NCBI GenBank assembly: GCA_006383075.2
Contig: SMNH02000010.1
Coordinates: 1-64,000, forward strand
Reading direction: 5' to 3'
Length of the DNA stretch: 64,000 nucleotides
Origin: Kordia sp. TARA_039_SRF
GTDB lineage: Bacteria; Bacteroidota; Bacteroidia; Flavobacteriales; Flavobacteriaceae
This document shows, piece by piece, positions 1 through 64,000 of this stretch (positions are counted from its first letter, which is position 1; each line of letters opens with the position of its first letter). Position numbers and translations under genes: made by a program. The notes under the pieces are model-generated. The model was not told where the DNA came from and did not search any database. It saw only the letters and a list, made by a program, of their open reading frames with translations.

Positions 1-2685
1 GGTTATAGAAGGCAGTTAGACAAAATCGGTTTCTCATTCGATTGGAGCAGAGAAGTGCGCACTTCCAATCCTGAATATTACAAATGGACACAGTGGATTT
101 TTATCGAATTGTTCAACTCGTGGTACAATGTAGAAACGGACAAAGCAGAGCATATTGACACGCTTATCGCGAAGTTTGAAAAAGAAGGGAATACTACTGT
201 AAAAGCGTTGTGTGATGATGATGTAGCCATGTTCGCTGCGGCGGAATGGAACAACTATTCCGCAAAAGAACAACAAGAAATTTTACTCAAATACAGACTC
301 ACCTATTTGGCAGAAACGGAAGTAAACTGGTGTCCTGCATTGGGAACGGTGTTGGCGAATGACGAAATTGTCAACGGAGTTTCCGAACGTGGCGGGCATC
401 CTGTCATTCGCAAAAAAATGACGCAATGGAGCATGCGAATTTCTGCGTATGCACAGCGTTTGCTAGATGGTTTGAACGAAATCGATTGGCCACAACCTTT
501 AAAAGACTCACAAACCAATTGGATTGGTCGCTCGCAAGGCGCGATGGTGACGTTTAAAGTAGATGGACACGACGCGAATATTGACGTTTTCACCACACGA
601 CCAGACACCATTTACGGTGTAAGTTTTATGACGTTGGCGCCAGAACACGATTTGGTAGCGAAAATCACAACTGATGGACAAAAAGAAGCGGTTGAAAACT
701 ATGTAGAAGCCACAGCAAAACGTAGCGAACGTGAACGTATGGCAGACGTAAAAACGATTTCAGGAGTTTTTACGGGCGCACATGCGATTCATCCGTTTAC
801 AGGAGAAAAAATACAAATTTGGATTGGCGATTATGTATTGGCAAGTTACGGAACAGGTGCTGTGATGGCAGTTCCATGTGGAGATCAACGTGATTATGAC
901 TTTGCAAAGCATTTCGGATTGGACATTCCAAACATCTTTGAAAATGTAGACATTTCAGAAGAAGCATACGCTGAAAAAGAAGGTGTAAAAATCGCTAATT
1001 CTGACTTCTTAAATGGTTTGACCTATAAGAAAGCCATGAAAACCGTGATTTACGAAATGGAAAAACGCGGTTTTGGAAAAGGAAAAATCAACTATCGTTT
1101 GCGCGATGCAGTTTTCTCGCGTCAGCGGTATTGGGGCGAACCGTTTCCAGTGTATTATGTAGACGGAATGCCACAAATGATTGACGTACAACATTTGCCA
1201 ATCACACTGCCAGAAGTAGAAAAATATTTACCCACCGAAACGGGCGAACCGCCATTAGGAAACGCTGAGGTTTGGGCGTGGGACACCAATACAAATACCA
1301 TCGTAAGTAATGAACTTTGTCATTCCGCACTTGATGCGGAATCTGCTGAGGATAACGGAATTTATCCTCTGGAGTTAAACACCATGCCAGGTTGGGCAGG
1401 AAGTTCTTGGTATTTCTTCCGTTACATGGAAAAAGCCTTACGCGATGAACATTTTGCTGGCAAAGAAGCGTTAGACTATTGGCAAAATGTAGACTTGTAC
1501 ATTGGCGGAAGCGAACACGCAACAGGACATTTGTTATACGCACGTTTCTGGACAAAATTCTTACACGACAGAGGTTTTGTAAACGTAGACGAACCGTTCA
1601 AGAAGTTAATCAACCAAGGAATGATTTTGGGGACGAGTGCTTTTGTGTATGCCTATTTGTTAGATTGTACAAATGTAGCAGGAGGAAATATTTCAGTAGA
1701 TGTTCCCAAAAAACAACTCTTTTTAATTTCAAAGGAAGCTTATGACTCCATTTTAGAGGGTAATTCTGTTAAAGAAATAGAAAATTGGCTCATTGATAAA
1801 TATGGAAAAAAAGAGGAATGGACTTTTGAAGTTAATTATAGTTCTAATCACGTTTTAAAACGAAATGTAGATATAAGCTTATTAAAAGGTGTTAGTGATG
1901 AACTTGATGTTGAGGAATTTAGAGAAGACAATAGATATAAAGATTTAGCAGATGCTATTGTTTTGTCAGATGATGGAAGCTATATAACTCATCGCGAAGT
2001 CGAAAAAATGTCCAAGTCCAAGTATAATGTTGTAAATCCTGATGAAATTTGTGAAACGTACGGCGCAGATAGCTTGCGTTTGTATGAAATGTTTCTTGGA
2101 CCGTTGGAGCAATCGAAACCTTGGAATACAGCGGGAATTACAGGTGTTTTTGGCTTCTTAAAGAAATTATGGAAGTTGTATGTTTCTGACGAAGGTCCGA
2201 AAGTAACCGAAGCCGAACCGACGAAAGACAACCTAAAAACTTTGCACAAAACCATCAAAAAAGTGCAGGAAGACATTGAAAACTTCTCGTTCAATACATC
2301 GGTAAGCACGTTTATGATTTGTGTCAACGAATTGACCGATCAAAAGTGTACCAGCAGAGCGATTTTAGAACCGTTAACAATCTTAGTTTCTCCGTACGCG
2401 CCGCACATTGCAGAAGAGTTATGGTCGCGATTGGGCAATGAAGGTTCTATTGCTACCGTGAAGTTTCCAGTGTTTGAAGAGCGTCACTTGGTAGAAAGTT
2501 CCAAAGAATATCCAGTATCATTCAATGGAAAAATGCGTTTCAAAAAAGAGTTACCGCTAGATTTATCTAAAGAAGAAATCGAGAAAATAATTCTAGAAGA
2601 CGAACGTACACAAGCACAATTAAACGGAAGAACTCCTAAAAGAGTGATTGTAGTTCCAGGAAAAATTATTAATATCGTAGGATAG
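1..2685 (+). CDS. leuS: Leucyl-tRNA synthetase, 5' end outside the window
   Basis: Class Ia aminoacyl-tRNA synthetase that charges tRNA-Leu in the cytoplasm. The reading frame is open from base 1 (residues GYRRQLDKIGFSFDWSREV), so the first hundred or so residues, including the HIGH motif, lie upstream. Visible parts are the editing domain, the catalytic segment MPGWAGSSWYFFRYM, the KMSKS loop at bases 2005-2019 and the anticodon-binding C-terminal part. Two oddities: codons at 1319-1343 are a palindromic genomic repeat read in frame as CHSALDAES, and about 1660-1990, just before KMSKS, is markedly more AT-rich and longer than the equivalent part of the Bacteroidota enzymes I know. The flanking catalytic motifs are intact, so the enzyme should work. 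A GTG at 55 is only an internal codon. Confidence 0.97.
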   Translation, partial: GYRRQLDKIGFSFDWSREVRTSNPEYYKWTQWIFIELFNSWYNVETDKAEHIDTLIAKFEKEGNTTVKALCDDDVAMFAAAEWNNYSAKEQQEILLKYRLTYLAETEVNWCPALGTVLANDEIVNGVSERGGHPVIRKKMTQWSMRISAYAQRLLDGLNEIDWPQPLKDSQTNWIGRSQGAMVTFKVDGHDANIDVFTTRPDTIYGVSFMTLAPEHDLVAKITTDGQKEAVENYVEATAKRSERERMADVKTISGVFTGAHAIHPFTGEKIQIWIGDYVLASYGTGAVMAVPCGDQRDYDFAKHFGLDIPNIFENVDISEEAYAEKEGVKIANSDFLNGLTYKKAMKTVIYEMEKRGFGKGKINYRLRDAVFSRQRYWGEPFPVYYVDGMPQMIDVQHLPITLPEVEKYLPTETGEPPLGNAEVWAWDTNTNTIVSNELCHSALDAESAEDNGIYPLELNTMPGWAGSSWYFFRYMEKALRDEHFAGKEALDYWQNVDLYIGGSEHATGHLLYARFWTKFLHDRGFVNVDEPFKKLINQGMILGTSAFVYAYLLDCTNVAGGNISVDVPKKQLFLISKEAYDSILEGNSVKEIENWLIDKYGKKEEWTFEVNYSSNHVLKRNVDISLLKGVSDELDVEEFREDNRYKDLADAIVLSDDGSYITHREVEKMSKSKYNVVNPDEICETYGADSLRLYEMFLGPLEQSKPWNTAGITGVFGFLKKLWKLYVSDEGPKVTEAEPTKDNLKTLHKTIKKVQEDIENFSFNTSVSTFMICVNELTDQKCTSRAILEPLTILVSPYAPHIAEELWSRLGNEGSIATVKFPVFEERHLVESSKEYPVSFNGKMRFKKELPLDLSKEEIEKIILEDERTQAQLNGRTPKRVIVVPGKIINIVG
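1319..1343. repeat. Palindromic repeat inside the leuS coding sequence
   Basis: Arms ATTCCGCA (1322-1329) and TGCGGAAT (1335-1342) with a 5-base loop. It is the same hairpin found in intergenic DNA at 28139, 34999, 46083 and 46503. Here it is read in frame and adds about ten residues to LeuRS between the editing domain and the conserved PLELNTMPGWAG segment. Confidence 0.9.
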
Positions 2686-2741
2686 AAAAAGCAGTTTGGT
2701 ACAAAAATAGTACACAGCTTGTCACATCTAAATATAGAAAA

Positions 2742-3326
2742 ATGAAAAAAATAGTCTTTTTTATCGCGCTGATTTGTATGTCGACTGCAGTGATGGCACA
2801 AACAAAGAAAGCCAAAGAGCGTGCTGGGAAAACATCTGAAGATAAAGTTTTTCCTGCGGAACAAGCATTTCCAAAGGAATACGTAGGTACGTATGCTGGA
2901 AATTTAAACATCGCAGATGCAACTGGCGTGCTACAAAATGTTCCGATGGAGTTAATCATTAAACCTACGGAAGATCCGAAAAAGTATGATTACATTTTGT
3001 CATACATCGTTTCTAAGAAAAGAGACGAACGTAAGTACACTTTAGTTGTGGTTGACCCTGAAAAAGGCATTTATGACTTGGATGAAAATAACGGAATCGT
3101 ACTCAGAGCAAATTACATGCGTCAAACGCTGTTTAGCACTTTTGAGTTGAACAATAGAATTTTGAACAGTCGCGTAGAATTTAACAACGACGGACGCGTA
3201 TTTTTTTCAATAACGGTTACAGAAAAAGCAGCATCTAGAAAAACAGGAACTGAAAAAACGCCTGTGATTAGCTATAATACGACAGTGATTCAGAAAGCAG
3301 CGTTGCGAAGAGTAGAGCGCGATTAA
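2742..3326 (+). CDS. Small secreted protein of unknown function
   Basis: A 194-residue protein with a clear N-terminal signal peptide (MKKIVFFIALICMSTAVMA, cleavage probably before QTKK). It should therefore be exported to the periplasm or outer surface. The mature part begins with a charged Lys/Glu-rich stretch and continues as alternating beta-rich segments with no catalytic motif I recognise and no lipobox cysteine. It resembles conserved flavobacterial hypothetical proteins. The gene follows leuS by 56 bases on the same strand and ends before a strong hairpin terminator, so it may be transcribed alone or with leuS. The start is the first ATG before the signal peptide. Confidence 0.8.
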   Translation: MKKIVFFIALICMSTAVMAQTKKAKERAGKTSEDKVFPAEQAFPKEYVGTYAGNLNIADATGVLQNVPMELIIKPTEDPKKYDYILSYIVSKKRDERKYTLVVVDPEKGIYDLDENNGIVLRANYMRQTLFSTFELNNRILNSRVEFNNDGRVFFSITVTEKAASRKTGTEKTPVISYNTTVIQKAALRRVERD

Positions 3327-3354
3327 GAAAAACTGACAAAAATTCATATTCATG

Positions 3355-3390
3355 AAAACCTCGCTTATTTGGCGAGGTTTTTGTATTTTT
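3355..3390 (+). terminator. Rho-independent terminator
   Basis: Perfect 10-bp stem AAAACCTCGC (3355-3364) with GCGAGGTTTT (3372-3381), 7-base loop, then a T-rich tail. It closes the transcript of the secreted protein at 2742-3326. Confidence 0.9.
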
Positions 3391-3412
3391 AAAAGAGTAA
3401 AAACGAAAGAAT

Positions 3413-4120
3413 ATGATATTTGATAATGGATATCTGCTCCTTGCAGGTGCAATTATGTTAGTAAGTATGTTTGTGAGCAGTAAACTGAAAAGTAAGTTTG
3501 CGTTTTACTCCAAACTACAACTACGCAACGGAATGAGCGGTGCCGAAATTGCCAAGAAGATGCTGACGGATTATGGAATTAGAGATGTAGAAGTAATTTC
3601 GACACCAGGAATGTTGACCGATCATTACAATCCACAAAATAAGACGGTAAATTTAAGCGAAGGCGTATATCATCAACGAAATGCTGCGGCTGCCGCAGTA
3701 GCTGCGCATGAAGTAGGACATGCAGTGCAACATGCCAAAGGGTATGAATGGTTGCAAATGCGCTCTAAATTAGTGCCGTTGGTAAGCATTGCTTCCCGAT
3801 TTTCACAATGGGTTATTTACGGTGGAATTGCTATGATGGCGAGTCAACAAGCGACTGGCGGCGGTGTTGGACGAACGATTTTAATTGTTGGTCTCATCAT
3901 GTTTGCTTTGGGAACGTTGTTTAGCTTTATCACACTTCCTGTAGAATACGATGCGAGTAACAGAGCATTGCTTTGGTTACGCGATAAAAACATGGTAACC
4001 TCCGAAGAATTTGACGGCGCACAAGACGCACTCAAATGGGCAGCACGAACCTATGTAGTTGCTGCACTTGGTTCATTAGCAACCTTGCTGTATTTTATGC
4101 GCTATTTGGGCAGGGACTAA
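3413..4120 (+). CDS. Membrane zinc metallopeptidase (neutral zinc metallopeptidase family)
   Basis: A 235-residue integral membrane protein of the COG2738 / Zn_peptidase_2 family. The zinc-binding motif HEVGH is visible in AAHEVGHAVQHAKGY, around residue 98, where the two histidines would bind zinc and the glutamate would be catalytic. An N-terminal membrane segment (residues about 5-22) and two to three C-terminal hydrophobic segments flank the soluble catalytic part, and the conserved LPVEYDAS motif follows. Substrates are not known; family members are presumed to act in membrane protein quality control. The gene stands alone between a terminator and the convergent Lrp-type gene. Confidence 0.9.
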   Translation: MIFDNGYLLLAGAIMLVSMFVSSKLKSKFAFYSKLQLRNGMSGAEIAKKMLTDYGIRDVEVISTPGMLTDHYNPQNKTVNLSEGVYHQRNAAAAAVAAHEVGHAVQHAKGYEWLQMRSKLVPLVSIASRFSQWVIYGGIAMMASQQATGGGVGRTILIVGLIMFALGTLFSFITLPVEYDASNRALLWLRDKNMVTSEEFDGAQDALKWAARTYVVAALGSLATLLYFMRYLGRD

Positions 4121-4155
4121 ATTTTGAGGTGTCAATCTTACGATTAAAGAATTTA

Positions 4156-4182
4156 ATAACGCTGAGCTTATCGAAGCGTTAT
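4156..4182. terminator. Hairpin between convergent genes, possible bidirectional terminator
   Basis: Stem ATAACGCT (4156-4163) with AGCGTTAT (4175-4182); the loop contains GAGCTTATCGA, related to the CTTCGACAAGCTCAG repeat seen at 43437 and 54286. The T-tracts are poor, so termination is uncertain. It overlaps the stop codon of the Lrp-type gene. Confidence 0.4.
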
Positions 4183-4649
4183 ACTTTAATCTGTCGGTCA
4201 ATTTGCTGATTTAAGGAAATGAAGGTTTCTGTTCGTGAAACGCCTTTGATAGTTTGAATTTTATGGTTTAAAATGTCCATCAAATGCTCGTTGTCTTTAC
4301 ACAAAATTTTAATCAATAACGACCAATTTCCCGTGGTGTAGTGACTTTCCATGACTTCTGGAATTTCATTCAGCGCTTTTACCGCATCCGGATTTCGCAT
4401 GGCTTTGTCCAAATACACACCAATAAACGCCATCGTTTTATAACCTAAAACTTTCGGATTTATGACAAATTTAGAACCTACAATCAGTTGCGCTTCTTCG
4501 AGTTTTCGCAAACGTTGATGTACGGCAGCACCAGAAATGCCAATGTCGCGCGCAATGCTCAAAATCGGAGTTCGGGCATCTTGCATCAGCGCGCGCAGAA
4601 TCTTTTTGTCAATTCCGTCAATTTCTATTTGTTCATTAATTACTTTCAT
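4179..4649 (-). CDS. Lrp/AsnC family transcriptional regulator
   Basis: A 156-residue regulator. Residues about 5-60 are an AsnC-type helix-turn-helix (DKKILRALMQDARTPILSIA, then GISGAAVHQRLRKLEEAQLI), and residues about 70-150 are the RAM ligand-binding domain that forms octamers. Family members respond to amino acids and control amino-acid metabolism genes. The ATG at 4649 (MKVINEQ) is chosen over a TTG three codons upstream. It is a single-gene unit, convergent with the zinc peptidase; its targets cannot be inferred from the neighbours. Confidence 0.9.
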   Translation of the reverse strand: MKVINEQIEIDGIDKKILRALMQDARTPILSIARDIGISGAAVHQRLRKLEEAQLIVGSKFVINPKVLGYKTMAFIGVYLDKAMRNPDAVKALNEIPEVMESHYTTGNWSLLIKILCKDNEHLMDILNHKIQTIKGVSRTETFISLNQQIDRQIKV

Positions 4650-4757
4650 AGTCGTCAACTTATCATATGAAAGTCAAAAGTATTTATTTTTTTTGAATTG
4701 TAATTTTTTAAGTGAAAAACTGTATAAAATTGTTAGGTTGTGAGTTCTTTTGTTTAA

Positions 4758-4790
4758 GAAAAAAGCCCAAACTATTTTACAAGTTTGGGC
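4758..4790 (-). terminator. Rho-independent terminator of the T9SS protein gene
   Basis: On the minus strand the stem GCCCAAACT/AGTTTGGGC (4782-4790 with 4765-4773) is followed by a T-run (complement of 4758-4764). It lies 33 bases past the stop codon of the gene at 4823-7363. Confidence 0.85.
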
Positions 4791-4822
4791 AAAAGTGATT
4801 TGATACAATTTAAAAACAGAAA

Positions 4823-7363
4823 CTATTTTTTAATCACTTTTTTGACAATCGATTGATGTTGCGAAGTTGTAATTTTTACAATATACATTCCGCTAGGTAG
4901 GTTGGCTAATGAGATGGATTGTTGGTTAGTTTCTAGTATTTTATGACCAATTTGAGAATACACTTCTACATTTTTAACACGATGCTGTGAATTGATATGA
5001 ATTTCATCACGAGTAGGATTTGGCGCAATGGTAAATGAAATAGTTTCTAATGCTGCTACGGAAAGTGTTGCTGTATTTTCAAAAGCTCCTAAGTCTACAG
5101 TAGTGTCCAAAATTCTATTGTTAAATGCTAAATCAACGGTATTGACTACGTATGTATTGTCTCCTGTATTTACTGCTGGCGAACCATTTTGTAATGTATA
5201 ATCTTTCCCTGCTACATCTGTAAATATCGGATTGTTAGTAGAAACATTATTAGTGTTAGATGCGTAGGCAAAATTGTCTTCATCAATAGTATTGGTTACA
5301 AATAGTGTTGTTGGCGCATTGAATGTGCTTCTTCCTTTTCCGATTCCTGCCAAAACAGTTCCACTTTGCCCAGAATTATGATAAAAAATAGAATTGGCAA
5401 CAGTGCTATTGTGTGAACCATTATCGCGACTCAATAATAATGCAGCATTTTCGGTAATGTTGGTTTCTGAAGTCGTAGCTGAGTTTTCAGCAAATGTACA
5501 ATTCACAACATTGGTGGTGCAACTTGAACTATTTCCAACTGCACGAATCCAAGCAATTCCAGAAACACCATTTCCAGTAGTTGAATCTGAAACTACATTG
5601 TCATGAAATAAAGAGTTTGAAATGGTTACCGTTTCTGTAATATTCGTATTTGAGTAGGTATATAAAGCGGCACCATATCGAGCTAAATTGTTATTGAAAA
5701 TACAGTTTTCTATTGTAAGGGTAACTGCGCCACTTCCATCAAAGCGAGCAAAAATTGCTCCAGCACCTTGTCCTACATTGTTTTTAATAGTACAGTTTTT
5801 TAATGACAAACTAGTCACATCAAAGTTTTTATAAACAGCCGCACCATTTTGTCCATTCCCTGTCGTAGCACCAGCATTTCCATCTTGAATGGTAAGTCCG
5901 TCAAGTGTTATGTTGTTTCCAGCAATGGTAAAAACATGTATTGCATTGTCATTTCGTGAAGCAGAGGTAAAATCTACAGCAGTGTCATTTTGAGAACCAT
6001 CACCAGAGATAATAGTTTCATTCATGCGAATATTGCGTTCAGATAGTTGAGTTTCCGTTCCTGAAAAGCCACCATAAATGGTTAAATTATCAATGTTTAC
6101 TGTAATTGTGGAAGCATTTCCACCACTAACAGGCGGATAATAGGTGCCAGCGGCTAACCAAATTTCAGTTGTGTTGCTGCCTGCAACTGTTAAAGCATCG
6201 TTTATACTGGTCATGGCATTTGCCCAGCTAGAACCGTCGCCTGTTCCTGTAGCATTGGCGTCTATATAATAGCGAGTTAGTGGAGCAGGCGGCGTATATT
6301 TTAGTACTGTGATTCTATTGTTTTCGCGGTATAAATAATAAAGATTATCATTAAAATCGTTTACAGCAATTTGATGAAAAAAGCCAGCACTTGTGGTGTT
6401 TATGGTAGGCAAACTAGAAATAGTGTTCCAAGTACCATCGTAACTTTCTATAGCAACTTCGTCATTGGTATTTGCATATGTGATGTACGTTGTAAAATCA
6501 CTTTGCATGTCTATATCTACTAAATGACCTTGCGTGTTTGGATTTCCTAGCGGTTGTGCAGTCGTCTTTGTAGTGCCTTGATAGTATTGCAATACATCAC
6601 TTGACGCTCCAAAATCTCTAGTATGTGCAATCCATCGATTATTTATTAAAGCGTAATGCTTTGATTGTTGTGCAAAATATTTTGTAAAATTGCCACTACT
6701 TCCTACGCCACTTCTTCTATCCATAGAAGAAGTGTATACATCATCATTTGTGGTATTTGACATAAAATTACCATACTTATCCACGGTAACGGTATTATTT
6801 CGTCCTACAGCGACATTGGTTCCATTAGATCCGCCAGAATTTCCATTTACAAAATGCGCAACAATACCTGCATTTTGACTAATACCACTAGAAGCAGATA
6901 ATTGTGGAAATTTATAAAAAGCCATGACAGGACTTCCAAAATTGGCATCGTAAAAAAGCCCTAAATGCTCATTGTATCTATTTTGAGAAGTATTATTATA
7001 AATGGTTCTTGCTTCCCAAGTGCTACCGTTATAGCGATATAACGAAACAAGTCTGTCAGAAGTTCGGGCATTGGCAACCCAAACAGAATTGTCGCTAAGA
7101 TTAAAGGCGATACTTTCGCTATCTGCTGCATTGTTGCTCACAGTTCCTAAATCTATCCAAGAATTGCCATCAAAATAGGTAACTCGTGATCTATTGGAAG
7201 AGTTTGCATCTTGATATACAACATACGGTTCGCCATTGGGCGAGAACGCTAAGCGCGCAGATACGGCTTCATTGGAAAATTGAGCTGTTCCGACAACGTC
7301 CCATTGTTGTGCGAAACTTATGCAGTTTAGTAAAAGGAAAAAGGAGAATAGTTTTGCTTTCAT
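4823..7363 (-). CDS. Secreted beta-helix protein with T9SS sorting domain
   Basis: About 846 residues when started at the ATG before MKAKLFSFFLLLNCISFAQ, a good signal peptide (an ATG ten codons upstream is less likely). Residues about 20-360 look like a beta-propeller-type repeat region (repeated F-NG-W and Y-NG-W motifs). Residues about 365-730 form a right-handed parallel beta-helix of the choice-of-anchor Q type: it starts YYIDANATGTGDGSSWANA and ends SPAVNTGDN and DLGAFE. The last 75 residues are a type A Por secretion C-terminal sorting domain (FTIAPNPTRDEIHI to MYIVKITT), which sends the protein through the type IX system to the cell surface or medium. The ligand or substrate is unknown; the architecture suggests a surface adhesin or polysaccharide-binding protein. 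Confidence 0.88.
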   Translation of the reverse strand: MKAKLFSFFLLLNCISFAQQWDVVGTAQFSNEAVSARLAFSPNGEPYVVYQDANSSNRSRVTYFDGNSWIDLGTVSNNAADSESIAFNLSDNSVWVANARTSDRLVSLYRYNGSTWEARTIYNNTSQNRYNEHLGLFYDANFGSPVMAFYKFPQLSASSGISQNAGIVAHFVNGNSGGSNGTNVAVGRNNTVTVDKYGNFMSNTTNDDVYTSSMDRRSGVGSSGNFTKYFAQQSKHYALINNRWIAHTRDFGASSDVLQYYQGTTKTTAQPLGNPNTQGHLVDIDMQSDFTTYITYANTNDEVAIESYDGTWNTISSLPTINTTSAGFFHQIAVNDFNDNLYYLYRENNRITVLKYTPPAPLTRYYIDANATGTGDGSSWANAMTSINDALTVAGSNTTEIWLAAGTYYPPVSGGNASTITVNIDNLTIYGGFSGTETQLSERNIRMNETIISGDGSQNDTAVDFTSASRNDNAIHVFTIAGNNITLDGLTIQDGNAGATTGNGQNGAAVYKNFDVTSLSLKNCTIKNNVGQGAGAIFARFDGSGAVTLTIENCIFNNNLARYGAALYTYSNTNITETVTISNSLFHDNVVSDSTTGNGVSGIAWIRAVGNSSSCTTNVVNCTFAENSATTSETNITENAALLLSRDNGSHNSTVANSIFYHNSGQSGTVLAGIGKGRSTFNAPTTLFVTNTIDEDNFAYASNTNNVSTNNPIFTDVAGKDYTLQNGSPAVNTGDNTYVVNTVDLAFNNRILDTTVDLGAFENTATLSVAALETISFTIAPNPTRDEIHINSQHRVKNVEVYSQIGHKILETNQQSISLANLPSGMYIVKITTSQHQSIVKKVIKK

Positions 7364-7492
7364 GTGTATCATTTTTAAATAGTTATGAAGCAAAAATCTA
7401 TGTTATATGCGCTACTTTGTTGGTTTTTTCACGAAGCGCGGCGTTCCATTTATAAAAAGTGGTTTTTTGGCATTGAGCGGTTTGGCGATTTT

Positions 7493-8251
7493 CTAGAAAA
7501 TTGTCTGTATAATCTGTAAAAACTCATCCTTTTTATCGCGTGCAATCGGAATGGTTTTTTTATTTTCTAACACAATATAGTAGTTGTCTTTTTTCTCTAA
7601 TTTAGATAGATATTTTAAATTGATAATATACGAGCGGTGCGGTTTGTAGAAGATAATTTTATGTTCTAATTGGTCTGAAAAGTATTTTAAATTTTTACTA
7701 ATGAGCTGATCTTTTCCGTCTTTGAGATACACTTTTGTGTAACTTCCATCGGCTTCCAGCATAATAATATCATCCAAAGCAACAAACAACACGCCACGTG
7801 GTACCTCGAGCGCTATTTTGCTGATAGATAATTTGTTGTATAAACTTTCCAATTTTCCCAAACGATTGTTGATATCGTTGATTTCTATATTTTTTGCTGC
7901 TTTATGTATAGCAATTTTGAGTTTATCTTCGTTGATAGGTTTTAATACATAATCTACGGCGTTGGCGTCAAAAGCTTCAATAGCATATTGATTATACGCA
8001 GTTGTGAAAATAATTTGAAAATTGACAGGTTCATGCTCGAAGAAATTTAAAATTTCCAGTCCAGAGTATTTGGGCATTTCAATATCTAAAAAAACAATGT
8101 CTGGTTGGTGTGCCTTTATTTCTGCAATTGCAGTTAATAAGTTGTTGGCTTCTGCCAAAATTTCTATGGAAGGATATATTTCTTCAAGTAGCGAGCGCAA
8201 CACGCGTCGAGCTTTGTTTTCATCGTCTACAATAATGGCTGTCATGTTCAT
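7493..8251 (-). CDS. LytTR family response regulator
   Basis: A 252-residue response regulator. The receiver domain spans residues about 4-120, with acidic pocket DD9-10, phospho-acceptor Asp56 in FLDIEMP, the TTAY switch region and Lys in VLKPI. A LytTR DNA-binding domain follows at about 150-250 (YKPHRSYIINLKYL). It overlaps the upstream sensor kinase gene by four bases (ATGA), a tight two-gene operon that makes the pair near-certain partners. It could regulate the neighbouring T9SS protein gene, but that is only inference from position. Confidence 0.95.
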   Translation of the reverse strand: MNMTAIIVDDENKARRVLRSLLEEIYPSIEILAEANNLLTAIAEIKAHQPDIVFLDIEMPKYSGLEILNFFEHEPVNFQIIFTTAYNQYAIEAFDANAVDYVLKPINEDKLKIAIHKAAKNIEINDINNRLGKLESLYNKLSISKIALEVPRGVLFVALDDIIMLEADGSYTKVYLKDGKDQLISKNLKYFSDQLEHKIIFYKPHRSYIINLKYLSKLEKKDNYYIVLENKKTIPIARDKKDEFLQIIQTIF

Positions 8252-11196
8252 GCTTGTTGTGTTGGAATGTTGAGAATTACAGTAGTTCCAGAAGCTTCTC
8301 CAGCTTCAAAATTGTCTATAATTTGTAGTATTATTGGTTGTGAATTGGTTTTGTTGAGTAAATCAATTCGTTTTTGATTTGCCATGGTAGAAAACGACTT
8401 CGGTTTAAAAGGTCTGTTTTTGTTGATGTTTTTTGAAGCCGCACGACCAATTCCGTTATCTGTGATGGTACAAGTAATGGTATTTGTTTGGGTATTTAAA
8501 ACAAAAGAAATGTCTAGTTTTCGATGGTCTTCTTTGTGAAGCAATCCGTGTACAATAGCATTTTCAATATAAGGCTGAATTAGAAATGTCGGAATGGGTA
8601 ATTGGCTGTTTTTTAGCGATTCGTTCACGATTAAATCATAATTAAACGTTGCTTCAAAGCGTTCTTTTTCGAGTTCTAAATAGAGTTGTAAAGCTGCAAT
8701 TTCTTCTGAAATAGAAATGGTATCACGTTGGCTATGTTCAAGATACATGCGAATCAGTTCAGAAAATTTTACCAAAAAGCGTCGTGCCAGTGATTTTTCA
8801 TTCTGAATAATGTAATCTTGAATAGAATTTAGCGCATTAAAGATAAAATGCGGATTCATCTGTGATCGCAAACTTTCAAGCTTCAGTCGAATATTTTCTA
8901 AATCTTTGGTTTGTTGTTTTAGCAAGTTTTCTTGACGCTCATTTTTTCGTTTGTTAATGCTAAAGAAAACGTACCATGCAATGGAAACGAGTACCATTGC
9001 GACCAAAAGATAAAACCACCATGTTTTGTAAAACACTTCCGAAATTTCAAATCGTACAGCAATAGTTTCTGATACATTTTTTCCTTCATAGGCACGCAAT
9101 TCAAAGACAAATTTGCCCGCAGGCAAACTATTATACAACACTTCATTTACGCCTAAGGTTCCTTTTTGCCAATCGGTATCAACATTGGAAAGTTTATACA
9201 TGTAGTTGATATTGCCTTTTGACAAAAAACCGTTGGTATTAAACTTAAATTTGAGTTTGTTTTGATGGTGAGAAAGTTGATAGACTTCTGAAGTTGGTGC
9301 GTATACGCTATCAGCAATTTCAACGGCGGTAAAATACGGTTGAATGTTTCGCGTAGTTTTAAACACTTTTCGCGTATCAAAAAAGCATAGTTTCTTTAAT
9401 GTACTTACATACACTTGATGATTTTGTATTGCCAAACCTGTGAATTCATACGACGAAATACCATCATTTTTAGTTAAATTTCGAATGGTATTATTCAAAA
9501 AATCAATTTGTTGCAATCCTTTATTTCCAGCAATCCAAACTTGATTTTCTGTGGTGGCAATATAGCTGTTAAAGTTAGAAAGCAAGCCATTTTTAGTCGT
9601 ATACGTGGCAACAACTTGTTGATTTTCCAATACAAAAATTCCTTTTTTAAAAGACAAACACCAAATGCGTCCGTCGTTGCTTTGTACCATTTTTTTAATG
9701 AACAGGCTTTCGTCTTTATATTTAATCTCTGTGACTTTATCAGAAGCGTCTACTACAAATAATCCTTTGGTTGTGCTATAATAGCTTTGTTGCTGCACAT
9801 CATCATACAAGCAAGCGTAGGAGCGTTTATTGTCTTCGTAAATACTGTTTTTGGGCAGTAGTTTATTTGTGTGATTGGTCAAAATGGAGAAGCTCGTATT
9901 TAAAGAAACCAATATTTTTTCTTCATCAATAAAATCGTGATCTTTTATATTGATGCCTGATTTTTTATGCTCTAAAAACTGAAAATTCTTGTCGAGAAAA
10001 GCATATCCGTAGACTTCAATTTCTACATTGTATTGCTGCGTGTACGGATTGTAAAATGCATACCGAATGTCTTGCGGATACGGCAACTTGATTGTTTGTA
10101 ATTCCTTTTCAGAAGGATGAAACTTTAGCAGATTATACTTTATAGTGGAAAACACCAAATGTCCGTTATTACCGAGAAACATTCGCTTAAAAGCGTCGTT
10201 TTCCGATGGAAGCGTTACAGCTTTAATTTCTGTATTTGGAATGACAAAAGCGCCATTATTGGTAGTGGTTATCCAAAAATTGTCAAAACTATCTTTGATG
10301 ATTTGTGAAGTAAATTCATTTTTTAGAAAATGATTTTTAATAATCAAATCTTCGCCAACTACGGTGCAAATAAATATGCCTTTTTCAGTGGACAGCCAAA
10401 GCTCGTCATTGATGGTTTTTATACTGATAATTCGATAATCAGGAAGTTGATGCTTTAGTGAAATTATTGTGTTTTCTTTGGTAAGCTTGAAAAACTTTTT
10501 TTTTCGAACGCCCGACACAAAAAAGATAGTTTCATCGTGTATACGTGTGCCCAATCCTTGTCGAAACGAATCAAAATCTTTTTCTAGATTTCCTATACGT
10601 GTACTCTGGAATGTTTGCAGATTCATTTTGTAGAAAACCTCTTTTTTCCCTTTTATAGAAACGCCAAAATATAAATTATGCTGATACAAAAATGGCTTAA
10701 CGTGAATACGAGTTTTTTCCTTGTAAACAACCTCTTTAGTGTTTTTATCAATGATGAGAATGTATTTTTCGGAGCTTACAATAATATACGTTGGTGTTGA
10801 AGTGAGCGATGCCAAACTTCCTTCCAAAAAGTCATTATAATTGCCAAAAAGTGTGACTTTTCCATCTTTTATCACAAACAGTTGGTTGGATAAATTGGTA
10901 AACCAAACACGATTATTTTGATCTTTAGTCAAATTAAAAACAGACAACCCTTTTTGTTCAGGATGACTTAAAAGTTGATAAGAAAAACCATCATAACGAT
11001 ACAAGCCAGTATCGGCAGCTAACCAGATAATACCATTGTCGTCTTCTACAACATCGTAAAAGGCTTTATCGGGCAAAGCGTCTTTTTCTTCTAAATGGAC
11101 AAAAACAGGTTCTTGTCCAAACACAAACTGTGTTAGTAGTCCAAAGAAGAGTATCCAAATATTGCGAACAAAAAACGCCATAATCCAAAAGTACAT
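8248..11196 (-). CDS. Regulator-propeller sensor histidine kinase (LytS-type kinase domain)
   Basis: About 982 residues. An N-terminal signal sequence (WILFFGLLTQFVFGQ) precedes a periplasmic two-component regulator propeller (repeats such as DDNGIIWLAADTGLYRYDG), a Y_Y_Y domain near residues 640-715 and one transmembrane helix near 730-750. A cytoplasmic coiled coil leads to a LytS/YehU-type His_kinase domain (RSQMNPHFIFNALNS, His about 783) and an HATPase (IENAIVHGLL, TDNGIG). This is a complete periplasm-to-cytoplasm sensor that would phosphorylate the LytTR regulator encoded immediately downstream. Start ambiguous between 11196 and the ATG at 11181 (MAFFVRN); both keep the signal sequence. 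Related flavobacterial proteins often sense surface or nutrient polymers. Confidence 0.93.
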   Translation of the reverse strand: MYFWIMAFFVRNIWILFFGLLTQFVFGQEPVFVHLEEKDALPDKAFYDVVEDDNGIIWLAADTGLYRYDGFSYQLLSHPEQKGLSVFNLTKDQNNRVWFTNLSNQLFVIKDGKVTLFGNYNDFLEGSLASLTSTPTYIIVSSEKYILIIDKNTKEVVYKEKTRIHVKPFLYQHNLYFGVSIKGKKEVFYKMNLQTFQSTRIGNLEKDFDSFRQGLGTRIHDETIFFVSGVRKKKFFKLTKENTIISLKHQLPDYRIISIKTINDELWLSTEKGIFICTVVGEDLIIKNHFLKNEFTSQIIKDSFDNFWITTTNNGAFVIPNTEIKAVTLPSENDAFKRMFLGNNGHLVFSTIKYNLLKFHPSEKELQTIKLPYPQDIRYAFYNPYTQQYNVEIEVYGYAFLDKNFQFLEHKKSGINIKDHDFIDEEKILVSLNTSFSILTNHTNKLLPKNSIYEDNKRSYACLYDDVQQQSYYSTTKGLFVVDASDKVTEIKYKDESLFIKKMVQSNDGRIWCLSFKKGIFVLENQQVVATYTTKNGLLSNFNSYIATTENQVWIAGNKGLQQIDFLNNTIRNLTKNDGISSYEFTGLAIQNHQVYVSTLKKLCFFDTRKVFKTTRNIQPYFTAVEIADSVYAPTSEVYQLSHHQNKLKFKFNTNGFLSKGNINYMYKLSNVDTDWQKGTLGVNEVLYNSLPAGKFVFELRAYEGKNVSETIAVRFEISEVFYKTWWFYLLVAMVLVSIAWYVFFSINKRKNERQENLLKQQTKDLENIRLKLESLRSQMNPHFIFNALNSIQDYIIQNEKSLARRFLVKFSELIRMYLEHSQRDTISISEEIAALQLYLELEKERFEATFNYDLIVNESLKNSQLPIPTFLIQPYIENAIVHGLLHKEDHRKLDISFVLNTQTNTITCTITDNGIGRAASKNINKNRPFKPKSFSTMANQKRIDLLNKTNSQPIILQIIDNFEAGEASGTTVILNIPTQQA

Positions 11197-11309
11197 TTTT
11201 GTTGAATTATGGCATTATATTTTTTATGTAAAGTCAAAAACAACCAATGAAGTGTATGGTTGTGTGAATTAAAGATAATCTTGTGCTAAATTTTGAAACG
11301 TATTCAACA

Positions 11310-12677
11310 TTAAACTATGGTATCATGATTATAGCCAAAATACGGAACTTTCTTCTCTATAAATTTAATTCCGAAGGTTTCCAATTCGTCCAAAATAGGT
11401 CTGTATACTTCTTTGGTAATTGGCAATTGTACACCTGGCGTAGTAATTTCTCCATTAAGAATTTTTATAGTTGCAATAGCAACAGGCAAGCCAACGGTTT
11501 TTGACATGGCAGTATATGTTTGATCTTCACCCAAAATGACCATTTTAGAATCAATTTGATACTTTTCGCCCTCTTTTTCATAGCCAAATTTATGATACAT
11601 GACAATCATATCTTTGTCTTCTGGTGCTAACGTCCAGCTATCCATCAATATTTTTTGAAGAATTTGTGCAGGCGTCGCATCTTTTAAACCAACTTTTTTA
11701 TTCGGATTGAACAAGTCCAATTCGAGTAATTTTTCCCAAAGTGTATCGTCTTGATCTATTTTTAAATTGTGGCGCATTTTCAATTCCACAGAATCGGTTG
11801 GACTGTACGGTAAAAAGGAATTCACAAAATCGCGATAGCTCATCTCGGCAGAGTTTTCCATGATATAACTATCGTCGGTCATTCCTAAAATGACAAACAT
11901 TTGCCAAGCTCTTGAAAAGCCAACTCTTCTAATAGTTCCTCTATATAAAGTCAGCACATCGTCCAAACCGTACACACTTCTATATTTTAAAGAATCGCGA
12001 TTTGCGTAGGCTTCAAATCGTCCATAGCCTTCTACGTTTAAAAATTCAGTTCTGCGAAATAAACGGTTGTACGGAATATACTTATACGTACCTTCTTGAA
12101 TAAACTTTGCCGCGCCACCTTGTCCAGCAAGCACTACATTTCTAGGATTCCACGTAAATTTATAATTCCATAAATTCGTATCACTCTCAGGAGCAACCAA
12201 TCCGCCCGTAAACGATTCAAACAAAATCATTTTTCCCCCATTATCGCGAATACGGTCAATCACTTCCATCGCACTCATGTGGTCAATACCTGGATCGACG
12301 CCTATTTCGTTCATAAATACCAATCCTTTTTCTTTTACGGCGTCGTCTAAAGCGCGCATTTCGTCACTGATATACGATGCTGTTACCATATTTTTGCCAA
12401 ACGAGACACAATCTCTCGCTACTTCGATATGAAAACGTGCGGGTAACATTGAAACTACAATAGCAGCTTCTTTAATGGCTGCTTGGCGACTTTCTTGATT
12501 AAAAACATCGAGCTCAATAGCCGAAGCATTCTCATGAGTGCCTACTAGTTTTTGGGCACTTTCAAGGTTGATATCTCCAACAGTAATATGTAAATTTTCG
12601 GAATGACTTTTTTCTAAAAAATATTTAATAAGGTATGAAGCAGATTTTCCTGCACCAATAATTAAAATGTTTCGCAT
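11310..12677 (-). CDS. Saccharopine dehydrogenase-like oxidoreductase
   Basis: A 455-residue NAD(P)-dependent enzyme of the saccharopine dehydrogenase/reductase family (LYS9-like). The N-terminal Rossmann fold starts MRNILIIGAGKSASYL. The catalytic C-terminal part has conserved stretches NEIGVDPGIDHMSA, SFTGGLVAPESDTNLWNYKFTW and VGLPVAIATIKIL. In flavobacteria such genes are annotated as saccharopine reductases acting on lysine degradation or alpha-aminoadipate metabolism. A much longer reading frame exists, but the ATG at 12677 is chosen because the Rossmann motif starts directly after it and a promoter -7 element lies upstream at 12710-12717. It is divergent from the DUF423 gene. Confidence 0.9.
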   Translation of the reverse strand: MRNILIIGAGKSASYLIKYFLEKSHSENLHITVGDINLESAQKLVGTHENASAIELDVFNQESRQAAIKEAAIVVSMLPARFHIEVARDCVSFGKNMVTASYISDEMRALDDAVKEKGLVFMNEIGVDPGIDHMSAMEVIDRIRDNGGKMILFESFTGGLVAPESDTNLWNYKFTWNPRNVVLAGQGGAAKFIQEGTYKYIPYNRLFRRTEFLNVEGYGRFEAYANRDSLKYRSVYGLDDVLTLYRGTIRRVGFSRAWQMFVILGMTDDSYIMENSAEMSYRDFVNSFLPYSPTDSVELKMRHNLKIDQDDTLWEKLLELDLFNPNKKVGLKDATPAQILQKILMDSWTLAPEDKDMIVMYHKFGYEKEGEKYQIDSKMVILGEDQTYTAMSKTVGLPVAIATIKILNGEITTPGVQLPITKEVYRPILDELETFGIKFIEKKVPYFGYNHDTIV

Positions 12678-12709
12678 AGTAAGTTTTGTTGCGTAAATTT
12701 GTAAAACAG

Positions 12710-12717
12710 CAAATATA
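12710..12717 (-). promoter_or_regulatory. Promoter -7 element for the saccharopine dehydrogenase gene
   Basis: CAAATATA on the plus strand reads TATATTTG on the minus strand, a full match to the Bacteroidota -7 consensus TAnnTTTG, about 33 bases before the chosen ATG. Confidence 0.65.
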
Positions 12718-12722
12718 ACACG

Positions 12723-12743
12723 AATGTAATGAAATGTTACATT
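12723..12743. promoter_or_regulatory. Candidate operator palindrome in a divergent promoter region
   Basis: Arms AATGTAA (12723-12729) and TTACATT (12737-12743) separated by seven bases. It sits between the -7 element of the minus-strand gene and the DUF423 gene start at 12766, where a repressor could affect both. No factor can be named. Confidence 0.4.
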
Positions 12744-12765
12744 TATAAAAATAACTTCGTGGTTT

Positions 12766-13164
12766 ATGAGAAAAAAAATACTGATTACAGGAGCAATTTT
12801 AGGTTTGTTAGCCGTTATTTTAGGGGCTTTTGGGGCGCATGCACTCAAAAAAATTCTAACAGCTGACCAACTTACGTCATTTGAAACAGGTGTTCGTTAT
12901 CAAATGTATCATGCACTTTTATTACTTTTTGTGGGAATGTCCAATCTAATTTCGCCAAAAATGCTTCGACTCACGTATGTATTTGTATTATGGGGAATTA
13001 TATTATTTTCAGGCTCTATTTATCTATTGGCAACAAAAGATGCTACAGGTATCGATATTACTAGTATAGGATTCATTACGCCAATTGGCGGCACCTTATT
13101 AATTGCTGGATGGATAGCATTGGGTTTAAATTTTTTCAAGCTTAAAACAGAGAAAATCAGTTAA
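12766..13164 (+). CDS. DUF423 small membrane protein
   Basis: A 132-residue protein with four hydrophobic segments and the DUF423 signature: an N-terminal helix ending LGAFGAHALKK, then FETGVRYQMYHAL, SGSIYLLA and TPIGGTLLIAGW. Members are inner-membrane proteins of unknown function (YwdK/YgdD family). The gene is divergent from the saccharopine dehydrogenase gene, with 88 bases between them that hold a palindrome and a promoter element. The pckA gene follows on the same strand but appears to have its own promoter. Confidence 0.92.
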   Translation: MRKKILITGAILGLLAVILGAFGAHALKKILTADQLTSFETGVRYQMYHALLLLFVGMSNLISPKMLRLTYVFVLWGIILFSGSIYLLATKDATGIDITSIGFITPIGGTLLIAGWIALGLNFFKLKTEKIS

Positions 13165-13191
13165 AAAAGGAAGACTCTCTAAAAATATTTA

Positions 13192-13199
13192 TACTTTTG
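13192..13199 (+). promoter_or_regulatory. Promoter -7 element for pckA
   Basis: TACTTTTG matches TAnnTTTG, 34 bases ahead of the pckA ATG. No clear -33 TTG is visible. Its presence argues against starting pckA at the TTG at 13197, which would lie inside the promoter. Confidence 0.55.
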
Positions 13200-13232
13200 C
13201 CCTTTACAAAAACACAACAAGAGTTAAAAGTT

Positions 13233-14831
13233 ATGACGAATAACACCTTCTCAACGAAAACGATTTCGTTAAATCAATACGGAATCAAAAACGCAAAAGT
13301 ACACTACCAACTTTCCTCAGAACAACTCCATGACGAAACAATACACAAAGGACAAGGTGTTGAAACATCTTTTGGAGCCATTGCTGTAAATACAGGTGAG
13401 TTCACAGGAAGATCTCCCATGGATCGATTTATTGTGAAAGATAGTATTACAGAAGATAGGGTTTGGTGGGGAGACATCAATATTCCTTTTGAGCCTAATG
13501 CTTTTGATAAATTATACGACAAAGTTGTAGCGTATTTATCTGAAAAAGAAGTATACGTTCGTGATGCCTACGCGTGTGCTGATGATAATTACCGACTAAA
13601 CATACGTGTCGTAAACGAATATCCTTGGAGTAATATGTTTGCGCATAACATGTTTTTACGTCCAACAGAAGAAGAATTAAACAATTTTGAAGAAGAATGG
13701 CTTGTGGTAAACGCGCCAGGATTTATGGCAGATGCAGCCGTTGACGGAACGCGTCAGCATAACTTTGCCATTTTAAATTTTGAAAAGAAAATTGCACTTA
13801 TCGGCGGAACAGGATATACAGGAGAAATAAAAAAAGGAATTTTTTCTGCGTTGAACTTTATCTTGCCAGTATTTAAAAACACCTTACCAATGCACTGTAG
13901 TGCGAATGTTGGAAAAGAAGGTGATACGGCTATTTTCTTCGGATTGTCTGGAACAGGGAAAACAACCTTATCGGCAGATCCAGAGCGTAAATTAATTGGA
14001 GATGATGAACACGGTTGGACCAACGAAAATACCGTATTCAACTTTGAAGGTGGTTGCTATGCAAAAGCCATCGATTTGAGTGAAGAAAACGAACCAGAAA
14101 TTTATCACGCCATCAAAAAAGGAGCAATTCTTGAAAATGTTGTGTTAGATGAAAACAAAAACGTAGACTTCTCCGATACATCCATCACCCAAAATACGCG
14201 AGTAAGTTATCCAATCTATCACATTGATAATATTCAAGTACCTTCTATCGGAAGGAATCCTAAAAATATATTTTTCTTAACAGCAGATGCGTTTGGCGTG
14301 TTGCCTCCAATTTCAAAATTGACTCCAGGACAAGCTGCCTATCATTTCATTTCAGGATATACAGCAAAAGTAGCCGGAACCGAAGCAGGAATTGACGAAC
14401 CAGTACCCAGTTTCTCTGCGTGCTTTGGCGCACCATTCATGCCATTACATCCTACGAAATATGCAGAAATGCTGAGTAAGAAAATGCAAGAAGCTGGCGT
14501 AAATGTGTGGTTAATCAACACAGGGTGGACTGGCGGACCTTATGGAACAGGAAGTCGTATGAAATTAAAATACACACGCGCAATGATTAGTGCAGCGCTT
14601 GAAGGTAAATTAGATGATGCGGCGTACCAAATACATCCAATCTTCGGATTGGCAATGCCAAAAGATTGTCCAAATGTGCCAAACGAAGTATTGAATCCAA
14701 TCGATACTTGGGAAAGTGCAGTAGCGTACAATGCAAAAGCGGCAGAATTGTCAAAAGCCTTCAAACAGAATTTTGAGCAATTTTCAGAATATGCAAATGA
14801 AGAAATAATGGCTGGCGGACCAATAGGTTAG
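13233..14831 (+). CDS. pckA: Phosphoenolpyruvate carboxykinase (ATP)
   Basis: A 532-residue ATP-dependent PEP carboxykinase that converts oxaloacetate and ATP to phosphoenolpyruvate and CO2, the entry step of gluconeogenesis in the cytoplasm. Diagnostic segments are FTGRSPMDRF near the N-terminus, the P-loop GLSGTGKTTLS at about residues 236-246 with the metal-binding GDDEHGW after it, and the C-terminal NTGWTGGPYGTGSRM. Length agrees with the family. The ATG at 13233 is chosen; a TTG twelve codons upstream overlaps the promoter element. A terminator shared with asnS follows. Confidence 0.98.
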   Translation: MTNNTFSTKTISLNQYGIKNAKVHYQLSSEQLHDETIHKGQGVETSFGAIAVNTGEFTGRSPMDRFIVKDSITEDRVWWGDINIPFEPNAFDKLYDKVVAYLSEKEVYVRDAYACADDNYRLNIRVVNEYPWSNMFAHNMFLRPTEEELNNFEEEWLVVNAPGFMADAAVDGTRQHNFAILNFEKKIALIGGTGYTGEIKKGIFSALNFILPVFKNTLPMHCSANVGKEGDTAIFFGLSGTGKTTLSADPERKLIGDDEHGWTNENTVFNFEGGCYAKAIDLSEENEPEIYHAIKKGAILENVVLDENKNVDFSDTSITQNTRVSYPIYHIDNIQVPSIGRNPKNIFFLTADAFGVLPPISKLTPGQAAYHFISGYTAKVAGTEAGIDEPVPSFSACFGAPFMPLHPTKYAEMLSKKMQEAGVNVWLINTGWTGGPYGTGSRMKLKYTRAMISAALEGKLDDAAYQIHPIFGLAMPKDCPNVPNEVLNPIDTWESAVAYNAKAAELSKAFKQNFEQFSEYANEEIMAGGPIG

Positions 14832-14860
14832 CAGCTACGAAATAACAACCAACCCAAAAC

Positions 14861-14897
14861 AAAAAAGCGCATATCTGTAATGGATATACGCTTTTTT
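14861..14897. terminator. Bidirectional terminator between pckA and asnS
   Basis: Stem AAAAAAGCG-ATATC with GATAT-CGCTTTTTT around a 7-base loop, with one internal mismatch. A-run on the left and T-run on the right allow use in both directions between the convergent genes. Confidence 0.85.
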
Positions 14898-14924
14898 ATT
14901 ATTTGTAAATACTTTTTTTACAAT

Positions 14925-16367
14925 TTAAAACTCTGCATTTTGTGGAGTTCTTGGATATGGAATTACGTCTCTAATATTGCTCATTCCTGTCACAAACATC
15001 ACCAAACGCTCAAAACCAAGTCCAAAACCAGAATGTACTGCTGTTCCGTATTTGCGCAGTTCTAAATACCACCACAATTCCTCTTCTGGAATATCTAAGG
15101 CAGCCATTTTTTCTTTTAATACGTCTAAACGCTCTTCACGTTGCGAACCGCCGACAATTTCTCCAATACCTGGGAACAAAATATCCATAGCGCGCACCGT
15201 TTTTTCATCTTCGTTCAAACGCATATAAAACGCTTTGATATTTGCTGGGTAATCAAATAAAATCACCGGACATTTGAAGTGCTTTTCTACCAAGAAACGC
15301 TCGTGTTCACTTTGTAAATCTGCGCCCCATTCGTTGATGATATATTTGAATTTCTTCTTTTTATTCGGTTTGGAATTGCGTAAAATATCAATTGCTTCTG
15401 TGTAACTTACACGTTTAAAGTTATTATCAATCACAAAACGTAACTTCTCTGTCAAGGTCATTTCACTGCGTTCCGCTTGTGGTTTTGTTTTATCTTCTTG
15501 AATCAAACGATTTTCTAAAAACGCCAAATCATCTGCATTGTGTTCTAAAACATAACTTAACACCGATTTCATGAAATCTTCTGCTAAGTCCATGTTTCCT
15601 GCCAAATCCATAAAAGCAACTTCGGGCTCAATCATCCAAAACTCTGCTAAGTGACGTGATGTATTTGAGTTTTCTGCTCTAAACGTTGGTCCAAACGTAT
15701 ACACTTTTCCTAAAGACATTGCGTAGGTTTCCGCTTCTAATTGTCCAGAAACCGTTAAATTCGTTTCCTTTCCAAAGAAATCCTGCGAATAATCTACATT
15801 TCCATCTTCGTCCAACGGTGGATTTTTAGGATCGAGTGTGGTCACGCGAAACATTTCTCCAGCGCCTTCTGCATCACTTCCTGTAATAATTGGTGAATGC
15901 ATGTGATAGAAACCATTCTCATTAAAATATTTATGAATGGCAAACGATAACGACGAACGCAAGCGCATTACAGCACTAAACGTATTTGTACGTGTGCGTA
16001 AGTGTGCTTGTTTGCGCAAAAACTCTAAAGTATGTCGCTTAGGTTGCATCACAGTTTCCGAAACTTCTTCAGGGTCTGCATCCCCTAAAATTTCGATATC
16101 GGTCACTTGTACTTCTACTTTTTGTCCTTTTCCTTGACTTTCTACCAATTCGCCTTTTACAGCAACGGCAGCGCCTGTACCAATGCGTTTTAACGTTTCT
16201 TCGTTTGTATTTTCAAAATCAACCACACATTGAATATTATTGATGGTTGATCCATCATTTAAAGCAATAAAACGATTTGCTCTAAACGTTCGTACCCAAC
16301 CTTTTACAGTAACTTCCTGTAGTAATGTTTCTGAGCTTAGTAACTCAGCGACTGTGTATGATTTCAT
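14925..16367 (-). CDS. asnS: Asparaginyl-tRNA synthetase
   Basis: A 480-residue class IIb synthetase that charges tRNA-Asn. An N-terminal OB-fold anticodon-binding domain (residues about 10-110, VTVKGWVRTFRANRFIAL) is followed by the class II core: motif 2 region FGPTFRAENSNTSRHLAEFWMIEPE and motif 3 GFGLGFERLVMFVTG. The ending DVIPYPRTPQNAEF is typical of bacterial AsnRS rather than AspRS. Length is normal. It is a single-gene unit with its own -7 element upstream and the shared terminator downstream. Confidence 0.98.
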   Translation of the reverse strand: MKSYTVAELLSSETLLQEVTVKGWVRTFRANRFIALNDGSTINNIQCVVDFENTNEETLKRIGTGAAVAVKGELVESQGKGQKVEVQVTDIEILGDADPEEVSETVMQPKRHTLEFLRKQAHLRTRTNTFSAVMRLRSSLSFAIHKYFNENGFYHMHSPIITGSDAEGAGEMFRVTTLDPKNPPLDEDGNVDYSQDFFGKETNLTVSGQLEAETYAMSLGKVYTFGPTFRAENSNTSRHLAEFWMIEPEVAFMDLAGNMDLAEDFMKSVLSYVLEHNADDLAFLENRLIQEDKTKPQAERSEMTLTEKLRFVIDNNFKRVSYTEAIDILRNSKPNKKKKFKYIINEWGADLQSEHERFLVEKHFKCPVILFDYPANIKAFYMRLNEDEKTVRAMDILFPGIGEIVGGSQREERLDVLKEKMAALDIPEEELWWYLELRKYGTAVHSGFGLGFERLVMFVTGMSNIRDVIPYPRTPQNAEF

Positions 16368-16387
16368 CTTTCTAATATTTTAGGCGA

Positions 16388-16395
16388 CAAATATA
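16388..16395 (-). promoter_or_regulatory. Promoter -7 element for asnS
   Basis: The minus strand reads TATATTTG, a full TAnnTTTG match, 20 bases ahead of the asnS start codon. I do not see a matching -33 element at the right distance. Confidence 0.55.
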
Positions 16396-16546
16396 GTTTA
16401 TTGGCGAAAACTTATGAAATAAGATTGGTGCAAAGTACGCGTAGATTTTGTGAGAAGAGTATGTTTTTTTGTCGCGAGAATTCGCCGAAGCGTAGAAATA
16501 CCTGAAAATAAAAGGATATTACCTACCAAAAAGGGGATTTTTCCCC

Positions 16547-16578
16547 TTGTCTGAAAGCCACATGTTGACATATATTTG
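16547..16578 (+). promoter_or_regulatory. Bacteroidota-type promoter with no protein gene downstream
   Basis: TTG at 16547-16549 and TATATTTG at 16571-16578, 21 bases between, fits the -33/-7 arrangement of the primary sigma factor. Transcription would start near 16584 and run into the terminator at 16660-16700. Confidence 0.6.
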
Positions 16579-16583
16579 TCATG

Positions 16584-16700
16584 GCTATTAATCAATTGTA
16601 ATCTTAATTTGTCTTCAATGATTAAGAAAAATTAAGGTAGGTTTGGGGGAACCGAATAGAGTCTGAATGCTGTACCAACAGCTTCAGGCTTTATTTTTTA
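16584..16700 (+). ncRNA. Predicted small RNA of about 115 nt
   Basis: The 389-base gap between asnS and the MMPL gene, both on the minus strand, holds a plus-strand promoter (16547-16578) and a strong plus-strand terminator (16660-16700). No plausible protein lies between them. The internal sequence includes a purine-rich stretch with GGTAGGTTTGGGGG just before the terminator stem. The arrangement is that of an independent sRNA. I cannot match it to tmRNA, SRP RNA or RNase P, and I cannot test it against 6S RNA or the Flavo-1 motif by eye. Ends are estimated from the promoter and the terminator. Confidence 0.55.
16660..16700 (+). terminator. Strong plus-strand terminator of the predicted sRNA
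   Basis: Stem of 13 pairs with one bulge and a G-T pair: AGTCTGAA-GCTGT (16660-16673) with ACAGCTTCAGGCT (16678-16690), 4-base loop ACCA, followed by a T-rich tail. The minus strand has no T-run after the stem, so it does not serve the MMPL gene. Confidence 0.8.
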
Positions 16701-16756
16701 TAGCTGTTTTTGCAAAGATACTATCTTTTTTCTTACAAAAGGAATATTTGTAACTA

Positions 16757-19183
16757 CTAAGACTTCTGATTTTTATTTTTTCTACGAACTAAATCTGAAA
16801 GTTTTCTGTTTGGTTTTTCGGGAAGAATTCTAAAGTTAGGTTCTTTTAATACACGTTTGTTGGCAATGCTTCGTTCTAGCGAAAGCAATAAAGAAGGCAA
16901 CAACAGCAAGTTTGCTAACATGGCAAAGAGTAAAGTTGCTGAAACCAATCCACCAAGTGCAACCGTTCCACCAAAACTAGAAATCATAAATACCGAAAAT
17001 CCGAAGAATAATACAATCGACGTGTAAAACATACTCACGCCAGTTTCGCGCAACGCAGCATAGACCGATTTGCGAATTCGCCAGTGATTGCTTTGTAATT
17101 CTTGTCGGTATTTTGCCAAAAAGTGAATCGTGTCATCCACCGAAATTCCGAAAGCGATGCTAAATACCAAAATCGTCGATGGTTTGATAGGAACACCTAA
17201 AAAGCCCATCATTCCTGCTGTAATTAATAGCGGAAGCAAGTTAGGAACGAGCGAAATTAAAATCATACGAAACGAACGAAATAAATACGCCATAAACAAC
17301 GAAATCAATAAAATAGCAAGCGATAACGACATGATTAAGTTGTTGACTAAATATTTGGTTCCTTTTAGGAAAACCAGTGCTTTTCCTGTCATGGTAACCT
17401 CGTATTTTTTCTCTGGAAATGTGTTGTCTATTTTGCTTTGCAAATTTTCTTCGATGCGTTCCATTCGGTCGGTGCCGATATCTTTCATAAAAGTAGTGAT
17501 ACGCGCGTATCTTCCTGTAGAATCTACAAAACTAGCGAGTAAATTGGCTTCCGATTTTGATTTCGCCGCGAAGGATGATATCCAGTAATTTTCGTTGGAA
17601 GTAGGCAAGGAGTAGTTTTTTGCCAATCCGCCAAAATACGCTTGTCGCGAATATTTTGCCAAACTCACGATAGACATTGGCTGCGACAACTCAGGTGTCT
17701 CTTCAATCAATTCTTCCAGTCTGTTCATACGTTTGAGTGTTGGAAGTTTGGTAACACCATTTTTATTTTTGGTATCAATCAAAATTTCCAAAGGCATGAT
17801 GCCGTCAAATTCTTTTTCAAAGAAGCGAATATCTTTGAAAAATCCTGCGCGTTGTGGCATGTCTTCAATCAAACTTCCAGAAATGCGAATTTGATAGATT
17901 CCGATGATGCTGAGTACAAGTAACGCTACCGAAACTGCATAGACAGCAAATCGGTGATGGCGTACCATTTTTTCCATCCAAGAAACAATCGTATTAATCC
18001 AACGTTTGCTTAAATGATGCAAATGCTTCTTTTTTGGCAATGCCATAAAGCTGTAAATGATGGGAATAATCAACAACGATAAAATAAAAATCGCGATGAT
18101 GTTGATTGACGCTACAATTCCAAATTCTTTTAAAAGTTTACTTTCTGTGATGATAAATGTTGCAAAACCAGCCGCAGTCGTCATATTGGTCATTAGCGTA
18201 GCGTTTCCAATTTTAGAAATAACTCGCTGCAACGACTTTGCTTGATTTCCGTGTTTTTTGACTTCTTGCTGATATTTATTAATGAAGAAAATACAATTCG
18301 GAATTCCAATCACGATGATTAACGGCGGAATCAAGGCTGTCAATACAGTGATTTCATAATTCAACAAACCAATCACGCCAAACGACCACATTACGCCAAT
18401 AATTACAACAACCATCGAGATAAATGTAGCGCGGAAGGAACGGAAGAAGAAAAAGAAAATTAAACTCGTAATGAGCAAGGCTGCTCCAATAAATAAGCCA
18501 ATTTCGTCCACAATATTTTGTGAGTTGAGCGTGCGAATGTATGGCATTCCCGATACGCGTAAATCCATGCCAGTTTCGGCTTCAAACTCTTCTATAATTG
18601 GTAAAACTTCGCTGTAGATAAAATCTTTTCGCGTTGCCGTATTTACGATTTCTTTGTCTAAATAAACGGCAGTTCGGATGGTTCCCTCTTCGTTAAACAG
18701 TAAACTTTTGTAGAAGGGTAAATTTTGAAAAAGCTCATCGCGAATGGCTTCGGCTTCTTCTTGGGTTTTGATTTTTCCTTTGACCAAATCTTCCAAATCA
18801 TAGCGTTGATTTTCTTCATCTTTGATAAGTTTTTTAAGATTGTCTGTTGAAATCACAGCACTTACTTCCGATTTCGCATAAAAACGCTTGCTGAGGCGAT
18901 TCCATGCGTTGAATTTTTCTGGAGTAAATAGTGAACTGTCTTTTACGGCAAGAATAATTAAGTTGCCTTCTTCCCCAAAAATATCAAGGAATTTGTTGTA
19001 TTCGTTGTTAACAGGATGATTGTCAGGTAATAAATTTGCTTCCGTGTAGGAGAAACGCATGTTTTTCCATTGATACCCTAAAAATATCGTCATTCCTACC
19101 ACAAGTGTCAAAATGATTATTCTATTGCGAAGAATCAGTCGTGCGACACTTGCCCAGAAGCGCGTATTTATCCATTTAATCAT
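16757..19183 (-). CDS. MMPL/RND family exporter
   Basis: An 808-residue inner-membrane transporter of the RND superfamily (MMPL/HpnN-like). It has the duplicated layout of the family: an N-terminal helix, a large periplasmic loop (about 60-230), a bundle of six helices, a second periplasmic loop (about 430-620) and a second bundle of six helices. The conserved GISVDDTIHFLAKYR motif lies in the C-terminal bundle and a matching IPNCIFFINKYQQE in the first. Such proteins export lipids or hydrophobic molecules using the proton gradient. It follows the DUF5686 gene by 47 bases, so co-transcription is likely. Substrate unknown. Confidence 0.92.
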   Translation of the reverse strand: MIKWINTRFWASVARLILRNRIIILTLVVGMTIFLGYQWKNMRFSYTEANLLPDNHPVNNEYNKFLDIFGEEGNLIILAVKDSSLFTPEKFNAWNRLSKRFYAKSEVSAVISTDNLKKLIKDEENQRYDLEDLVKGKIKTQEEAEAIRDELFQNLPFYKSLLFNEEGTIRTAVYLDKEIVNTATRKDFIYSEVLPIIEEFEAETGMDLRVSGMPYIRTLNSQNIVDEIGLFIGAALLITSLIFFFFFRSFRATFISMVVVIIGVMWSFGVIGLLNYEITVLTALIPPLIIVIGIPNCIFFINKYQQEVKKHGNQAKSLQRVISKIGNATLMTNMTTAAGFATFIITESKLLKEFGIVASINIIAIFILSLLIIPIIYSFMALPKKKHLHHLSKRWINTIVSWMEKMVRHHRFAVYAVSVALLVLSIIGIYQIRISGSLIEDMPQRAGFFKDIRFFEKEFDGIMPLEILIDTKNKNGVTKLPTLKRMNRLEELIEETPELSQPMSIVSLAKYSRQAYFGGLAKNYSLPTSNENYWISSFAAKSKSEANLLASFVDSTGRYARITTFMKDIGTDRMERIEENLQSKIDNTFPEKKYEVTMTGKALVFLKGTKYLVNNLIMSLSLAILLISLFMAYLFRSFRMILISLVPNLLPLLITAGMMGFLGVPIKPSTILVFSIAFGISVDDTIHFLAKYRQELQSNHWRIRKSVYAALRETGVSMFYTSIVLFFGFSVFMISSFGGTVALGGLVSATLLFAMLANLLLLPSLLLSLERSIANKRVLKEPNFRILPEKPNRKLSDLVRRKNKNQKS

Positions 19184-19230
19184 TGTTCCGTTTTTGCTCG
19201 TGCAAATTTAGGAAAAACGATTGAAGTCAG

Positions 19231-21753
19231 CTAGAATCCTAAACTAAAATAATAGGTGAATTTAAACGAGAGGTTGTCTTCAAATTTTGGCAGATGATAC
19301 GCACCGTAACGATACATAAAACTCAAACCAAAACCAGCAAATAGCTGATTGATTTCAAAACCAGATTCTGAAAAACCGTGTTGTAAAGAATTGAATTGTT
19401 GTCCTAAGTGACGCTCAATATTGTCCGCATCGCCAATAGCAAAACGAGAAATCAACATCAATTCTGGACGGAAACTTTTGCCTATTTTAAACGGTTTGAA
19501 TTGATGTTTTACTTGAAACATGGCGTATTTGTCAGAGAAAAATTCGTTGAAATACATGGTTTCAAAACTGTTTCTACCAGCAATGGAAAAGCGCTGTAAT
19601 AACACATCTTTATTAGGATTGTTTGGTGATGTATGATACAAATGAGAGATAGGAATATCGCCAATTCCCAAGCCACCTTTTAGTAAGAATGAAGTCACGC
19701 CTTTGTCAATTGGACGAATTTCGTGTACGATGCGCGCATCAAATTTGGTATAATTGAAATCGCCACCTAAAAAGCCATCAAAACTTTGTGTTGCCTGAAA
19801 CGCAAATTGTGGAAATCCACGCTTGATTTCACTTCGCCCGTGACGTGTTTGCATGTATTCGCTAAACGGATTCCACTGTACAGAAAACGTAGCTTCCGTG
19901 ATTTCGTACGAGTTGAAAATTTCACCATTATTGACAAATCCGTAATCGTAGGTTGATTCGATATTGCTTTTGGAAAGCATCAAGTTTGCATGTGTTTTGG
20001 CAGTAATTTGATGCTCAATATTTCCCGTGAGTCGTCGCGTTTCATAGAATAAATCAATATTGAACAATCGCGGTTCAAACAGTGAAAAAGCGCGTCTATC
20101 CGTGATAAATCGGGAACTTCCTGTTTCTACTAAATCATCTGTATACGACAAGCCAAACCACGTTTGTGTTCGTTTGTCCAATCGCGCCGCAGCGCCAACT
20201 CCAAATTTAAAATCTTGGTCACGTGTTCCGTACACTCCATATGCATTGAGTCGATATTTGGTAGAAAAATTCGCATTCGTCACTCCGCCAAGTCCCAAGC
20301 GAAAGGCTTCGTAGTTGTTGTATTTTATCAAATAACGCAAATCCAAATCGACATACTTTGTTGGGTAATATCCACGGATTAGTTTTCGTGCGAGGTAAAT
20401 ATTTTTTTCGACATCTTCTTCTTCAACAATACTATCTAACACAAAATAGGTTTCTTTTCCGCGCTTGGTAATACTATCGGTTCGAAATTGATTCCAATAC
20501 GCTTCATCTCGATTATGTGCTTGGTCTTCAATTTCAATTTCCAAACCGCGTCCGCGAATGGTTACAGGTTTATTGAGCGATAAATCAAAATTCTTTGTTT
20601 TGGAAATTAAATACACAAAGTCGCTCACATCTTGTTTGTTCGTATTGACTGTTTTGATGCTGTCTTGCGGTGTGCTGCGCGATACACGAACGGAAGTTCC
20701 AAAAATCGTCACAGGTTCGTCTGTTTTACCTTTTCGGATTTGAATTTCTTTGTTGGTAGGAAACCATACTTGAAAGGTTTCGTTATAGTCAAAATTTTGA
20801 ACGGCTTTGATGTCAATCACACCCTTTATTTCCGCAATTCCTTTTTGCAGCGCGTATGATTCGCGGTCGATGTATAAAATTCCTTCGAGTCCTGAAGTTT
20901 CTCCTTTTTTCTTGGGACTATAATAAATCATGTACGATTCGCGATTGTTGTTGCTTACCGTATCTAGAATTTTGTATTTGTATTTGGAAAGCGCATTTCT
21001 CGCCATCGGTCCTGCATACGACGTTCCGAAAAGTTCGTATTTGTTGTTGTAGAAGGAGAATGATTGAATTTTAATTCCCAAAAGTTCATAAATTGGTTCT
21101 TTAAATCCTGCCATGCGTGTAGCTAGAATTTTTTCGCGTTTTCCTTTGGAATCTGTAAATGAAATTTCGCTGACTTTTTCCGTCATGTAAATATGACTTC
21201 GCGTAATATCTTTTTTAAAGCTGTAATTGGTTGAATCGACTTCTTTGAAGATGAGTTTGCCGTCTTTTTTGGTGTAAACAGAATCAATTTGCCCGTTGAT
21301 AGAATCTGGATTAGCTGTAACCAATAGTTTATTATATGCTGTAAGTTTGAACGAGTTTAGTTTGCGTTCAGGATCGTTTTGTTTCTTTCTGTCAATGGCA
21401 TCGCGCATAATTTGCAATGCAGGATTTTCTTTGTTATACAATACCACAGCGTCCAATGCTTCTTGCGAAGGTTCTAATTGTACTTTTAGATAGTTTGTAT
21501 TTTCCGAAATAGGAATTACGGCTGTTTTGTAACCGATGTAGGAGATTTTAATAGATGTGACATCATCATTCAGTGTAATGTTGAATTTTCCTTCTGCATC
21601 GGTGATAGTTCCTTTTGTTTTTGAGATAGAAATATTTGCAAAAGGAAGCGATGCTTTCGAAGTTTTGTCCATGACAATTCCTGAAATTCTTTGTTGTGCA
21701 ACAGCAGCAAAAGAAGTGAGCAATACAATAAAAATCAATACTGATTTTTTCAT
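19231..21753 (-). CDS. Outer-membrane DUF5686 protein with carboxypeptidase-regulatory-like domain
   Basis: An 840-residue protein. A signal peptide (residues 1-19, ending AVAQ) is followed by a CarboxypepD_reg-like Ig-fold domain (about 22-105, ISGIVMDKTSKASLPFANI and FNITLNDDVTSIKISYIGYKT), then the long DUF5686 region that ends as a membrane beta-barrel with a terminal aromatic residue (SFKFTYYFSLGF). The fold and ending indicate an outer-membrane location. The function of DUF5686 is not known; the barrel resembles that of TonB-dependent proteins without a plug. Upstream of, and probably co-transcribed with, the MMPL exporter, suggesting a joint role in moving a lipid or envelope component. 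Confidence 0.9.
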   Translation of the reverse strand: MKKSVLIFIVLLTSFAAVAQQRISGIVMDKTSKASLPFANISISKTKGTITDAEGKFNITLNDDVTSIKISYIGYKTAVIPISENTNYLKVQLEPSQEALDAVVLYNKENPALQIMRDAIDRKKQNDPERKLNSFKLTAYNKLLVTANPDSINGQIDSVYTKKDGKLIFKEVDSTNYSFKKDITRSHIYMTEKVSEISFTDSKGKREKILATRMAGFKEPIYELLGIKIQSFSFYNNKYELFGTSYAGPMARNALSKYKYKILDTVSNNNRESYMIYYSPKKKGETSGLEGILYIDRESYALQKGIAEIKGVIDIKAVQNFDYNETFQVWFPTNKEIQIRKGKTDEPVTIFGTSVRVSRSTPQDSIKTVNTNKQDVSDFVYLISKTKNFDLSLNKPVTIRGRGLEIEIEDQAHNRDEAYWNQFRTDSITKRGKETYFVLDSIVEEEDVEKNIYLARKLIRGYYPTKYVDLDLRYLIKYNNYEAFRLGLGGVTNANFSTKYRLNAYGVYGTRDQDFKFGVGAAARLDKRTQTWFGLSYTDDLVETGSSRFITDRRAFSLFEPRLFNIDLFYETRRLTGNIEHQITAKTHANLMLSKSNIESTYDYGFVNNGEIFNSYEITEATFSVQWNPFSEYMQTRHGRSEIKRGFPQFAFQATQSFDGFLGGDFNYTKFDARIVHEIRPIDKGVTSFLLKGGLGIGDIPISHLYHTSPNNPNKDVLLQRFSIAGRNSFETMYFNEFFSDKYAMFQVKHQFKPFKIGKSFRPELMLISRFAIGDADNIERHLGQQFNSLQHGFSESGFEINQLFAGFGLSFMYRYGAYHLPKFEDNLSFKFTYYFSLGF

Positions 21754-21877
21754 CTAGTAGGGTATGTTTTAATGGTCAGTTGTAATTAGTAAAGTCTTTT
21801 AGTGTAACTGTTTATATCTAAAGTACAACTATTTTCGTTATGCCTTTATCACAAGACGAAATTTATGGTATAATGTT

Positions 21878-21906
21878 ACAAAAAATAAAGCGACCTCAGG
21901 TCGCTT
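21878..21906 (-). terminator. Terminator of the pyrH-frr unit
   Basis: Stem AAGCGACC (21888-21895) with GGTCGCTT (21899-21906), loop TCA. On the minus strand a T-rich run follows (complement of 21878-21887). It is located 31 bases after the frr stop codon. Confidence 0.85.
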
Positions 21907-21937
21907 CATTCTTAGTTTATTATAAGTTTAACGTTTT

Positions 21938-22492
21938 TTATACCGTCATGATTTCTTTTTCTTTTATGGCATAAATTTCGTCAATCTTCTTTACATAATT
22001 GTCTGTCAATGTTTGCACATCAATCTCGGCATTACTTTTTACATCTTCAGAAACATCTAGTTTCTTGATTTCTTTATTAGCATCTTGGCGTGCATTTCTG
22101 ACACCAACTTTTGCGTCTTCTGCTTCTGATTTGGATTGTTTTGCCAATTCTTTACGACGTTCTTCCGTAAGTGGCGGCACATTGATAATGACAGATTCCC
22201 CGTTGTTCATTGGGTTGAATCCTAAATTTGCCATTAAAATTCCTTTTTCAATTTCAGCAATCATGCTTTTTTCCCAAGGCTGAATGGTAATAGTGCGTGC
22301 ATCCGTACTGTTTACATTGGCAACTTGCGCCAAAGGTGTTTGTGAACCGTAATATTCAACCATCACGCTTGATAACATGGCTGGAGAAGCTTTTCCGGCT
22401 CTGATTCCCAATAATTGCTTATTTAAGTGCTCAATGGCACTTTCCATGGATTCTTTAGTAGTATCTATAATAAATTTAATGTCTTCGTTCAT
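21938..22492 (-). CDS. frr: Ribosome recycling factor
   Basis: A 184-residue cytoplasmic factor that splits the post-termination ribosome together with EF-G. Length matches the family (about 185). Visible hallmarks are LLGIRAGKASPAML, VEYYGSQTPLAQVANV, the domain II segment and the C-terminal long helices with PPLTEERRKELAKQ and EEDAKVGVRN-like (SEAEDAKVGVRNAR). It lies 111 bases after pyrH on the same strand, the classical pyrH-frr pair, and ends at a terminator. Confidence 0.98.
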   Translation of the reverse strand: MNEDIKFIIDTTKESMESAIEHLNKQLLGIRAGKASPAMLSSVMVEYYGSQTPLAQVANVNSTDARTITIQPWEKSMIAEIEKGILMANLGFNPMNNGESVIINVPPLTEERRKELAKQSKSEAEDAKVGVRNARQDANKEIKKLDVSEDVKSNAEIDVQTLTDNYVKKIDEIYAIKEKEIMTV

Positions 22493-22603
22493 AGTATTTC
22501 TAATTATTCATGTGATGAAAAACCACATCTGTATCGGATTACTAATTTAAACTATTTTTTCTTTTTCGATTGCATAAAAATCAAAAACTACGCCAGTTTT
22601 AAT

Positions 22604-23311
22604 TTACAAATTAACTTTTGTTCCTATCTTTTCCCCAGAAACTACTTTGAGTAAGTTTCCTTTGGTGTTCATATCAAACACGATAATTGGCAGCTCGTTT
22701 TCTTGGCTCAGTGTAAAGGCTGTTGTGTCCATTACTTTGAGTCCTTTTTTCAGTACTTCATCAAAAGAAATATGATCAAACTTGATAGCTTCTGTGTTTT
22801 TTTCAGGGTCTTCATTATAAATTCCATCTACACGAGTTCCTTTTAAAATAACATCAGCATTGACTTCAATAGCGCGTAATACTGCAGCAGAATCGGTTGT
22901 GAAATACGGATTTCCGGTTCCAGCACCAAAAATGACAACACGTCCTTTTTCTAGGTGACGAATGGCTTTTCGTTTGATGTACGGTTCTGCAACTTCTTTT
23001 ATTTCGAGAGCGGTCATTAAACGTGTGTAGATTCCAGCATCTTCCAAAGCACTTTGTAGTGCAAGTCCGTTAATTACCGTTGCCAGCATTCCCATGTGGT
23101 CACCTTGTACGCGATCCATTCCGTTGCTAGCACCAGCAACACCTCTAAAGATATTTCCACCACCAATCACAATGGCAACTTCAATTCCTAAATCGACAAC
23201 TTTTTTTATTTCTTCGGCATATTCGGCTAAACGTTTTGGGTCTATTCCGTATTGTCTTTCGCCCATGAGCGCTTCGCCTGATAGTTTTAGTAAAATTCTT
23301 TTGTATTGCAT
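22604..23311 (-). CDS. pyrH: UMP kinase
   Basis: A 235-residue bacterial UMP kinase (amino-acid kinase fold) that phosphorylates UMP to UDP. Hallmarks are [13 protein letters not shown] at the start, [10 protein letters not shown], the [15 protein letters not shown] segment and [21 protein letters not shown]. The ATG at 23311 is chosen since the lysine-rich kinase start follows directly; an upstream in-frame start falls in the promoter. frr follows in the same unit. Upstream lies a long gene-poor gap separating it from tsf. Confidence 0.98.
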
Positions 23312-23332
23312 TGTGTTCTGTGATGAGTTTTG

Positions 23333-23360
23333 CAAATATAGCAAATAATGAAGTCTACAA
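23333..23360 (-). promoter_or_regulatory. Promoter for pyrH-frr
   Basis: The minus strand reads TATATTTG (complement of 23333-23340), with a TTG (complement of 23358-23360) 17 bases upstream of it. Position 22 bases before the pyrH ATG fits a short leader. Confidence 0.6.
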
Positions 23361-23528
23361 AAATGTTTTGAAAAGTGAAAATTGAGTTTTTTTGGCTTTC
23401 GTTCCGATAAAATTTTATCAAAATAATGTTAGGAAGCATAAAAACTACTTATAACAAGTATAATTTCTTTTAATTGAAACTGCATCTTTATTAAGACATC
23501 ATTAACATATTTACGAGTGTATCCTAAA

Positions 23529-23536
23529 TATCTTTG
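23529..23536 (+). promoter_or_regulatory. Plus-strand -7 element in the pyrH-tsf gap
   Basis: TATCTTTG, a full TAnnTTTG match, with no protein gene downstream on this strand. A good -33 TTG is not visible, so promoter strength is uncertain. Confidence 0.45.
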
Positions 23537-23542
23537 TAAAGC

Positions 23543-23801
23543 AATTAAATATAGTGCATAAACATCTTTATAAAGTATATGTTTTTGTTAGTTGGTATCA
23601 TGCTAAAACAATCTTATAATAAAGTGTTTACTATTGCTTTCGCTTGGCAATACTAAGTGTTCCCCCGCTTTGTACTATTGATGCAACAAGCTATTTAGGT
23701 AGTTTTACTATCGAATCAAAATATTGCTTAGTAAAGCAACAGTTGTAAAAATTGCAGTTATGAAAAAGAAGAAAAAGAGTTGTCGAAAGGCAACTTTTTT
23801 T
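23543..23801 (+). ncRNA. Predicted noncoding transcript between pyrH and tsf
   Basis: The 586-base gap between tsf and pyrH (both minus strand) holds a plus-strand -7 element (23529) and a near-ideal plus-strand terminator (23778-23801). In between there is no convincing protein; the only short frame (from 23724) is Lys-rich, low-complexity and runs through the terminator. Local structure includes the hairpin TTGCTT/AAGCAA (23724-23739) and the palindrome TAGTTTTACTA (about 23700-23710). I infer an RNA of up to about 260 nt, possibly shorter if it starts later. No known RNA family is recognised. Confidence 0.45.
23778..23801 (+). terminator. Plus-strand terminator with GAAA tetraloop
   Basis: AGTTGTC (23778-23784), loop GAAA, GGCAACT (23789-23795), then seven T. 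A stable stem-tetraloop, typical of a real terminator, yet no plus-strand gene precedes it. Confidence 0.8.
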
Positions 23802-23835
23802 GTTGTGAGAAGCTTTCTGATTAAAGTGTATAAAC

Positions 23836-23868
23836 AAAAAAAGGATTGTCATATTGACAATCCTTTTT
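23836..23868 (-). terminator. Terminator of tsf
   Basis: Stem AAGGATTGTCA with TGACAATCCTT around a 3-base loop, flanked by an A-run at 23836-23842 that becomes the T-run on the minus strand. It lies 30 bases past the tsf stop codon. Confidence 0.88.
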
Positions 23869-23897
23869 GCTATATAAAACTCCTAAGAGTAATTTAT

Positions 23898-24863
23898 TTA
23901 TCCTAAAGAAACACGTTTGAATCCTGTTACTTCAACATCGCCAAATGTTTTTACGTATGCTGCAACAGTTTTCTTTTCGTCTTTGATGAAATCTTGGTCT
24001 AATAAACACTGCTCTTTGTCTAATGTAGTGTTATCAGAGATGAATCTTTCCATTTTTCCTGGTAAAATTCTGTCCCAAATTTTCTCTGGTTTTCCTTCAG
24101 CAGCTAATTGCGCTTTTGCATCTTCTTCTGCTTTTGCCAATACTTCGTCTGTCAATTGAGACATAGAAATGTATTGAGGAACATTTTTCAATGGTTTCCC
24201 TAAACGTGCTAATTCTTCGTTATCTTTTTCAATTGCCGCAATTCTAGCTTCAGTTTCAGAGGCTACAAACGCAGGGTCAAAATCTTTGTAAGATAATGTA
24301 GTTGCTCCCATAGAAGCTACTTGCATTGCTAAGTCTTTTGCTAATTCTTCAGCATTGTCAACTTTTGCAGATAAACCAACAACAGCAGCAATTTTGTTAA
24401 TGTGAACATACGAACCAACATACGGAGCTTCCAATTTTTCGAAAGCGTTGATGTCAATTTTTTCACCAATAACACCTGTTTGCTCAGTTAATTTTTCAGC
24501 AACTGTAATACCACCAAAGTCAGCAGCTAAAAACTCTTCTTTAGAGTTGTAGTTGATTGCTAAGTCAGCGAAATCTTTTGCTAAGGCAACAAAACTTTCG
24601 TTTTTACCAACGAAATCCGTTTCACATCCTAAAACGATTACGACACCAGCAGTATTGTCTGCATTTACTTTTGCAGCAGCAACACCTTCAGACGACTCAC
24701 GATCTGCTCTTTTAGCAGCAACTTTTTGTCCTTTTTTACGAAGGATTTCAATTGCTTTGTCGAAGTCACCTTCTGCTTCTACTAATGCTTTTTTGCAGTC
24801 CATCATTCCTGCACCGGTAGCTTTTCTTAATTTACCTACTTCTGCGGCTGTAATTTTTGCCAT
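23898..24863 (-). CDS. tsf: Elongation factor Ts
   Basis: A 321-residue guanine nucleotide exchange factor for EF-Tu. The N-terminal UBA-like domain (AAEVGKLRKATGAGMMDCKKALVEA) carries the EF-Ts signature 1; the core has VVIVLGCETDFVGKNESF with the conserved TDFV motif that inserts into EF-Tu. Two dimerisation subdomains follow and the C-terminus ends TFGDVEVTGFKRVSLG. It lies 107 bases after rpsB, the conserved order rpsB-tsf, with a potential leader structure between them. Confidence 0.98.
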   Translation of the reverse strand: MAKITAAEVGKLRKATGAGMMDCKKALVEAEGDFDKAIEILRKKGQKVAAKRADRESSEGVAAAKVNADNTAGVVIVLGCETDFVGKNESFVALAKDFADLAINYNSKEEFLAADFGGITVAEKLTEQTGVIGEKIDINAFEKLEAPYVGSYVHINKIAAVVGLSAKVDNAEELAKDLAMQVASMGATTLSYKDFDPAFVASETEARIAAIEKDNEELARLGKPLKNVPQYISMSQLTDEVLAKAEEDAKAQLAAEGKPEKIWDRILPGKMERFISDNTTLDKEQCLLDQDFIKDEKKTVAAYVKTFGDVEVTGFKRVSLG

Positions 24864-24887
24864 TTTTATTGTTTGTTTTAATGTTAG

Positions 24888-24953
24888 TACGTTCGTTCAT
24901 CATCTTCAAAATCAGCAGCAAAGCTACTTATCTTTCTTTGACGGACGAACGTA
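24888..24953 (-). promoter_or_regulatory. Inverted repeat in the tsf leader, possible regulatory stem
   Basis: Arms TACGTTCGTTC (24888-24898) and GGACGAACGTA (24943-24953) pair over 11 positions with one G-T pair, enclosing a 44-base loop. The loop contains CAAAGCTA at 24919, which is TAGCTTTG on the minus strand and fits a -7 element. It might be an attenuator or leader regulating tsf relative to rpsB; this is inference. Confidence 0.4.
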
Positions 24954-24970
24954 TCAACGTTAAATAATAA

Positions 24971-25756
24971 TTATTTTGTTTCTTCTTTTGCTGGAGCTTC
25001 CGTTTTTGCTTCTGCTTTTGGAGCGGCAGCAGCTTCTTTTTCAGCTTTCTTAGCTTCCTTTTCAGCTTTTCTATCAGATAATCCTTCGATTACAGCATCT
25101 GTAACGTGTGTTAAGATATTCTCGATTGATTTTGAAGCATCATCATTTGCAGGAATTACATAATCAACCTCTCTTGGGTCTGAGTTAGTATCAACCATTG
25201 CAAAAATTGGAATGTTTAATTTTTGAGCTTCTTTAATCGCGATGTGTTCACGCTTGATGTCTACAACGAACAATGCACCTGGAAGACGTGTCATATCAGA
25301 GATAGAACCTAAGTTTTTCTCTAATTTTGCTCTTAAACGATCTACTTGTAAACGCTCTTTCTTAGATAAAGTCATGAACGTTCCATCTTTCTTCATTCTA
25401 TCAATAGAAGCCATTTTTTTAACGGCTTTTCTAATCGTTACAAAGTTAGTTAACATTCCACCTGGCCATCTTTCAGTGATGTACGGCATGTTAGCTTTCC
25501 CTGCTTTTTCAGCAACGATGTCTTTTGCTTGTTTTTTGGTAGCTACGAATAATATTTTTCTACCTGAAGCTGCAATCTTCTTTAAAGCTTCGTTCGCTTC
25601 TTCGATTTTAGCAACTGTTTTGTATAAATTGATAATGTGGATTCCGTTGCGCTCCATGTAGATATACGGCGCCATGTTTGGATCCCATTTTCTTGTCAAG
25701 TGTCCAAAGTGTACACCTGCTTCAAGTAAGTCTTTTACTTCTATGTTATTTGCCAT
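24971..25756 (-). CDS. rpsB: Ribosomal protein uS2
   Basis: A 261-residue small-subunit ribosomal protein. Conserved uS2 segments are [24 protein letters not shown] near the N-terminus, [29 protein letters not shown] and the C-terminal [31 protein letters not shown] low-complexity Lys/Ala/Glu tail of about 35 residues follows, common in Bacteroidota S2. Gene order rplM-rpsI-rpsB-tsf on one strand is typical of the phylum. Confidence 0.98.
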
Positions 25757-25846
25757 TTTTGTAAATAGTTTACGTTCCGTTGAATTAGCAATAGATAAGT
25801 AGCAATTTGTATAAATCGGTCTTACCTATTTAGATGCTAAACTAAA

Positions 25847-25865
25847 TTTCACTCCGAAAGTGAAA
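25847..25865 (-). promoter_or_regulatory. Small hairpin in the rpsI-rpsB gap
   Basis: TTTCACT/AGTGAAA stem with a 5-base loop inside the 176-base gap between rpsI and rpsB. It has no T-run after it on either strand, so it is more likely an rpsB leader element or an mRNA processing structure than a terminator. Confidence 0.3.
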
Positions 25866-25932
25866 CAACGACAACATGATTTTAATTTCAATAATAAATG
25901 AACAGTACGTTTTTTTGAAAAACGACCAAAAA

Positions 25933-26319
25933 TTAACGTTTCGAGAATTGGAACTTCTTACGAGCTTTCTTCTGACCAAATTTCTTACGTTCAACCATTC
26001 TAGGATCTCTTGTTAATAATCCTTCTGGTTTTAATACTGATCTGTTTTCAGCATCAATCTCACATAAAACTCTAGAGATTGCCAAACGAACAGCTTCAGC
26101 TTGTCCTGTAGATCCACCACCGTATACATTTACATTTACATCATACGTGTCAACAGTTTCTGTCAACGCAAATGGTTGCTTTACTTTGTACTGTAATGTT
26201 GGAGTTGGAAAATACGTTTCAAATGCTTTTTTGTTTACGGTAATGTTTCCAGAACCTGGCTTTACGTAAACACGAGCAACAGCGGTCTTTCTACGACCAA
26301 TTTTGTGAATCACTTCCAT
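25933..26319 (-). CDS. rpsI: Ribosomal protein uS9
   Basis: A 128-residue small-subunit protein whose C-terminal tail reaches the P-site tRNA. Hallmarks: HKIGRRKTAVARVYVKPGSG at the start, GGGSTGQAEAVRLAISRVL in the middle and the basic ending RKKFGQKKARKKFQFSKR with the conserved terminal Lys-Arg. It begins one base after rplM ends, so the two are a translationally close pair. Confidence 0.98.
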   Translation of the reverse strand: MEVIHKIGRRKTAVARVYVKPGSGNITVNKKAFETYFPTPTLQYKVKQPFALTETVDTYDVNVNVYGGGSTGQAEAVRLAISRVLCEIDAENRSVLKPEGLLTRDPRMVERKKFGQKKARKKFQFSKR

Positions 26320-26320
26320 G

Positions 26321-26776
26321 TTACTTTAAATCATTTAAGTTAATAGTAGTTGGCTCTTGAGCTTCTTGTTTGTGCTCAGCGCCAGCGTACACTTTAAGGT
26401 TACGGAATAATGCGCTACCTAATTTGTTTTTTGGTAACATTCCTTTTACTGATTTCTCTACTAATTTTGCAGGATCTTTTGAAAAAAGTTCCGTAGCAGA
26501 AAGTGTTCTTTGACCACCTGGATAGCCTGTGTGACGGATGTATGTCTTATCTGTCCACTTGTTTCCAGTTAAGTTGATTTTTTCAGCATTGATAATAATT
26601 ACATTATCTCCGCAATCAGCATGTGGTGTAAAGCTAGGCTTGTACTTACCTCTAAGTAACTTTGCTACCTTAGAAGCCATACGCCCTAGCGTCTGTCCTT
26701 CAGCATCTACTAAAACCCATTGCTTATCTGCAGAAGCTTTGTTTGCTGAAATTGTTTTGTAGCTTAATGTATCCAC
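26321..26776 (-). CDS. rplM: Ribosomal protein uL13
   Basis: A 151-residue large-subunit assembly protein. Conserved motifs: WVLVDAEGQTLGRMASKVA, LRGKYKPSFTPHADCGDNV, the L13 signature area KSVKGMLPKNKLGSALFRNLKVYAGAEHKQEAQ. First gene of the rplM-rpsI unit, with a well-formed promoter upstream. Confidence 0.98.
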   Translation of the reverse strand: MDTLSYKTISANKASADKQWVLVDAEGQTLGRMASKVAKLLRGKYKPSFTPHADCGDNVIIINAEKINLTGNKWTDKTYIRHTGYPGGQRTLSATELFSKDPAKLVEKSVKGMLPKNKLGSALFRNLKVYAGAEHKQEAQEPTTINLNDLK

Positions 26777-26824
26777 ACTAATTTTTTTAATAATTAAACA
26801 TTCCTATCTCTTTAAAAGAGTCCG

Positions 26825-26854
26825 CAAAGGTAAGATTTATTCTGTAGATAACAA
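26825..26854 (-). promoter_or_regulatory. Promoter of rplM-rpsI
   Basis: The minus strand carries TTTG/TTG (complement of 26852-26854), 19 bases, then TACCTTTG (complement of 26825-26832), the best -33/-7 pair in the window. Transcription should start near 26819, giving a 40-base leader. Confidence 0.7.
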
Positions 26855-26922
26855 ACTCATTTGAAAGAATCCTTGAAATAGTTAAAAGTATTGGTTTTCA
26901 TTAGGTTAGTTAATGTTTTGGT

Positions 26923-27030
26923 ATGATGCGTCATTGCAAGGAGTTTATGACGCGGCAATCTGTTTATACAAAGTCCAAATTTGCTGTAAAAAAAAACAGA
27001 TTGCTTCACTTCGTTTGCAATGACGTATCA
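26923..27030. repeat. Inverted repeat of the CGTCATTGCAAG family
   Basis: Outer arms (about 26923-26939 and 27015-27030) share TGCGTCATTGCA / TGCAATGACGTA; inner arms carry GCAATCTGTTT (about 26955) and AACAGATTGC (about 26994). A long imperfect hairpin resembling the widespread CGTCATTGC-GAAGCAATC repeats of bacterial genomes. A degraded fragment recurs at 43500-43517. Confidence 0.75.
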
Positions 27031-27109
27031 AAGACTTTATTAAAAAACCTCTTCTATTTATCATTGAAGTCAAATTGATAAAAAATTACGTCAAATTTGA
27101 TTTTAAACC

Positions 27110-27117
27110 TATCTTTG
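27110..27117 (+). promoter_or_regulatory. Promoter -7 element ahead of the first SGNH gene
   Basis: TATCTTTG, 13 bases before the ATG at 27130. This implies a very short leader and rules out the in-frame TTG at 27097 as the start. Confidence 0.5.
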
Positions 27118-27129
27118 GTCAAATTGCAA

Positions 27130-28134
27130 ATGATGAAATTGTTGCCAAAAATAAAAAAGATTCTCCTCAATGCCTTTATTATTTTCGTGTTGAGTCTACT
27201 TTTGTTTGAAGTGCTCTATCGAAATTCCGTCATCGATTTTTATAAAGCCGAAACCGCGCATTTGAATAGTGAAGCTGATTTGGCTACGACTTCCGCAGAT
27301 TTTTTAGTGTTTGGCGATTCGTTTTCTGCTACAGCAAAAGAAATCAATTATATAGACAAGTTGCGCGAATACAATCCTGAGAAGCGTTTTGTAAATGTCA
27401 GCGTGCCAGGCATTGGTATTCGGCAAGTAAACACTTTTGCGAGTTCAAAAATCAAAAAGCACCATCCGAAAGCCATTATTTATCAAATATATGTTGGAAA
27501 CGATTTGACCGATGTAGATCATTTGTGGAACTGGGAAAAATTTTCGTTGGTGAGAAATATCTATTGGGGAATTTCTGATTATTTTTTGAGTCTTTCGTAT
27601 CTAAACCACAAACTCGCTGCTTTTAGTCCACGAGTTACTAGCCGAAGTTATACGATGGCGACGGACGAGTTTCGCCCAGAATATTATGATGAACGCACCA
27701 AACGTTTTTTAAATTTTGATGCGAACTATTTTAATAATGCGTTGATGCTTAAAGCACCATTTGCTTCCCGATACGAAACGTGGTTAGCAGAAATGCACGA
27801 ATTTTTAGAAACGATTCCTCAAGAAATTCCAGTCTATTTGGTATGGATTCCGCATTGTTCACAAGTCAATTCATATTACAGAAATAACTTGAACGAAATA
27901 GGAGCCACATTTGAAGATGAAGTTGCCATTCAGCAATCCGATTACCCGTTTTTAGCAAAAGCTTCCAAAGATTTACAAACCTACACAAATGTCATTCAAA
28001 TAAATCCATTGTCTGTTTTTCAAGTCAACGATACGAATGATAATCGTTTGTACTTCGCCAACGATCCACATATTAATAATGAAGGAAATACGGTGTTGAG
28101 TGATTTTTTACAATCGGAATTGCAGCTTGAGTAG
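27130..28134 (+). CDS. Membrane-anchored SGNH/GDSL-like hydrolase or acyltransferase
   Basis: About 334 residues. One N-terminal transmembrane anchor (residues about 12-30) then a periplasmic SGNH-fold domain: block I FGDSFSATAKE with the nucleophile Ser, block III YVGNDLTD with the catalytic Asn, and block V NDPHINNEGN with the Asp-x-x-His pair. Proteins of this shape (AlgJ/AlgX- or PatB-like) add or remove O-acetyl groups on surface polysaccharides. It is the first of six such genes in the cluster. Start at 27130 (a second ATG follows directly). The last 50 bases and the downstream repeat are duplicated at 34943-35093. Confidence 0.82.
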   Translation: MMKLLPKIKKILLNAFIIFVLSLLLFEVLYRNSVIDFYKAETAHLNSEADLATTSADFLVFGDSFSATAKEINYIDKLREYNPEKRFVNVSVPGIGIRQVNTFASSKIKKHHPKAIIYQIYVGNDLTDVDHLWNWEKFSLVRNIYWGISDYFLSLSYLNHKLAAFSPRVTSRSYTMATDEFRPEYYDERTKRFLNFDANYFNNALMLKAPFASRYETWLAEMHEFLETIPQEIPVYLVWIPHCSQVNSYYRNNLNEIGATFEDEVAIQQSDYPFLAKASKDLQTYTNVIQINPLSVFQVNDTNDNRLYFANDPHINNEGNTVLSDFLQSELQLE

Positions 28135-28234
28135 CTTTGTCATTCCGCATTCATTGCGGAATCCACTTAGAAACTAAATGGATTCCTGCCTTCGCAGGAA
28201 TGACATAGAGCATTCAAAACCGTCAAGTTGAACT
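28082..28234. repeat. Segment duplicated at 34943-35093
   Basis: The last 53 bases of the SGNH gene, its stop codon, the two-hairpin element and about 30 further bases match 34943-35093 nearly base for base, including the gene remnant TTGTAGCTTGAGTAG there. This copy is the source since the gene is intact here. Confidence 0.85.
28139..28205. mobile_element. Short two-hairpin palindromic element (MITE-like)
   Basis: Hairpin 1 arms ATTCCGCA/TGCGGAAT (28139-28164) and hairpin 2 arms ATTCCTGC/GCAGGAAT (28180-28205), 15 bases apart. The outer ends TGTCATTCC and GGAATGACA are inverted repeats. The same two hairpins bound the GIY-YIG gene at 46082-46451, so this looks like a gene-less version. The following 110 bases hold further repeats (TGCTGAACTTGATTCAG, and short TCAATC iterations up to the TerC stop codon). 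Confidence 0.7.
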
Positions 28235-28319
28235 CAAGTGCTGAACTTGATTCAGTATCATTCAACTTCCCACAAGAGTGAGAAAAAATCAAAAATCGTC
28301 AATCGTCAATCAAAAATCA

Positions 28320-29132
28320 TCAATCCTTACGGTCTTGCGCTTCTTTTCGAGCTAATAAATTCTTTTGATAACGACCTTGAACAATATCAATAATTACCAA
28401 AGTAATGATGACAAAGTAGAAGGTAGTTTTGCTCATTGGCGTGATTTTGTTTCCGAATAATTCGATGTGTGCTAAATGTCCACCTTCGGTCAACAACATG
28501 ATTCCCACAATAAATAAAATAAACAATCCTAATACTTCATACATTTTATTCTTCTGCAAGAAGTTCGATACTTTATCTGCCATCACAATCATTAACAATC
28601 CACCTAAAATAATGGCGATTGTCATTAAAATTAGTTGTGGTGTTGCATCCATATCACTAGTTAATGCCATCGCGCTTAGAATAGAATCGAACGAAAACAC
28701 CAAGTTCATAATCACAATCCAAGTAATGACACTACGAACCGATTTTTTACTCTCTTTGCCTTCTATTTTGGCGTGTTCTTTCATGAGCATCATGTGCCAA
28801 ATTTCTTTAACGGCGGTGTAAATGATAAAAATTCCTCCTGCCAACACAATCAAACTGTGTCCGTTAAGGTCAAATTCTATAAAAGTATTGCTGTGCATGG
28901 ATAAAAACGGATTTTGGAAATACTTAATCAATTCCAACAATACAAACAACAACACAATTCGTAAAATAATTGCCAACCCAACGCCCATTTTTCGAACGTA
29001 TGATTGCTTTTCTTTTGGCGCTTTTTGTGATTCTAAGGAAATGTATAATAAATTGTCAAATCCTAAAACGGCTTGTAGCAACACAAGCATAAACAAGGTG
29101 AAAAGACTGTCTAAAGTTAAAAGTTGTTCCAT
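28320..29132 (-). CDS. TerC family integral membrane protein
   Basis: A 270-residue inner-membrane protein with about seven hydrophobic helices. TerC hallmarks are the acidic membrane motifs LGFDNLLYISL and LVFSFDSILSAMAL, which resemble metal-coordinating sites. Members are linked to tellurite resistance and, more recently, to metal (manganese) export during protein secretion. It is the last gene of a six-gene minus-strand operon (34615 to 28320) with gaps of 2-30 bases. A role in that surface pathway could be metal supply, but this is speculative. Confidence 0.9.
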   Translation of the reverse strand: MEQLLTLDSLFTLFMLVLLQAVLGFDNLLYISLESQKAPKEKQSYVRKMGVGLAIILRIVLLFVLLELIKYFQNPFLSMHSNTFIEFDLNGHSLIVLAGGIFIIYTAVKEIWHMMLMKEHAKIEGKESKKSVRSVITWIVIMNLVFSFDSILSAMALTSDMDATPQLILMTIAIILGGLLMIVMADKVSNFLQKNKMYEVLGLFILFIVGIMLLTEGGHLAHIELFGNKITPMSKTTFYFVIITLVIIDIVQGRYQKNLLARKEAQDRKD

Positions 29133-29145
29133 GTTTTTAGTGTAA

Positions 29146-30345
29146 TTATTGATTGATTTTTGTTAGTTGATTGATGCTAGTGTTTGTTACAGTATCGTTC
29201 GTTTTTGTAGCTAATAATGGTTGCAAATAGGTAAACATTCGCCCAGCAATCAATTGATTGCCGCGCTCGCCTGTATGGCAAAAGTCAAAATAAATAGTTT
29301 GATTAGTATTGTCAAACGCATCACTGATATCTATAAACGTGTCATCGTTTATGAAAAAGGAATCTTTTCGCACATTTTCATACGAAAGCGTGTATAGGTT
29401 TTCGTAATATTGTTGCTGTTGGAAATAATTTTTTTCCGCTTCCGATAAGTTTTTTTTCGAGTAAATATTCGGTTGCATAAAGTTGAATACTTTAAAACCA
29501 TATTCGTTTTCCAAACTTTTGGACAATTTTACAAAACCTACATAATTTTCGGCAATATCAGTTGCCAACGAATCTCCTCTGGCGCTCAATTGCTTGTACG
29601 CTGAACCTGAAAATATTTTGCGTTGCATCGTAGTGATAAACCTGTATAAATTACTTGTTGTTATCATCAATTTGATGCGTTTTTTATAACTATGTGCAAT
29701 TTTGAATTCTTTTTTTCGGTTGTACGCATTGGTTGGCGTTCCTGCTTCGTTATTTTGGTGTGCCGAAATCACTTCGTTGACGCCATCATAAAAAATCACG
29801 ATGTCTGGAATGTTATTTTGAATCAATTCTCGCTGTAGCTGAATGTTTTCTGATGCGCGTGTGTAACCGTGACAGCCAAAATTGGTGACCTCCACATTCT
29901 GATTTGGAAAGGTTTGATGAATTAATTTGGACAATTCGGACGGAATCGTATGTTCATCGCGCGCACCAGAACTGTACATGGTAGAACCGCCAAAACAAAA
30001 TATTTTGAGCGCTGTGGCGGAATCTTTCAAACTCGGATTGGCAGTTTTTCTGCGTCCATTTTCATAAATCGTATTGAACTTCCCATTCATCGGTAAAAAG
30101 CGATAATGCAAATACGGTTCCCAAATCATGTCCTGTTCTCGCAATTCACGATGAATCGTTTTGATATCGTCATCGCTCAAATCAGTACCTTCATAAATTC
30201 CAGAAGCAATAATGCGTTCGGTATTGGCGTCAATACCACTTTTATCGTAATAATGATAAAAAATGCCCAATCCAATTTCCATCAAAAAGAAAATTATGAG
30301 AACGTTTCGAAATAAAATCAGCGCAAATTTGAGTTTTTTCTTCAC
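29146..30345 (-). CDS. Membrane-anchored SGNH-like protein
   Basis: A 399-residue protein: N-terminal transmembrane anchor (residues about 8-32), then an SGNH fold with block I CFGGSTMYSSG, block II-like NFGCHGYT, a DGVNEV segment carrying the block III Asn, and block V FDFCHTGERGNQLIA with Asp-x-x-His. The GGST version of block I (rather than GDS) recurs in the two genes at 54520-56719. Likely a periplasm-facing esterase or acyltransferase on a glycan. It is 11 bases after the acyltransferase-3 gene in the same operon, which fits transfer or removal of acyl groups. Confidence 0.8.
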   Translation of the reverse strand: MKKKLKFALILFRNVLIIFFLMEIGLGIFYHYYDKSGIDANTERIIASGIYEGTDLSDDDIKTIHRELREQDMIWEPYLHYRFLPMNGKFNTIYENGRRKTANPSLKDSATALKIFCFGGSTMYSSGARDEHTIPSELSKLIHQTFPNQNVEVTNFGCHGYTRASENIQLQRELIQNNIPDIVIFYDGVNEVISAHQNNEAGTPTNAYNRKKEFKIAHSYKKRIKLMITTSNLYRFITTMQRKIFSGSAYKQLSARGDSLATDIAENYVGFVKLSKSLENEYGFKVFNFMQPNIYSKKNLSEAEKNYFQQQQYYENLYTLSYENVRKDSFFINDDTFIDISDAFDNTNQTIYFDFCHTGERGNQLIAGRMFTYLQPLLATKTNDTVTNTSINQLTKINQ

Positions 30346-30356
30346 GAGTGAAAAGT

Positions 30357-31322
30357 TTATAAAATGTATTTCAATTTTTTATTGAGTAAAAGTAACAGAT
30401 AACTGGCAATTCCGGATACTAAAATAGTCACAAATAGCAATGTTGCTGAATCTAACGTGAAAAAACGATACATTAAAAAGATAATAAACGGATGTATTAA
30501 ATAAAGTGCAATTGAATATGACGATAACAATTTGCTGTTACGATTGGAAGTACTTTTAAAAGTAAACGCAGCAATCAACAACGAAGGCGCTAAAAATAAG
30601 TAGGAAAGATATGTGTTGAGAATTACGTCGCCCGTAATGAAATAATACGCAATCAAATTTTCTGTGATTAAAAGTACTAAACCCAGCATCAATAATAGTG
30701 AGATTGATTTTTTGCGAAACCTAGTGTGAAAATTAGTGCGTCTTATGACATACCCTATACTTAACAACGGAAATGCGAATAGTAAAAAATTTCGATGCAA
30801 TGGAGGGTAGTTAAACAATTTATCCAGTGTAGTTTGTTGCGAAAACAGATGAAGATGTCCTATGTATTGAATACCAATTCCTATCAAAAGGAATAGAAAT
30901 GCCGCGGTAATTAATACCGTATTTGATGCATTTCGAAGTTGATACAGCACCAATCCGCCAACGAGCAACGCCGCTAAATACCATAAGTGATTAAAGCCAA
31001 ACACTAGCGTTAGCATTACTTTTAATACATTAAAATCTTGTAAATACACCCAAAAATAGCTGTAAATCAACATCCAAACGATATATAAAATACCAATACG
31101 CTTTAGCCACGTTTGTATGCGATTATTTTTAAAAACAGTATATAAAAAGAAACCGTTGACACAGAAGAAAAAAGGAACTGCAATTCGGAAAATTCCAGTT
31201 GTAATCACCCGAAAGCTTAGTTTGTTATATTCCAACAAAAAGTAGGAATGCGCACCAATCACAAATAGTGCAGCGATGACTTTAAAAATATCAAGCAATA
31301 TATTTCGCGAGGTAGTTTGCAA
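30357..31322 (-). CDS. Acyltransferase 3 family membrane protein
   Basis: A 321-residue integral membrane protein with about ten helices and the family start NILLDIFKVIAALFVIGAHSYFL, where His in the first helix is the expected catalytic residue. VPFFFCVNGFFLY and NHLWYLAALL follow the family pattern. Members (OafA/WecH-like) move acetyl or other acyl groups from CoA across the membrane onto sugars. It sits between the SGNH gene and the N-methyltransferase-like gene, spaced 2-11 bases, pointing to O-acylation of a surface glycan. Confidence 0.88.
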   Translation of the reverse strand: MQTTSRNILLDIFKVIAALFVIGAHSYFLLEYNKLSFRVITTGIFRIAVPFFFCVNGFFLYTVFKNNRIQTWLKRIGILYIVWMLIYSYFWVYLQDFNVLKVMLTLVFGFNHLWYLAALLVGGLVLYQLRNASNTVLITAAFLFLLIGIGIQYIGHLHLFSQQTTLDKLFNYPPLHRNFLLFAFPLLSIGYVIRRTNFHTRFRKKSISLLLMLGLVLLITENLIAYYFITGDVILNTYLSYLFLAPSLLIAAFTFKSTSNRNSKLLSSYSIALYLIHPFIIFLMYRFFTLDSATLLFVTILVSGIASYLLLLLNKKLKYIL

Positions 31323-31324
31323 GT

Positions 31325-31984
31325 TTAGGATGGTTTTTGAAGCCTAAATATATAGTTTTTCTCTTTGACTACGGTTTTTTCCAGAATCAATTCGAAAGAA
31401 AGCTGGTTTTTTTGAGCGATGTTTTTAATTCTTTCAATATCGCAATCTTCCGAAAGAATCATCCATGTATGTTTGGCTACATGATTGGGCAATTGCTGAA
31501 ATAGTTTCTCAAAATACTCAAAATCTTCCCCGCAAAACCATGCATGTTCTTTTACATTTTGCGGTGTTTTTGGATAATATGGCGGATTGATAATGATATA
31601 ATCGAATGTTTGATTGGACAAATTTTCAAACAAATCAGAATGCACAATTTGCAATGGGATGTTGTTTTCTTCAGAAGCTTCTTTCAACAAATCCAATGCC
31701 GTCTGGTTGATGTCAGAAGCCGTTACGTTGGCACCTTTAGAAGCCGCAAACAACGAAATAATTCCCGAACCGCAACCGAGTTCTAAGAAGCTTGTGTCAG
31801 CAAGTTCTAACGGTTTTAAATACTCTAATAAAATTTTAGTGCTGAGCGTAAACTTTGGCGGAAACACGTCTTCGTGCATTTGAATTGTAATACCTTCAAA
31901 CGTAAACTTTCGTTGTTTGGAAGTGTATTTATCAAAGAAAAATTTCGCTATAGGAAATAAGTGTTTTTTTAGCTTTTTAACCAT
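31325..31984 (-). CDS. Class I SAM-dependent methyltransferase with NPPY motif
   Basis: A 219-residue methyltransferase. SAM-binding motif I is ELGCGSGIISL (about residue 80), the acidic residue after strand 2 is in ASDINQ, and motif IV is IINPPYY, characteristic of enzymes that methylate planar nitrogens (HemK/PrmC-like, rRNA or amine). Shorter than PrmC and lacking its N-terminal helical domain. In the six-gene operon its target may be a small amine or sugar amine of the pathway product rather than a release factor; I cannot decide. Confidence 0.82.
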   Translation of the reverse strand: MVKKLKKHLFPIAKFFFDKYTSKQRKFTFEGITIQMHEDVFPPKFTLSTKILLEYLKPLELADTSFLELGCGSGIISLFAASKGANVTASDINQTALDLLKEASEENNIPLQIVHSDLFENLSNQTFDYIIINPPYYPKTPQNVKEHAWFCGEDFEYFEKLFQQLPNHVAKHTWMILSEDCDIERIKNIAQKNQLSFELILEKTVVKEKNYIFRLQKPS

Positions 31985-31993
31985 ATTTCCAAC

Positions 31994-33514
31994 TTATTCT
32001 GAGTAGAAACCTTCAATTTCTGGCTGACGGTATTTCCAAATTTTGTGCATGGCTTTAATCTCATACGGAAATTTATACCAACCATACTTAAAACGATAGC
32101 CCGAAGCCATTTTGAGCAACCATTTTTTATAACCTTTAATTCGAAAATCGGAAGCTGTTGGATAATAGCCGTTTAATACAGTTTCAAAGTTCTGGATTTT
32201 GTCAATCATGTACGGTTTTAACCAAGGTGTTAGCGGATTTCTTCGCAAATCGAATTTTTCCCAGCTTGGTTCAATCCATTCTTCCAATTTGGTGGGAAAA
32301 GCAAAACCAGCTTGCGTAATTTGCTCATACAATTCTGAACCTTCTGTCGGCACTGGACTGTATAAGTAAATGATAATTTCCGCATCCGGATTGATACTTT
32401 TAATCTCACGAATAAAATTGATATCCCACAAAATTTGCTCGTATACTTTTTGCTCGTTTTCGCCAGGCAAACCTAGCACAAACGACAATTCTGGGATAAT
32501 GTCCACGTCTTTCATACGTTTCACAAAATCCTTAATCATTTGTCCGCTTTGTGTGCCACCTTTGTTCATTTGTTTCAGTACTTCATCGTTTCCAGTTTCG
32601 GCACCTAAAAAAATCATGCAGCAACCTGCTTTTCGCATAAAATGCAAGTCTTCATCCGAATATTTATTAATCGTATCAATACGACCTTCGCCCCACCATT
32701 GCATGTTTTCATTTATCATCAATTTTGAAAACTCCAACACACGTTTTTTGGACGTAAAAAAGTTATTATCGTGAAACTCAACGGCGTCAATATTGTATTT
32801 TTCTTTAAAATATTTGACATCTTTATACACATTTTCAGCAGATTTTGCTTTCCAGCGTGCATTGTAAATCGGGACCACCGCACAAAACGAACAGGTAAAC
32901 GGACAGCCCATACTGGAATGATAGGCAAACGTGCGCTCACCCATAAAGGTTTTTGCTAAATAGCGCTCTAGCGGATAAAACTCGTTAAAATATTCATACG
33001 GATACGGCGGCAATGCATCTTGATCGAGCAAGGCTTCTTTGACGGTTTGCTTTATTTCACCGTTTTCATCTTTGTAAATTAAATTGCGAATCAACGCTAA
33101 TTTTTCATCACTTTTTCCTTCTAAAACATCCAACAATTGTGGAAAAGTATTATCACCAGGACCATTTACAATATAATCCACATACCCAGAATCCATGCAT
33201 GCTTTAAACTGATTGGACGCAAAATAACCGCCCCAAATATTCACCGCATTTGGATACAATTCTTTAATCTTTTTTGCGTACGGAATTGCTTGTTTCAATT
33301 GCGGTCCAGGCATCACGGTTAGGCAGAAATACTTGAATTCGCCCGTAGCAAAATAATCGTTGATTTTCACCCAAGGATCGCGCTCCATATTTCCATCCAC
33401 AAACACATAGTCATATTTTCCATGAATGGACGCGCCTACCTGAATAATGGTATTCGGCAAACGATGCTTTGCATTGGCACTTCGTGGATTGAATATGATG
33501 ATTTTGTTTGACAT
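31994..33514 (-). CDS. B12-binding-type radical SAM enzyme
   Basis: A 506-residue protein of the COG1032 group. Residues about 1-150 form a cobalamin-binding-like Rossmann domain (with VNIWGGYFAS and VNGPGDNTF, no canonical DxHxxG). The radical SAM core follows with the 4Fe-4S cysteines C204, C208 and C211 (GCPFTCSFC), then FHDNNFF, MIFLGAETG and ELSFVLGLPGENE. Such enzymes catalyse methylations or rearrangements at unactivated carbons. Nine bases before the methyltransferase, 30 after the SPASM enzyme gene. Three more COG1032 enzymes occur in the window. Confidence 0.9.
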   Translation of the reverse strand: MSNKIIIFNPRSANAKHRLPNTIIQVGASIHGKYDYVFVDGNMERDPWVKINDYFATGEFKYFCLTVMPGPQLKQAIPYAKKIKELYPNAVNIWGGYFASNQFKACMDSGYVDYIVNGPGDNTFPQLLDVLEGKSDEKLALIRNLIYKDENGEIKQTVKEALLDQDALPPYPYEYFNEFYPLERYLAKTFMGERTFAYHSSMGCPFTCSFCAVVPIYNARWKAKSAENVYKDVKYFKEKYNIDAVEFHDNNFFTSKKRVLEFSKLMINENMQWWGEGRIDTINKYSDEDLHFMRKAGCCMIFLGAETGNDEVLKQMNKGGTQSGQMIKDFVKRMKDVDIIPELSFVLGLPGENEQKVYEQILWDINFIREIKSINPDAEIIIYLYSPVPTEGSELYEQITQAGFAFPTKLEEWIEPSWEKFDLRRNPLTPWLKPYMIDKIQNFETVLNGYYPTASDFRIKGYKKWLLKMASGYRFKYGWYKFPYEIKAMHKIWKYRQPEIEGFYSE

Positions 33515-33544
33515 GAATATAGTTCTTCTTGTATTTTTTGAGAT

Positions 33545-34615
33545 TTAAAACGCACTGCAACAACGACTGCACGCGGGTAACAATCCGCCGTTTTTAGACA
33601 AATCGTTTCGGAATTTTGACAATACGCGTCCGTTCCAGATTTGTTTTAAATTTTCTTGGTAGATATTTCCCAATTCCAAATTATAACAACGTCCGTGCGC
33701 GGGAATGATGCTTCCATCAGATTTAATCATGACATTGGTAAACACGTCGTTACACATTTTTCCAATCTGCTTTCCAGGTTGGTGATAATATTCGTGTAAT
33801 TTTTCTTTGGAAGCGATTTCTGGTGAAAAACTCACAGGAAACTTGTAATTTCTCGATTTTATTTCGGCAATTTCTTCCCAAAGTACATCCAAATCAAAAT
33901 TATCAATATTCACTTCGTCTACGTTGGAAGCGGTTGCTGGATAGGAATGTGCCCAAATTTGATTGTGCGAATCGGCAACTTGTTGGTCTACAAAATTGGA
34001 ATGCATAAACCCAATTTGCTGCAACGGATAATCTTTAAAAAAGTCTAAAAACTCCGTCAAATGTCCAATATTCCATTCGGTAATCACGCAAAAAACACCA
34101 ATAGTCGCGTTCGGATTAATTTTTAGAACCTCTTCAATACCTTCAATCGCTTTTTGAAACGATTTTTTATGTCCGCGAATTTCATTGTGAATGTCTTGCG
34201 GACCATCTAATGAAATATATACATTGCTATCAGCTACAATTTTTGCTTTGTGCTTTAGCGTCAACGCGTTGGTGGTAATAGCGGATTCAATTCCTTTTTG
34301 TTTAGCATACTGCAACGAAGCTTTCAAATGCGGATATACCAACGGCTCCGTAAATGCATATGCCAAGCGAGATGTTGGATAGAAGTCCGCCATTTGGTCA
34401 ATGATTTTTTGAATCAATTCCAACGGCATGTTGATAGGATGTGTTCCTACCAAGTTTTGAGCAAAATTGGTCTCCAAGCTCTTCGTACCTACATCGCACA
34501 TTTTACAATGCAAGTTGCACACATTATTAACGCCCAAAATAATCCACTCTGGCGCAAACATATATTTGGTTGGCAAGAACTTTTGATTGACTTTCTTTAA
34601 CGTAGCAATGCTCAT
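33545..34615 (-). CDS. Radical SAM/SPASM enzyme
   Basis: A 356-residue radical SAM enzyme. The 4Fe-4S cysteines are C33, C37 and C40 in VCNLHCKMC; the core has YAFTEPLVYPHL and ISLDGPQDIHNEIRG. The C-terminal part (MCNDVFTNVMIKSDGSIIPAHGRCYNLELGNIY to CSRCC) is a SPASM domain binding auxiliary clusters. Family members modify peptides or sugars. No precursor peptide gene is visible nearby, so a sugar or lipid substrate is as likely. ATG at 34615 chosen over a TTG two codons upstream. It is the first gene of the operon. Confidence 0.88.
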   Translation of the reverse strand: MSIATLKKVNQKFLPTKYMFAPEWIILGVNNVCNLHCKMCDVGTKSLETNFAQNLVGTHPINMPLELIQKIIDQMADFYPTSRLAYAFTEPLVYPHLKASLQYAKQKGIESAITTNALTLKHKAKIVADSNVYISLDGPQDIHNEIRGHKKSFQKAIEGIEEVLKINPNATIGVFCVITEWNIGHLTEFLDFFKDYPLQQIGFMHSNFVDQQVADSHNQIWAHSYPATASNVDEVNIDNFDLDVLWEEIAEIKSRNYKFPVSFSPEIASKEKLHEYYHQPGKQIGKMCNDVFTNVMIKSDGSIIPAHGRCYNLELGNIYQENLKQIWNGRVLSKFRNDLSKNGGLLPACSRCCSAF

Positions 34616-34645
34616 GTGCAATTTTATTGTGATGCTGTAAAACTA

Positions 34646-34653
34646 CAAATCTA
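34646..34653 (-). promoter_or_regulatory. Promoter -7 element of the six-gene operon
   Basis: CAAATCTA on the plus strand reads TAGATTTG on the minus strand, matching TAnnTTTG, 31 bases before the SPASM gene start. Confidence 0.5.
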
Positions 34654-34753
34654 AACGCAAAAAGCATGATGAAATTTGGGTTTTCAGTAGAAAAATTACG
34701 ACAACTATTTCGATTGGGTTTAAATAAATTAAGATTGCTATATGAAGAAGAGC

Positions 34754-34799
34754 GTCACTTCGAGTGGATTTGTGCAACAAATTTGTATCGAGAAGTACT
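34754..34799. repeat. Inverted repeat of the CTTCGAG family
   Basis: CACTTCGAG near 34755 and CGAGAAGT near 34790 frame GATTTGTGCAACAAATTTG, an imperfect palindrome of the kind that recurs in flavobacterial intergenic DNA. The 622-base stretch 34622-35243 has no credible gene and consists of this repeat, the duplicated segment and degenerate copies. Confidence 0.5.
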
Positions 34800-34942
34800 T
34801 TGAAATGTTGTATTTTAAATTGGTTTTTTTCAAAACTGAGATATTAGTGTTGAGTACTGAGAATGTTTCAAATCGAAACTTTTGTCAAGTTGAACTTGAT
34901 TCAATTTTCCATAAGAATAAGGAAAATCCTTAATCAACAATC

Positions 34943-35093
34943 AAGGAAATAGGTGTTGAGCGATTTTTAACAATCGGAGTTGTAGCTTGAGTAGTTTTGT
35001 CATTCCGCATTCATTGCGGAATCCACTCAGAAACTAAATGGATTCCTGCCTGCGCAGGAATGACATAAAGAATTCAAACCGTCAAGTTGAACT
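34943..35093. pseudogene. Duplicated 3' end of the SGNH gene with its downstream element
   Basis: Bases 34943-34994 match the last codons and stop of the SGNH gene (28082-28134) with a few substitutions and small indels. They are followed by the two-hairpin element (34999-35065) and about 28 more shared bases. The rest of the gene is absent, so this is a gene-tail remnant carried with the repeat. Confidence 0.8.
34999..35065. mobile_element. Two-hairpin palindromic element, second copy
   Basis: Hairpins at 34999-35026 and 35040-35065 with the same arms and the same 13-base spacer region as the copy at 28139-28205. It differs at only a few positions, among them the loop of hairpin 2. Confidence 0.75.
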
Positions 35094-35157
35094 TGATACT
35101 GAAATAAATTCAGCACAGGTTTCAACTTCCATAAGAGTAAAAAAAAATCAAAATAGA

Positions 35158-35207
35158 TTCCTGCCTTTACTGAATCAAGTTCAGCACAAGCTGCAGCAAT
35201 GACATAA
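35158..35207. repeat. Degenerate hairpin interrupted by another repeat
   Basis: GATTCCTGCC at 35159 and GCAGCAATGACAT at about 35193 are the two halves of hairpin 2. Between them lies ACTGAATCAAGTTCAGCA, the inverse of the repeat next to the element at 28239. One repeat seems to have landed inside another. Confidence 0.5.
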
Positions 35208-35243
35208 AAGTCTAAAAGCGAAGCAATCTAAAGCAAAGCGTGT

Positions 35244-35609
35244 CTAAACTGAACGCAAAATCTTCTCCATTTTACGACCTTTTGCCAATTCGTCTACGAG
35301 TTTATCTAAATACCGTGCTTTTCGAGTGAGTTCGTTGTCGATTTCTTCAATGCGATAGCCGCAAATCACACCTTTGATGAGATGTGCGTTTGGATTGAGT
35401 CTGGCTTCCGCGAAGAATTCTTTAAAGGTGGCTTCATTGCTAATAAACTCCTGTAATTTTGGTTCGTCAAAACCTGTAAGCCATGTAATCACTTGATGCA
35501 ATTCTTCCTTGGTTCTGCCTTTTTTCTCAACTTTGGTGACATAATGTGGATATACAGCACTGAATTTTAGCTTGGCAACGCGTTCGTTATGTTCAGGTGT
35601 GACTTTCAT
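35244..35609 (-). CDS. DUF2200 family protein
   Basis: A 121-residue cytoplasmic protein of the DUF2200 family, function unknown. Conserved segments are FSAVYPHYVTKVEKKGRTKEELHQVI, LTGFDEPKLQ, LNPNAHLIKGVICGYRIEEI and the ending YLDKLVDELAKGRKMEKIL. The ATG at 35609 gives the family's usual start (MKVTPEH); a longer frame upstream is rejected. It is a single gene, unrelated by family to the surrounding glycan cluster. Confidence 0.92.
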   Translation of the reverse strand: MKVTPEHNERVAKLKFSAVYPHYVTKVEKKGRTKEELHQVITWLTGFDEPKLQEFISNEATFKEFFAEARLNPNAHLIKGVICGYRIEEIDNELTRKARYLDKLVDELAKGRKMEKILRSV

Positions 35610-35721
35610 TTGTGTGAATTTTAGGTATTTTATAAAGCTACAATAATCTCGCGCAATCGCAAAACACGGCACATGAACTGCATTTTTTTCAATTTCATGC
35701 ACAATCTTTTCTGAGAGACTG

Positions 35722-35729
35722 TATATTTG
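35722..35729 (+). promoter_or_regulatory. Promoter -7 element of the SGNH/GT-C pair
   Basis: TATATTTG, a full TAnnTTTG match, 31 bases before the TTG start at 35761. Transcription would begin near 35736. Confidence 0.55.
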
Positions 35730-35760
35730 TTTTCATCACACCAACCAAAAATAGCATTCG

Positions 35761-36876
35761 TTGAAAAAACGTGTTTTCAAATTCATTAAAAATTCGATTC
35801 TTATTTTCGGAATTACGTTTGTGCTGCTCGAAATTGTGTTAGCCATCTACATTCGCGTGGCGGAAATTAAAATTGAATTACCAACCTATACGTTTCAAAA
35901 TACACATAGTTTTTGGTTTGATTTGGATGTGAATTTTGGCACCTTACATTTGCCAAACGATAGTTATCGTCAAAAAAAATATTGCTTCGACGTAACATAC
36001 ACAACCAATTCCAAAGGCTTTCGCGATGTAGAACGAGTAGTTGAAAGTACTGAAAAACGCGTTGTTGCCTTGGGCGATTCGTTCACAGAAGGTATTGGTG
36101 TGGATTCAGAGAACCGTTTGACAAATCTGCTGGAAAGTGACACACAAATATCTCATTTAAATTTTGGCTTGGCGGGCAATTTTGGACCGACACAATATTG
36201 GATGTTATACAAAACACATGCGCAAAAATACAGTCACGAGGCGGTTTTGGTAGGCATTTTACCATCTAACGATTTTATTGACGATGATTATGAAATCGCG
36301 CTCAAAGTAGCTGGTGATCGATATCGTCCATTTCTGAAAGGAAACTATCCGAACTATGAAATTGTGTATCACACCCAAAACATCAACGATTCCAAAGCGC
36401 AACCCAAAAAGCAGAGTTGGATACATAAAATTTTAAAGAATTTTACACATTCGTACAATATGTATCGGTATTTGCGAGTGATGAATAGAATTAGTACGAT
36501 TCCCAAAGAACAATTGCTAGAAGCGGAAAAAGTACCGAGTTATTTTACCTATTCTCAAGCGCAATTTGACCGTTTGCGATTTACGCTGGAACAACTAAAA
36601 TCCTTGGCGGGAAATCGTCCTGTAATGGTCTACAGCATTCCGATTGAGAAAGAAATCAAAGCCTATCGCGAGCACAAAAAAAACCCGCTCGGAGCACAAC
36701 TGAGAGCCGTTTGCGATTCGCTTCAAGTGGAGTATTTAGACTTATTGCCTAAAACCAATCGTTTTTCGGAAGACGAATACAAAGCGCTGTTTTTATCGTG
36801 TGACGGACATTGGAGTGCCGAAGGAAATGCCTTTGCTAAAAAAGAAATTGAATCGTTTTTTAGCTATTATCAATGA
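35761..36876 (+). CDS. Membrane-anchored SGNH/GDSL hydrolase-like protein
   Basis: A 371-residue protein starting at TTG (MKKRVFKFIK). Transmembrane anchor at residues about 10-30, then an SGNH fold: block I ALGDSFTEGIGV with the nucleophile Ser, block II-like LNFGLAGNFGPTQ, block III GILPSNDF with the Asn, block V CDGHWSAEGN with the Asp-x-His pair. Probably acts on an acyl group of a periplasmic glycan. It overlaps the next gene, a GT-C glycosyltransferase, by four bases, so the two are translationally coupled and likely work on the same polymer. Confidence 0.83.
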   Translation: MKKRVFKFIKNSILIFGITFVLLEIVLAIYIRVAEIKIELPTYTFQNTHSFWFDLDVNFGTLHLPNDSYRQKKYCFDVTYTTNSKGFRDVERVVESTEKRVVALGDSFTEGIGVDSENRLTNLLESDTQISHLNFGLAGNFGPTQYWMLYKTHAQKYSHEAVLVGILPSNDFIDDDYEIALKVAGDRYRPFLKGNYPNYEIVYHTQNINDSKAQPKKQSWIHKILKNFTHSYNMYRYLRVMNRISTIPKEQLLEAEKVPSYFTYSQAQFDRLRFTLEQLKSLAGNRPVMVYSIPIEKEIKAYREHKKNPLGAQLRAVCDSLQVEYLDLLPKTNRFSEDEYKALFLSCDGHWSAEGNAFAKKEIESFFSYYQ

Positions 36877-38462
36877 TGCAATTTCTTAAAAAATATCAAG
36901 AGTATTTTGGCTTGCTACTGTTGTGGTTGTTATTGATTTTAATCATCAATCCGATAGGAGATTTTCCACTCAACGACGATTGGTGTTACGGAAAATCGGT
37001 AAAAACCATGTATGAAGACGGTTATTTGAAACTGTACAATTGGGGCGAAATGACCTTGGTGGCACACGTATATTGGGGCTACTTTTTTACAGAAGTTTTT
37101 GGCTTTTCATTTACGGTATTGCGTTGGTCAACGTTGTTCATGGGATTTGCTACCATTATTGGAATATATGAACTTTTCAAATTGGCAAAGTTGTCACGTT
37201 GGGCAATTTTTGTGGGAATTGTGTTGTGTGTGATGAATCCGATATTTTTATCGCTGTCGTTTTCATTTATGACAGATGTGCCGTTTATGTGCGTGACGAT
37301 TTGGACATTTTTCTTCTTCGCGAAAGCGCTACAAACAGACAAATGGCAGCCTATTTTTTTGGCAATTTTTTGTTGTTATTGGGCATTTTTAATTCGGCAA
37401 TTGGCATGGGTTTTTCCACTCGTATTTTTGGTAACATTTGTGATTGTAAAACCACGAAACCGAAAAAATCTACTCAAAGCGGTAGCTCCTTTATTGGCAT
37501 TGATTTTTTTCTCGTTGGTGTTTAATTACCTCATGGAAACGAACAATTTGTTGCAACAACGCTACAATTCGAAGTTTAATGTGCTTATAGATAGCATTGT
37601 AAATGTAGATAAAGTTATTATCATCAATGCATTTTCCTATTTCTGTCGTACCATGGCGTATTTGGGAATCTTTTTAGTGCCAATTCACCTTTTGTATTTG
37701 AAGCGATATAGCTTTAAAGGCGCCACAATTTCAGCAATTGTATGGACATTTTTAATCACAGCTTTTTTAATTTGGACGCGTAAAGAAATTCCAAGTTTAG
37801 ACAATATTTGGATTGATTTTGGTGTTGGTCCAACAACCTTAGCAGACGATGGAGGAAGTTTTACCAAAAGTCCCGAACCGACAATGCCAAGATGGTTTTG
37901 GCAACTTCTAACCACAATTGGCGTATTTTCGAGCGTGACGTTGGTTTTTCATATTCGAAATATGGTTTTTGGTGTGTTTCGAAAAAGGAAAGTCAATTCG
38001 CTTGTGGTGTTATCGTTTGTGTTTTTTGTAGTGTATCTCACGCCGTTTTTACTTGTAGGTGTGTATGATAGGTATTTATTGCCCTTATTTCCCATCGCGA
38101 TTGTCTTTTTGGGTGCGAATTCATCAAAAGTTCCGGGAAAAAGCTATCAATATATAACCTATGGTTTCTTGGGAATAATAACATGGTTTTCAGTTTGTGC
38201 AGTTCATGATTATTTATCGTGGAATCGCGCGCGCTGGGAAGTATTGAATGAACTTACAGAAACCATTCCCAAAAATCAAATACAAGGCGGCGCAGAATAT
38301 GTTACGTGGAATTTTTTCTCTGAAACTCAAGAAAAATGGTGGGAACAAGTCACGCCAAATTACACATTGGTTTTCAAACCTGCTGCCAATCAAAAAGTAC
38401 TGGAAAAGTATGAATATTCACGTTGGTTGTTTGGGAAAGGTGTATTTTATTTGGTAGAGTGA
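36873..38462 (+). CDS. GT-C family membrane glycosyltransferase
   Basis: A 529-residue polytopic membrane protein with about eleven helices. The N-terminal helix is followed by GDFPLNDDWCYGKS, where the Asp pair in the first periplasmic loop matches the catalytic acidic motif of GT39/ArnT-like GT-C enzymes. TDVPFMCVTIW and DRYLLPLFPIAI are further family-like segments. Such enzymes transfer sugars from polyprenyl-phosphate donors onto lipids, proteins or glycans at the outer face of the inner membrane. Coupled by a four-base overlap with the SGNH gene. Confidence 0.8.
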   Translation: MMQFLKKYQEYFGLLLLWLLLILIINPIGDFPLNDDWCYGKSVKTMYEDGYLKLYNWGEMTLVAHVYWGYFFTEVFGFSFTVLRWSTLFMGFATIIGIYELFKLAKLSRWAIFVGIVLCVMNPIFLSLSFSFMTDVPFMCVTIWTFFFFAKALQTDKWQPIFLAIFCCYWAFLIRQLAWVFPLVFLVTFVIVKPRNRKNLLKAVAPLLALIFFSLVFNYLMETNNLLQQRYNSKFNVLIDSIVNVDKVIIINAFSYFCRTMAYLGIFLVPIHLLYLKRYSFKGATISAIVWTFLITAFLIWTRKEIPSLDNIWIDFGVGPTTLADDGGSFTKSPEPTMPRWFWQLLTTIGVFSSVTLVFHIRNMVFGVFRKRKVNSLVVLSFVFFVVYLTPFLLVGVYDRYLLPLFPIAIVFLGANSSKVPGKSYQYITYGFLGIITWFSVCAVHDYLSWNRARWEVLNELTETIPKNQIQGGAEYVTWNFFSETQEKWWEQVTPNYTLVFKPAANQKVLEKYEYSRWLFGKGVFYLVE

Positions 38463-38551
38463 TTTTTTAGATTCAGGATTTTAGAGTCTGGAATCTAGAT
38501 TGTTTTTTTAGTATTTAGATGTTAGTATTGAGAATTGAGAGACTCCAAAAT

Positions 38552-38574
38552 GTCAGTTCGAGCACAGTCGAGAA
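38552..38574. repeat. Repeat of the GTTCGAGC-CAGTCGAG family
   Basis: GTCAGTTCGAGCACAGTCG in the 185-base gap between two convergent genes. A relative, GTCAGATTGAGCGCAGTCG, occurs at 43548-43569. The rest of the gap holds short iterated GAGTCTGGAATCTAG-like text and no gene. Confidence 0.55.
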
Positions 38575-38647
38575 CCCTTTGTATTTCTGGCTGAACTCTG
38601 AACTTATCTCAATACTCACTACTCATATCTCAAATCTAATTATAGTT

Positions 38648-39379
38648 TCAATTCACCTTTTGAATCAAATAATTAGGATTGCTGTCTATGATTGTAAAAC
38701 GATGGTCATTTTTAATGTCTTCGATTAGATTTTTACTTCCAAAATTCAAATAATCGGCGGAATCATCTAACAATATAAATCCGTTGCGTTTTAATTTTGC
38801 AGCGACATTTTCAAAGTCTTTTTTGGCTTGTTCGTACGAATGGTCGCCATCAATGTAGCAAAAGGAAATGGTATCTTGAATGCTGAATGTTCTTTCAAAA
38901 ACATCTGTAAATTCATTTTTCGAGTTCCAATTCTCAAAAAAGATATCCGAAGGCATGTGGCAGGTAAAAGGTTTTGCATTTGGATGTAAAAGTTGCGCAG
39001 CGTTGATAAATGCAGTTTTTATATAAGCAACATAGTCTTTTCTGCTTACTTCAGCCTTTCCATCAATATGCGTTTCGATGTTTCCTGTATGATCGTTAAA
39101 ACCTTCATATATCCAAGCATCGCAGCCAATGAATGTGTGTTTTTTGTGGTGTTTTTGTAGAAGATGTAATAGTACATTTGTGGACAATCCGGCATACGAA
39201 CCAATTTCCAGTACAATTCCGTCATCAGGCATGTGTTGAATGGCATAATCCATTAAATAGATATTGCCTTCATGCAACATGCCTTCGCCAATAATGGTAG
39301 CTCGAATTCGTTTTAGAAAAGCATCATTTTCTATGGTTTTGTATGACTTTTTAAAGAGTTGTTGAATTCTTTTTTTCAT
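38648..39379 (-). CDS. SAM-dependent methyltransferase (Methyltransf_24/TylF-like)
   Basis: A 243-residue class I methyltransferase. SAM motif I is VLEIGSYAGLSTNVLL (about residue 55), and the motif IV region is ISFCYIDGDHSYEQAKKDFE, typical of the TylF/macrocin-O-methyltransferase and Methyltransf_24 group, where Asp and His bind the metal. LLDDSADYL follows. These enzymes often O-methylate sugars in surface glycans or antibiotics. It lies 41 bases after the histidine kinase gene, at the end of a minus-strand run starting at 42498. Confidence 0.85.
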   Translation of the reverse strand: MKKRIQQLFKKSYKTIENDAFLKRIRATIIGEGMLHEGNIYLMDYAIQHMPDDGIVLEIGSYAGLSTNVLLHLLQKHHKKHTFIGCDAWIYEGFNDHTGNIETHIDGKAEVSRKDYVAYIKTAFINAAQLLHPNAKPFTCHMPSDIFFENWNSKNEFTDVFERTFSIQDTISFCYIDGDHSYEQAKKDFENVAAKLKRNGFILLDDSADYLNFGSKNLIEDIKNDHRFTIIDSNPNYLIQKVN

Positions 39380-39420
39380 AGGGAAATAATAGTTGAAATA
39401 GAAAAGTTAGGAATCATACA

Positions 39421-40422
39421 TCACTTTAAACGCTTTGGATACAAAATCACAAATGTTGTTCCCAATTTTCCATCTGATTCCACGCGAATGCTGCCTTGAT
39501 GTTTTTCGAGAATTTTTTTAACGATAGACAAGCCCAAACCTGTACTTTCATTTTTATTCTTATCGTCTAAAGTTTGAAAAACTTCAAAGATTTTTTGATG
39601 GTATTTCGGAGCAATTCCCGGGCCGTTATCCGCAAAGGTGATTTCGTAAAAATCGGTAGTTTCCGTACTGGAAATCGTAATTTTACAAACGTTTTTATCA
39701 TTATATTTTACCGCATTTCCAACCAAATTTGAGATGACTTGAGACAACTGAATTTTATCACCATATATGGTAGGAAGTGTGTCTTTTTTGATGATTTGAA
39801 CCTTATCAGGATTTTGATAATTTTTCGCTTCTCCGCGTAGCATTTTGTTCAAATCAACTTTTTCGGGATTAATTTTCCCAATTTTAGAATAATGCAGAAT
39901 GCCATCAATCAAATTTTCGAGTCGCTTCACGCGTCCTTGCATCGTTTCTAAATGGTCGTACACGTCATCAGTTTCACCAGCTTCCAAATCTTCCTTAATA
40001 AAAGACGCCAAACTCGAAATACCGCGAATCGGTGTCTTTAAATCGTGCGACGTAATGTATGCAAATTGCTCTAATTCCTTGTTTTTGAGTTCAGTATCGT
40101 CTAAATTTTGATTGAGTTCTTTTAAACGTTTAAAACTATCCAATCCTGTGCGAACTACAATAAACACAAATAGCGATCCCATAAAAAAGATAACGCCCGA
40201 AAGTACCGCTAGTAAGTCTGTTTGTCCTAAAATTACAACCGTTGCGACTGCCAAATATCCCACTAAAAATACCAGCATCAATACGCGAAGTTTTTTCCAA
40301 TTTCCTTGCAATTCACTATTGGGAAGCGTTTGGAATATCTTTTTGGTATATCGCGAACTTAACAACATGATAAACGCACCCAACAAAATAAGCGCAGCAA
40401 TAAGATAATCGGAAAAGTGCAT
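39421..40422 (-). CDS. Membrane sensor histidine kinase
   Basis: A 333-residue kinase with three N-terminal transmembrane segments (about 5-22, 45-65, 72-90) and no sizeable periplasmic domain. A short coiled coil leads to the HisKA domain (FAYITSHDLKTPIRGI, phospho-His126) and an HATPase with N box LVGNAVKYN, G1 DNGPGIAP and G2 STGLGLSIVKKI. No response regulator is encoded next to it, so it is an orphan here. The signal may be membrane state. Confidence 0.92.
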   Translation of the reverse strand: MHFSDYLIAALILLGAFIMLLSSRYTKKIFQTLPNSELQGNWKKLRVLMLVFLVGYLAVATVVILGQTDLLAVLSGVIFFMGSLFVFIVVRTGLDSFKRLKELNQNLDDTELKNKELEQFAYITSHDLKTPIRGISSLASFIKEDLEAGETDDVYDHLETMQGRVKRLENLIDGILHYSKIGKINPEKVDLNKMLRGEAKNYQNPDKVQIIKKDTLPTIYGDKIQLSQVISNLVGNAVKYNDKNVCKITISSTETTDFYEITFADNGPGIAPKYHQKIFEVFQTLDDKNKNESTGLGLSIVKKILEKHQGSIRVESDGKLGTTFVILYPKRLK

Positions 40423-40524
40423 AAAGGTTGTCGTTCTAAAATTTGGGACTGTTAAAAGTAAATGTACTATAAACTCTACAAATATGCAATTCGCTTTGGT
40501 GTAGTCTGCGAAATGTTCAGATTG

Positions 40525-41406
40525 TTATTCGTCAAAAAGAATAATAAAAGGGATTTTTGCTCGTATTTCATCGTTTTGGAAGTAATCTAATTCTTCAAAT
40601 GGTTTGTCATATTTTTTCAAACTTTTCTGATTCCGAAGCACTTTGATGGCTTTTTTTAGTGAGGCTATTGGAGTTAGTACGTCTTCATACGTGACGTCAT
40701 CATTAATTTGAAGTAAATAGGCAACTTTATCTTTGGCATTCCATGACAAGAATTTTTCAGTCAATTTTATGGCAGATAGTTTTTCTCCATCCACAACAAA
40801 AACTCCTCGCTGTACGTGAATCACTTTGGTATTGTATTTTTTGTCTCTAAGTAATTTCGGTGTGATTTCTGCTGGCAGTGGAAACGGTGGAGGCGGAGGC
40901 GGAATATTGCTCAATGCTGCTTTGCTCGTTTCTTTTTCAGCCTTGATTGAATCTAATACTTTACCCATTAAAAATGTGGAGTTTTTTAAACTGTTAAGCT
41001 TATAGCTAATTCCTGTAACTTTTTTATAGGGAGTTTTTTGTCCAACGGAAACCTCGCTAGCAAAAAACACAACTCTCATGTGTAATGCTCTCAGCTTTTT
41101 TAGAAGTGGACGTAGTTTTGTGTATGGCGTGTCTTTGTCAATAATTAATTCTGTGTAGAAGAAAAAGTCTAACGTTTCTTGTTTTGTCTTTCTGTATAAA
41201 GTTTGAAACAACTTAGCTTCAAGCATATTCAATGCTACTTTTTCTCCTTCCAAAAAAATAGTTCCTTTCACATCAACAGCAATAGAAATATGATTGTTTA
41301 TAAATATTTCTGAATCAACATCAGTAAAGGAAGGAGTTTTTATGTCATTTTGAGCAGCAATCAAATGTACCATTAATAGCGCAACAGTATACAGTAATGC
41401 TTTCAT
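40525..41406 (-). CDS. Secreted protein with two ExbD-like domains
   Basis: A 293-residue protein with a signal peptide (ends LIAAQ). Two similar segments follow, residues about 35-120 (ISIAVDVKGTIFLEGEKVAL to MRVVFFASEV) and about 190-270 (THVQRGVFVVDGEKL-like start to KKAIKVLRN), each with the beta-alpha-beta layout of the ExbD/TolR periplasmic domain. A proline-rich linker (IPPPPPPFPLPAE) joins them. There is no membrane helix after the signal peptide, unlike true ExbD. Function unknown; it might bind peptidoglycan or a TonB-type partner. It is in line with the SGNH gene 24 bases upstream. Confidence 0.6.
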   Translation of the reverse strand: MKALLYTVALLMVHLIAAQNDIKTPSFTDVDSEIFINNHISIAVDVKGTIFLEGEKVALNMLEAKLFQTLYRKTKQETLDFFFYTELIIDKDTPYTKLRPLLKKLRALHMRVVFFASEVSVGQKTPYKKVTGISYKLNSLKNSTFLMGKVLDSIKAEKETSKAALSNIPPPPPPFPLPAEITPKLLRDKKYNTKVIHVQRGVFVVDGEKLSAIKLTEKFLSWNAKDKVAYLLQINDDVTYEDVLTPIASLKKAIKVLRNQKSLKKYDKPFEELDYFQNDEIRAKIPFIILFDE

Positions 41407-41430
41407 AGGTTTATGGTATCTTTTTTAAAA

Positions 41431-42498
41431 TTATAATGTAATTTTTTTGTACAGAAACTCCGCAATCATTTCGTGTGCTCTCGGGTTGATGTGTAAATCC
41501 ACATCCCAATATACTTTTTCACTAGCACTTTGTAATAAAGGCTGTAAATCGTAATATGCTATCTGTTCTGTTTGAAGAAACTCGATAAAAGTCTGAGTCA
41601 ATTCTTGATTGCTTTGCATGGTTTTTTCATCCAAATTGAATAGATGTTGTATTTTTTGACGAAAGTCTACGTTCACATCCAATTTTGAAGGCAATACCGT
41701 AACAATAAGTCGAATATGATGCTGTTGACACCATTCTTTAATTTGCAATAGATACCCTTGTGCGATTTCCATCGTGCGTTTTTTTTCATCGGGAAACGAC
41801 TCAAAATAAAGCAACTGTTCCAATCCTTGCGTATACGCAATTGCCTGCTGTTCTTCGGAAAGTAGCTTTTTGCGGAAGCGCATTCGCAAACTTTTATAGA
41901 CGTTGGAAATGCTCGTACGATTGTCTTCAAACATGGCAGCTTCTCGAAAATCATTTCCAACAAACACATTAATTAAAAATACATCAGGTTGTAAATAGGT
42001 GTACTTTTTTAAAAAACCATAATAGTTGCGAAACGTGTAGTACCCAACGCCGCCATTCATACAATTATAAAACTTTGTACTATCTGCGGCATTCAGTTTT
42101 TCTTCCCAAATATTGACAAACGATTGCGTATTGTAGCGCAATACACCATCCGTATGTGAATCGCCTGTAACGAGCACTCGAAGCTCATCTTTTTGTTTGG
42201 TTGTGATGTCATCATCTTCGCGAAAACCTACATTATTGGTTCGGCGTTCGGTAGACATTTTTTGCTGTGGCGTTCCCCAATTATCGTATAAATGAATATT
42301 TGGTTTGTGAACAAACATTGCTGTTGAATCGGGAACAAAATATTCAGCTTGTTTATCACTTGTAAACGAAAAAAAACTATTGATACGATAAACTTCCACG
42401 AAATACAAAATAATTACCAACAGCAGCAGCAATCCACCCAAAACAAGCAAATTTATTCCAACTAGTCGTTTGTATTTCCTGAAAAACATTTGAAACAA
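41431..42498 (-). CDS. Membrane-anchored SGNH/GDSL hydrolase-like protein
   Basis: A 355-residue protein with an N-terminal transmembrane helix (residues about 12-34) and an SGNH domain: block I VTGDSHTDGVLR with the nucleophile Ser, block II NGGVGYYTFRN, block III VFVGNDFRE with Asn, and block V DVDLHINPRAHEMIA with Asp-x-His. It heads the run SGNH, ExbD-like protein, kinase, methyltransferase. An O-acyl esterase or transferase acting on a surface glycan is the simplest reading. The ATG at 42489 is an alternative start. Confidence 0.82.
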   Translation of the reverse strand: MFQMFFRKYKRLVGINLLVLGGLLLLLVIILYFVEVYRINSFFSFTSDKQAEYFVPDSTAMFVHKPNIHLYDNWGTPQQKMSTERRTNNVGFREDDDITTKQKDELRVLVTGDSHTDGVLRYNTQSFVNIWEEKLNAADSTKFYNCMNGGVGYYTFRNYYGFLKKYTYLQPDVFLINVFVGNDFREAAMFEDNRTSISNVYKSLRMRFRKKLLSEEQQAIAYTQGLEQLLYFESFPDEKKRTMEIAQGYLLQIKEWCQQHHIRLIVTVLPSKLDVNVDFRQKIQHLFNLDEKTMQSNQELTQTFIEFLQTEQIAYYDLQPLLQSASEKVYWDVDLHINPRAHEMIAEFLYKKITL

Positions 42499-42572
42499 AG
42501 GAACAAATAAAAAATTAAAAAAGCACGGAAAATTGCTATTCGCAACTCACTATTTTTAGTACTTTTAGCACG

Positions 42573-42580
42573 TAAATTTG
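42573..42580 (+). promoter_or_regulatory. Promoter -7 element of the 2-oxoglutarate oxygenase gene
   Basis: TAAATTTG matches TAnnTTTG only 10 bases before the ATG, so the mRNA would have a leader of just a few bases. Confidence 0.5.
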
Positions 42581-42590
42581 AAACCAACTC

Positions 42591-43427
42591 ATGATTTTTG
42601 ATTATTCGAAATGGAATGCGCAACTTCCGTCAGCAATTGAAAAATATCAAAAAGCGTCACCGTACCCGCATATTGTGGTAGACGATTTTTTGGAAGTCGC
42701 TGCGGCGGAAAAAGCCTTGGAAGTATTTCCGAAAATCAAAGATGAAGGCTGGATTCATTACATTCACGTCAACGAAAAAAAGCACGGACTTAACAAACTA
42801 GAGTTGATTCCCGCATTTATTCGCGACGAAATTATCCACGAATTGAATTCTCCAGAATTCATCACATATTTGGAGCAACTCACAGGAATTTCCAATCTCT
42901 TGCCCGACAAAACCATTGAAGGCGGTGGCATTCACCAAAGTGAAAATGGCGGTTTTTTAAACATTCATGCAGATTTTACCGTGCATCCACACAAAAAAAA
43001 TTGGCGACGTCGTGTGAATGTGTTGGTCTATTTAAACAAAGATTGGGATGAGTCGTACGGTGGAGCGTTGGAACTTTGGGAAAAAGACATGTCTAAATGT
43101 GTGGTAAAAGTACCACCAATTTTCAATAGGATTGTTATTTTTAATACGGATGAAGATTCGTATCACGGTTTCCCTGATCCAATTACCTGTCCGGAAGATG
43201 TCACGCGTAAATCGATTGCTTTGTATTACTTTACGGAAGAAAAATCGGGTTCGTTCAAACGGCGTTCTACCAATTACAGAGCGCGTCCTGGAGATGGTTT
43301 TAAAGCCGTCTTTATTTGGCTCGATAAAAAACTCATCGCAGCATACACATGGATAAAAGGAACGTTGGGAATCAATGATGATTTTGTGAGCAAAGTGTTG
43401 AATTTATTCCGTAGAAAGAAGAAATAG
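42591..43427 (+). CDS. 2-oxoglutarate/Fe(II)-dependent oxygenase
   Basis: A 278-residue oxygenase with the double-stranded beta-helix of the prolyl 4-hydroxylase type. The iron ligands are visible: H126 and D128 in NIHADF and H192 in YHGFPDP; R206 (TRKSIALYYF) should bind 2-oxoglutarate. The C-terminal 60 residues are basic. Such enzymes hydroxylate amino-acid side chains, sugars or lipids; relatives sit in glycan clusters. Single-gene unit, divergent from the SGNH run, with a promoter almost on top of the start codon. Confidence 0.88.
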   Translation: MIFDYSKWNAQLPSAIEKYQKASPYPHIVVDDFLEVAAAEKALEVFPKIKDEGWIHYIHVNEKKHGLNKLELIPAFIRDEIIHELNSPEFITYLEQLTGISNLLPDKTIEGGGIHQSENGGFLNIHADFTVHPHKKNWRRRVNVLVYLNKDWDESYGGALELWEKDMSKCVVKVPPIFNRIVIFNTDEDSYHGFPDPITCPEDVTRKSIALYYFTEEKSGSFKRRSTNYRARPGDGFKAVFIWLDKKLIAAYTWIKGTLGINDDFVSKVLNLFRRKKK

Positions 43428-43436
43428 TTTGGTTTT

Positions 43437-43569
43437 CACTTCGACAGGCTCAGTGTAAACGCTTTTAGTATTTTGTTTTGAAACTTTTTTGTGAGGAAAC
43501 ATGACGAAGCAATCTCGTTCTTCAGCTTTTAGATGTTAGTTTCAATTGTCAGATTGAGCGCAGTCGAAA
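43437..43569. repeat. Gap filled with three repeat fragments
   Basis: In order: CACTTCGACAGGCTCAGTG (43437-43455), a CATGACGAAGCAATCTCG fragment (43500-43517) of the family at 26923, and GTCAGATTGAGCGCAGTCG (43548-43566). The 142-base gap between convergent genes has no other content. Confidence 0.55.
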
Positions 43570-44709
43570 TCACCCAAATTTCCGCTGCAACTTATACACC
43601 AACAACACCAACCATTGTGTGATGGAAACACTTAGCAATACGCCAAAAATTTCATAGGTTTCTATCAACAATACAATCATACTGATGCTTGCAAAAAAGG
43701 CAAAAAAGCTAATGTAAATAATGATACGTTCTCGGTGATTTTTCATGAGTTCCATCACGTTTAACGTGTAAAAATAACACGGTAATGCCATAGACGAACC
43801 TACTATGTAATATTCGTAACTAAAGCCCAATTCCACAAAATATTCCATGATTAACCAAATGACAAATCCTCCAAGAATTGTCAATGGAAGCGATACTAAG
43901 TAGAGTTTGTATTTTATCTTTTGAACGACTTCATCCGACACGCGATATACATGTTTGGTAAACGGGATTGTAATGTATGCTGCCAACGCTTGCAACATTA
44001 AAAATGCCGTAATCAGCAATTGATATTCTGCCAATTGTGATGGTTTTAGGTAGAAATCGACCATGTAAATGTCTGTTTTGGAAATCAGCCAGCCACTTAA
44101 TCCTAAAATAAAAAAAGGCAATCCTAATTTGAATTCTCGCAAAGAAATGGTCGCTTTAAAAGGTTGTTTCCAATAGTGCAATTGTACGCTCAATACCATA
44201 AATTTTGCAAAAATCGCGACACAATACACTTGCAAAAAAGTCTCTAAACGAAATGTTTCGAAATAAAAAATGCTTCCGAAAATGATGCCAAAACCAAGAA
44301 GTTCTGCCACTAACTGCGCACCAAATTTTTGATGGTAAATGACCAAAGTATTTAGCGAATTGTACAAAAACAACAGGCAAATCAACACGACAGACCATAC
44401 TGCGATTTCTGCTGGAAAGAACAAAAAGAAAATTCCCGAAAAGGGCAACAACAAACTTCTCGAAAAGAGATTGCTAAAAAATGCGCGGTACATATTACCT
44501 GGGTTTTCACTGTACGCGCGCAACAAATAATCGCGATTTCCCCAACCAAAAATAAACGAGAGAAAAAATACCCAAATCATTACATTGATGAGGCTTGCCC
44601 AATCGTCTTTACCAAAGATTTTCACTCCAAAAACCACAATCAAAAAATTGAATGCAGGATTGGCGTATCCTTGAATGGTGTTGATTCCGATAGTGAGCAA
44701 TCTACGCAT
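43570..44709 (-). CDS. Polysaccharide flippase-like membrane protein
   Basis: A 379-residue polytopic protein with about ten to eleven helices of the MOP/Wzx type, shorter than the usual 400-500 residues of Wzx proteins (12-14 helices). It has the family-like start ITIGINTIQGYANPAFNFLIVVFGVKIFGKDDWASLINVM and a basic cytoplasmic loop before the C-terminal helices. It would flip a lipid-linked sugar unit across the inner membrane. It overlaps the upstream GT4 gene by eight bases, supporting a joint role in building the surface polymer. Assigned on topology more than on motif. Confidence 0.72.
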   Translation of the reverse strand: MRRLLTIGINTIQGYANPAFNFLIVVFGVKIFGKDDWASLINVMIWVFFLSFIFGWGNRDYLLRAYSENPGNMYRAFFSNLFSRSLLLPFSGIFFLFFPAEIAVWSVVLICLLFLYNSLNTLVIYHQKFGAQLVAELLGFGIIFGSIFYFETFRLETFLQVYCVAIFAKFMVLSVQLHYWKQPFKATISLREFKLGLPFFILGLSGWLISKTDIYMVDFYLKPSQLAEYQLLITAFLMLQALAAYITIPFTKHVYRVSDEVVQKIKYKLYLVSLPLTILGGFVIWLIMEYFVELGFSYEYYIVGSSMALPCYFYTLNVMELMKNHRERIIIYISFFAFFASISMIVLLIETYEIFGVLLSVSITQWLVLLVYKLQRKFG

Positions 44710-45751
44710 GATACAAAGATAGATAAGCGTTGATAGTTTCGGTTTCTGAACTCAAAAGTATGCGTTCTTTAGGTGTATTTTTTTGCGAAAGCAATGTTTC
44801 GCAAGCTTCAAAGAGTTCAATTTTGTCATGGCAAACATGCCATTTATCAGAAGCTTTGGCAAGTCCCACATCGTTTGAAACAATGTGCATTCCCGAATAC
44901 AAGGCTTCTAAAAAGACAAAACCGAACGATTCGTAATGACTCGTATGCAGTAAAATATTGGATTGCGCCATTTTTTTAAAAACTTCGCTTCGTGGAAGTG
45001 TTCCCAATAATGTAATTGTGTCTTCCAATGCTAGACTTTTGATTTTTGCTTCAATCGCATTTCGTTGGTCGCCATCGCCTATAATTGCTACGTTGAGGTT
45101 CGGATGTGTTTTTGCTAACATAGCAATGCAATCAACAAAATCGCTGTAATTTTTAACTGAATTTAAAGCGCCAACACCTAAAATATCAACCGTGTTTTGT
45201 TGTAAAGGAGGAAAGTCAGAAACGTCCAAATGCCAAGGAATAATGGTGGAAGTAAAACCGTAATTTTCAAACAATGTCTTCTGGTGATTTTCGCAAAGCG
45301 TGACCAATTTCGCATTCGAATTTTCCAAATACACTCCATACGAGTTTTTGATAGAAGCATCTTGTCCCATCACGGTCACGACATGTTTCACTTGATATTT
45401 GTCCGCGAACTTTTGTCCGATACGCGCACATTCACCAATCCAAAAGCTATGAATCGTATCAATTTTCTGGATTTTGTGTAGTTTTTTAAGTGTTTTAGCC
45501 GCTTTTCGCCATGTTTGTAATTTTCTGAGACGTTTGTTTTTTCCGTTTAGCGGAATCACTTCAATACCATGCCAATCGTATCTTTTTTTCGTAAACGGAA
45601 ACTGAAAAGTAAGCAAGGTCAATCTCGCTTCTGGTAACGCTTTTCGGATACTTTTTAAAAATACTTGTAATGCAGGAATTGTGATAGAATCCGCTTCGGA
45701 TTCCGCAAAACCTGGTGTTAAAAAGACGATATGTTGAGTTGGTTTGTTCAT
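44702..45751 (-). CDS. Glycosyltransferase family 4
   Basis: A 349-residue cytoplasmic GT-B glycosyltransferase. The C-terminal half has the GT4 pattern: ILGVGALNSVKNYSDFVDCI, NVAIIGDGDQRNAIE, ITLLGTLPRSEVFKKM, and the nucleotide-sugar motif HTSHYESFGFVFLEALYSGM with the E-x7-E acidic pair. The N-terminal half has the acceptor domain. It would add a sugar from a nucleotide-sugar donor to the growing repeat unit. First gene of a two-gene unit with the flippase. The 330 bases upstream are a repeat array. Confidence 0.92.
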   Translation of the reverse strand: MNKPTQHIVFLTPGFAESEADSITIPALQVFLKSIRKALPEARLTLLTFQFPFTKKRYDWHGIEVIPLNGKNKRLRKLQTWRKAAKTLKKLHKIQKIDTIHSFWIGECARIGQKFADKYQVKHVVTVMGQDASIKNSYGVYLENSNAKLVTLCENHQKTLFENYGFTSTIIPWHLDVSDFPPLQQNTVDILGVGALNSVKNYSDFVDCIAMLAKTHPNLNVAIIGDGDQRNAIEAKIKSLALEDTITLLGTLPRSEVFKKMAQSNILLHTSHYESFGFVFLEALYSGMHIVSNDVGLAKASDKWHVCHDKIELFEACETLLSQKNTPKERILLSSETETINAYLSLYHA

Positions 45752-45789
45752 TTTTTATTCTCGTGTAGGCGGGAATCTGGGTTATTAAT

Positions 45790-46081
45790 ATTCACAGTTC
45801 ATTATAGATTCCTGCCTGCGCAGGAATGACAAGTTGTTTCATTTTGCCATTTTGAACTTGTTACAGAATTTAATTTCTTCAGCTACCTTATTTAGATAAA
45901 TCCTAATAAACATAGTCCATAATGGATTCCTGCCTGCGCAGGAATGACAGGTTGTTTCATTTTGTCATTTTAAACTTGTAACAGAATTTAATTTCTTCAG
46001 CTACCTTATTTAGATAAATCCTAATAAACATAGTTCATAATGGATTCCTGCCTACGCAGGAATGACAGGTTGTTTCATTTT
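45790..46081. repeat. 118-bp tandem repeat array
   Basis: Three successive units with hairpin 2 (arms ATTCCTGC/GCAGGAAT) beginning at 45807, 45925 and 46043, an exact period of 118. Each unit carries a GTTGTTTCATTTTG stretch and TCTTCAGCTACCTTATTTAG, with only a few differences between copies. The third is cut off after about 45 bases by the left end of the GIY-YIG element. Confidence 0.9.
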
Positions 46082-46450
46082 GTCATTCCGCACTTGTTGC
46101 GGAATCCATGTTTGTTGCCCAATCAGAAGCTAAATCTTTCCAATTGGGGTTCTTCTCTTCAATTAAATTAATTTTCCATTGCCTTTTCCATTTCTTTAAT
46201 CTTTTCTCTCTTTTTATGGCTTCGTCAACATGTTGAAATATTTCATAATACATGAGTTTGGTAAGGTCATATTTTTTAGTAAATCCTTCAACCAATTTGT
46301 TTTTATGTTCAAAAACTCTTCTTTCAAGATTATTTGTCATACCAATGTATAACGTTCCATTCTTTTTGTTAGAAAGAATATAGACATAATATTGATGAAT
46401 TGTTTTATACATATTGTTTCTTGTGGATTCCTGCCTACGCAGGAATGACA
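46082..46450 (-). mobile_element. Palindrome-bounded GIY-YIG element
   Basis: The left end is hairpin 1 (46082-46108, arms ATTCCGCA/TGCGGAAT) and the right end hairpin 2 (46425-46450, arms ATTCCTGC/GCAGGAAT), in the same order and orientation as in the short elements at 28139 and 34999. The space between, 13-15 bases there, here holds a GIY-YIG gene. The ends TGTCATTCC and GGAATGACA are inverted. Confidence 0.6.
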
Positions 46451-46451
46451 T
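46083..46451 (-). CDS. GIY-YIG nuclease family protein encoded within a palindromic element
   Basis: A 122-residue reading frame. The core from MYKTIHQYYVYILSNKKNGTLYIGMTNNLERRVFEH is a UPF0213/YhbQ-type GIY-YIG domain (YVYIL, LYIG, the catalytic Arg of LERRV, and a Glu near EHKNK). A basic region RLKKWKRQWKINLIE follows. The first residues (MSFLRRQES) are translated from hairpin 2 and the last (SATSAE) from hairpin 1, and both the ATG and the TGA lie inside the terminal palindromes. An internal ATG at 46412 would give a shorter protein of normal family length. Substrate not known; nicking or cutting of its own repeat DNA is a possibility. Confidence 0.85.
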   Translation of the reverse strand: MSFLRRQESTRNNMYKTIHQYYVYILSNKKNGTLYIGMTNNLERRVFEHKNKLVEGFTKKYDLTKLMYYEIFQHVDEAIKREKRLKKWKRQWKINLIEEKNPNWKDLASDWATNMDSATSAE

Positions 46452-46502
46452 TTGGGTTCTTTTTTGTTCTGCTTGAGAGGAATGACATTATGTTTTCGTA
46501 TT

Positions 46503-46609
46503 GTCATTCCGCATTTATTGCGGAATCTATTTTTACATTTTTGTTAATTTTTCAAGGAACTACAAGTTTACATAGTTCAGTGTGGATTCCTGCCTACGCA
46601 GGAATGACA
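46503..46609. mobile_element. Two-hairpin element, gene-less copy next to the GIY-YIG element
   Basis: Hairpin 1 at 46503-46528 and hairpin 2 at 46584-46609, same order as the others, with a 55-base spacer without a gene. With the tandem array and the GIY-YIG element it makes about 820 bases almost wholly made of this repeat family. Confidence 0.75.
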
Positions 46610-46618
46610 ATAATTATG

Positions 46619-47464
46619 TTACAAGTTTGATACGTTCCACTCCACATTCGTAAACACCAAATCGGTGGTTTTAATCAATTGTGGGTTTTGTTGCAATGCT
46701 TCATATGTTAACGGCGTTCCGTCGGTTTTATAAATGTAGCGATATGCTTTTACATCTTGGAATAAATGTGCTATTTCTTTGCGAATTCGTTTTTTAAAAA
46801 GGGAAAATCCGAACGTGTTTTCCAATCGCATGAGTAACTTGTTTAAAAATTTGGACGGAATGTATTTGTGGTACATGTTTTCATTTAAAAAGTGATAATG
46901 AAACGACACATATAGCGTTGGATAATTTACTTTTTGCAAAGCTTTTCCAATTGTGGGTAAAATTTTAAATTCCGCGCCTTCTACGTCCATTTTGATAAAA
47001 TCTACTGTTTGAATGTTTTCAGAATCCAAAAAATCTTCCAACGAAAGCGTATTAATTTCCAACGAGTTTTCTGTGTCGCGTTTGCGTTCTAAAATACTAC
47101 TCGACGACGCTCCGTATTGCTCGCGCGCAGACAAACGAACGTTTTCTTTCGTATTTGAAATCGCGGTTTGATAGGTTTGTATCTTTTCCACCACAGCGGG
47201 ATTTAAACTCACATTCACATTCAACTCCCGAAAACACACAGGATCTGGGTCGAGCGCATGCACTTCTTTAGCAGTTTTTGCAGCGTACAACGTTAAAACG
47301 CCACTCCACGAACCAATGTCCAAAACAACAGAATCTTTCGTCACAAAATAGTCAAAAATAGCAAAGGTATGCGGTTCCCAATCGATAGAATTGATATACG
47401 TCCAATAGTGTTTGTTTTGTCCAGGATCAATCTGAAAAGTGTGATTTTTTAGCTGAATTTGCAT
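46619..47464 (-). CDS. FkbM family methyltransferase
   Basis: A 281-residue SAM-dependent methyltransferase of the FkbM type. Motif I is VVLDIGSWSGVLTLYAA, with ALDPDP after strand 2, and the FkbM-typical INTLSLEDFLDSE and VDFIKMDVEGAEFKIL follow. Family members O-methylate sugars in exopolysaccharides and O-antigens. It starts at the base after the GNAT gene ends, and is third in the minus-strand unit deacetylase, GNAT, FkbM, so it likely decorates the same glycan. Confidence 0.88.
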   Translation of the reverse strand: MQIQLKNHTFQIDPGQNKHYWTYINSIDWEPHTFAIFDYFVTKDSVVLDIGSWSGVLTLYAAKTAKEVHALDPDPVCFRELNVNVSLNPAVVEKIQTYQTAISNTKENVRLSAREQYGASSSSILERKRDTENSLEINTLSLEDFLDSENIQTVDFIKMDVEGAEFKILPTIGKALQKVNYPTLYVSFHYHFLNENMYHKYIPSKFLNKLLMRLENTFGFSLFKKRIRKEIAHLFQDVKAYRYIYKTDGTPLTYEALQQNPQLIKTTDLVFTNVEWNVSNL

Positions 47465-48394
47465 TTAAAAAGTGTCTAAATCTGAGTAGGTAAATATAAA
47501 ATCTTTTAGGTCAATTTGCGGGTCAAAATCCAAATAACCGACCAACCACGATTCTTTCGGTTGCGTAATGGTTTGTAATTGTGTTGCCATTGTAGAATGC
47601 TGGTCGACTTGAAATAAAAGTTCCGTAATGCCCAAGAAAAATGCTTTTTTTCGCAACATTTTCAAGGCTTTCTGCAATGCTTCCGCAGAAGGCGCATAGA
47701 ACATACCCACATGAATAATCGCCTGAATTTTTAGCCAAAATACACATTCGCCAATTTGTACGCAATAATGACTTTTGAAGCTATTTTTATACTGAATAAA
47801 ATCATGGTCAAATTTGAGTCGAAATTTTTCTGGATGCTCCAAATTCAGTTTTTCCATCGCTTCCGCAGCAACTTTTTGATTGAAAAACACATCGTACACA
47901 TTCGTCCAGCGAAGTTTGTTCAGCACTTTTCCAATGGGCAAGGTATTGATTTTTATATGAAATCGCTGCAAGTGTTCGTGTTCTTTCCAACCTAATTTTT
48001 TGGTGCTGTAATAGGTGTTTTCGCTATGAAATGCATACACGTATTTCATGTCGTGCTCTTTCATAATTTCGTACGCCAATTTCGCCAATTCATAATGCAA
48101 TCCTTTCCGCTGATGATTGGGCAAAGTGTACGAATCACAGGCATGCGCCACGTAAATTTCTTCGTTGTTATTTTTAAATTTTTGAGGAATGGCACCGTAA
48201 AACGCAACAGGAATTTCATCGCAATAGGCAATACAGCAAATATATTTTACACCTACGTGCGAGGTGTTGTATTTGTTTTGCAAATACTTCAGCGTGACTT
48301 TTTTTTTGAAGACTTTCCAAAAAAGCTCTTTAATCGCAGGAAAATCATTGTTGTCCACGCGTTTTAGTTGATATATATCTTTGTAAATCCTCAT
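47465..48394 (-). CDS. GNAT-type acetyltransferase
   Basis: A 309-residue protein with an N-terminal GNAT fold (residues about 1-150). The acetyl-CoA motif is DSYTLPNHQRKGLHYELAKLAYE, with YVYAFHSENTYYSTKKLGWKE as the following conserved piece. The C-terminal half is a further alpha/beta region that could be a second, degenerate acyltransferase domain, as in FemAB-like or GNAT-duplication proteins. Probably N-acetylates a sugar amine; this would fit a partner of the deacetylase encoded three bases upstream. Confidence 0.8.
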   Translation of the reverse strand: MRIYKDIYQLKRVDNNDFPAIKELFWKVFKKKVTLKYLQNKYNTSHVGVKYICCIAYCDEIPVAFYGAIPQKFKNNNEEIYVAHACDSYTLPNHQRKGLHYELAKLAYEIMKEHDMKYVYAFHSENTYYSTKKLGWKEHEHLQRFHIKINTLPIGKVLNKLRWTNVYDVFFNQKVAAEAMEKLNLEHPEKFRLKFDHDFIQYKNSFKSHYCVQIGECVFWLKIQAIIHVGMFYAPSAEALQKALKMLRKKAFFLGITELLFQVDQHSTMATQLQTITQPKESWLVGYLDFDPQIDLKDFIFTYSDLDTF

Positions 48395-48397
48395 TTT

Positions 48398-49384
48398 TTA
48401 AAAGTAAGAACCTTTTAGCAAACACGCCAATTGATGTTCCATTGAAATGTACGGATTCATCACAAAACGATTTTTCCAGGCATCATTTTTAGCATCTTCT
48501 TTTGTATTGTAATCCACCAATAATAAGCGTTCAAATCCTATTTCAGCACAATAGTCAGCCAATTCTTGACGGTAATAGCCAAACGGAAACGCGAATTCAG
48601 TAATAGGTTGGTTACAGATATCTTCGAGTTGTGTTTTGCTGTGTAATATTTCTTTTTTTGCTTCTTCGAGAGGAATATCTACCAAACTCGCGTGTGTTTC
48701 CCCGTGTGCACCAATGGTAAACAACGGATTTTCTGAAATTTCCTTGATTTGTTGTGCGTTCATCAACATCCAATAATCTTCGTATTTTTTTGGTGGCAAG
48801 GCTTCCCAATCGTCTTTAAAAACTTCATAAATCATTTTCAGCACATCATACGGCAATGCTTTCGCGACATTTTTCATGGAAATTCCATTCCAGATAAATT
48901 CGTGTTTGTCGTTTTTTTGATAGAGATTTCGTTCTAAGATGACTTCTTTTTTGTTTGTGTGATACGAAACAATATCCAGAAAATCTGCCCATAAATACGG
49001 CGCTTTGTCATGAATTGTGGTAATGTAAAAACTTGCAGGAACCTTGTATTTTTCTAAAATTGGTACTGCGTATTTATAATTATTCAAATAGCCATCATCA
49101 AAGGTCAGCGCGATGTTGAGTGTGTCTTTTTTAAATTTTTTCTGATAGAAATCATCCAGCGAAATCACGTTGTAATGCGTGGTAATATATTTGATAAATT
49201 CTTCAAAAAATGCTTTCGAGATGAATCGGCTGTTGTACTTGGTTTCGCCAACTTCGTCAATTCCGTGATATACCAAAATGCGTTCGCCGTAACGATTTCG
49301 CAACAGAAACTTTCCAAAACCAAGTTTGAACAAGATGGTTTTGTACAGTAATCCGAGCCGATATTTGATACGCATCCACAGCAT
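48398..49384 (-). CDS. Polysaccharide deacetylase family protein
   Basis: A 328-residue NodB-type carbohydrate esterase (CE4). The metal and catalytic motif TFDDGYLNNY contains the conserved Asp pair; HGETHASL holds the two metal-ligand histidines and FAFPFGYY the conserved proline region. It has no signal peptide, so the protein may be cytoplasmic or attached to a complex. It removes N- or O-acetyl groups from a glycan; with the GNAT and FkbM genes directly downstream it forms a sugar-tailoring unit. A start at the fourth codon (MRIKYRLG) is equally possible. Confidence 0.88.
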   Translation of the reverse strand: MLWMRIKYRLGLLYKTILFKLGFGKFLLRNRYGERILVYHGIDEVGETKYNSRFISKAFFEEFIKYITTHYNVISLDDFYQKKFKKDTLNIALTFDDGYLNNYKYAVPILEKYKVPASFYITTIHDKAPYLWADFLDIVSYHTNKKEVILERNLYQKNDKHEFIWNGISMKNVAKALPYDVLKMIYEVFKDDWEALPPKKYEDYWMLMNAQQIKEISENPLFTIGAHGETHASLVDIPLEEAKKEILHSKTQLEDICNQPITEFAFPFGYYRQELADYCAEIGFERLLLVDYNTKEDAKNDAWKNRFVMNPYISMEHQLACLLKGSYF

Positions 49385-49593
49385 AAATTTTCAAATTTTG
49401 TAGTATGAAGTTGCAATATAAAGTTTCCTTTTGAAAAACAATTAAGAAAGAAGCTTTTCTAAAGTTGTCAAAAAGCTACGTGCAAGCGCTATTTTTTAAC
49501 AATCTCGATAATAGACTAGAATTTCTGTCATATATACGTTATCTTTCATCATAAAACATTGAATAACAGCAATCGCATCGAAAATCATTACTA

Positions 49594-50493
49594 ATGAAAT
49601 CTTCTAGAGAGCATCTCCAAAACATACACACACCATTCACAAAGCGGATATTGCCAAAAATCTGCATTATACTTGTGATTTTTCTAAGTACAAATTACAC
49701 ACTAGCACAACAACAGCAATGGGCGTCTCAATATGCGTATTGGAACTTTGAAAAAAATCTAGCCGATGTTTGGAATATTGACCAACAAGTATGGATTTCC
49801 AAATCCAATGCGAGTTCTTTTTGGCCAGTGCAATGGGATTGGGTAAATCATCCAGGTGTAGGAGGCTATTTAGGGCTTCAAGAACAAAATAATGGTTCCA
49901 CAAACGTGCGGTTTTCGCTATGGAATGCAACAGCATCTGAAGGGAAAAAGTGTCGTAAATTTGGAGGAGAAGGAGTTGGTGAAACGTGTGAACTGACTAT
50001 TAAAATTGATACTACCAAATTTTACAGATATAGAGTTTGGCGTCTTGAAACGGTTAAAGATGGGCAATGGTGGGGCGGATGGCTGATTGAAGCTGATGCG
50101 CAAGGCAATTTAAAAGAACACTTTATCGGGAAAATAAAAGTTCCGCTAGGATACAAAAAAATCGATATACATTCTATTGCTAATTTTGTCGAGTTTTTCG
50201 GAACTACCATCAGTCCTTGCGATAAAGTGCCGTTGTCGGTGGTAGGATTTACACCACCAGCAATCAATTATCAAGGAAAAGGTGTGTATGCTAGCTACGC
50301 AACCTATCAAGGAAGTCCCAAAGCTTCAGGTAATATTTGTATAAATGGAACAGAGAATAACGGAGCGTTGGTTACGCCATTTAAGTATGATTTTGACTTT
50401 GCGAAAGGAGTCGTGCTATTTTTAGGAGGAAATAAAAGTGAACATAAGAAATCAAGTATTCCGAAACCTCCTAAAGATATGCCTGATAATTAA
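49594..50493 (+). CDS. Secreted DUF3472 domain protein
   Basis: A 299-residue protein with an N-terminal hydrophobic signal (residues about 18-38, ending YTLAQQ). The body resembles DUF3472 (carbohydrate-binding-like beta sandwich): YAYWNFEKNLADVWNID, VRFSLWNAT, GETCELTIKIDTTKFYRYRVWRLE, and WWGGWLIEAD. A Ser/Lys/Pro-rich tail ends the protein. There is no T9SS domain. Probably periplasmic or surface-exposed and possibly glycan binding. It is an isolated gene, divergent from the deacetylase unit, with TATCTTTC near 49540 as a possible -7. Confidence 0.65.
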   Translation: MKSSREHLQNIHTPFTKRILPKICIILVIFLSTNYTLAQQQQWASQYAYWNFEKNLADVWNIDQQVWISKSNASSFWPVQWDWVNHPGVGGYLGLQEQNNGSTNVRFSLWNATASEGKKCRKFGGEGVGETCELTIKIDTTKFYRYRVWRLETVKDGQWWGGWLIEADAQGNLKEHFIGKIKVPLGYKKIDIHSIANFVEFFGTTISPCDKVPLSVVGFTPPAINYQGKGVYASYATYQGSPKASGNICINGTENNGALVTPFKYDFDFAKGVVLFLGGNKSEHKKSSIPKPPKDMPDN

Positions 50494-50497
50494 AAAA

Positions 50498-51934
50498 CTA
50501 TTTTAAAGCTTGAATTTGATACAATTTCCAACCTTTCGGATGATTTTCAAGCACTTTTAATTGATAATGCTCTTCAATAAAATTCCAGTTCAACATTGGG
50601 TTTTTGTCCTTCCACTGTGCTTGATAACGCGTTGCATCAAACAAAACTAAATTGTTGGGTTGAAAGTTCTCGTAACGCTCTAAATACATGTTTTTATACT
50701 CAAAATCCAATCCGCGACCTTTCATTGCTAAATCTACATCAAAACTATACAACGTTGTGCCTTCATACGGTTGTATCATCGCTGCCAATTCTTTTTCTGT
50801 AATGGCGCGTGTAAAAATCAATTGAAATGTCATTACGAAAAATATTGATTGTAAAACGATAGCTGAAATCGCCAACGGCAAACGAAATCGTGTTGCAAAT
50901 TTGAATTGCATCAATCGCTCAAATGCAGGAAATAAAAGTAGTAATACCAGCGGAAAAACCAATCCAGTAATGCGCGGATTTTGAAATGGAATTCCTGCCA
51001 AAAACAGTAAATACAATCCTGTGCAAATCAACAATAGTTTCTGTGGAAATGTAAAAAGCGATGTGTAATTTCTGAGTGAAATCACGCTTAAAATACTTCC
51101 CAAAAAGAAAAATCCAGGATGAAAAAATACGGAAAACGCATGTATCAAATTCGGAAGTATATAACTTGCAGTACCATCTTGTGTGGTGAAACTTGTTTTA
51201 AAATAATTGTCAACCGACCATGTTTGTAAAAACGGATTCGCAGTTGCTTCAAACAATGCGCCCCATTGAAAAATAATAAATGGAATACAGACAACTGCAC
51301 TAAAAAATACAGCTGTTACTAATTGCAAAAACTCCTTTCGTTTCCAGATTAACATCAAGCTATATATTACTATTGGAAAGGTAATGAATATCGACGCATA
51401 ACGTGTCATTAACGCGCATGTTGCAAAAACAAAAATAGGAGCGAGGTTGGTGTTTTTGTAATAGGACTTAAAGAAAAAATAAACGCTCAAAACGACAAAG
51501 ACCAGCGCCAACGCATCTGACATCACGATGAGTCCCATCTTTAATAAAAATGGACAAAACACTGCAAAAATCAACACGTATAAAAAATGGTATGCTGCTT
51601 TTGGATATAAAAGGCGAATCGTTTTAAGAATGTATACACAGGCAATTGCAAAACTCAAACAGCTTATCAGTTGCAAGGCAAACGCAGTGTTTCCAAACAA
51701 AAAACCAAGCAAGCTTCCAAGTGTCGGATATAACACAGGCCAATAATAGTTTCCAGGGTGATTGCCACTAGTCATATACTCTTGAATAGCATTGCCATAA
51801 CGCAAATATTCATAGGCATCTTGCCCGTATAAACCATCAAAACCTACGATTCTCAAAGCTATCATGATGAGCAACGGAATGCAAAAAAGCATCAGATGCT
51901 GGTAAAAAAAAGTTGTTAATTTAGAAGGTTTCAA
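50498..51934 (-). CDS. GT-C family (ArnT/PMT-like) glycosyltransferase
   Basis: A 478-residue polytopic membrane protein with about eleven helices. The first periplasmic loop begins RIVGFDGLYGQDAYEYLRYGNAIQEYM, where GQDAYEYL is the catalytic Asp motif of GT39/GT83-like enzymes. NHPGNYYWPVLYPTLGSLLG follows the family pattern. It transfers a sugar from a polyprenyl-phosphate donor to a lipid- or polymer-bound acceptor. It is monocistronic, divergent from the GT2 gene at 52025, which could make polyprenyl-phosphate sugars for it. Confidence 0.8.
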   Translation of the reverse strand: MKPSKLTTFFYQHLMLFCIPLLIMIALRIVGFDGLYGQDAYEYLRYGNAIQEYMTSGNHPGNYYWPVLYPTLGSLLGFLFGNTAFALQLISCLSFAIACVYILKTIRLLYPKAAYHFLYVLIFAVFCPFLLKMGLIVMSDALALVFVVLSVYFFFKSYYKNTNLAPIFVFATCALMTRYASIFITFPIVIYSLMLIWKRKEFLQLVTAVFFSAVVCIPFIIFQWGALFEATANPFLQTWSVDNYFKTSFTTQDGTASYILPNLIHAFSVFFHPGFFFLGSILSVISLRNYTSLFTFPQKLLLICTGLYLLFLAGIPFQNPRITGLVFPLVLLLLFPAFERLMQFKFATRFRLPLAISAIVLQSIFFVMTFQLIFTRAITEKELAAMIQPYEGTTLYSFDVDLAMKGRGLDFEYKNMYLERYENFQPNNLVLFDATRYQAQWKDKNPMLNWNFIEEHYQLKVLENHPKGWKLYQIQALK

Positions 51935-52024
51935 TATTGGTTTTGTTTTGCGTATCTAAATATAGTTGTTAAATTGGCGAACGTAAAAAATTAGCATTAT
52001 TTTTTGTGCAATTACGCCAAAACC

Positions 52025-52765
52025 ATGATTAACTCCAAAAAACTCATCGTAGTTCTTCCTGCGTACAACGCTTCGGAAACCTTGCAAAAAACCTACAACG
52101 AAATTCCATTCGATATTGTAGATGACGTTGTATTGGTAGACGATCATAGTACTGACGAAACGCTACGCGTAGCTAAAGAATTAGGAATAAAACATGTAGT
52201 TAAGCATGACCAAAACAAAGGGTATGGCGCCAATCAGAAAAGTTGCTATAAAAAGGCATTATCGTTAGGTGCCGATATTGTTGTGATGCTGCATCCTGAT
52301 TATCAATACACGCCAAAATTGATACATTCTATGGCGTATTTGATTGCAAATGATGTATATCCTGTAGTGATGGGTTCGCGAATTTTAGGAAAAGGCGCAT
52401 TGCGCGGTGGTATGCCGATGTACAAGTATATTGCGAATCGTTTTTTGACACTTTTTCAAAATATTGTCATCAATCAGAAATTGTCGGAATACCATACTGG
52501 ATTTCGTGCATTTTCCAAAGAAGTATTGAATTCACTAGCCTTGGAACACAATTCGGACGATTTTATTTTTGACAATCAAATGTTGTGTCAAATTTTCAAT
52601 AAAGGATATGAAATTGCCGAAATTACCTGTCCGACAACCTATTCCAGCGAAAGCTCATCCATCAATTTTCAGCGCAGTGTTACCTATGGTTTAGGCGTTT
52701 TAAAGGTGTCGATTCAATATTTTCTGCACAAAAACAAACTAAAGTCATTTCAAATATTCAAATAG
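52025..52765 (+). CDS. Glycosyltransferase family 2 (polyprenyl-phosphate-type)
   Basis: A 246-residue cytoplasmic GT-A enzyme. Hallmarks: LIVVLPAYNASETL, VLVDDHSTDET (donor-binding Asp pair), GYGANQKSCY and VVMLHPDYQYTP with the DxD-like region, then VMGSRILG and TGFRAFSKEVL. It has no transmembrane tail. Such enzymes make dolichyl/polyprenyl-phosphate mannose or glucose, substrates for GT-C enzymes, of which there are two nearby. The ATG at 52025 is chosen; a GTG seven codons upstream is less likely. A COG1032 radical SAM gene follows in the same direction. Confidence 0.9.
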   Translation: MINSKKLIVVLPAYNASETLQKTYNEIPFDIVDDVVLVDDHSTDETLRVAKELGIKHVVKHDQNKGYGANQKSCYKKALSLGADIVVMLHPDYQYTPKLIHSMAYLIANDVYPVVMGSRILGKGALRGGMPMYKYIANRFLTLFQNIVINQKLSEYHTGFRAFSKEVLNSLALEHNSDDFIFDNQMLCQIFNKGYEIAEITCPTTYSSESSSINFQRSVTYGLGVLKVSIQYFLHKNKLKSFQIFK

Positions 52766-52787
52766 TCGTTATATTCGTAAAAAATAA

Positions 52788-54215
52788 TTGCCCGTTTTGA
52801 AGAAGCATAAAATTTTATTATACAATCCAATAGCTGTCTTTTTTGACATGCCACTTGCCTTGTTGGCGATAGGTTCTGTGCTTGATCCTGAGAAATATGA
52901 AGTGATTATTGTGGATGGTCGCATTGATGAAAATCCGCTCGAAACCATTCAGTCACATATTGAAGAAGCCTTGTGTTTTGGAACGACCGTATTGACAGGA
53001 AGACCGATAAAAGATGCGTTAAAAGTAACGCAGGCAGTCAAAAAAATGCGTCAAGACATTCCTGTGATTTGGGGCGGCTGGCATACATCATTGTTTCCAA
53101 AACAGACCTTAAAAGATGAAATTTGTATTGATGTAACCGCGCAAGGACAAGGCGAAGATACGTTTCGTGAATTGGTAGAAGTGTATGCAACCAACGGCGA
53201 TTTATCACAAGTAAAAGGAATTTGCTATCGCAATGAGGAAGGCGAAATTATTAAAAATCCGCCGCGAACTATTGTAGCGATGGATACCTTTGCCGATATC
53301 AATTACGAATTGATTGACGTTGAAAAATACTTTGAAAAGAAAGGCAGACGTCAGCTCGATTATATTTCTTCTACAGGCTGTTATTTTAGATGTACATTTT
53401 GTGCCGATCCGTTTGTGTACAACAGAAAATGGACGGCGATTTCACCAGAAATTATGGTGAATAAACTGGCAGCGCTACACGAAAAATATCAGTTTACCGA
53501 TTTGAATCTCCAAGATGAAACTTATTTCACGTATCGTGATCGTGTGATTGAAATCTCCGAACGCATGATTGAGAAAGGATTGAACTTTACATGGGCAGCA
53601 ACCATGCGTGCCGATCAAGGTTCGCGGATGTCTGTGGAAGATTTTAAAATTTGTGCGAAATCTGGATTGCGTCGTTTGTTGATTGGCGTGGAATCTGGTT
53701 CGCAAGAAATGATGAATTGGTTGAAAAAAGACATCAAAGTCGAGCAAGTATATATGTGCGCTGAACGTTGCAAAGATTTAGGCATTGCCGTGCAATTTCC
53801 GTTTATCGTAGGTTTTCCAGAAGAAACGGACGAAAGCATCCGAGAAACCGTCAAAGTTGCCCTCGATTTGAATAGCATGCATCCCAACTTCCACACGCCA
53901 ATTTTTTACTTTAAACCGTATCCAGGAACGACGATTACGGATAATGTTGTGAAAGATGGTTATAAACTTCCAGAAACCGTTCACGAATGGTCAGATTTTG
54001 ATTTTGTAGGTTCGTCAGGACCTTGGGTAAGTGAAGAAAAATATGCCTTTTTCGAGAAATTCAAGTTCTACTTAAAATTTGCATATTCCAACCAAAAATG
54101 GATTTACAAACCGCTACAATTGGTCGCGAGATGGCGTTTAAAGCATAAATATTTTAACATGCCAGTTGAGAAGAAGATTGTAGATACCTTTTTTAAGAAA
54201 CAGCAATTAGCATAA
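52788..54215 (+). CDS. B12-binding-type radical SAM enzyme
   Basis: A 475-residue COG1032 protein that starts at TTG (52788; a second TTG at 52797 is possible, no ATG is available). Residues 1-150 form a cobalamin-binding-like domain (PLALLAIGSVL, IPVIWGGWHTSL, AQGQGEDTF). The radical SAM core has C198, C202 and C205 in TGCYFRCTFC, then LLIGVESGSQEMMNWL and QFPFIVGFPEETDES. It is 22 bases downstream of the GT2 gene and probably co-transcribed. Likely methylates or rearranges a sugar or lipid of the cluster product. Confidence 0.9.
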   Translation: MPVLKKHKILLYNPIAVFFDMPLALLAIGSVLDPEKYEVIIVDGRIDENPLETIQSHIEEALCFGTTVLTGRPIKDALKVTQAVKKMRQDIPVIWGGWHTSLFPKQTLKDEICIDVTAQGQGEDTFRELVEVYATNGDLSQVKGICYRNEEGEIIKNPPRTIVAMDTFADINYELIDVEKYFEKKGRRQLDYISSTGCYFRCTFCADPFVYNRKWTAISPEIMVNKLAALHEKYQFTDLNLQDETYFTYRDRVIEISERMIEKGLNFTWAATMRADQGSRMSVEDFKICAKSGLRRLLIGVESGSQEMMNWLKKDIKVEQVYMCAERCKDLGIAVQFPFIVGFPEETDESIRETVKVALDLNSMHPNFHTPIFYFKPYPGTTITDNVVKDGYKLPETVHEWSDFDFVGSSGPWVSEEKYAFFEKFKFYLKFAYSNQKWIYKPLQLVARWRLKHKYFNMPVEKKIVDTFFKKQQLA

Positions 54216-54519
54216 GGATTTGAGATTGTAGATTGACGATTTTTGATTTGCTTCACTTAGCTAGGCTTAGTGTAGATTTTTAGAAACGCTTCACTTCGGC
54301 AAGCTCAGTGTAGACGCTTTTAGATGTTAGATCGGCTACGCCTTTTAGGCTTTTTTTGAACACTTCGCTTTTTGGTATTTTGGAAGTGCTTTGCTTTTGG
54401 TTTGCTGTTCGAATTGTCATTCCTGCGAAGGCAGGAATCTACTTTTAGTATGAAAATCTTTTTAGAAGAACGTACTTAGAAAGTCCATTTACACATTAGC
54501 ACATTTTCAAATCATCAAA
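54216..54519. repeat. Repeat-rich 300-base gap
   Basis: No gene. Contents: CACTTAGCTAGGCTTAGTG (54248-54266) and CACTTCGGCAAGCTCAGTG (54286-54304), both of the family at 43437; the short inverted repeat CACTTCGC/GCTTTGCTTTTGG area near 54361-54400; and a single hairpin with arms ATTCCTGC/GCAGGAAT at 54416-54439. Confidence 0.6.
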
Positions 54520-55623
54520 TTAAAGAAGTTCTAAGAGCTTCATAGAAATCTGCTTCGCAGTCAATTCTGCGCCAGATTCATTAAAGTGAAAGTCGTCGTA
54601 AAATGATTCAGTAGTTTTTGGTAGTTGTAAGTCAATACACGGAATATTTTCTTGCGCACAAACTGTTTTTAACTTTTGATTAAACGCTTCCATGCCGCCG
54701 TACAACGCTGTGGTGCTGTAAAAAGCTTCGTTATTTTGAAAACCGCTGGTAATCATCAATTCTTCGTATTGCGGTTCCAAATTGGGTTTCCACATCGTAG
54801 CTTGTGTCACAAAAACAAGCTGGATATTTTCCTCTTTGGCAATTTGAATCATTCGCTTGATGTTTTCTTCGTATCGCGCCAAACCTTTGGTTAAATCAGG
54901 CAATTCAGGAATGATTTTAGATTGCTTTTTTAACGCTCTAATGTCTAAAACCGTTTTTGTCAAATGGTCTTTATGATTGAAATAGAACGAAATATTTTTC
55001 TTCGCTCTAGCCGCAAGTTTGTACAATGTAAAACGTTTGTACCAAGGCAAATAATCATCGGGAATGTGTTGAAAAGCAAAGCGTTTTACTTTCGCTTCAG
55101 GCAAATTTAGATAGCGTTCTTTCGAAATTAAATAGGCAACCAAATCGTTCACACCTTGCATAATGATGACGGTTTTGGTGTCTTGCAACGCTGGTTTTTT
55201 CAATAATTGCTCCAGTTGCAACACGTGGTGATTGCTATTGTTTCCTGGTCGTCCGAAATTTCCAATCCAAAATGTATCACCTAACTTTTTTTCAATCAAC
55301 GCTGCCCACGTTTTTTCTTGCGTCAATGCAAAACACGCTGCGGTACTTCCGCCCAACACAAACATTTTATGCTCCGCTTCTTCATAATCTGAAATAGAAC
55401 GCGCGCCCAACGCATCAAAAGTAACTTCTGAATCTTGCTGAATACCAACAATTTCATCATGATTGATTTCCCACGTAAAACCAGAATTTGGCGTGTTTAC
55501 ATAATAATCGCTCGGCACAATATTCAACAACGACAACACAATTTCCGCAATCACCAAAATGATGAAGGTGAAAATACCGTAGTACATTAGCTTTTTTAAA
55601 AATTTTCTAGTTTTTGTATTCAT
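54520..55623 (-). CDS. SGNH-like membrane-anchored protein, tandem copy 2
   Basis: A 367-residue protein: N-terminal transmembrane helix (residues about 14-34), then an SGNH domain with block I VLGGSTAACFALTQEKTW (Ser in GGST), block II NFGRPGNNSNHHVLQ, block III MQGVNDLVAY with the Asn, and block V YDDFHFNESGAELTA with Asp-x-His. Clearly homologous along its length to the gene directly upstream (55607-56719), with which it overlaps by 17 bases. It is the last gene of a seven-gene minus-strand operon. Presumed to act on acyl groups of the glycan. Confidence 0.83.
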   Translation of the reverse strand: MNTKTRKFLKKLMYYGIFTFIILVIAEIVLSLLNIVPSDYYVNTPNSGFTWEINHDEIVGIQQDSEVTFDALGARSISDYEEAEHKMFVLGGSTAACFALTQEKTWAALIEKKLGDTFWIGNFGRPGNNSNHHVLQLEQLLKKPALQDTKTVIIMQGVNDLVAYLISKERYLNLPEAKVKRFAFQHIPDDYLPWYKRFTLYKLAARAKKNISFYFNHKDHLTKTVLDIRALKKQSKIIPELPDLTKGLARYEENIKRMIQIAKEENIQLVFVTQATMWKPNLEPQYEELMITSGFQNNEAFYSTTALYGGMEAFNQKLKTVCAQENIPCIDLQLPKTTESFYDDFHFNESGAELTAKQISMKLLELL

Positions 55624-56719
55624 CCGTTGCTACATGATTGTGTTGTTTTAAAAAGGAATAGACTTTTTCAGCCACCACTTCGGCTCCAGCTTCATGAAAG
55701 TGCATATCGTCGTAAAAGATAGGTTGATTTTTTAGCAATTCTAAATCAATTAGTGGAATATTGTAAGTGTTGCACACCGCTACCAAACGTTTGTTAAAAG
55801 CAGTCATGATTTCTTCCAAGGCTTCGCCCGTGTACAAAGGCGTTTTGTTGTAATGTGCTCTTGCCGCAAGTAAGGTTTTGAGTTCATCCGACAGATTTTT
55901 TTGCCAAATTGTAGGCTGCGTCATAAAAATAAGGGTGATATTTCGCTGTTGCGCTTCGTTAATGATTTGTATCAAATTTTGTTCGTAATGATTCAAACCT
56001 TCGGTCAAATCAGGAAGTTCGGCGATTGGAGTTGTTTTATTTTCGAAAGTTTGCAAATAATCAAGCGGTCTTTTCGGTTGTGTGTAATATAAAATTCGCA
56101 GTCGTGCTTGTTTTGCCAATTTGTATAAAGTGAGTCTTCTAAAAAATGGCAATTCGGCATTGGGAATATGCTTAAAAGCGCCTCGTTTAATTTCCAAATT
56201 GGACATGTTGAGATACTTTTCTTTAGCAAATAAATAGCCTCTACAATCGTTTACAACAACCAATAGCAACACAATTTTTGTGTCTTGCAATTCAGGTTTA
56301 TCAAGAATATGTTGAAATTGAACTACGTGGTGATTGCTACTATTTCCGCTTCTGCCAAAATTTCCAACCCAATAGTTAGTTCCCAACTTTTTATCAAGCA
56401 ACGCTGTCCACGTTTTTTCTTGAGTCAAAGCGGAGCAAATTGTGGTACTTCCGCCCAAAGCGACAATTTTATGAGAAGCTTTTGTATAATCTGAAACGGA
56501 GCGCGAACCTAGCGCGTCAAATGCAATTTCGTAAAATCCTGTAATGCCGCCAATTTTACTTGGGTTTTCGTCAAATGATTGACGCATATTTGGCGTATGC
56601 GCGTAATAATCGTTTGGAAAAATATTGCACAGCGATAAAATGATTTCGGCAAGCACAAGGATAATCAGTGTGGAAATGCTGTAATAGCTAAGTTTTTTGA
56701 GAATCTTTTTGCGTGCCAT
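55607..56719 (-). CDS. SGNH-like membrane-anchored protein, tandem copy 1
   Basis: A 370-residue protein with a transmembrane anchor (residues about 12-32) and the same blocks as the downstream copy: ALGGSTTICSALTQEKTW, NFGRSGNSSNHHVVQ, VVVNDCRGY and YDDMHFHEAGAEVVA. The His-His after the Ser/Asn run in block II is unusual for SGNH enzymes and conserved in both copies. Start ATG at 56719 lies three bases after the frameshifted end of the methyltransferase gene (56723), so it is tightly placed in the operon. Lipid-anchored or periplasmic O-acyl modification is the likely role. Confidence 0.83.
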   Translation of the reverse strand: MARKKILKKLSYYSISTLIILVLAEIILSLCNIFPNDYYAHTPNMRQSFDENPSKIGGITGFYEIAFDALGSRSVSDYTKASHKIVALGGSTTICSALTQEKTWTALLDKKLGTNYWVGNFGRSGNSSNHHVVQFQHILDKPELQDTKIVLLLVVVNDCRGYLFAKEKYLNMSNLEIKRGAFKHIPNAELPFFRRLTLYKLAKQARLRILYYTQPKRPLDYLQTFENKTTPIAELPDLTEGLNHYEQNLIQIINEAQQRNITLIFMTQPTIWQKNLSDELKTLLAARAHYNKTPLYTGEALEEIMTAFNKRLVAVCNTYNIPLIDLELLKNQPIFYDDMHFHEAGAEVVAEKVYSFLKQHNHVATDEYKN

Positions 56720-56722
56720 TCG

Positions 56723-57474
56723 TTATTTTTTTATATATCGATACCAAGAAAACGGCGAATCTTTTTTGCCCCAAATTTTGTGAATGAGGTTTCGCTTGAA
56801 TTGATACAAAACTTCAAAATCAGTAACCAACTTTTCATCGTGATGATGATAATGCGGAATCATTTCTGGAACACCAATATTTTCATAATACGCTTGCGTA
56901 CGTTTTTTGCAGCAGCAATTTCGTTGGTTTTGTAAAAAGGACTGTCGATGATATGAATTTCGCCGTTTTCGGTTAAAAACGATTGTAAAAGCTGCATTAA
57001 TCCTTCAAAATCCTTAAAATATTGAATCGCGCCATTAAGCGTGATGCTATCAAATTTTCCATGAAACGACGCTGGAATTTTAAAAATATCAGCGTATATA
57101 AAGTATAAATTGTCTTTTTTAAAAACACGCGCTGCTTGCTCCAATTCTTCACGATTAACGTCCAAACCAATGATGGCATTTTCAGAAGAAACTTCCGCAA
57201 TTTTGTTTGAAAACCAACCGTTTCCACAACCAATAGTCAAAATGGTTTGCGGTTGTTTTTTTGTAGCGATATAATTGATAAATCGCTCTGTAGATTTAAC
57301 ACGATACGGCCATTCATCACGATTTAAAAAAGGCAGTTTTCGTACGTCAGCATCTGTTAAAATACGATTTTCCTTTTCGCGCACAGCGAGATAATGCTTG
57401 GAAAAACCAGCATCTTCAGGCGTTAAATAATACACACCTTCTTGTTGCGTGATTCGGCTAAAATCTAGGTTCAT
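56723..57474 (-). pseudogene. Class I methyltransferase with a -1 frameshift at A AAA AAC
   Basis: Zero frame from 57474 encodes 204 residues and stops at 56860. Motif I is ILTIGCGNGWFSNKIA, with GLDVNREELEQA and ITLNGAIQYF, a SAM methyltransferase. At codon 191 the bases complementary to 56908-56902 read A AAA AAC. A shift of -1 there continues with RTQAYYENIGVPEMIPHYHH through 59 codons to SPFSWYRYIKK and a stop at 56723, giving 250 residues and an end three bases before the next gene. The tail with YYENIG and a final PFSWYRY-type end fits related methyltransferases in such clusters. It may be a true mutation, a sequencing error in the A-run, or programmed frameshifting/slippage. It overlaps the upstream radical SAM gene by four bases. 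Confidence 0.75.
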
Positions 57475-58856
57475 TTATACAGTTTCATGGCAGTTTGCGC
57501 AAGTAAAGATTTCGTTTTTAACTTTACAGTCGTCAACAAACTTTTATCTTTTCCTTTGCGTAATTCTTTGTTATAATTGACTTCATTGACAATTCTTCGC
57601 ACGGCAAAATCGTAAAATTTTCGCGAATAGGTTCGTGTAAAATCAATATCTCTATCGGTTGAGGTATTCCATTCCGGTTGCACGGTGATTTTATCTTCAA
57701 TTTCATCGTACAACGACGTTCCCTTGATAGGATACGCAACCGTAATGGTAAAATGTGTTGGATCGGCGGCTTTTAAATAGGCAATTGTTTCGTTGATGTC
57801 TTGTTCGTCTTCGCCTGGATAACCGACCATGATAAACGTTCCACTTTCCATTCCTAAGGCATTGGTTTTTTGAATGGCAGTTTTAACCACATCCACATCG
57901 ACACGTCTATCCATCGCGTCAATGATTTTCTGTGAGCCACTTTCGGCACCAATCCAAATACGGAAACAACCTGCTTCTTTTAGCAATTGCAATACATGGT
58001 CATTCAAACGTTCTGCACGCGTAATACATTCAAACGGAATAATGGCATCTTGCTTGATGACTTCCGAATGAAATTGCTCCAACCATTTGTGACTTACCGT
58101 AAACACATCGTCCACAAACCAAATTCCATCAGGATTGTAGGTGTCTTTTAGCATTTTTAATTCGGCAGCCACCATATCGGCAGGACGTCTGCGGTAACTT
58201 TGTCCGTACACCGCCGTACTACACCATTTACACGTATATGGACAGCCACGTTGCGTACTCACGGTCATAGAACTTTTCCCGTGATGCGTTTTCCAAGCAT
58301 GTAAATATTTTTCCACAGGAATCGCCGCTCTGTTAGGCAATGGTAATTCCTTCAAGCTTTTCATACGCATCCGCGCTGGCGTTTTTACAACTTCATCATT
58401 TTCTAAATACGCAATTCCGTGAATTTCATCTACATTCTCTTCATTGATAATCGCTTGGTACAATTCCAATGTCGTTTGTTCGCCTTCGCCAATGATTAAA
58501 AAATCGGCACCCGTATTAAGGTAATTTTTACAGTTATACGTAATATCAGGTCCGCCTAAAATAATTTTTGGAAAACCATATTCAGCTTCTGTTTTTAGGA
58601 TTTGAACTAACGAAATCACGTTGATTTTTGTCATTAAATTTGTATAAATTGCAATGACTTTTGGTTGTGTTGTTTTGATGAAATCGAGCTGTTCTTGTTT
58701 AGAGTAAAACGTAGAATCATACACGTCATTTTCAATCTGATGCTCATTCAAATACGAGGAAATATACAGCAATCCCAACGGCGCATACGGACGCATAATG
58801 CGTTGCTCTTTGGCATCTTCGTATAAGTAGTATGTGTGTGTGAGGAGAATGCTCAT
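57471..58856 (-). CDS. B12-binding-type radical SAM enzyme
   Basis: A 461-residue COG1032 enzyme. The N-terminal domain has APLGLLYISSYLNEH and ILGGPDITYN; the core cysteines are C205, C209 and C212 in RGCPYTCKWC, followed by WFVDDVFTV, RIWIGAESGSQKIIDAMDRR and FIMVGYPGEDEQDI. Relatives methylate or cyclise carbon skeletons of hopanoids, cofactors or sugars, but no specific function can be given. It overlaps the methyltransferase gene by four bases. On its upstream side the operon is broken by the S23 cassette. Confidence 0.9.
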   Translation of the reverse strand: MSILLTHTYYLYEDAKEQRIMRPYAPLGLLYISSYLNEHQIENDVYDSTFYSKQEQLDFIKTTQPKVIAIYTNLMTKINVISLVQILKTEAEYGFPKIILGGPDITYNCKNYLNTGADFLIIGEGEQTTLELYQAIINEENVDEIHGIAYLENDEVVKTPARMRMKSLKELPLPNRAAIPVEKYLHAWKTHHGKSSMTVSTQRGCPYTCKWCSTAVYGQSYRRRPADMVAAELKMLKDTYNPDGIWFVDDVFTVSHKWLEQFHSEVIKQDAIIPFECITRAERLNDHVLQLLKEAGCFRIWIGAESGSQKIIDAMDRRVDVDVVKTAIQKTNALGMESGTFIMVGYPGEDEQDINETIAYLKAADPTHFTITVAYPIKGTSLYDEIEDKITVQPEWNTSTDRDIDFTRTYSRKFYDFAVRRIVNEVNYNKELRKGKDKSLLTTVKLKTKSLLAQTAMKLYK

Positions 58857-58860
58857 TAGT

Positions 58861-59473
58861 TAGTTGCTTGTTGCTAGTTACTGGTTGCTAGTTGCTGGTT
58901 TTGTCGCTTTTCGCTCCTTGTTAATTCCATTTTGTACTTACGTAAATGATAAACTTATTAATTTGTTTACCCAATACAGTGTATTTTTCAATTAATGAAC
59001 TTAGTTCATCTCTCTTATTGTGAATTTCGGCTATGCAATGTAAATGATTTATGGTTTCATCACAAGAAGCTTGCGCATAAACCAAAAACTTAACGAAATC
59101 GGCTTTATATCTTCTGCGTCCATAACCTTCCACAATATTTGCTGTGATTGATTTAGAAGATCTTCTTATTTGACTTCCTTGTTCATACAGCTCATACTTT
59201 GGTAGAAGCAAAGAGGCTCCGTGAACTTCTATGCTCAAATTAAAAGCAGTTTTATAAATATCTAAGTCTTTATAGCTTTTCTTTTCCATATAAATTTACT
59301 TCTCAAATATAATAACCATAAAGCACAAATTAATAACTAACAATAGTAAAATCCCTTATTTAGAAACTAAAAATGAGTCTGGGTTAAAAATATGGTTTAA
59401 AAGTTTAAGAGTTCGTGTTTCGTAAAGACAAAGTAAAACAACATATTACCAGCAACCAGCAACCAGCAACTAG
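58861..59473. mobile_element. Inverted-repeat-bounded four-helix-bundle gene cassette
   Basis: 26-base inverted repeats, 58874-58899 and 59448-59473, differ at two positions. The core unit AACCAGCAACTAG is iterated at both ends. Between them lies one S23/IVP gene (58921-59289) and a 158-base AT-rich stretch with nothing recognisable. The right repeat overlaps the stop codon of the methyltransferase gene (59470-59472), so the cassette sits exactly at the boundary of an operon gene. Confidence 0.6.
58921..59289 (-). CDS. Four-helix-bundle protein (23S rRNA intervening sequence / S23 family)
   Basis: A 122-residue all-helical protein of TIGR02436/PF05635. Family hallmarks are DLDIYKTAFNLSIEV, EQGSQIRRSSKSITANIVEGYGRR and FVKFLVYAQASCDETINHL, the last including the conserved SCxE/D. 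The fold is shared with Avd, the accessory protein of diversity-generating retroelements, and with proteins encoded in 23S rRNA intervening sequences. Function of the free-standing Bacteroidota versions is not known. It is enclosed by inverted repeats and interrupts an operon between a radical SAM and a methyltransferase gene, which suggests recent insertion. Confidence 0.93.
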   Translation of the reverse strand: MEKKSYKDLDIYKTAFNLSIEVHGASLLLPKYELYEQGSQIRRSSKSITANIVEGYGRRRYKADFVKFLVYAQASCDETINHLHCIAEIHNKRDELSSLIEKYTVLGKQINKFIIYVSTKWN

Positions 59474-60255
59474 GATATCTTTTCGAGGACAATCAAAAAA
59501 TGATCTCCATATTTTGCTAGGGAAGAAGCTGTTACTATTGCATCAATTCCTTTGAAAAAGTTTAGTATTGGAAATTTTGCCACAAACGATTTCTCCAAGT
59601 AGGATGGCGGAATGGTCACGCCGATAGGTTTTACTTTTTTGGTGGTAAAATAGTTTTTCGCTGCTGCAGAAATGTCTTTCGGATTGTAATACCAAGTGTC
59701 TACACCAACACCGTCCACGTTCGCAACAATGCTTTCGGTTGTGTTTCTGCGAGTCGCCTTTTTTCTGTCGCCTTTTAGTGTGAAATAGAAACGTTCCCAC
59801 AAACAGTTTTTTGGCATGAGAACAATGGCGAGTGTTCCGTTTGGCAAGAGCAAGTCCGAAGCATTTTTAAAAAAAGTTTGTAATTGCTCGTGTGATAAGC
59901 AATTGATACCCCCAAAATCTGAAAAAATAACATCAAATTGTTTGTTGAATGTGTTTTTTGTAATCGTATTGATGTCTTGCACTTTGAATTGCACATTTTC
60001 AGGATGCGGTTTTGCATTTGCGACTTCAATCATTCCAGAAGAAATATCGGTAGCAATGATATCATGACCTAATTTTGCAAATTCGATAGCATCTGCGCCA
60101 GTTCCGCAATTCAACTCTAAAATAGCCAGTTTTTTATCCTGATTGATGATGGGATTGATATATTTAAAAACTAGTTTTCGCTGCGCTTTTCCAATGTTGG
60201 AATAGGTGAATATATCGTCATATTGCGCTGCCGCTACATCAAAATCACTATGCAT
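59470..60255 (-). CDS. SAM-dependent methyltransferase
   Basis: A 261-residue class I methyltransferase. Motif I is LAILELNCGTGADAIEFA, with IIATDISSGMIEVANAK after strand 2, and VIFSDFGGINCL as motif IV. NGTLAIVLMPKNCLW follows. Related to Methyltransf_25/UbiE-type small-molecule enzymes. It overlaps the upstream radical SAM gene by eight bases; downstream, the cassette with the S23 gene begins at its stop codon. Confidence 0.88.
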   Translation of the reverse strand: MHSDFDVAAAQYDDIFTYSNIGKAQRKLVFKYINPIINQDKKLAILELNCGTGADAIEFAKLGHDIIATDISSGMIEVANAKPHPENVQFKVQDINTITKNTFNKQFDVIFSDFGGINCLSHEQLQTFFKNASDLLLPNGTLAIVLMPKNCLWERFYFTLKGDRKKATRRNTTESIVANVDGVGVDTWYYNPKDISAAAKNYFTTKKVKPIGVTIPPSYLEKSFVAKFPILNFFKGIDAIVTASSLAKYGDHFLIVLEKIS

Positions 60256-61711
60256 TGGTATTTTCCATGTTTTTGAGTTGTAATTTGTCGATAAAGGCAG
60301 CAGGAACGTAATATCCGAGTAAAATCATGGAACGTAATTCCGCTTTGGTAATAGAAAACGGATTTTTAAAAAACTTTCTGATGTTTTGAAATGCTTGACT
60401 TTTACGAAATTCTTTATGCACGTAGCGCTGTAATTTTCGGTAGAATTGTGTATTGTATGTTCCTTTAAACATCATCGCCAAGTCATCAGAATCAGTCCAA
60501 TTGGCTTTTAGTTTTAAGTCATCCTTGACTTTTTCATAGAATTTTGTGCCCGGCAACGGATACGAAACCGAAACACCAATATTGTCAGGAACCAACTCTT
60601 TAATCATATCAATCGTTTTCTGAATGTCTTCTTTGGTTTCTTCCAAATACCCAAACTGAATAAAGAACGCCACACGTACATTTTTTTCTTTCAACAAACG
60701 CGTAGCTTCATAAATCTGTTCCACTTTCGTTTCCTTGTCCATCGCGTCCAAAATCGCTTGCGAGCCACTTTCGGCGCCAACCCAAACTTCTTCCAATCCG
60801 CTTTCTGCCAAGGCTTCAATGGTGTCTTCTTTCAATAGCAAATCGACACGACTTTGAATGTAATATGAAATTTGTAATTTTTCTTTTTTAAGCTCCTTAT
60901 TGAAATTTTGTACCCAATTCGGTTTTAAGCCAAAAATATCATCACACATCCAAAAACGCGTCACACCATAGTTTTCTTTAAGATATTTGATGTGTTTGGT
61001 AATGTATTCGGGTGAATGCGAGTTGTAACGATTGCCGTAAATGGGCTTTGCACACCAATTGCATTTAAACGGACAACCGCGCGTGGTTGCCATATTCAGC
61101 GTGAATTCATTGCCGCCAGCTTCCCAAATCTTACGATAGGGCTCTATATCAATTAAATCCCAGGCAGGCATTGGCAATTCGTCCAAATTTCGCAATACAG
61201 GATGCTTTGGATTTTTGACAATTTCGCCATCGTTTTCAAAAACCAAGCCTTTAATTTGTGAGGTATCTTCATTAGTTGACAACGCATCGACCAATTCTTT
61301 TAATGAAATTTCGCCTTCACCTTGAATGACAAAATCGGCGCCAACAGCCAAATATTTTTCATAATGATCAGTAGAGTCAGAGCTACATACAATCACTTTA
61401 CAATCTAATGATTTGGCAATGCGAATCATTTCAAAAGCAGCTTCACGCATGGTGGTCAAGCACATTTTTGTTAGATAATTAAAGCCATCATCGTAAAGAA
61501 CAAATGTTTTTGGTTGCTGTTCTTCTAAGTATGGTTGAATCGTTTTTGGATCGTCAAGTAAGTTCGCATCAAATACACCAACTGTATAACCGTTTTCGCG
61601 TAAATACGAAGCTGCGTATAGTGTTCCTAACGGCGGATATGGTGTTTGATTTTTCCATTGTTTTACATCAAACTTATAGTAGTAGGAATGTGAAAAAACA
61701 ATATCAAGCAT
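60248..61711 (-). CDS. B12-binding-type radical SAM enzyme
   Basis: A 487-residue COG1032 enzyme. The N-terminal part has PYPPLGTLYAASYLRENGY and VIVCSSDSTDHYEKYL in the cobalamin-binding-like fold; the core cysteines are C213, C217 and C220 in RGCPFKCNWC. Further on are FWMCDDIFGL, EVWVGAESGSQAILDAMDKE and FFIQFGYLEETKEDI. It overlaps both the methyltransferase gene after it and the nucleotidyltransferase gene before it by eight bases. A radical C-methylation or ring rearrangement on a carrier-bound substrate is possible. Confidence 0.9.
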   Translation of the reverse strand: MLDIVFSHSYYYKFDVKQWKNQTPYPPLGTLYAASYLRENGYTVGVFDANLLDDPKTIQPYLEEQQPKTFVLYDDGFNYLTKMCLTTMREAAFEMIRIAKSLDCKVIVCSSDSTDHYEKYLAVGADFVIQGEGEISLKELVDALSTNEDTSQIKGLVFENDGEIVKNPKHPVLRNLDELPMPAWDLIDIEPYRKIWEAGGNEFTLNMATTRGCPFKCNWCAKPIYGNRYNSHSPEYITKHIKYLKENYGVTRFWMCDDIFGLKPNWVQNFNKELKKEKLQISYYIQSRVDLLLKEDTIEALAESGLEEVWVGAESGSQAILDAMDKETKVEQIYEATRLLKEKNVRVAFFIQFGYLEETKEDIQKTIDMIKELVPDNIGVSVSYPLPGTKFYEKVKDDLKLKANWTDSDDLAMMFKGTYNTQFYRKLQRYVHKEFRKSQAFQNIRKFFKNPFSITKAELRSMILLGYYVPAAFIDKLQLKNMENTNA

Positions 61712-62609
61712 GTTTTTTAGGATATTTCAAATCGTATTGTTCAATAACTTCATTGTAACGTTCTCGCAAACGTGTTGTGACTTTGTTTTGATAGTTTTGC
61801 GGATGATGTTTGGATACATGTCTGGTAGATTTCATCGCAATATTAAAGTCTTCTTGTGCCAAATGCTTGAACTTTCGCATCCACTTTTTAATGGTTAGTT
61901 TTTGCAAATAGTTGTCAATTTTCAATCCAAAATTACCGTCAAATATACGTTGAATCATTTTGGAAAGTTTGCTTTTAGGCGTTTCTCTAATAGTACTCGT
62001 TTTAACTTTCGGTTTGTTAGGAAAATACGGTGTTGCCCACGTATTTGCTGCTAAAAAAGCTTCAAAGGTTTCTTTTCCGTATAACGGAATTAGCGTGGCA
62101 ATTTCGGTTGCCGTAAACAGATTTTGCTCAACAATTTCCAATTGGTCTGTGCTGATGAAATAATTTACACAAAAATACTTTTTAGAGTTCAGCAAAAATA
62201 TTTTTTTGTATAAAACCAACAATGTACGCGCAATCCACAAACGGTTCGGTTTGGTGATGATAAAAAAGTCAAAATCACCTTCGTCATCATAATATCCTTT
62301 TGACAAAGCGCCAGATAAGGAAACGCTTTTTACATACGGGAATTTGGCAATTTTTCTCGAAACTTTCACTGCTTTTGGCATAATGTTTCGCGCCATTTCA
62401 TTGCCTTTTAAACGACGTTCTACGCGGTCAGGATCGTTTACATCAATGTAAAAACCATCAAAATTAAAGATGATGCCTTTTTTTAAAAGCATATCAATTT
62501 CATTGTCAATTTCCTGTTGATTTGGATTGTTCGAAAACTGAAAAATCTCAGTCCGCGTCAAAGGATACTTGAACAGTGAAAAATATAATATGGTTTGTAA
62601 GGCACTCAC
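61704..62609 (-). CDS. Nucleotidyltransferase-domain protein
   Basis: A 301-residue protein starting at GTG 62609; a TTG eight codons upstream overlaps the -7 element at 62631 and is unlikely to be transcribed. Residues about 1-65 look like a winged helix (YPLTRTEIFQFSNNPN, IDNEIDMLLKKGIIFNFDGFY). The nucleotidyltransferase active site is VSLSGALSKGYYDDEGDFDFFIIT, with the G-S-x10-D-x-D pattern. The C-terminal half is helical and basic. It is first in the seven-gene radical SAM/SGNH operon. It may transfer NMP to a sugar, lipid or protein, or be an MNT-type regulator. Confidence 0.78.
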   Translation of the reverse strand: MSALQTILYFSLFKYPLTRTEIFQFSNNPNQQEIDNEIDMLLKKGIIFNFDGFYIDVNDPDRVERRLKGNEMARNIMPKAVKVSRKIAKFPYVKSVSLSGALSKGYYDDEGDFDFFIITKPNRLWIARTLLVLYKKIFLLNSKKYFCVNYFISTDQLEIVEQNLFTATEIATLIPLYGKETFEAFLAANTWATPYFPNKPKVKTSTIRETPKSKLSKMIQRIFDGNFGLKIDNYLQKLTIKKWMRKFKHLAQEDFNIAMKSTRHVSKHHPQNYQNKVTTRLRERYNEVIEQYDLKYPKKHA

Positions 62610-62630
62610 AATTTTTGTTGTTTTTCGAAT

Positions 62631-62638
62631 CAAATGTA
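62631..62638 (-). promoter_or_regulatory. Promoter -7 element of the seven-gene operon
   Basis: CAAATGTA on the plus strand reads TACATTTG on the minus strand, a TAnnTTTG match, 22 bases before the GTG start. No convincing -33 element at the expected distance. Confidence 0.5.
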
Positions 62639-62796
62639 GGTAAAATTAAACATCTTTCAGTGTGCAAATACAATAAAACTAGTATTGTTTATTATTTATT
62701 GTATTTCTTAATAAGTGTTAATTTTTAACTAAATTCTCACATTATTTTACAAGGTTTGCTACTTTTATAACAATCAATCATTCAAAAAACGACATC

Positions 62797-64000
62797 ATGA
62801 AATCTTTCCTATGGTCTTGTATAGGGTTTTTGTGCATTCCCTTTTGGGGATTTTCACAAGAAACCTCCAAATCAATTCCAAAACGAATTTACACCACAAA
62901 TTTATTACAAGGCGAAGCACCCAAAATTGACGGAATTATCGACGATGAAAGCTGGAATTCAGTGGAATGGGCAAGTGATTTTATAGAAAATCGTCCAGAC
63001 GAAAACACGCCGCCAACTGAGCAAACGAAGTTTAAAATTATGTACGATGCGAAGTTTTTATACGTTGCAATTCGTGCGTTAGACAAAAATCCTGAAAAGA
63101 TTGTAAAACGCTTGTCACGTCGCGATGGTTTTGATGGCGATTGGGTAGAAATTAATATTGATAGTTACCACGATTTGCGCTCTGGTTTTTCGTTTACCGT
63201 GACTGCAGCTGGCGTAAAAGGTGACGAGTTTATCTCGAATAACGGAAATAACTGGGACGGAAGCTGGAATCCGATTTGGTATACCAAAACTAGTGTAGAT
63301 AATGAAGGTTGGTCTGCCGAAATGAAAATTCCGTTCAGTCAATTACGCTTTGGAAAAAGTGACGAACAGATTTGGGGATTGCAAGTGCAGCGCCGTTTTT
63401 TTAGAAAAGAAGAACGTTCTACTTGGCAACGCATTCCACTTGATGCGCCAGGTTGGGTAAGTGAATTTGGCGAATTACACGGTTTGAAAAATATCATTCC
63501 ACAAAAACAATTGGAAATTCAGCCGTTTCTCTTAACGCAATACGATACGTATCCTGAAGAAAGCGGAAATCCGTTTCGCGATGGTGATGATTTTTCATTA
63601 AATGCAGGCTTGGATGGAAAAATTGGAGTTACCAACGATTTGACGTTGGATTTTACCATCAATCCAGATTTTGGACAAGTAGAAGCCGATCCTGCAGCAA
63701 TTGCTTTGGACGGTTTTCAGATTTTCTTTCGAGAACAACGACCATTTTTTGTGGAGAATAAAAACATTTTCGATTACCAATTTGCGAACGGACAAGACAA
63801 TGTGTTTTATTCAAGACGTATTGGGCGAAACCCACAAGGTTTTCCGAACACACAAGCACAAGAATTTGTAGATCAACCTCAAAATTCAACCATTATTGGC
63901 GCGGCAAAATTTAGTGGAAAAACCAAAAACGGGTGGTCTATTGGTGTGTTGGAAAGCGTGACAGGACGCGAATTTGCCGAAATAGACAACAACGGAACTC
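62797..64000 (+). CDS. DUF5916 outer-membrane protein with CBM9-like domain, truncated by the window end
   Basis: About 400 residues are visible, and the frame is open at the window end. A signal peptide (MKSFLWSCIGFLCIPFWGFSQ) is followed by a CBM9-like beta-sandwich (residues about 38-230; APKIDGIIDDESWNSVEW, DAKFLYVAIRALD, GWSAEMKIPFSQLRFG) and the start of the DUF5916 barrel (LTLDFTINPDFGQVEADPA, FFVENKNIFDY, FYSRRIGR, IGAAKFSGKTKNGWSIG). Such proteins run to about 700-900 residues and lie in the outer membrane; their substrate is unknown. The gene starts a new unit, divergent from the operon. Confidence 0.9.
   Translation, partial: MKSFLWSCIGFLCIPFWGFSQETSKSIPKRIYTTNLLQGEAPKIDGIIDDESWNSVEWASDFIENRPDENTPPTEQTKFKIMYDAKFLYVAIRALDKNPEKIVKRLSRRDGFDGDWVEINIDSYHDLRSGFSFTVTAAGVKGDEFISNNGNNWDGSWNPIWYTKTSVDNEGWSAEMKIPFSQLRFGKSDEQIWGLQVQRRFFRKEERSTWQRIPLDAPGWVSEFGELHGLKNIIPQKQLEIQPFLLTQYDTYPEESGNPFRDGDDFSLNAGLDGKIGVTNDLTLDFTINPDFGQVEADPAAIALDGFQIFFREQRPFFVENKNIFDYQFANGQDNVFYSRRIGRNPQGFPNTQAQEFVDQPQNSTIIGAAKFSGKTKNGWSIGVLESVTGREFAEIDNNGT

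Follow-up and report, generated by a model that had tools for sequence, protein, structure and literature searches.

Introduction

REPs of the CGTC superfamily, described in 2013 by Di Nocera, De Gregorio and Rocco (PMC3733652), are the closest described counterparts of the hairpins analyzed here. According to the available text of that paper, TGTC and CCTC are listed as tag variants, the stems are 8–9 bp long and start with A, T, the loops have 4–5 nt and the tails are mostly CCA. Pairs of these REPs are mostly 'HH', that is, with the tags outside, and the repeats lie mainly downstream of coding regions. The superfamily was known from five phyla. The dRS3 repeats of Neisseria and RPE-4 and RPE-6 of Rickettsia were placed in it, and the named hosts include Azospirillum lipoferum, Sinorhizobium meliloti, Novosphingobium aromaticivorans, Neisseria and likewise Caulobacter. 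Its members "apparently lack a dedicated transposase": some hosts encode tyrosine transposases, and no transposase gene flanked by CGTC repeats was reported except for a few fortuitous associations. The term 'GIY' has 0 occurrences in the main text of PMC3733652. In the second close system, the RAYT/REPtron partnership, the enzyme is an HUH tyrosine transposase.

Here, we describe a locus in which CGTC-type REPs enclose a gene for a small GIY-YIG protein. The locus lies in the window, which is the whole 64,000-nt stretch of Kordia DNA that was analyzed.

The window gene and its REPs

The features of the locus, and the related repeats elsewhere in the window, are as follows.

46083–46412, minus strand: GIY-YIG nuclease gene, likely CDS (109 aa from the conserved Met; Pfam match, dN/dS)
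46413–46451, minus strand: upstream ORF extension into hairpin 2 (MSFLRRQES...), probably untranslated (no ATG in K. periserrulae; REP-borne ATG rare)
46082–46108, plus strand: hairpin 1, CGTC-type REP on the 3' side of the gene, tag outward; gives the stop codon
46424–46449, minus strand: hairpin 2, CGTC-type REP on the 5' side of the gene, tag outward
46503–46529, plus strand: REP of hairpin 1 type, half of a gene-less pair (pattern search)
46583–46608, minus strand: REP of hairpin 2 type, half of a gene-less pair (pattern search)
46041–46066, minus strand: REP of hairpin 2 type in a 118-bp tandem repeat
45923–45948, minus strand: REP of hairpin 2 type in a 118-bp tandem repeat
45805–45830, minus strand: REP of hairpin 2 type in a 118-bp tandem repeat
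45786–46139, no strand: tandem array of three 118-bp units (similarity to the first unit, 92% and 68%)
28139–28204, no strand: gene-less REP pair, hairpin 1 (plus)/hairpin 2 (minus), tags outward
34999–35064, no strand: gene-less REP pair, hairpin 1 (plus)/hairpin 2 (minus), tags outward
54416–54441, plus strand: single REP of hairpin 2 type
1319–1345, plus strand: single REP of hairpin 1 type

Read on their own strands, hairpin 1 is TGTCATTCCGCACTTGTTGCGGAATCCA and hairpin 2 is TGTCATTCCTGCGTAGGCAGGAATCCA. Each has a TGTC tag, an 8-bp stem, a loop of 5 or 4 bases and a CCA tail, with the tags directed outward; the two are therefore the same kind of object. With their YGTC tag, 8-bp stem, 4–5-nt loop and CCA tail, the window hairpins are CGTC-type REPs, a lineage-specific case of a known superfamily and not one private palindromic element. 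As an earlier note on this DNA had claimed, hairpins 1 and 2 bound the gene in the order and orientation of the pairs at 28139/28179, 34999/35039 and 46503/46583.

The longest ORF of the gene spans 46083–46451 on the minus strand (122 aa). A Pfam search with the 122-aa protein matched GIY-YIG (E 8.2e-18) and T5orf172, and no other family. The earlier note had regarded the gene as coextensive with a palindromic element, taking its ATG from hairpin 2 and its TGA from hairpin 1. The longest ORF does have this extent and both codons are formed in this way in the window, but neither property is conserved. In the nearest relative, K. periserrulae, the stop is the same and the upstream hairpin lacks an in-frame ATG. 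Among the best 80 of 536 relatives, an in-frame ATG lies within the upstream REP at 1 of the 49 loci that have such a REP, and a stop codon within the downstream REP at 3 of 60. Translation probably starts at the conserved Met at 46412, outside the hairpin, so that coextension of gene and element is not conserved. A definition of the element by start and stop codons inside the hairpins was thus rejected; the ATG that hairpin 2 forms at its outer edge and the stop formed by the tag of hairpin 1 are incidental.

The genome that contains the window (4.59 Mb) has 57 exact matches to GTCATTCC-N4-20-GGAATCYA, 12 of them in the window, and 0 matches to the reversed form. The REP at 1319–1345 is outside the 57 because its tail differs. 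A count by eye finds 8 outward pairs without a gene, each within 150 bp, among the 57 copies. Many of the copies stand alone, and pairing is therefore present rather than predominant in this genome. All 8 pairs consist of one hairpin 1 and one hairpin 2, as around the gene, and the hairpin 1 type is the minority (13 of the 57 copies, by eye). Each 118-bp unit beside the gene contains a REP together with a copy of hairpin 1 that is either intact or degenerate; two of the units have a decayed second hairpin. The array at the same site in another Kordia genome (G152; L154, L171) is longer than the three units of the window.

The genome yielded 9 GIY-YIG matches, and such hairpin flanks occur at the window gene only; at one relative of this gene, on contig C4 (L001), the hairpin is untagged and decayed-looking. 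A further outward pair, at C1:119335-119645 (L150:436-746), has its REPs ∼285 bp apart with no ORF of at least 40 aa between them and is perhaps a decayed cassette. We also considered whether the short pairs arose from the gene cassette by internal deletion. By eye, the spacers at 28139, 34999 and 46503 are unlike the gene ends, leaving the REPs alone in common, and a deletion origin is unsupported. In K. periserrulae, the upstream REP (L040:2941-2988) carries ∼23 extra nt between its arms, which look like a piece of another repeat.

REPs flank relatives of the gene in many phyla

Relatives of the gene were fetched by protein motif regardless of hairpins, and the best 80 of 536 confirmed relatives were used. 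In these 80 loci, GTC stands directly 5' of 80 of the 102 perfect stems (at least 8 bp) within 60 bp of the gene, and precedes 62 of the 360 perfect stems further away. All 38 left ends scored have a T or a C immediately before GTC. In 109 flanking REPs, the first stem pair is AT in 106 and the second is TA in all 109. In a separate count of 344 tails, 211 are CCA and 60 are CTA. Stem positions 3–8 each show at least two Watson–Crick pairs among the 109 REPs, and the stems are widely different; perfect pairing was required for detection, so this variation represents diversity and not independent covariation.

To score the arrangement, hairpins were sought within 200 bp of each gene as GTC followed by a stem of any sequence, perfect or with one mismatch. 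With one mismatch, outward tagged hairpins flanked 46 of the best 80 of 536 relatives on both sides and 68 on at least one side. By contrast, 579 mock positions, 1.4–2.6 kb away in the same loci, had outward hairpins on both sides in 0 cases and on either side in 12. With perfect stems only, the corresponding counts for the genes were 42/80 and 67/80. For comparison, 306 other ORFs in the same loci were scored with perfect stems, excluding those that overlapped the gene or lay within 250 bp of a locus end: 0 were enclosed by an outward pair, 50 had an outward hairpin on one side and 89 had a wrong-way hairpin. Tagged hairpins of the wrong orientation were also present close to the gene, on its upstream side in 21 of the same 80 relatives and on its downstream side in 15. 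Together with the one-sided hairpins at neighbouring ORFs, they indicate that the loci are REP-rich and that the arrangement is enriched, not exclusive. GIY-YIG genes of this kind are thus hairpin-flanked more often than expected by chance.

The arrangement is not confined to one phylum. Among the best 80 of 536 relatives, REPs lie on both sides in 29 of 47 Bacteroidota loci and on either side in 39, and outside the Bacteroidota on both sides in 17 of 33 and on either side in 29 (two of the 33 have no assigned phylum). A control GIY-YIG subfamily (query L004) was sought in the same 149 genomes as the window type. None of its best 30 loci, three of which were shortened by contig ends, had a REP within 200 bp on either side (0/30), as compared to 19/30 on either side and 13/30 on both sides for the best 30 loci of the window type. 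Overall, these data firmly demonstrate a specific, multi-phylum association of the gene with CGTC REPs.

A plasmid collection contained 31 records with a relative of the gene, of which 12 were inspected; these include Azospirillum lipoferum, Sinorhizobium meliloti, Novosphingobium aromaticivorans and Neisseria, all named as CGTC hosts in PMC3733652. Outward GTC REPs lay on both sides, within ∼105 bp, in 6 of the 12 (Azospirillum, Novosphingobium, Rhizobium CIAT894, Sphingobium, Shinella and Aeromonas). The Neisseria record had outward GTC REPs further from the gene, among other REPs; two Sinorhizobium records and that of R. tumorigenes had CCTC-type hairpins; the Photobacterium record had one wrong-way REP near the gene; and in the Planktothrix record no REP flanked the gene. 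A phage origin was also considered and rejected: in a tblastn search of 50,697 phage records, one relative (L092) had no match.

The match between REP type and gene was also evaluated. A pattern built from the REP upstream of most Bradyrhizobium genes of the window type, GTCATNNCCCGC..GCGGGNNATCC, occurs in 22–65 copies in each of 6 Bradyrhizobium genomes and in 0 copies in 5 unrelated genomes. The gene at L115 has a different flanking REP type, with 5 copies in its own genome. This type also has 2, 6 and 6 copies in three Bradyrhizobium genomes in which REPs of another type flank the gene, and is absent from the remaining 7 genomes searched; there is therefore no one-to-one correspondence between gene and REP type. 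Overall, REP similarity is correlated with protein similarity (r of 0.35 and 0.33, reached by 0 of 999 permutations). For pairs below 70% identity, 422 and 253 of 999 permutations reached the observed values, and co-divergence of REP and protein beyond close relatives was accordingly rejected as not significant.

Two other arrangements were observed. In a Bacteroidota family (f17; G333:C1:554423-555103 and G368:C46:38743-39403), relatives of the gene are found amid direct repeats of the GTCATTCCGAACG type, which have no full stem and are arranged differently from the outward REP pair. At G101:C1:1044211-1045458, four tandem GIY-YIG matches lie 349 bp apart, two of them with an in-frame stop.

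REPs and the gene co-occur across genomes

The co-occurrence of gene and REPs was surveyed in 295 Bacteroidota genomes, the window's own genome being left out and the gene being called at E 1e-15. At least two REPs were found in 76 of 123 genomes with the gene vs 15 of 172 without it (p 5e-23), and this co-occurrence was reached in 0 of 20000 permutations of the gene labels within families. In a sample of 148 genomes from the family to which the window belongs, with each genus represented once and the window's own genome again left out, the figures at E 1e-10 were 49/82 and 12/66 (p 3e-7). The other 33 of the 82 Flavobacteriaceae-level genomes with the gene have 0 or 1 REP of the searched pattern, which detects ATTCC stems alone and admits some repeats without a full stem, so that REP counts are approximate.

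Two REP-rich genomes have no close homologue of the gene: G094, with 33 REPs, has no small GIY-YIG protein (open frames of at least 288 aa), and G096, with 30 REPs, has two small GIY-YIG proteins of other kinds than the window's. The earlier note had named relatives without hairpins, and hairpins in genomes without a homologue, as findings that would speak against its proposal. Both occur in part: an outward tagged hairpin is absent in 12 of the best 80 of 536 relatives, and 15 of 172 Bacteroidota genomes without the gene have at least two REPs, as does G094. Hairpin-less relatives and gene-less REP genomes are expected of decaying or non-autonomous repeats, so these findings weaken the proposal but do not refute it.

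Presence and absence of the gene at syntenic sites

The earlier note had also predicted sites in close relatives that lack the gene, and presence and absence at syntenic sites were found in Kordia, Azospirillum and Sphingobium. The Kordia site lies between the ORFs at 44702–45751 and 46619–47464 (by eye, a glycosyltransferase and a methyltransferase). In 11 Kordia genomes, the gene is present at this site in 4, absent in 6, and the site is not readable in one (G157). By eye, at least 5 of the 6 gene-less sites retain a lone or decayed REP, and the REPs may thus have preceded the gene. In Azospirillum, the gene lies between sufB and sufC in A. lipoferum 4B, and sufB–sufC lacks it in the three others inspected (A. 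ramasamyi, A. oryzae and B510). In Shinella sp. PSBB067 (L199), a distant relative of the gene is likewise found within a stretch matching sufB–sufC, the site used in A. lipoferum.

At the Sphingobium site, the cassette is present in TomTYG46 and TomMM7A, and TomTYG73 has a frameshifted copy. TomTYG64 and TomTYG74 lack the cassette and have one REP with both ends tagged; TomTYG72 has neither cassette nor REP. Double-tagged hairpins are otherwise rare (by a loose definition, 6 of the 347 hairpins in all loci collected), and the form CGTC...GACG occurs in the TomTYG64 site alone; the TomTYG74 copy has an imperfect stem and is outside this count. A lone double-tagged REP is expected either as the junction left by recombination between REP arms, which would represent loss, or as a pre-insertion site, and the direction of change at this site is ambiguous. 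Together, these data indicate, with moderate confidence, gain and loss at syntenic sites.

The 38 elements examined showed no target-site duplication. Beside the tags, direct matches of 1, 2, 3, 4 and 5 bp were found in 0, 1, 2, 1 and 0 of the 38, respectively, the shuffled means for 1–4 bp being 0.0, 0.3, 0.5 and 0.1. The linkers are as unconserved as the outside DNA (0.16 vs 0.15), so homology has no sharp end at the tags, and precisely mapped element ends were not found from homology boundaries. The Bradyrhizobium loci have long flanks in common.

The encoded protein

The gene is under strong purifying selection. The dN/dS was 0.01–0.16 in 8 pairs, some with saturated dS, and 0.07–0.08 for the window gene against three Kordia relatives. 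The gene product is therefore used.

A structure model of the 109 residues had a mean pLDDT of 89.4. In a Foldseek search, the nearest PDB chain was UPF0213 1zg2 (E 9.7e-4), the sole match below 0.001, followed by Slx1 (E 9.1e-3), a nuclease of branched DNA. A profile search against structures returned two UPF0213 chains only (1zg2 and 1ywl). In 42 sequences, Y11, Y22, G24, E69 and N88 are invariant and R32 and H36 nearly so; presumably, these are the catalytic residues. The subfamily has two motifs, KKWxRxWK and NPxWxDL, and in the annotated records examined its members are named by domain only or unnamed. We take the window protein to be a COG2827 protein. According to the available text of PMC1839093, a COG2827 gene of Caulobacter crescentus, CC3518, is said to have an SOS box.

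A tree of 81 proteins (98 columns) was poorly resolved, with 21 phylum changes as compared to 30.1 in shuffled data and a minimum of 15; the proteins thus appear clustered by phylum but scattered. Nitrotoga pairs with Flavobacterium (SH-aLRT 99), and such close cross-phylum pairs may reflect transfer or binning error.

Discussion

We consider it fairly probable (roughly 0.6) that the window encodes a REP-associated, structure-specific GIY-YIG nuclease that cuts REP hairpins, host repair then spreading both the cassette and gene-less pairs. That the protein cuts REPs, where it does so, that cutting drives spread and that the module is mobile are what we infer. In the proposed mechanism, the nuclease gene would occupy the spacer of a tag-outward (HH) CGTC REP pair. 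Single-stranded or as cruciforms, the REPs would form short hairpins that leave the YGTC tag unpaired, and the enzyme would nick at these hairpins. Through recombination with further REPs, host replication and repair would then copy, convert or delete the segment that the REPs enclose, in a homing-like manner. The gene cassette and gene-less REP pairs would appear, vanish and multiply, preferentially beside existing REPs. GIY-YIG enzymes hydrolyse DNA and are not known to carry out strand transfer, so spread would depend on host repair.

A more ambitious proposal is that a REP pair with a GIY-YIG gene in its spacer, homing into REPs through cleavage of hairpins and repair by the host, constitutes a categorically new class of minimal mobile element, which gave rise to the CGTC superfamily and has the gene-less pairs as its non-autonomous offspring. 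We regard this proposal as tentative and rather doubtful.

The chief rival is a domesticated host repair nuclease that removes hairpins or cruciforms and polices REPs rather than spreading them; REPs would collect beside the gene because the nuclease acts in cis. This role fits the strong selection (dN/dS 0.01–0.16), the retention of the same locus in four Kordia species, the long common flanks in Bradyrhizobium, the fold nearest to UPF0213 and Slx1, and the SOS box described in PMC1839093, as available, for one Caulobacter COG2827 gene. Nevertheless, genomes with the gene hold more REPs, not fewer, the REPs lie on both sides in a preferred orientation and the sites differ between close relatives, and we judge a policing role unlikely.

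Still less probable is passive hitchhiking, in which the movement of CGTC REPs is due to a RAYT or some other transposase, the GIY-YIG gene being either cargo or a place where insertions are tolerated. REPs are indeed present in genomes without a close homologue and, in the available text of PMC3733652, some CGTC hosts encode tyrosine transposases, but the same text reports no CGTC-flanked transposase gene beyond the few fortuitous cases, and mere cargo would not be expected to come from a single gene family across many phyla when none of the 306 other ORFs is enclosed. The least plausible reading, that the REPs serve the gene as terminators or mRNA stabilisers with no link to DNA processing, is in keeping with hairpins that lie mainly downstream of coding regions (PMC3733652, available text) but leaves unexplained the upstream tagged hairpin that faces the opposite way, the genome-level co-occurrence and the hairpin-free paralogous GIY-YIG subfamily.

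The association makes this GIY-YIG family a strong candidate for the enzyme that handles CGTC hairpins. Having an enzyme family tied to CGTC REPs makes the question of a dedicated CGTC-REP enzyme directly testable. It would also mean that partnerships between REPs and enzymes arose with two unrelated nuclease chemistries, and it provides a small GIY-YIG subfamily with a likely substrate. In the literature searched, most subscription journals being outside its scope, there was no earlier report of a link between GIY-YIG proteins and CGTC REPs; the available text of PMC12306157 and of PMC6006769 holds none.

Comparison with known systems

The window module differs from a DNA transposon or MITE in that target-site duplication at defined ends was not seen in the 38 elements. 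Like free-standing GIY-YIG homing endonucleases, it comprises a short nuclease gene found patchily at defined sites; unlike them, it has no intron or intein host that we could see, and its sites are multicopy REPs. The Sphingobium and Kordia sites that have REPs but not the gene are no more than suggestive of homing-type self-targeting. The protein shares the fold of the small UPF0213/COG2827-type GIY-YIG proteins and Slx1 (1zg2, 1ywl and Slx1–Slx4 complexes), and its subfamily is set apart by the KKWxRxWK and NPxWxDL motifs and by the REP flanks.

The hairpins resemble the CGTC superfamily, as described in the available text of PMC3733652, in tag, stem length, loop, CCA tail and tag-outward pairing; that text reports no dedicated enzyme, whereas here a GIY-YIG gene is enclosed. 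With the RAYT/REPtron (PMC3733652, available text) the module has in common one small enzyme gene that lies between REPs of the type found in the same genome, and gene-less copies and pairs elsewhere in the genome. It differs in having a GIY-YIG fold in place of the HUH tyrosine transposase and a CGTC in place of a GTAG tag. Since it lacks the tyrosine transposase by which REPtrons are defined, it is not one of them. The earlier note had drawn the parallel with RAYTs, with the short pairs as gene-less derivatives; as an association the parallel is strongly supported, but the gene-deletion origin of the pairs is not. The window module would thus appear to work like the RAYT/REPtron partnership, as an analogous rather than a homologous system.
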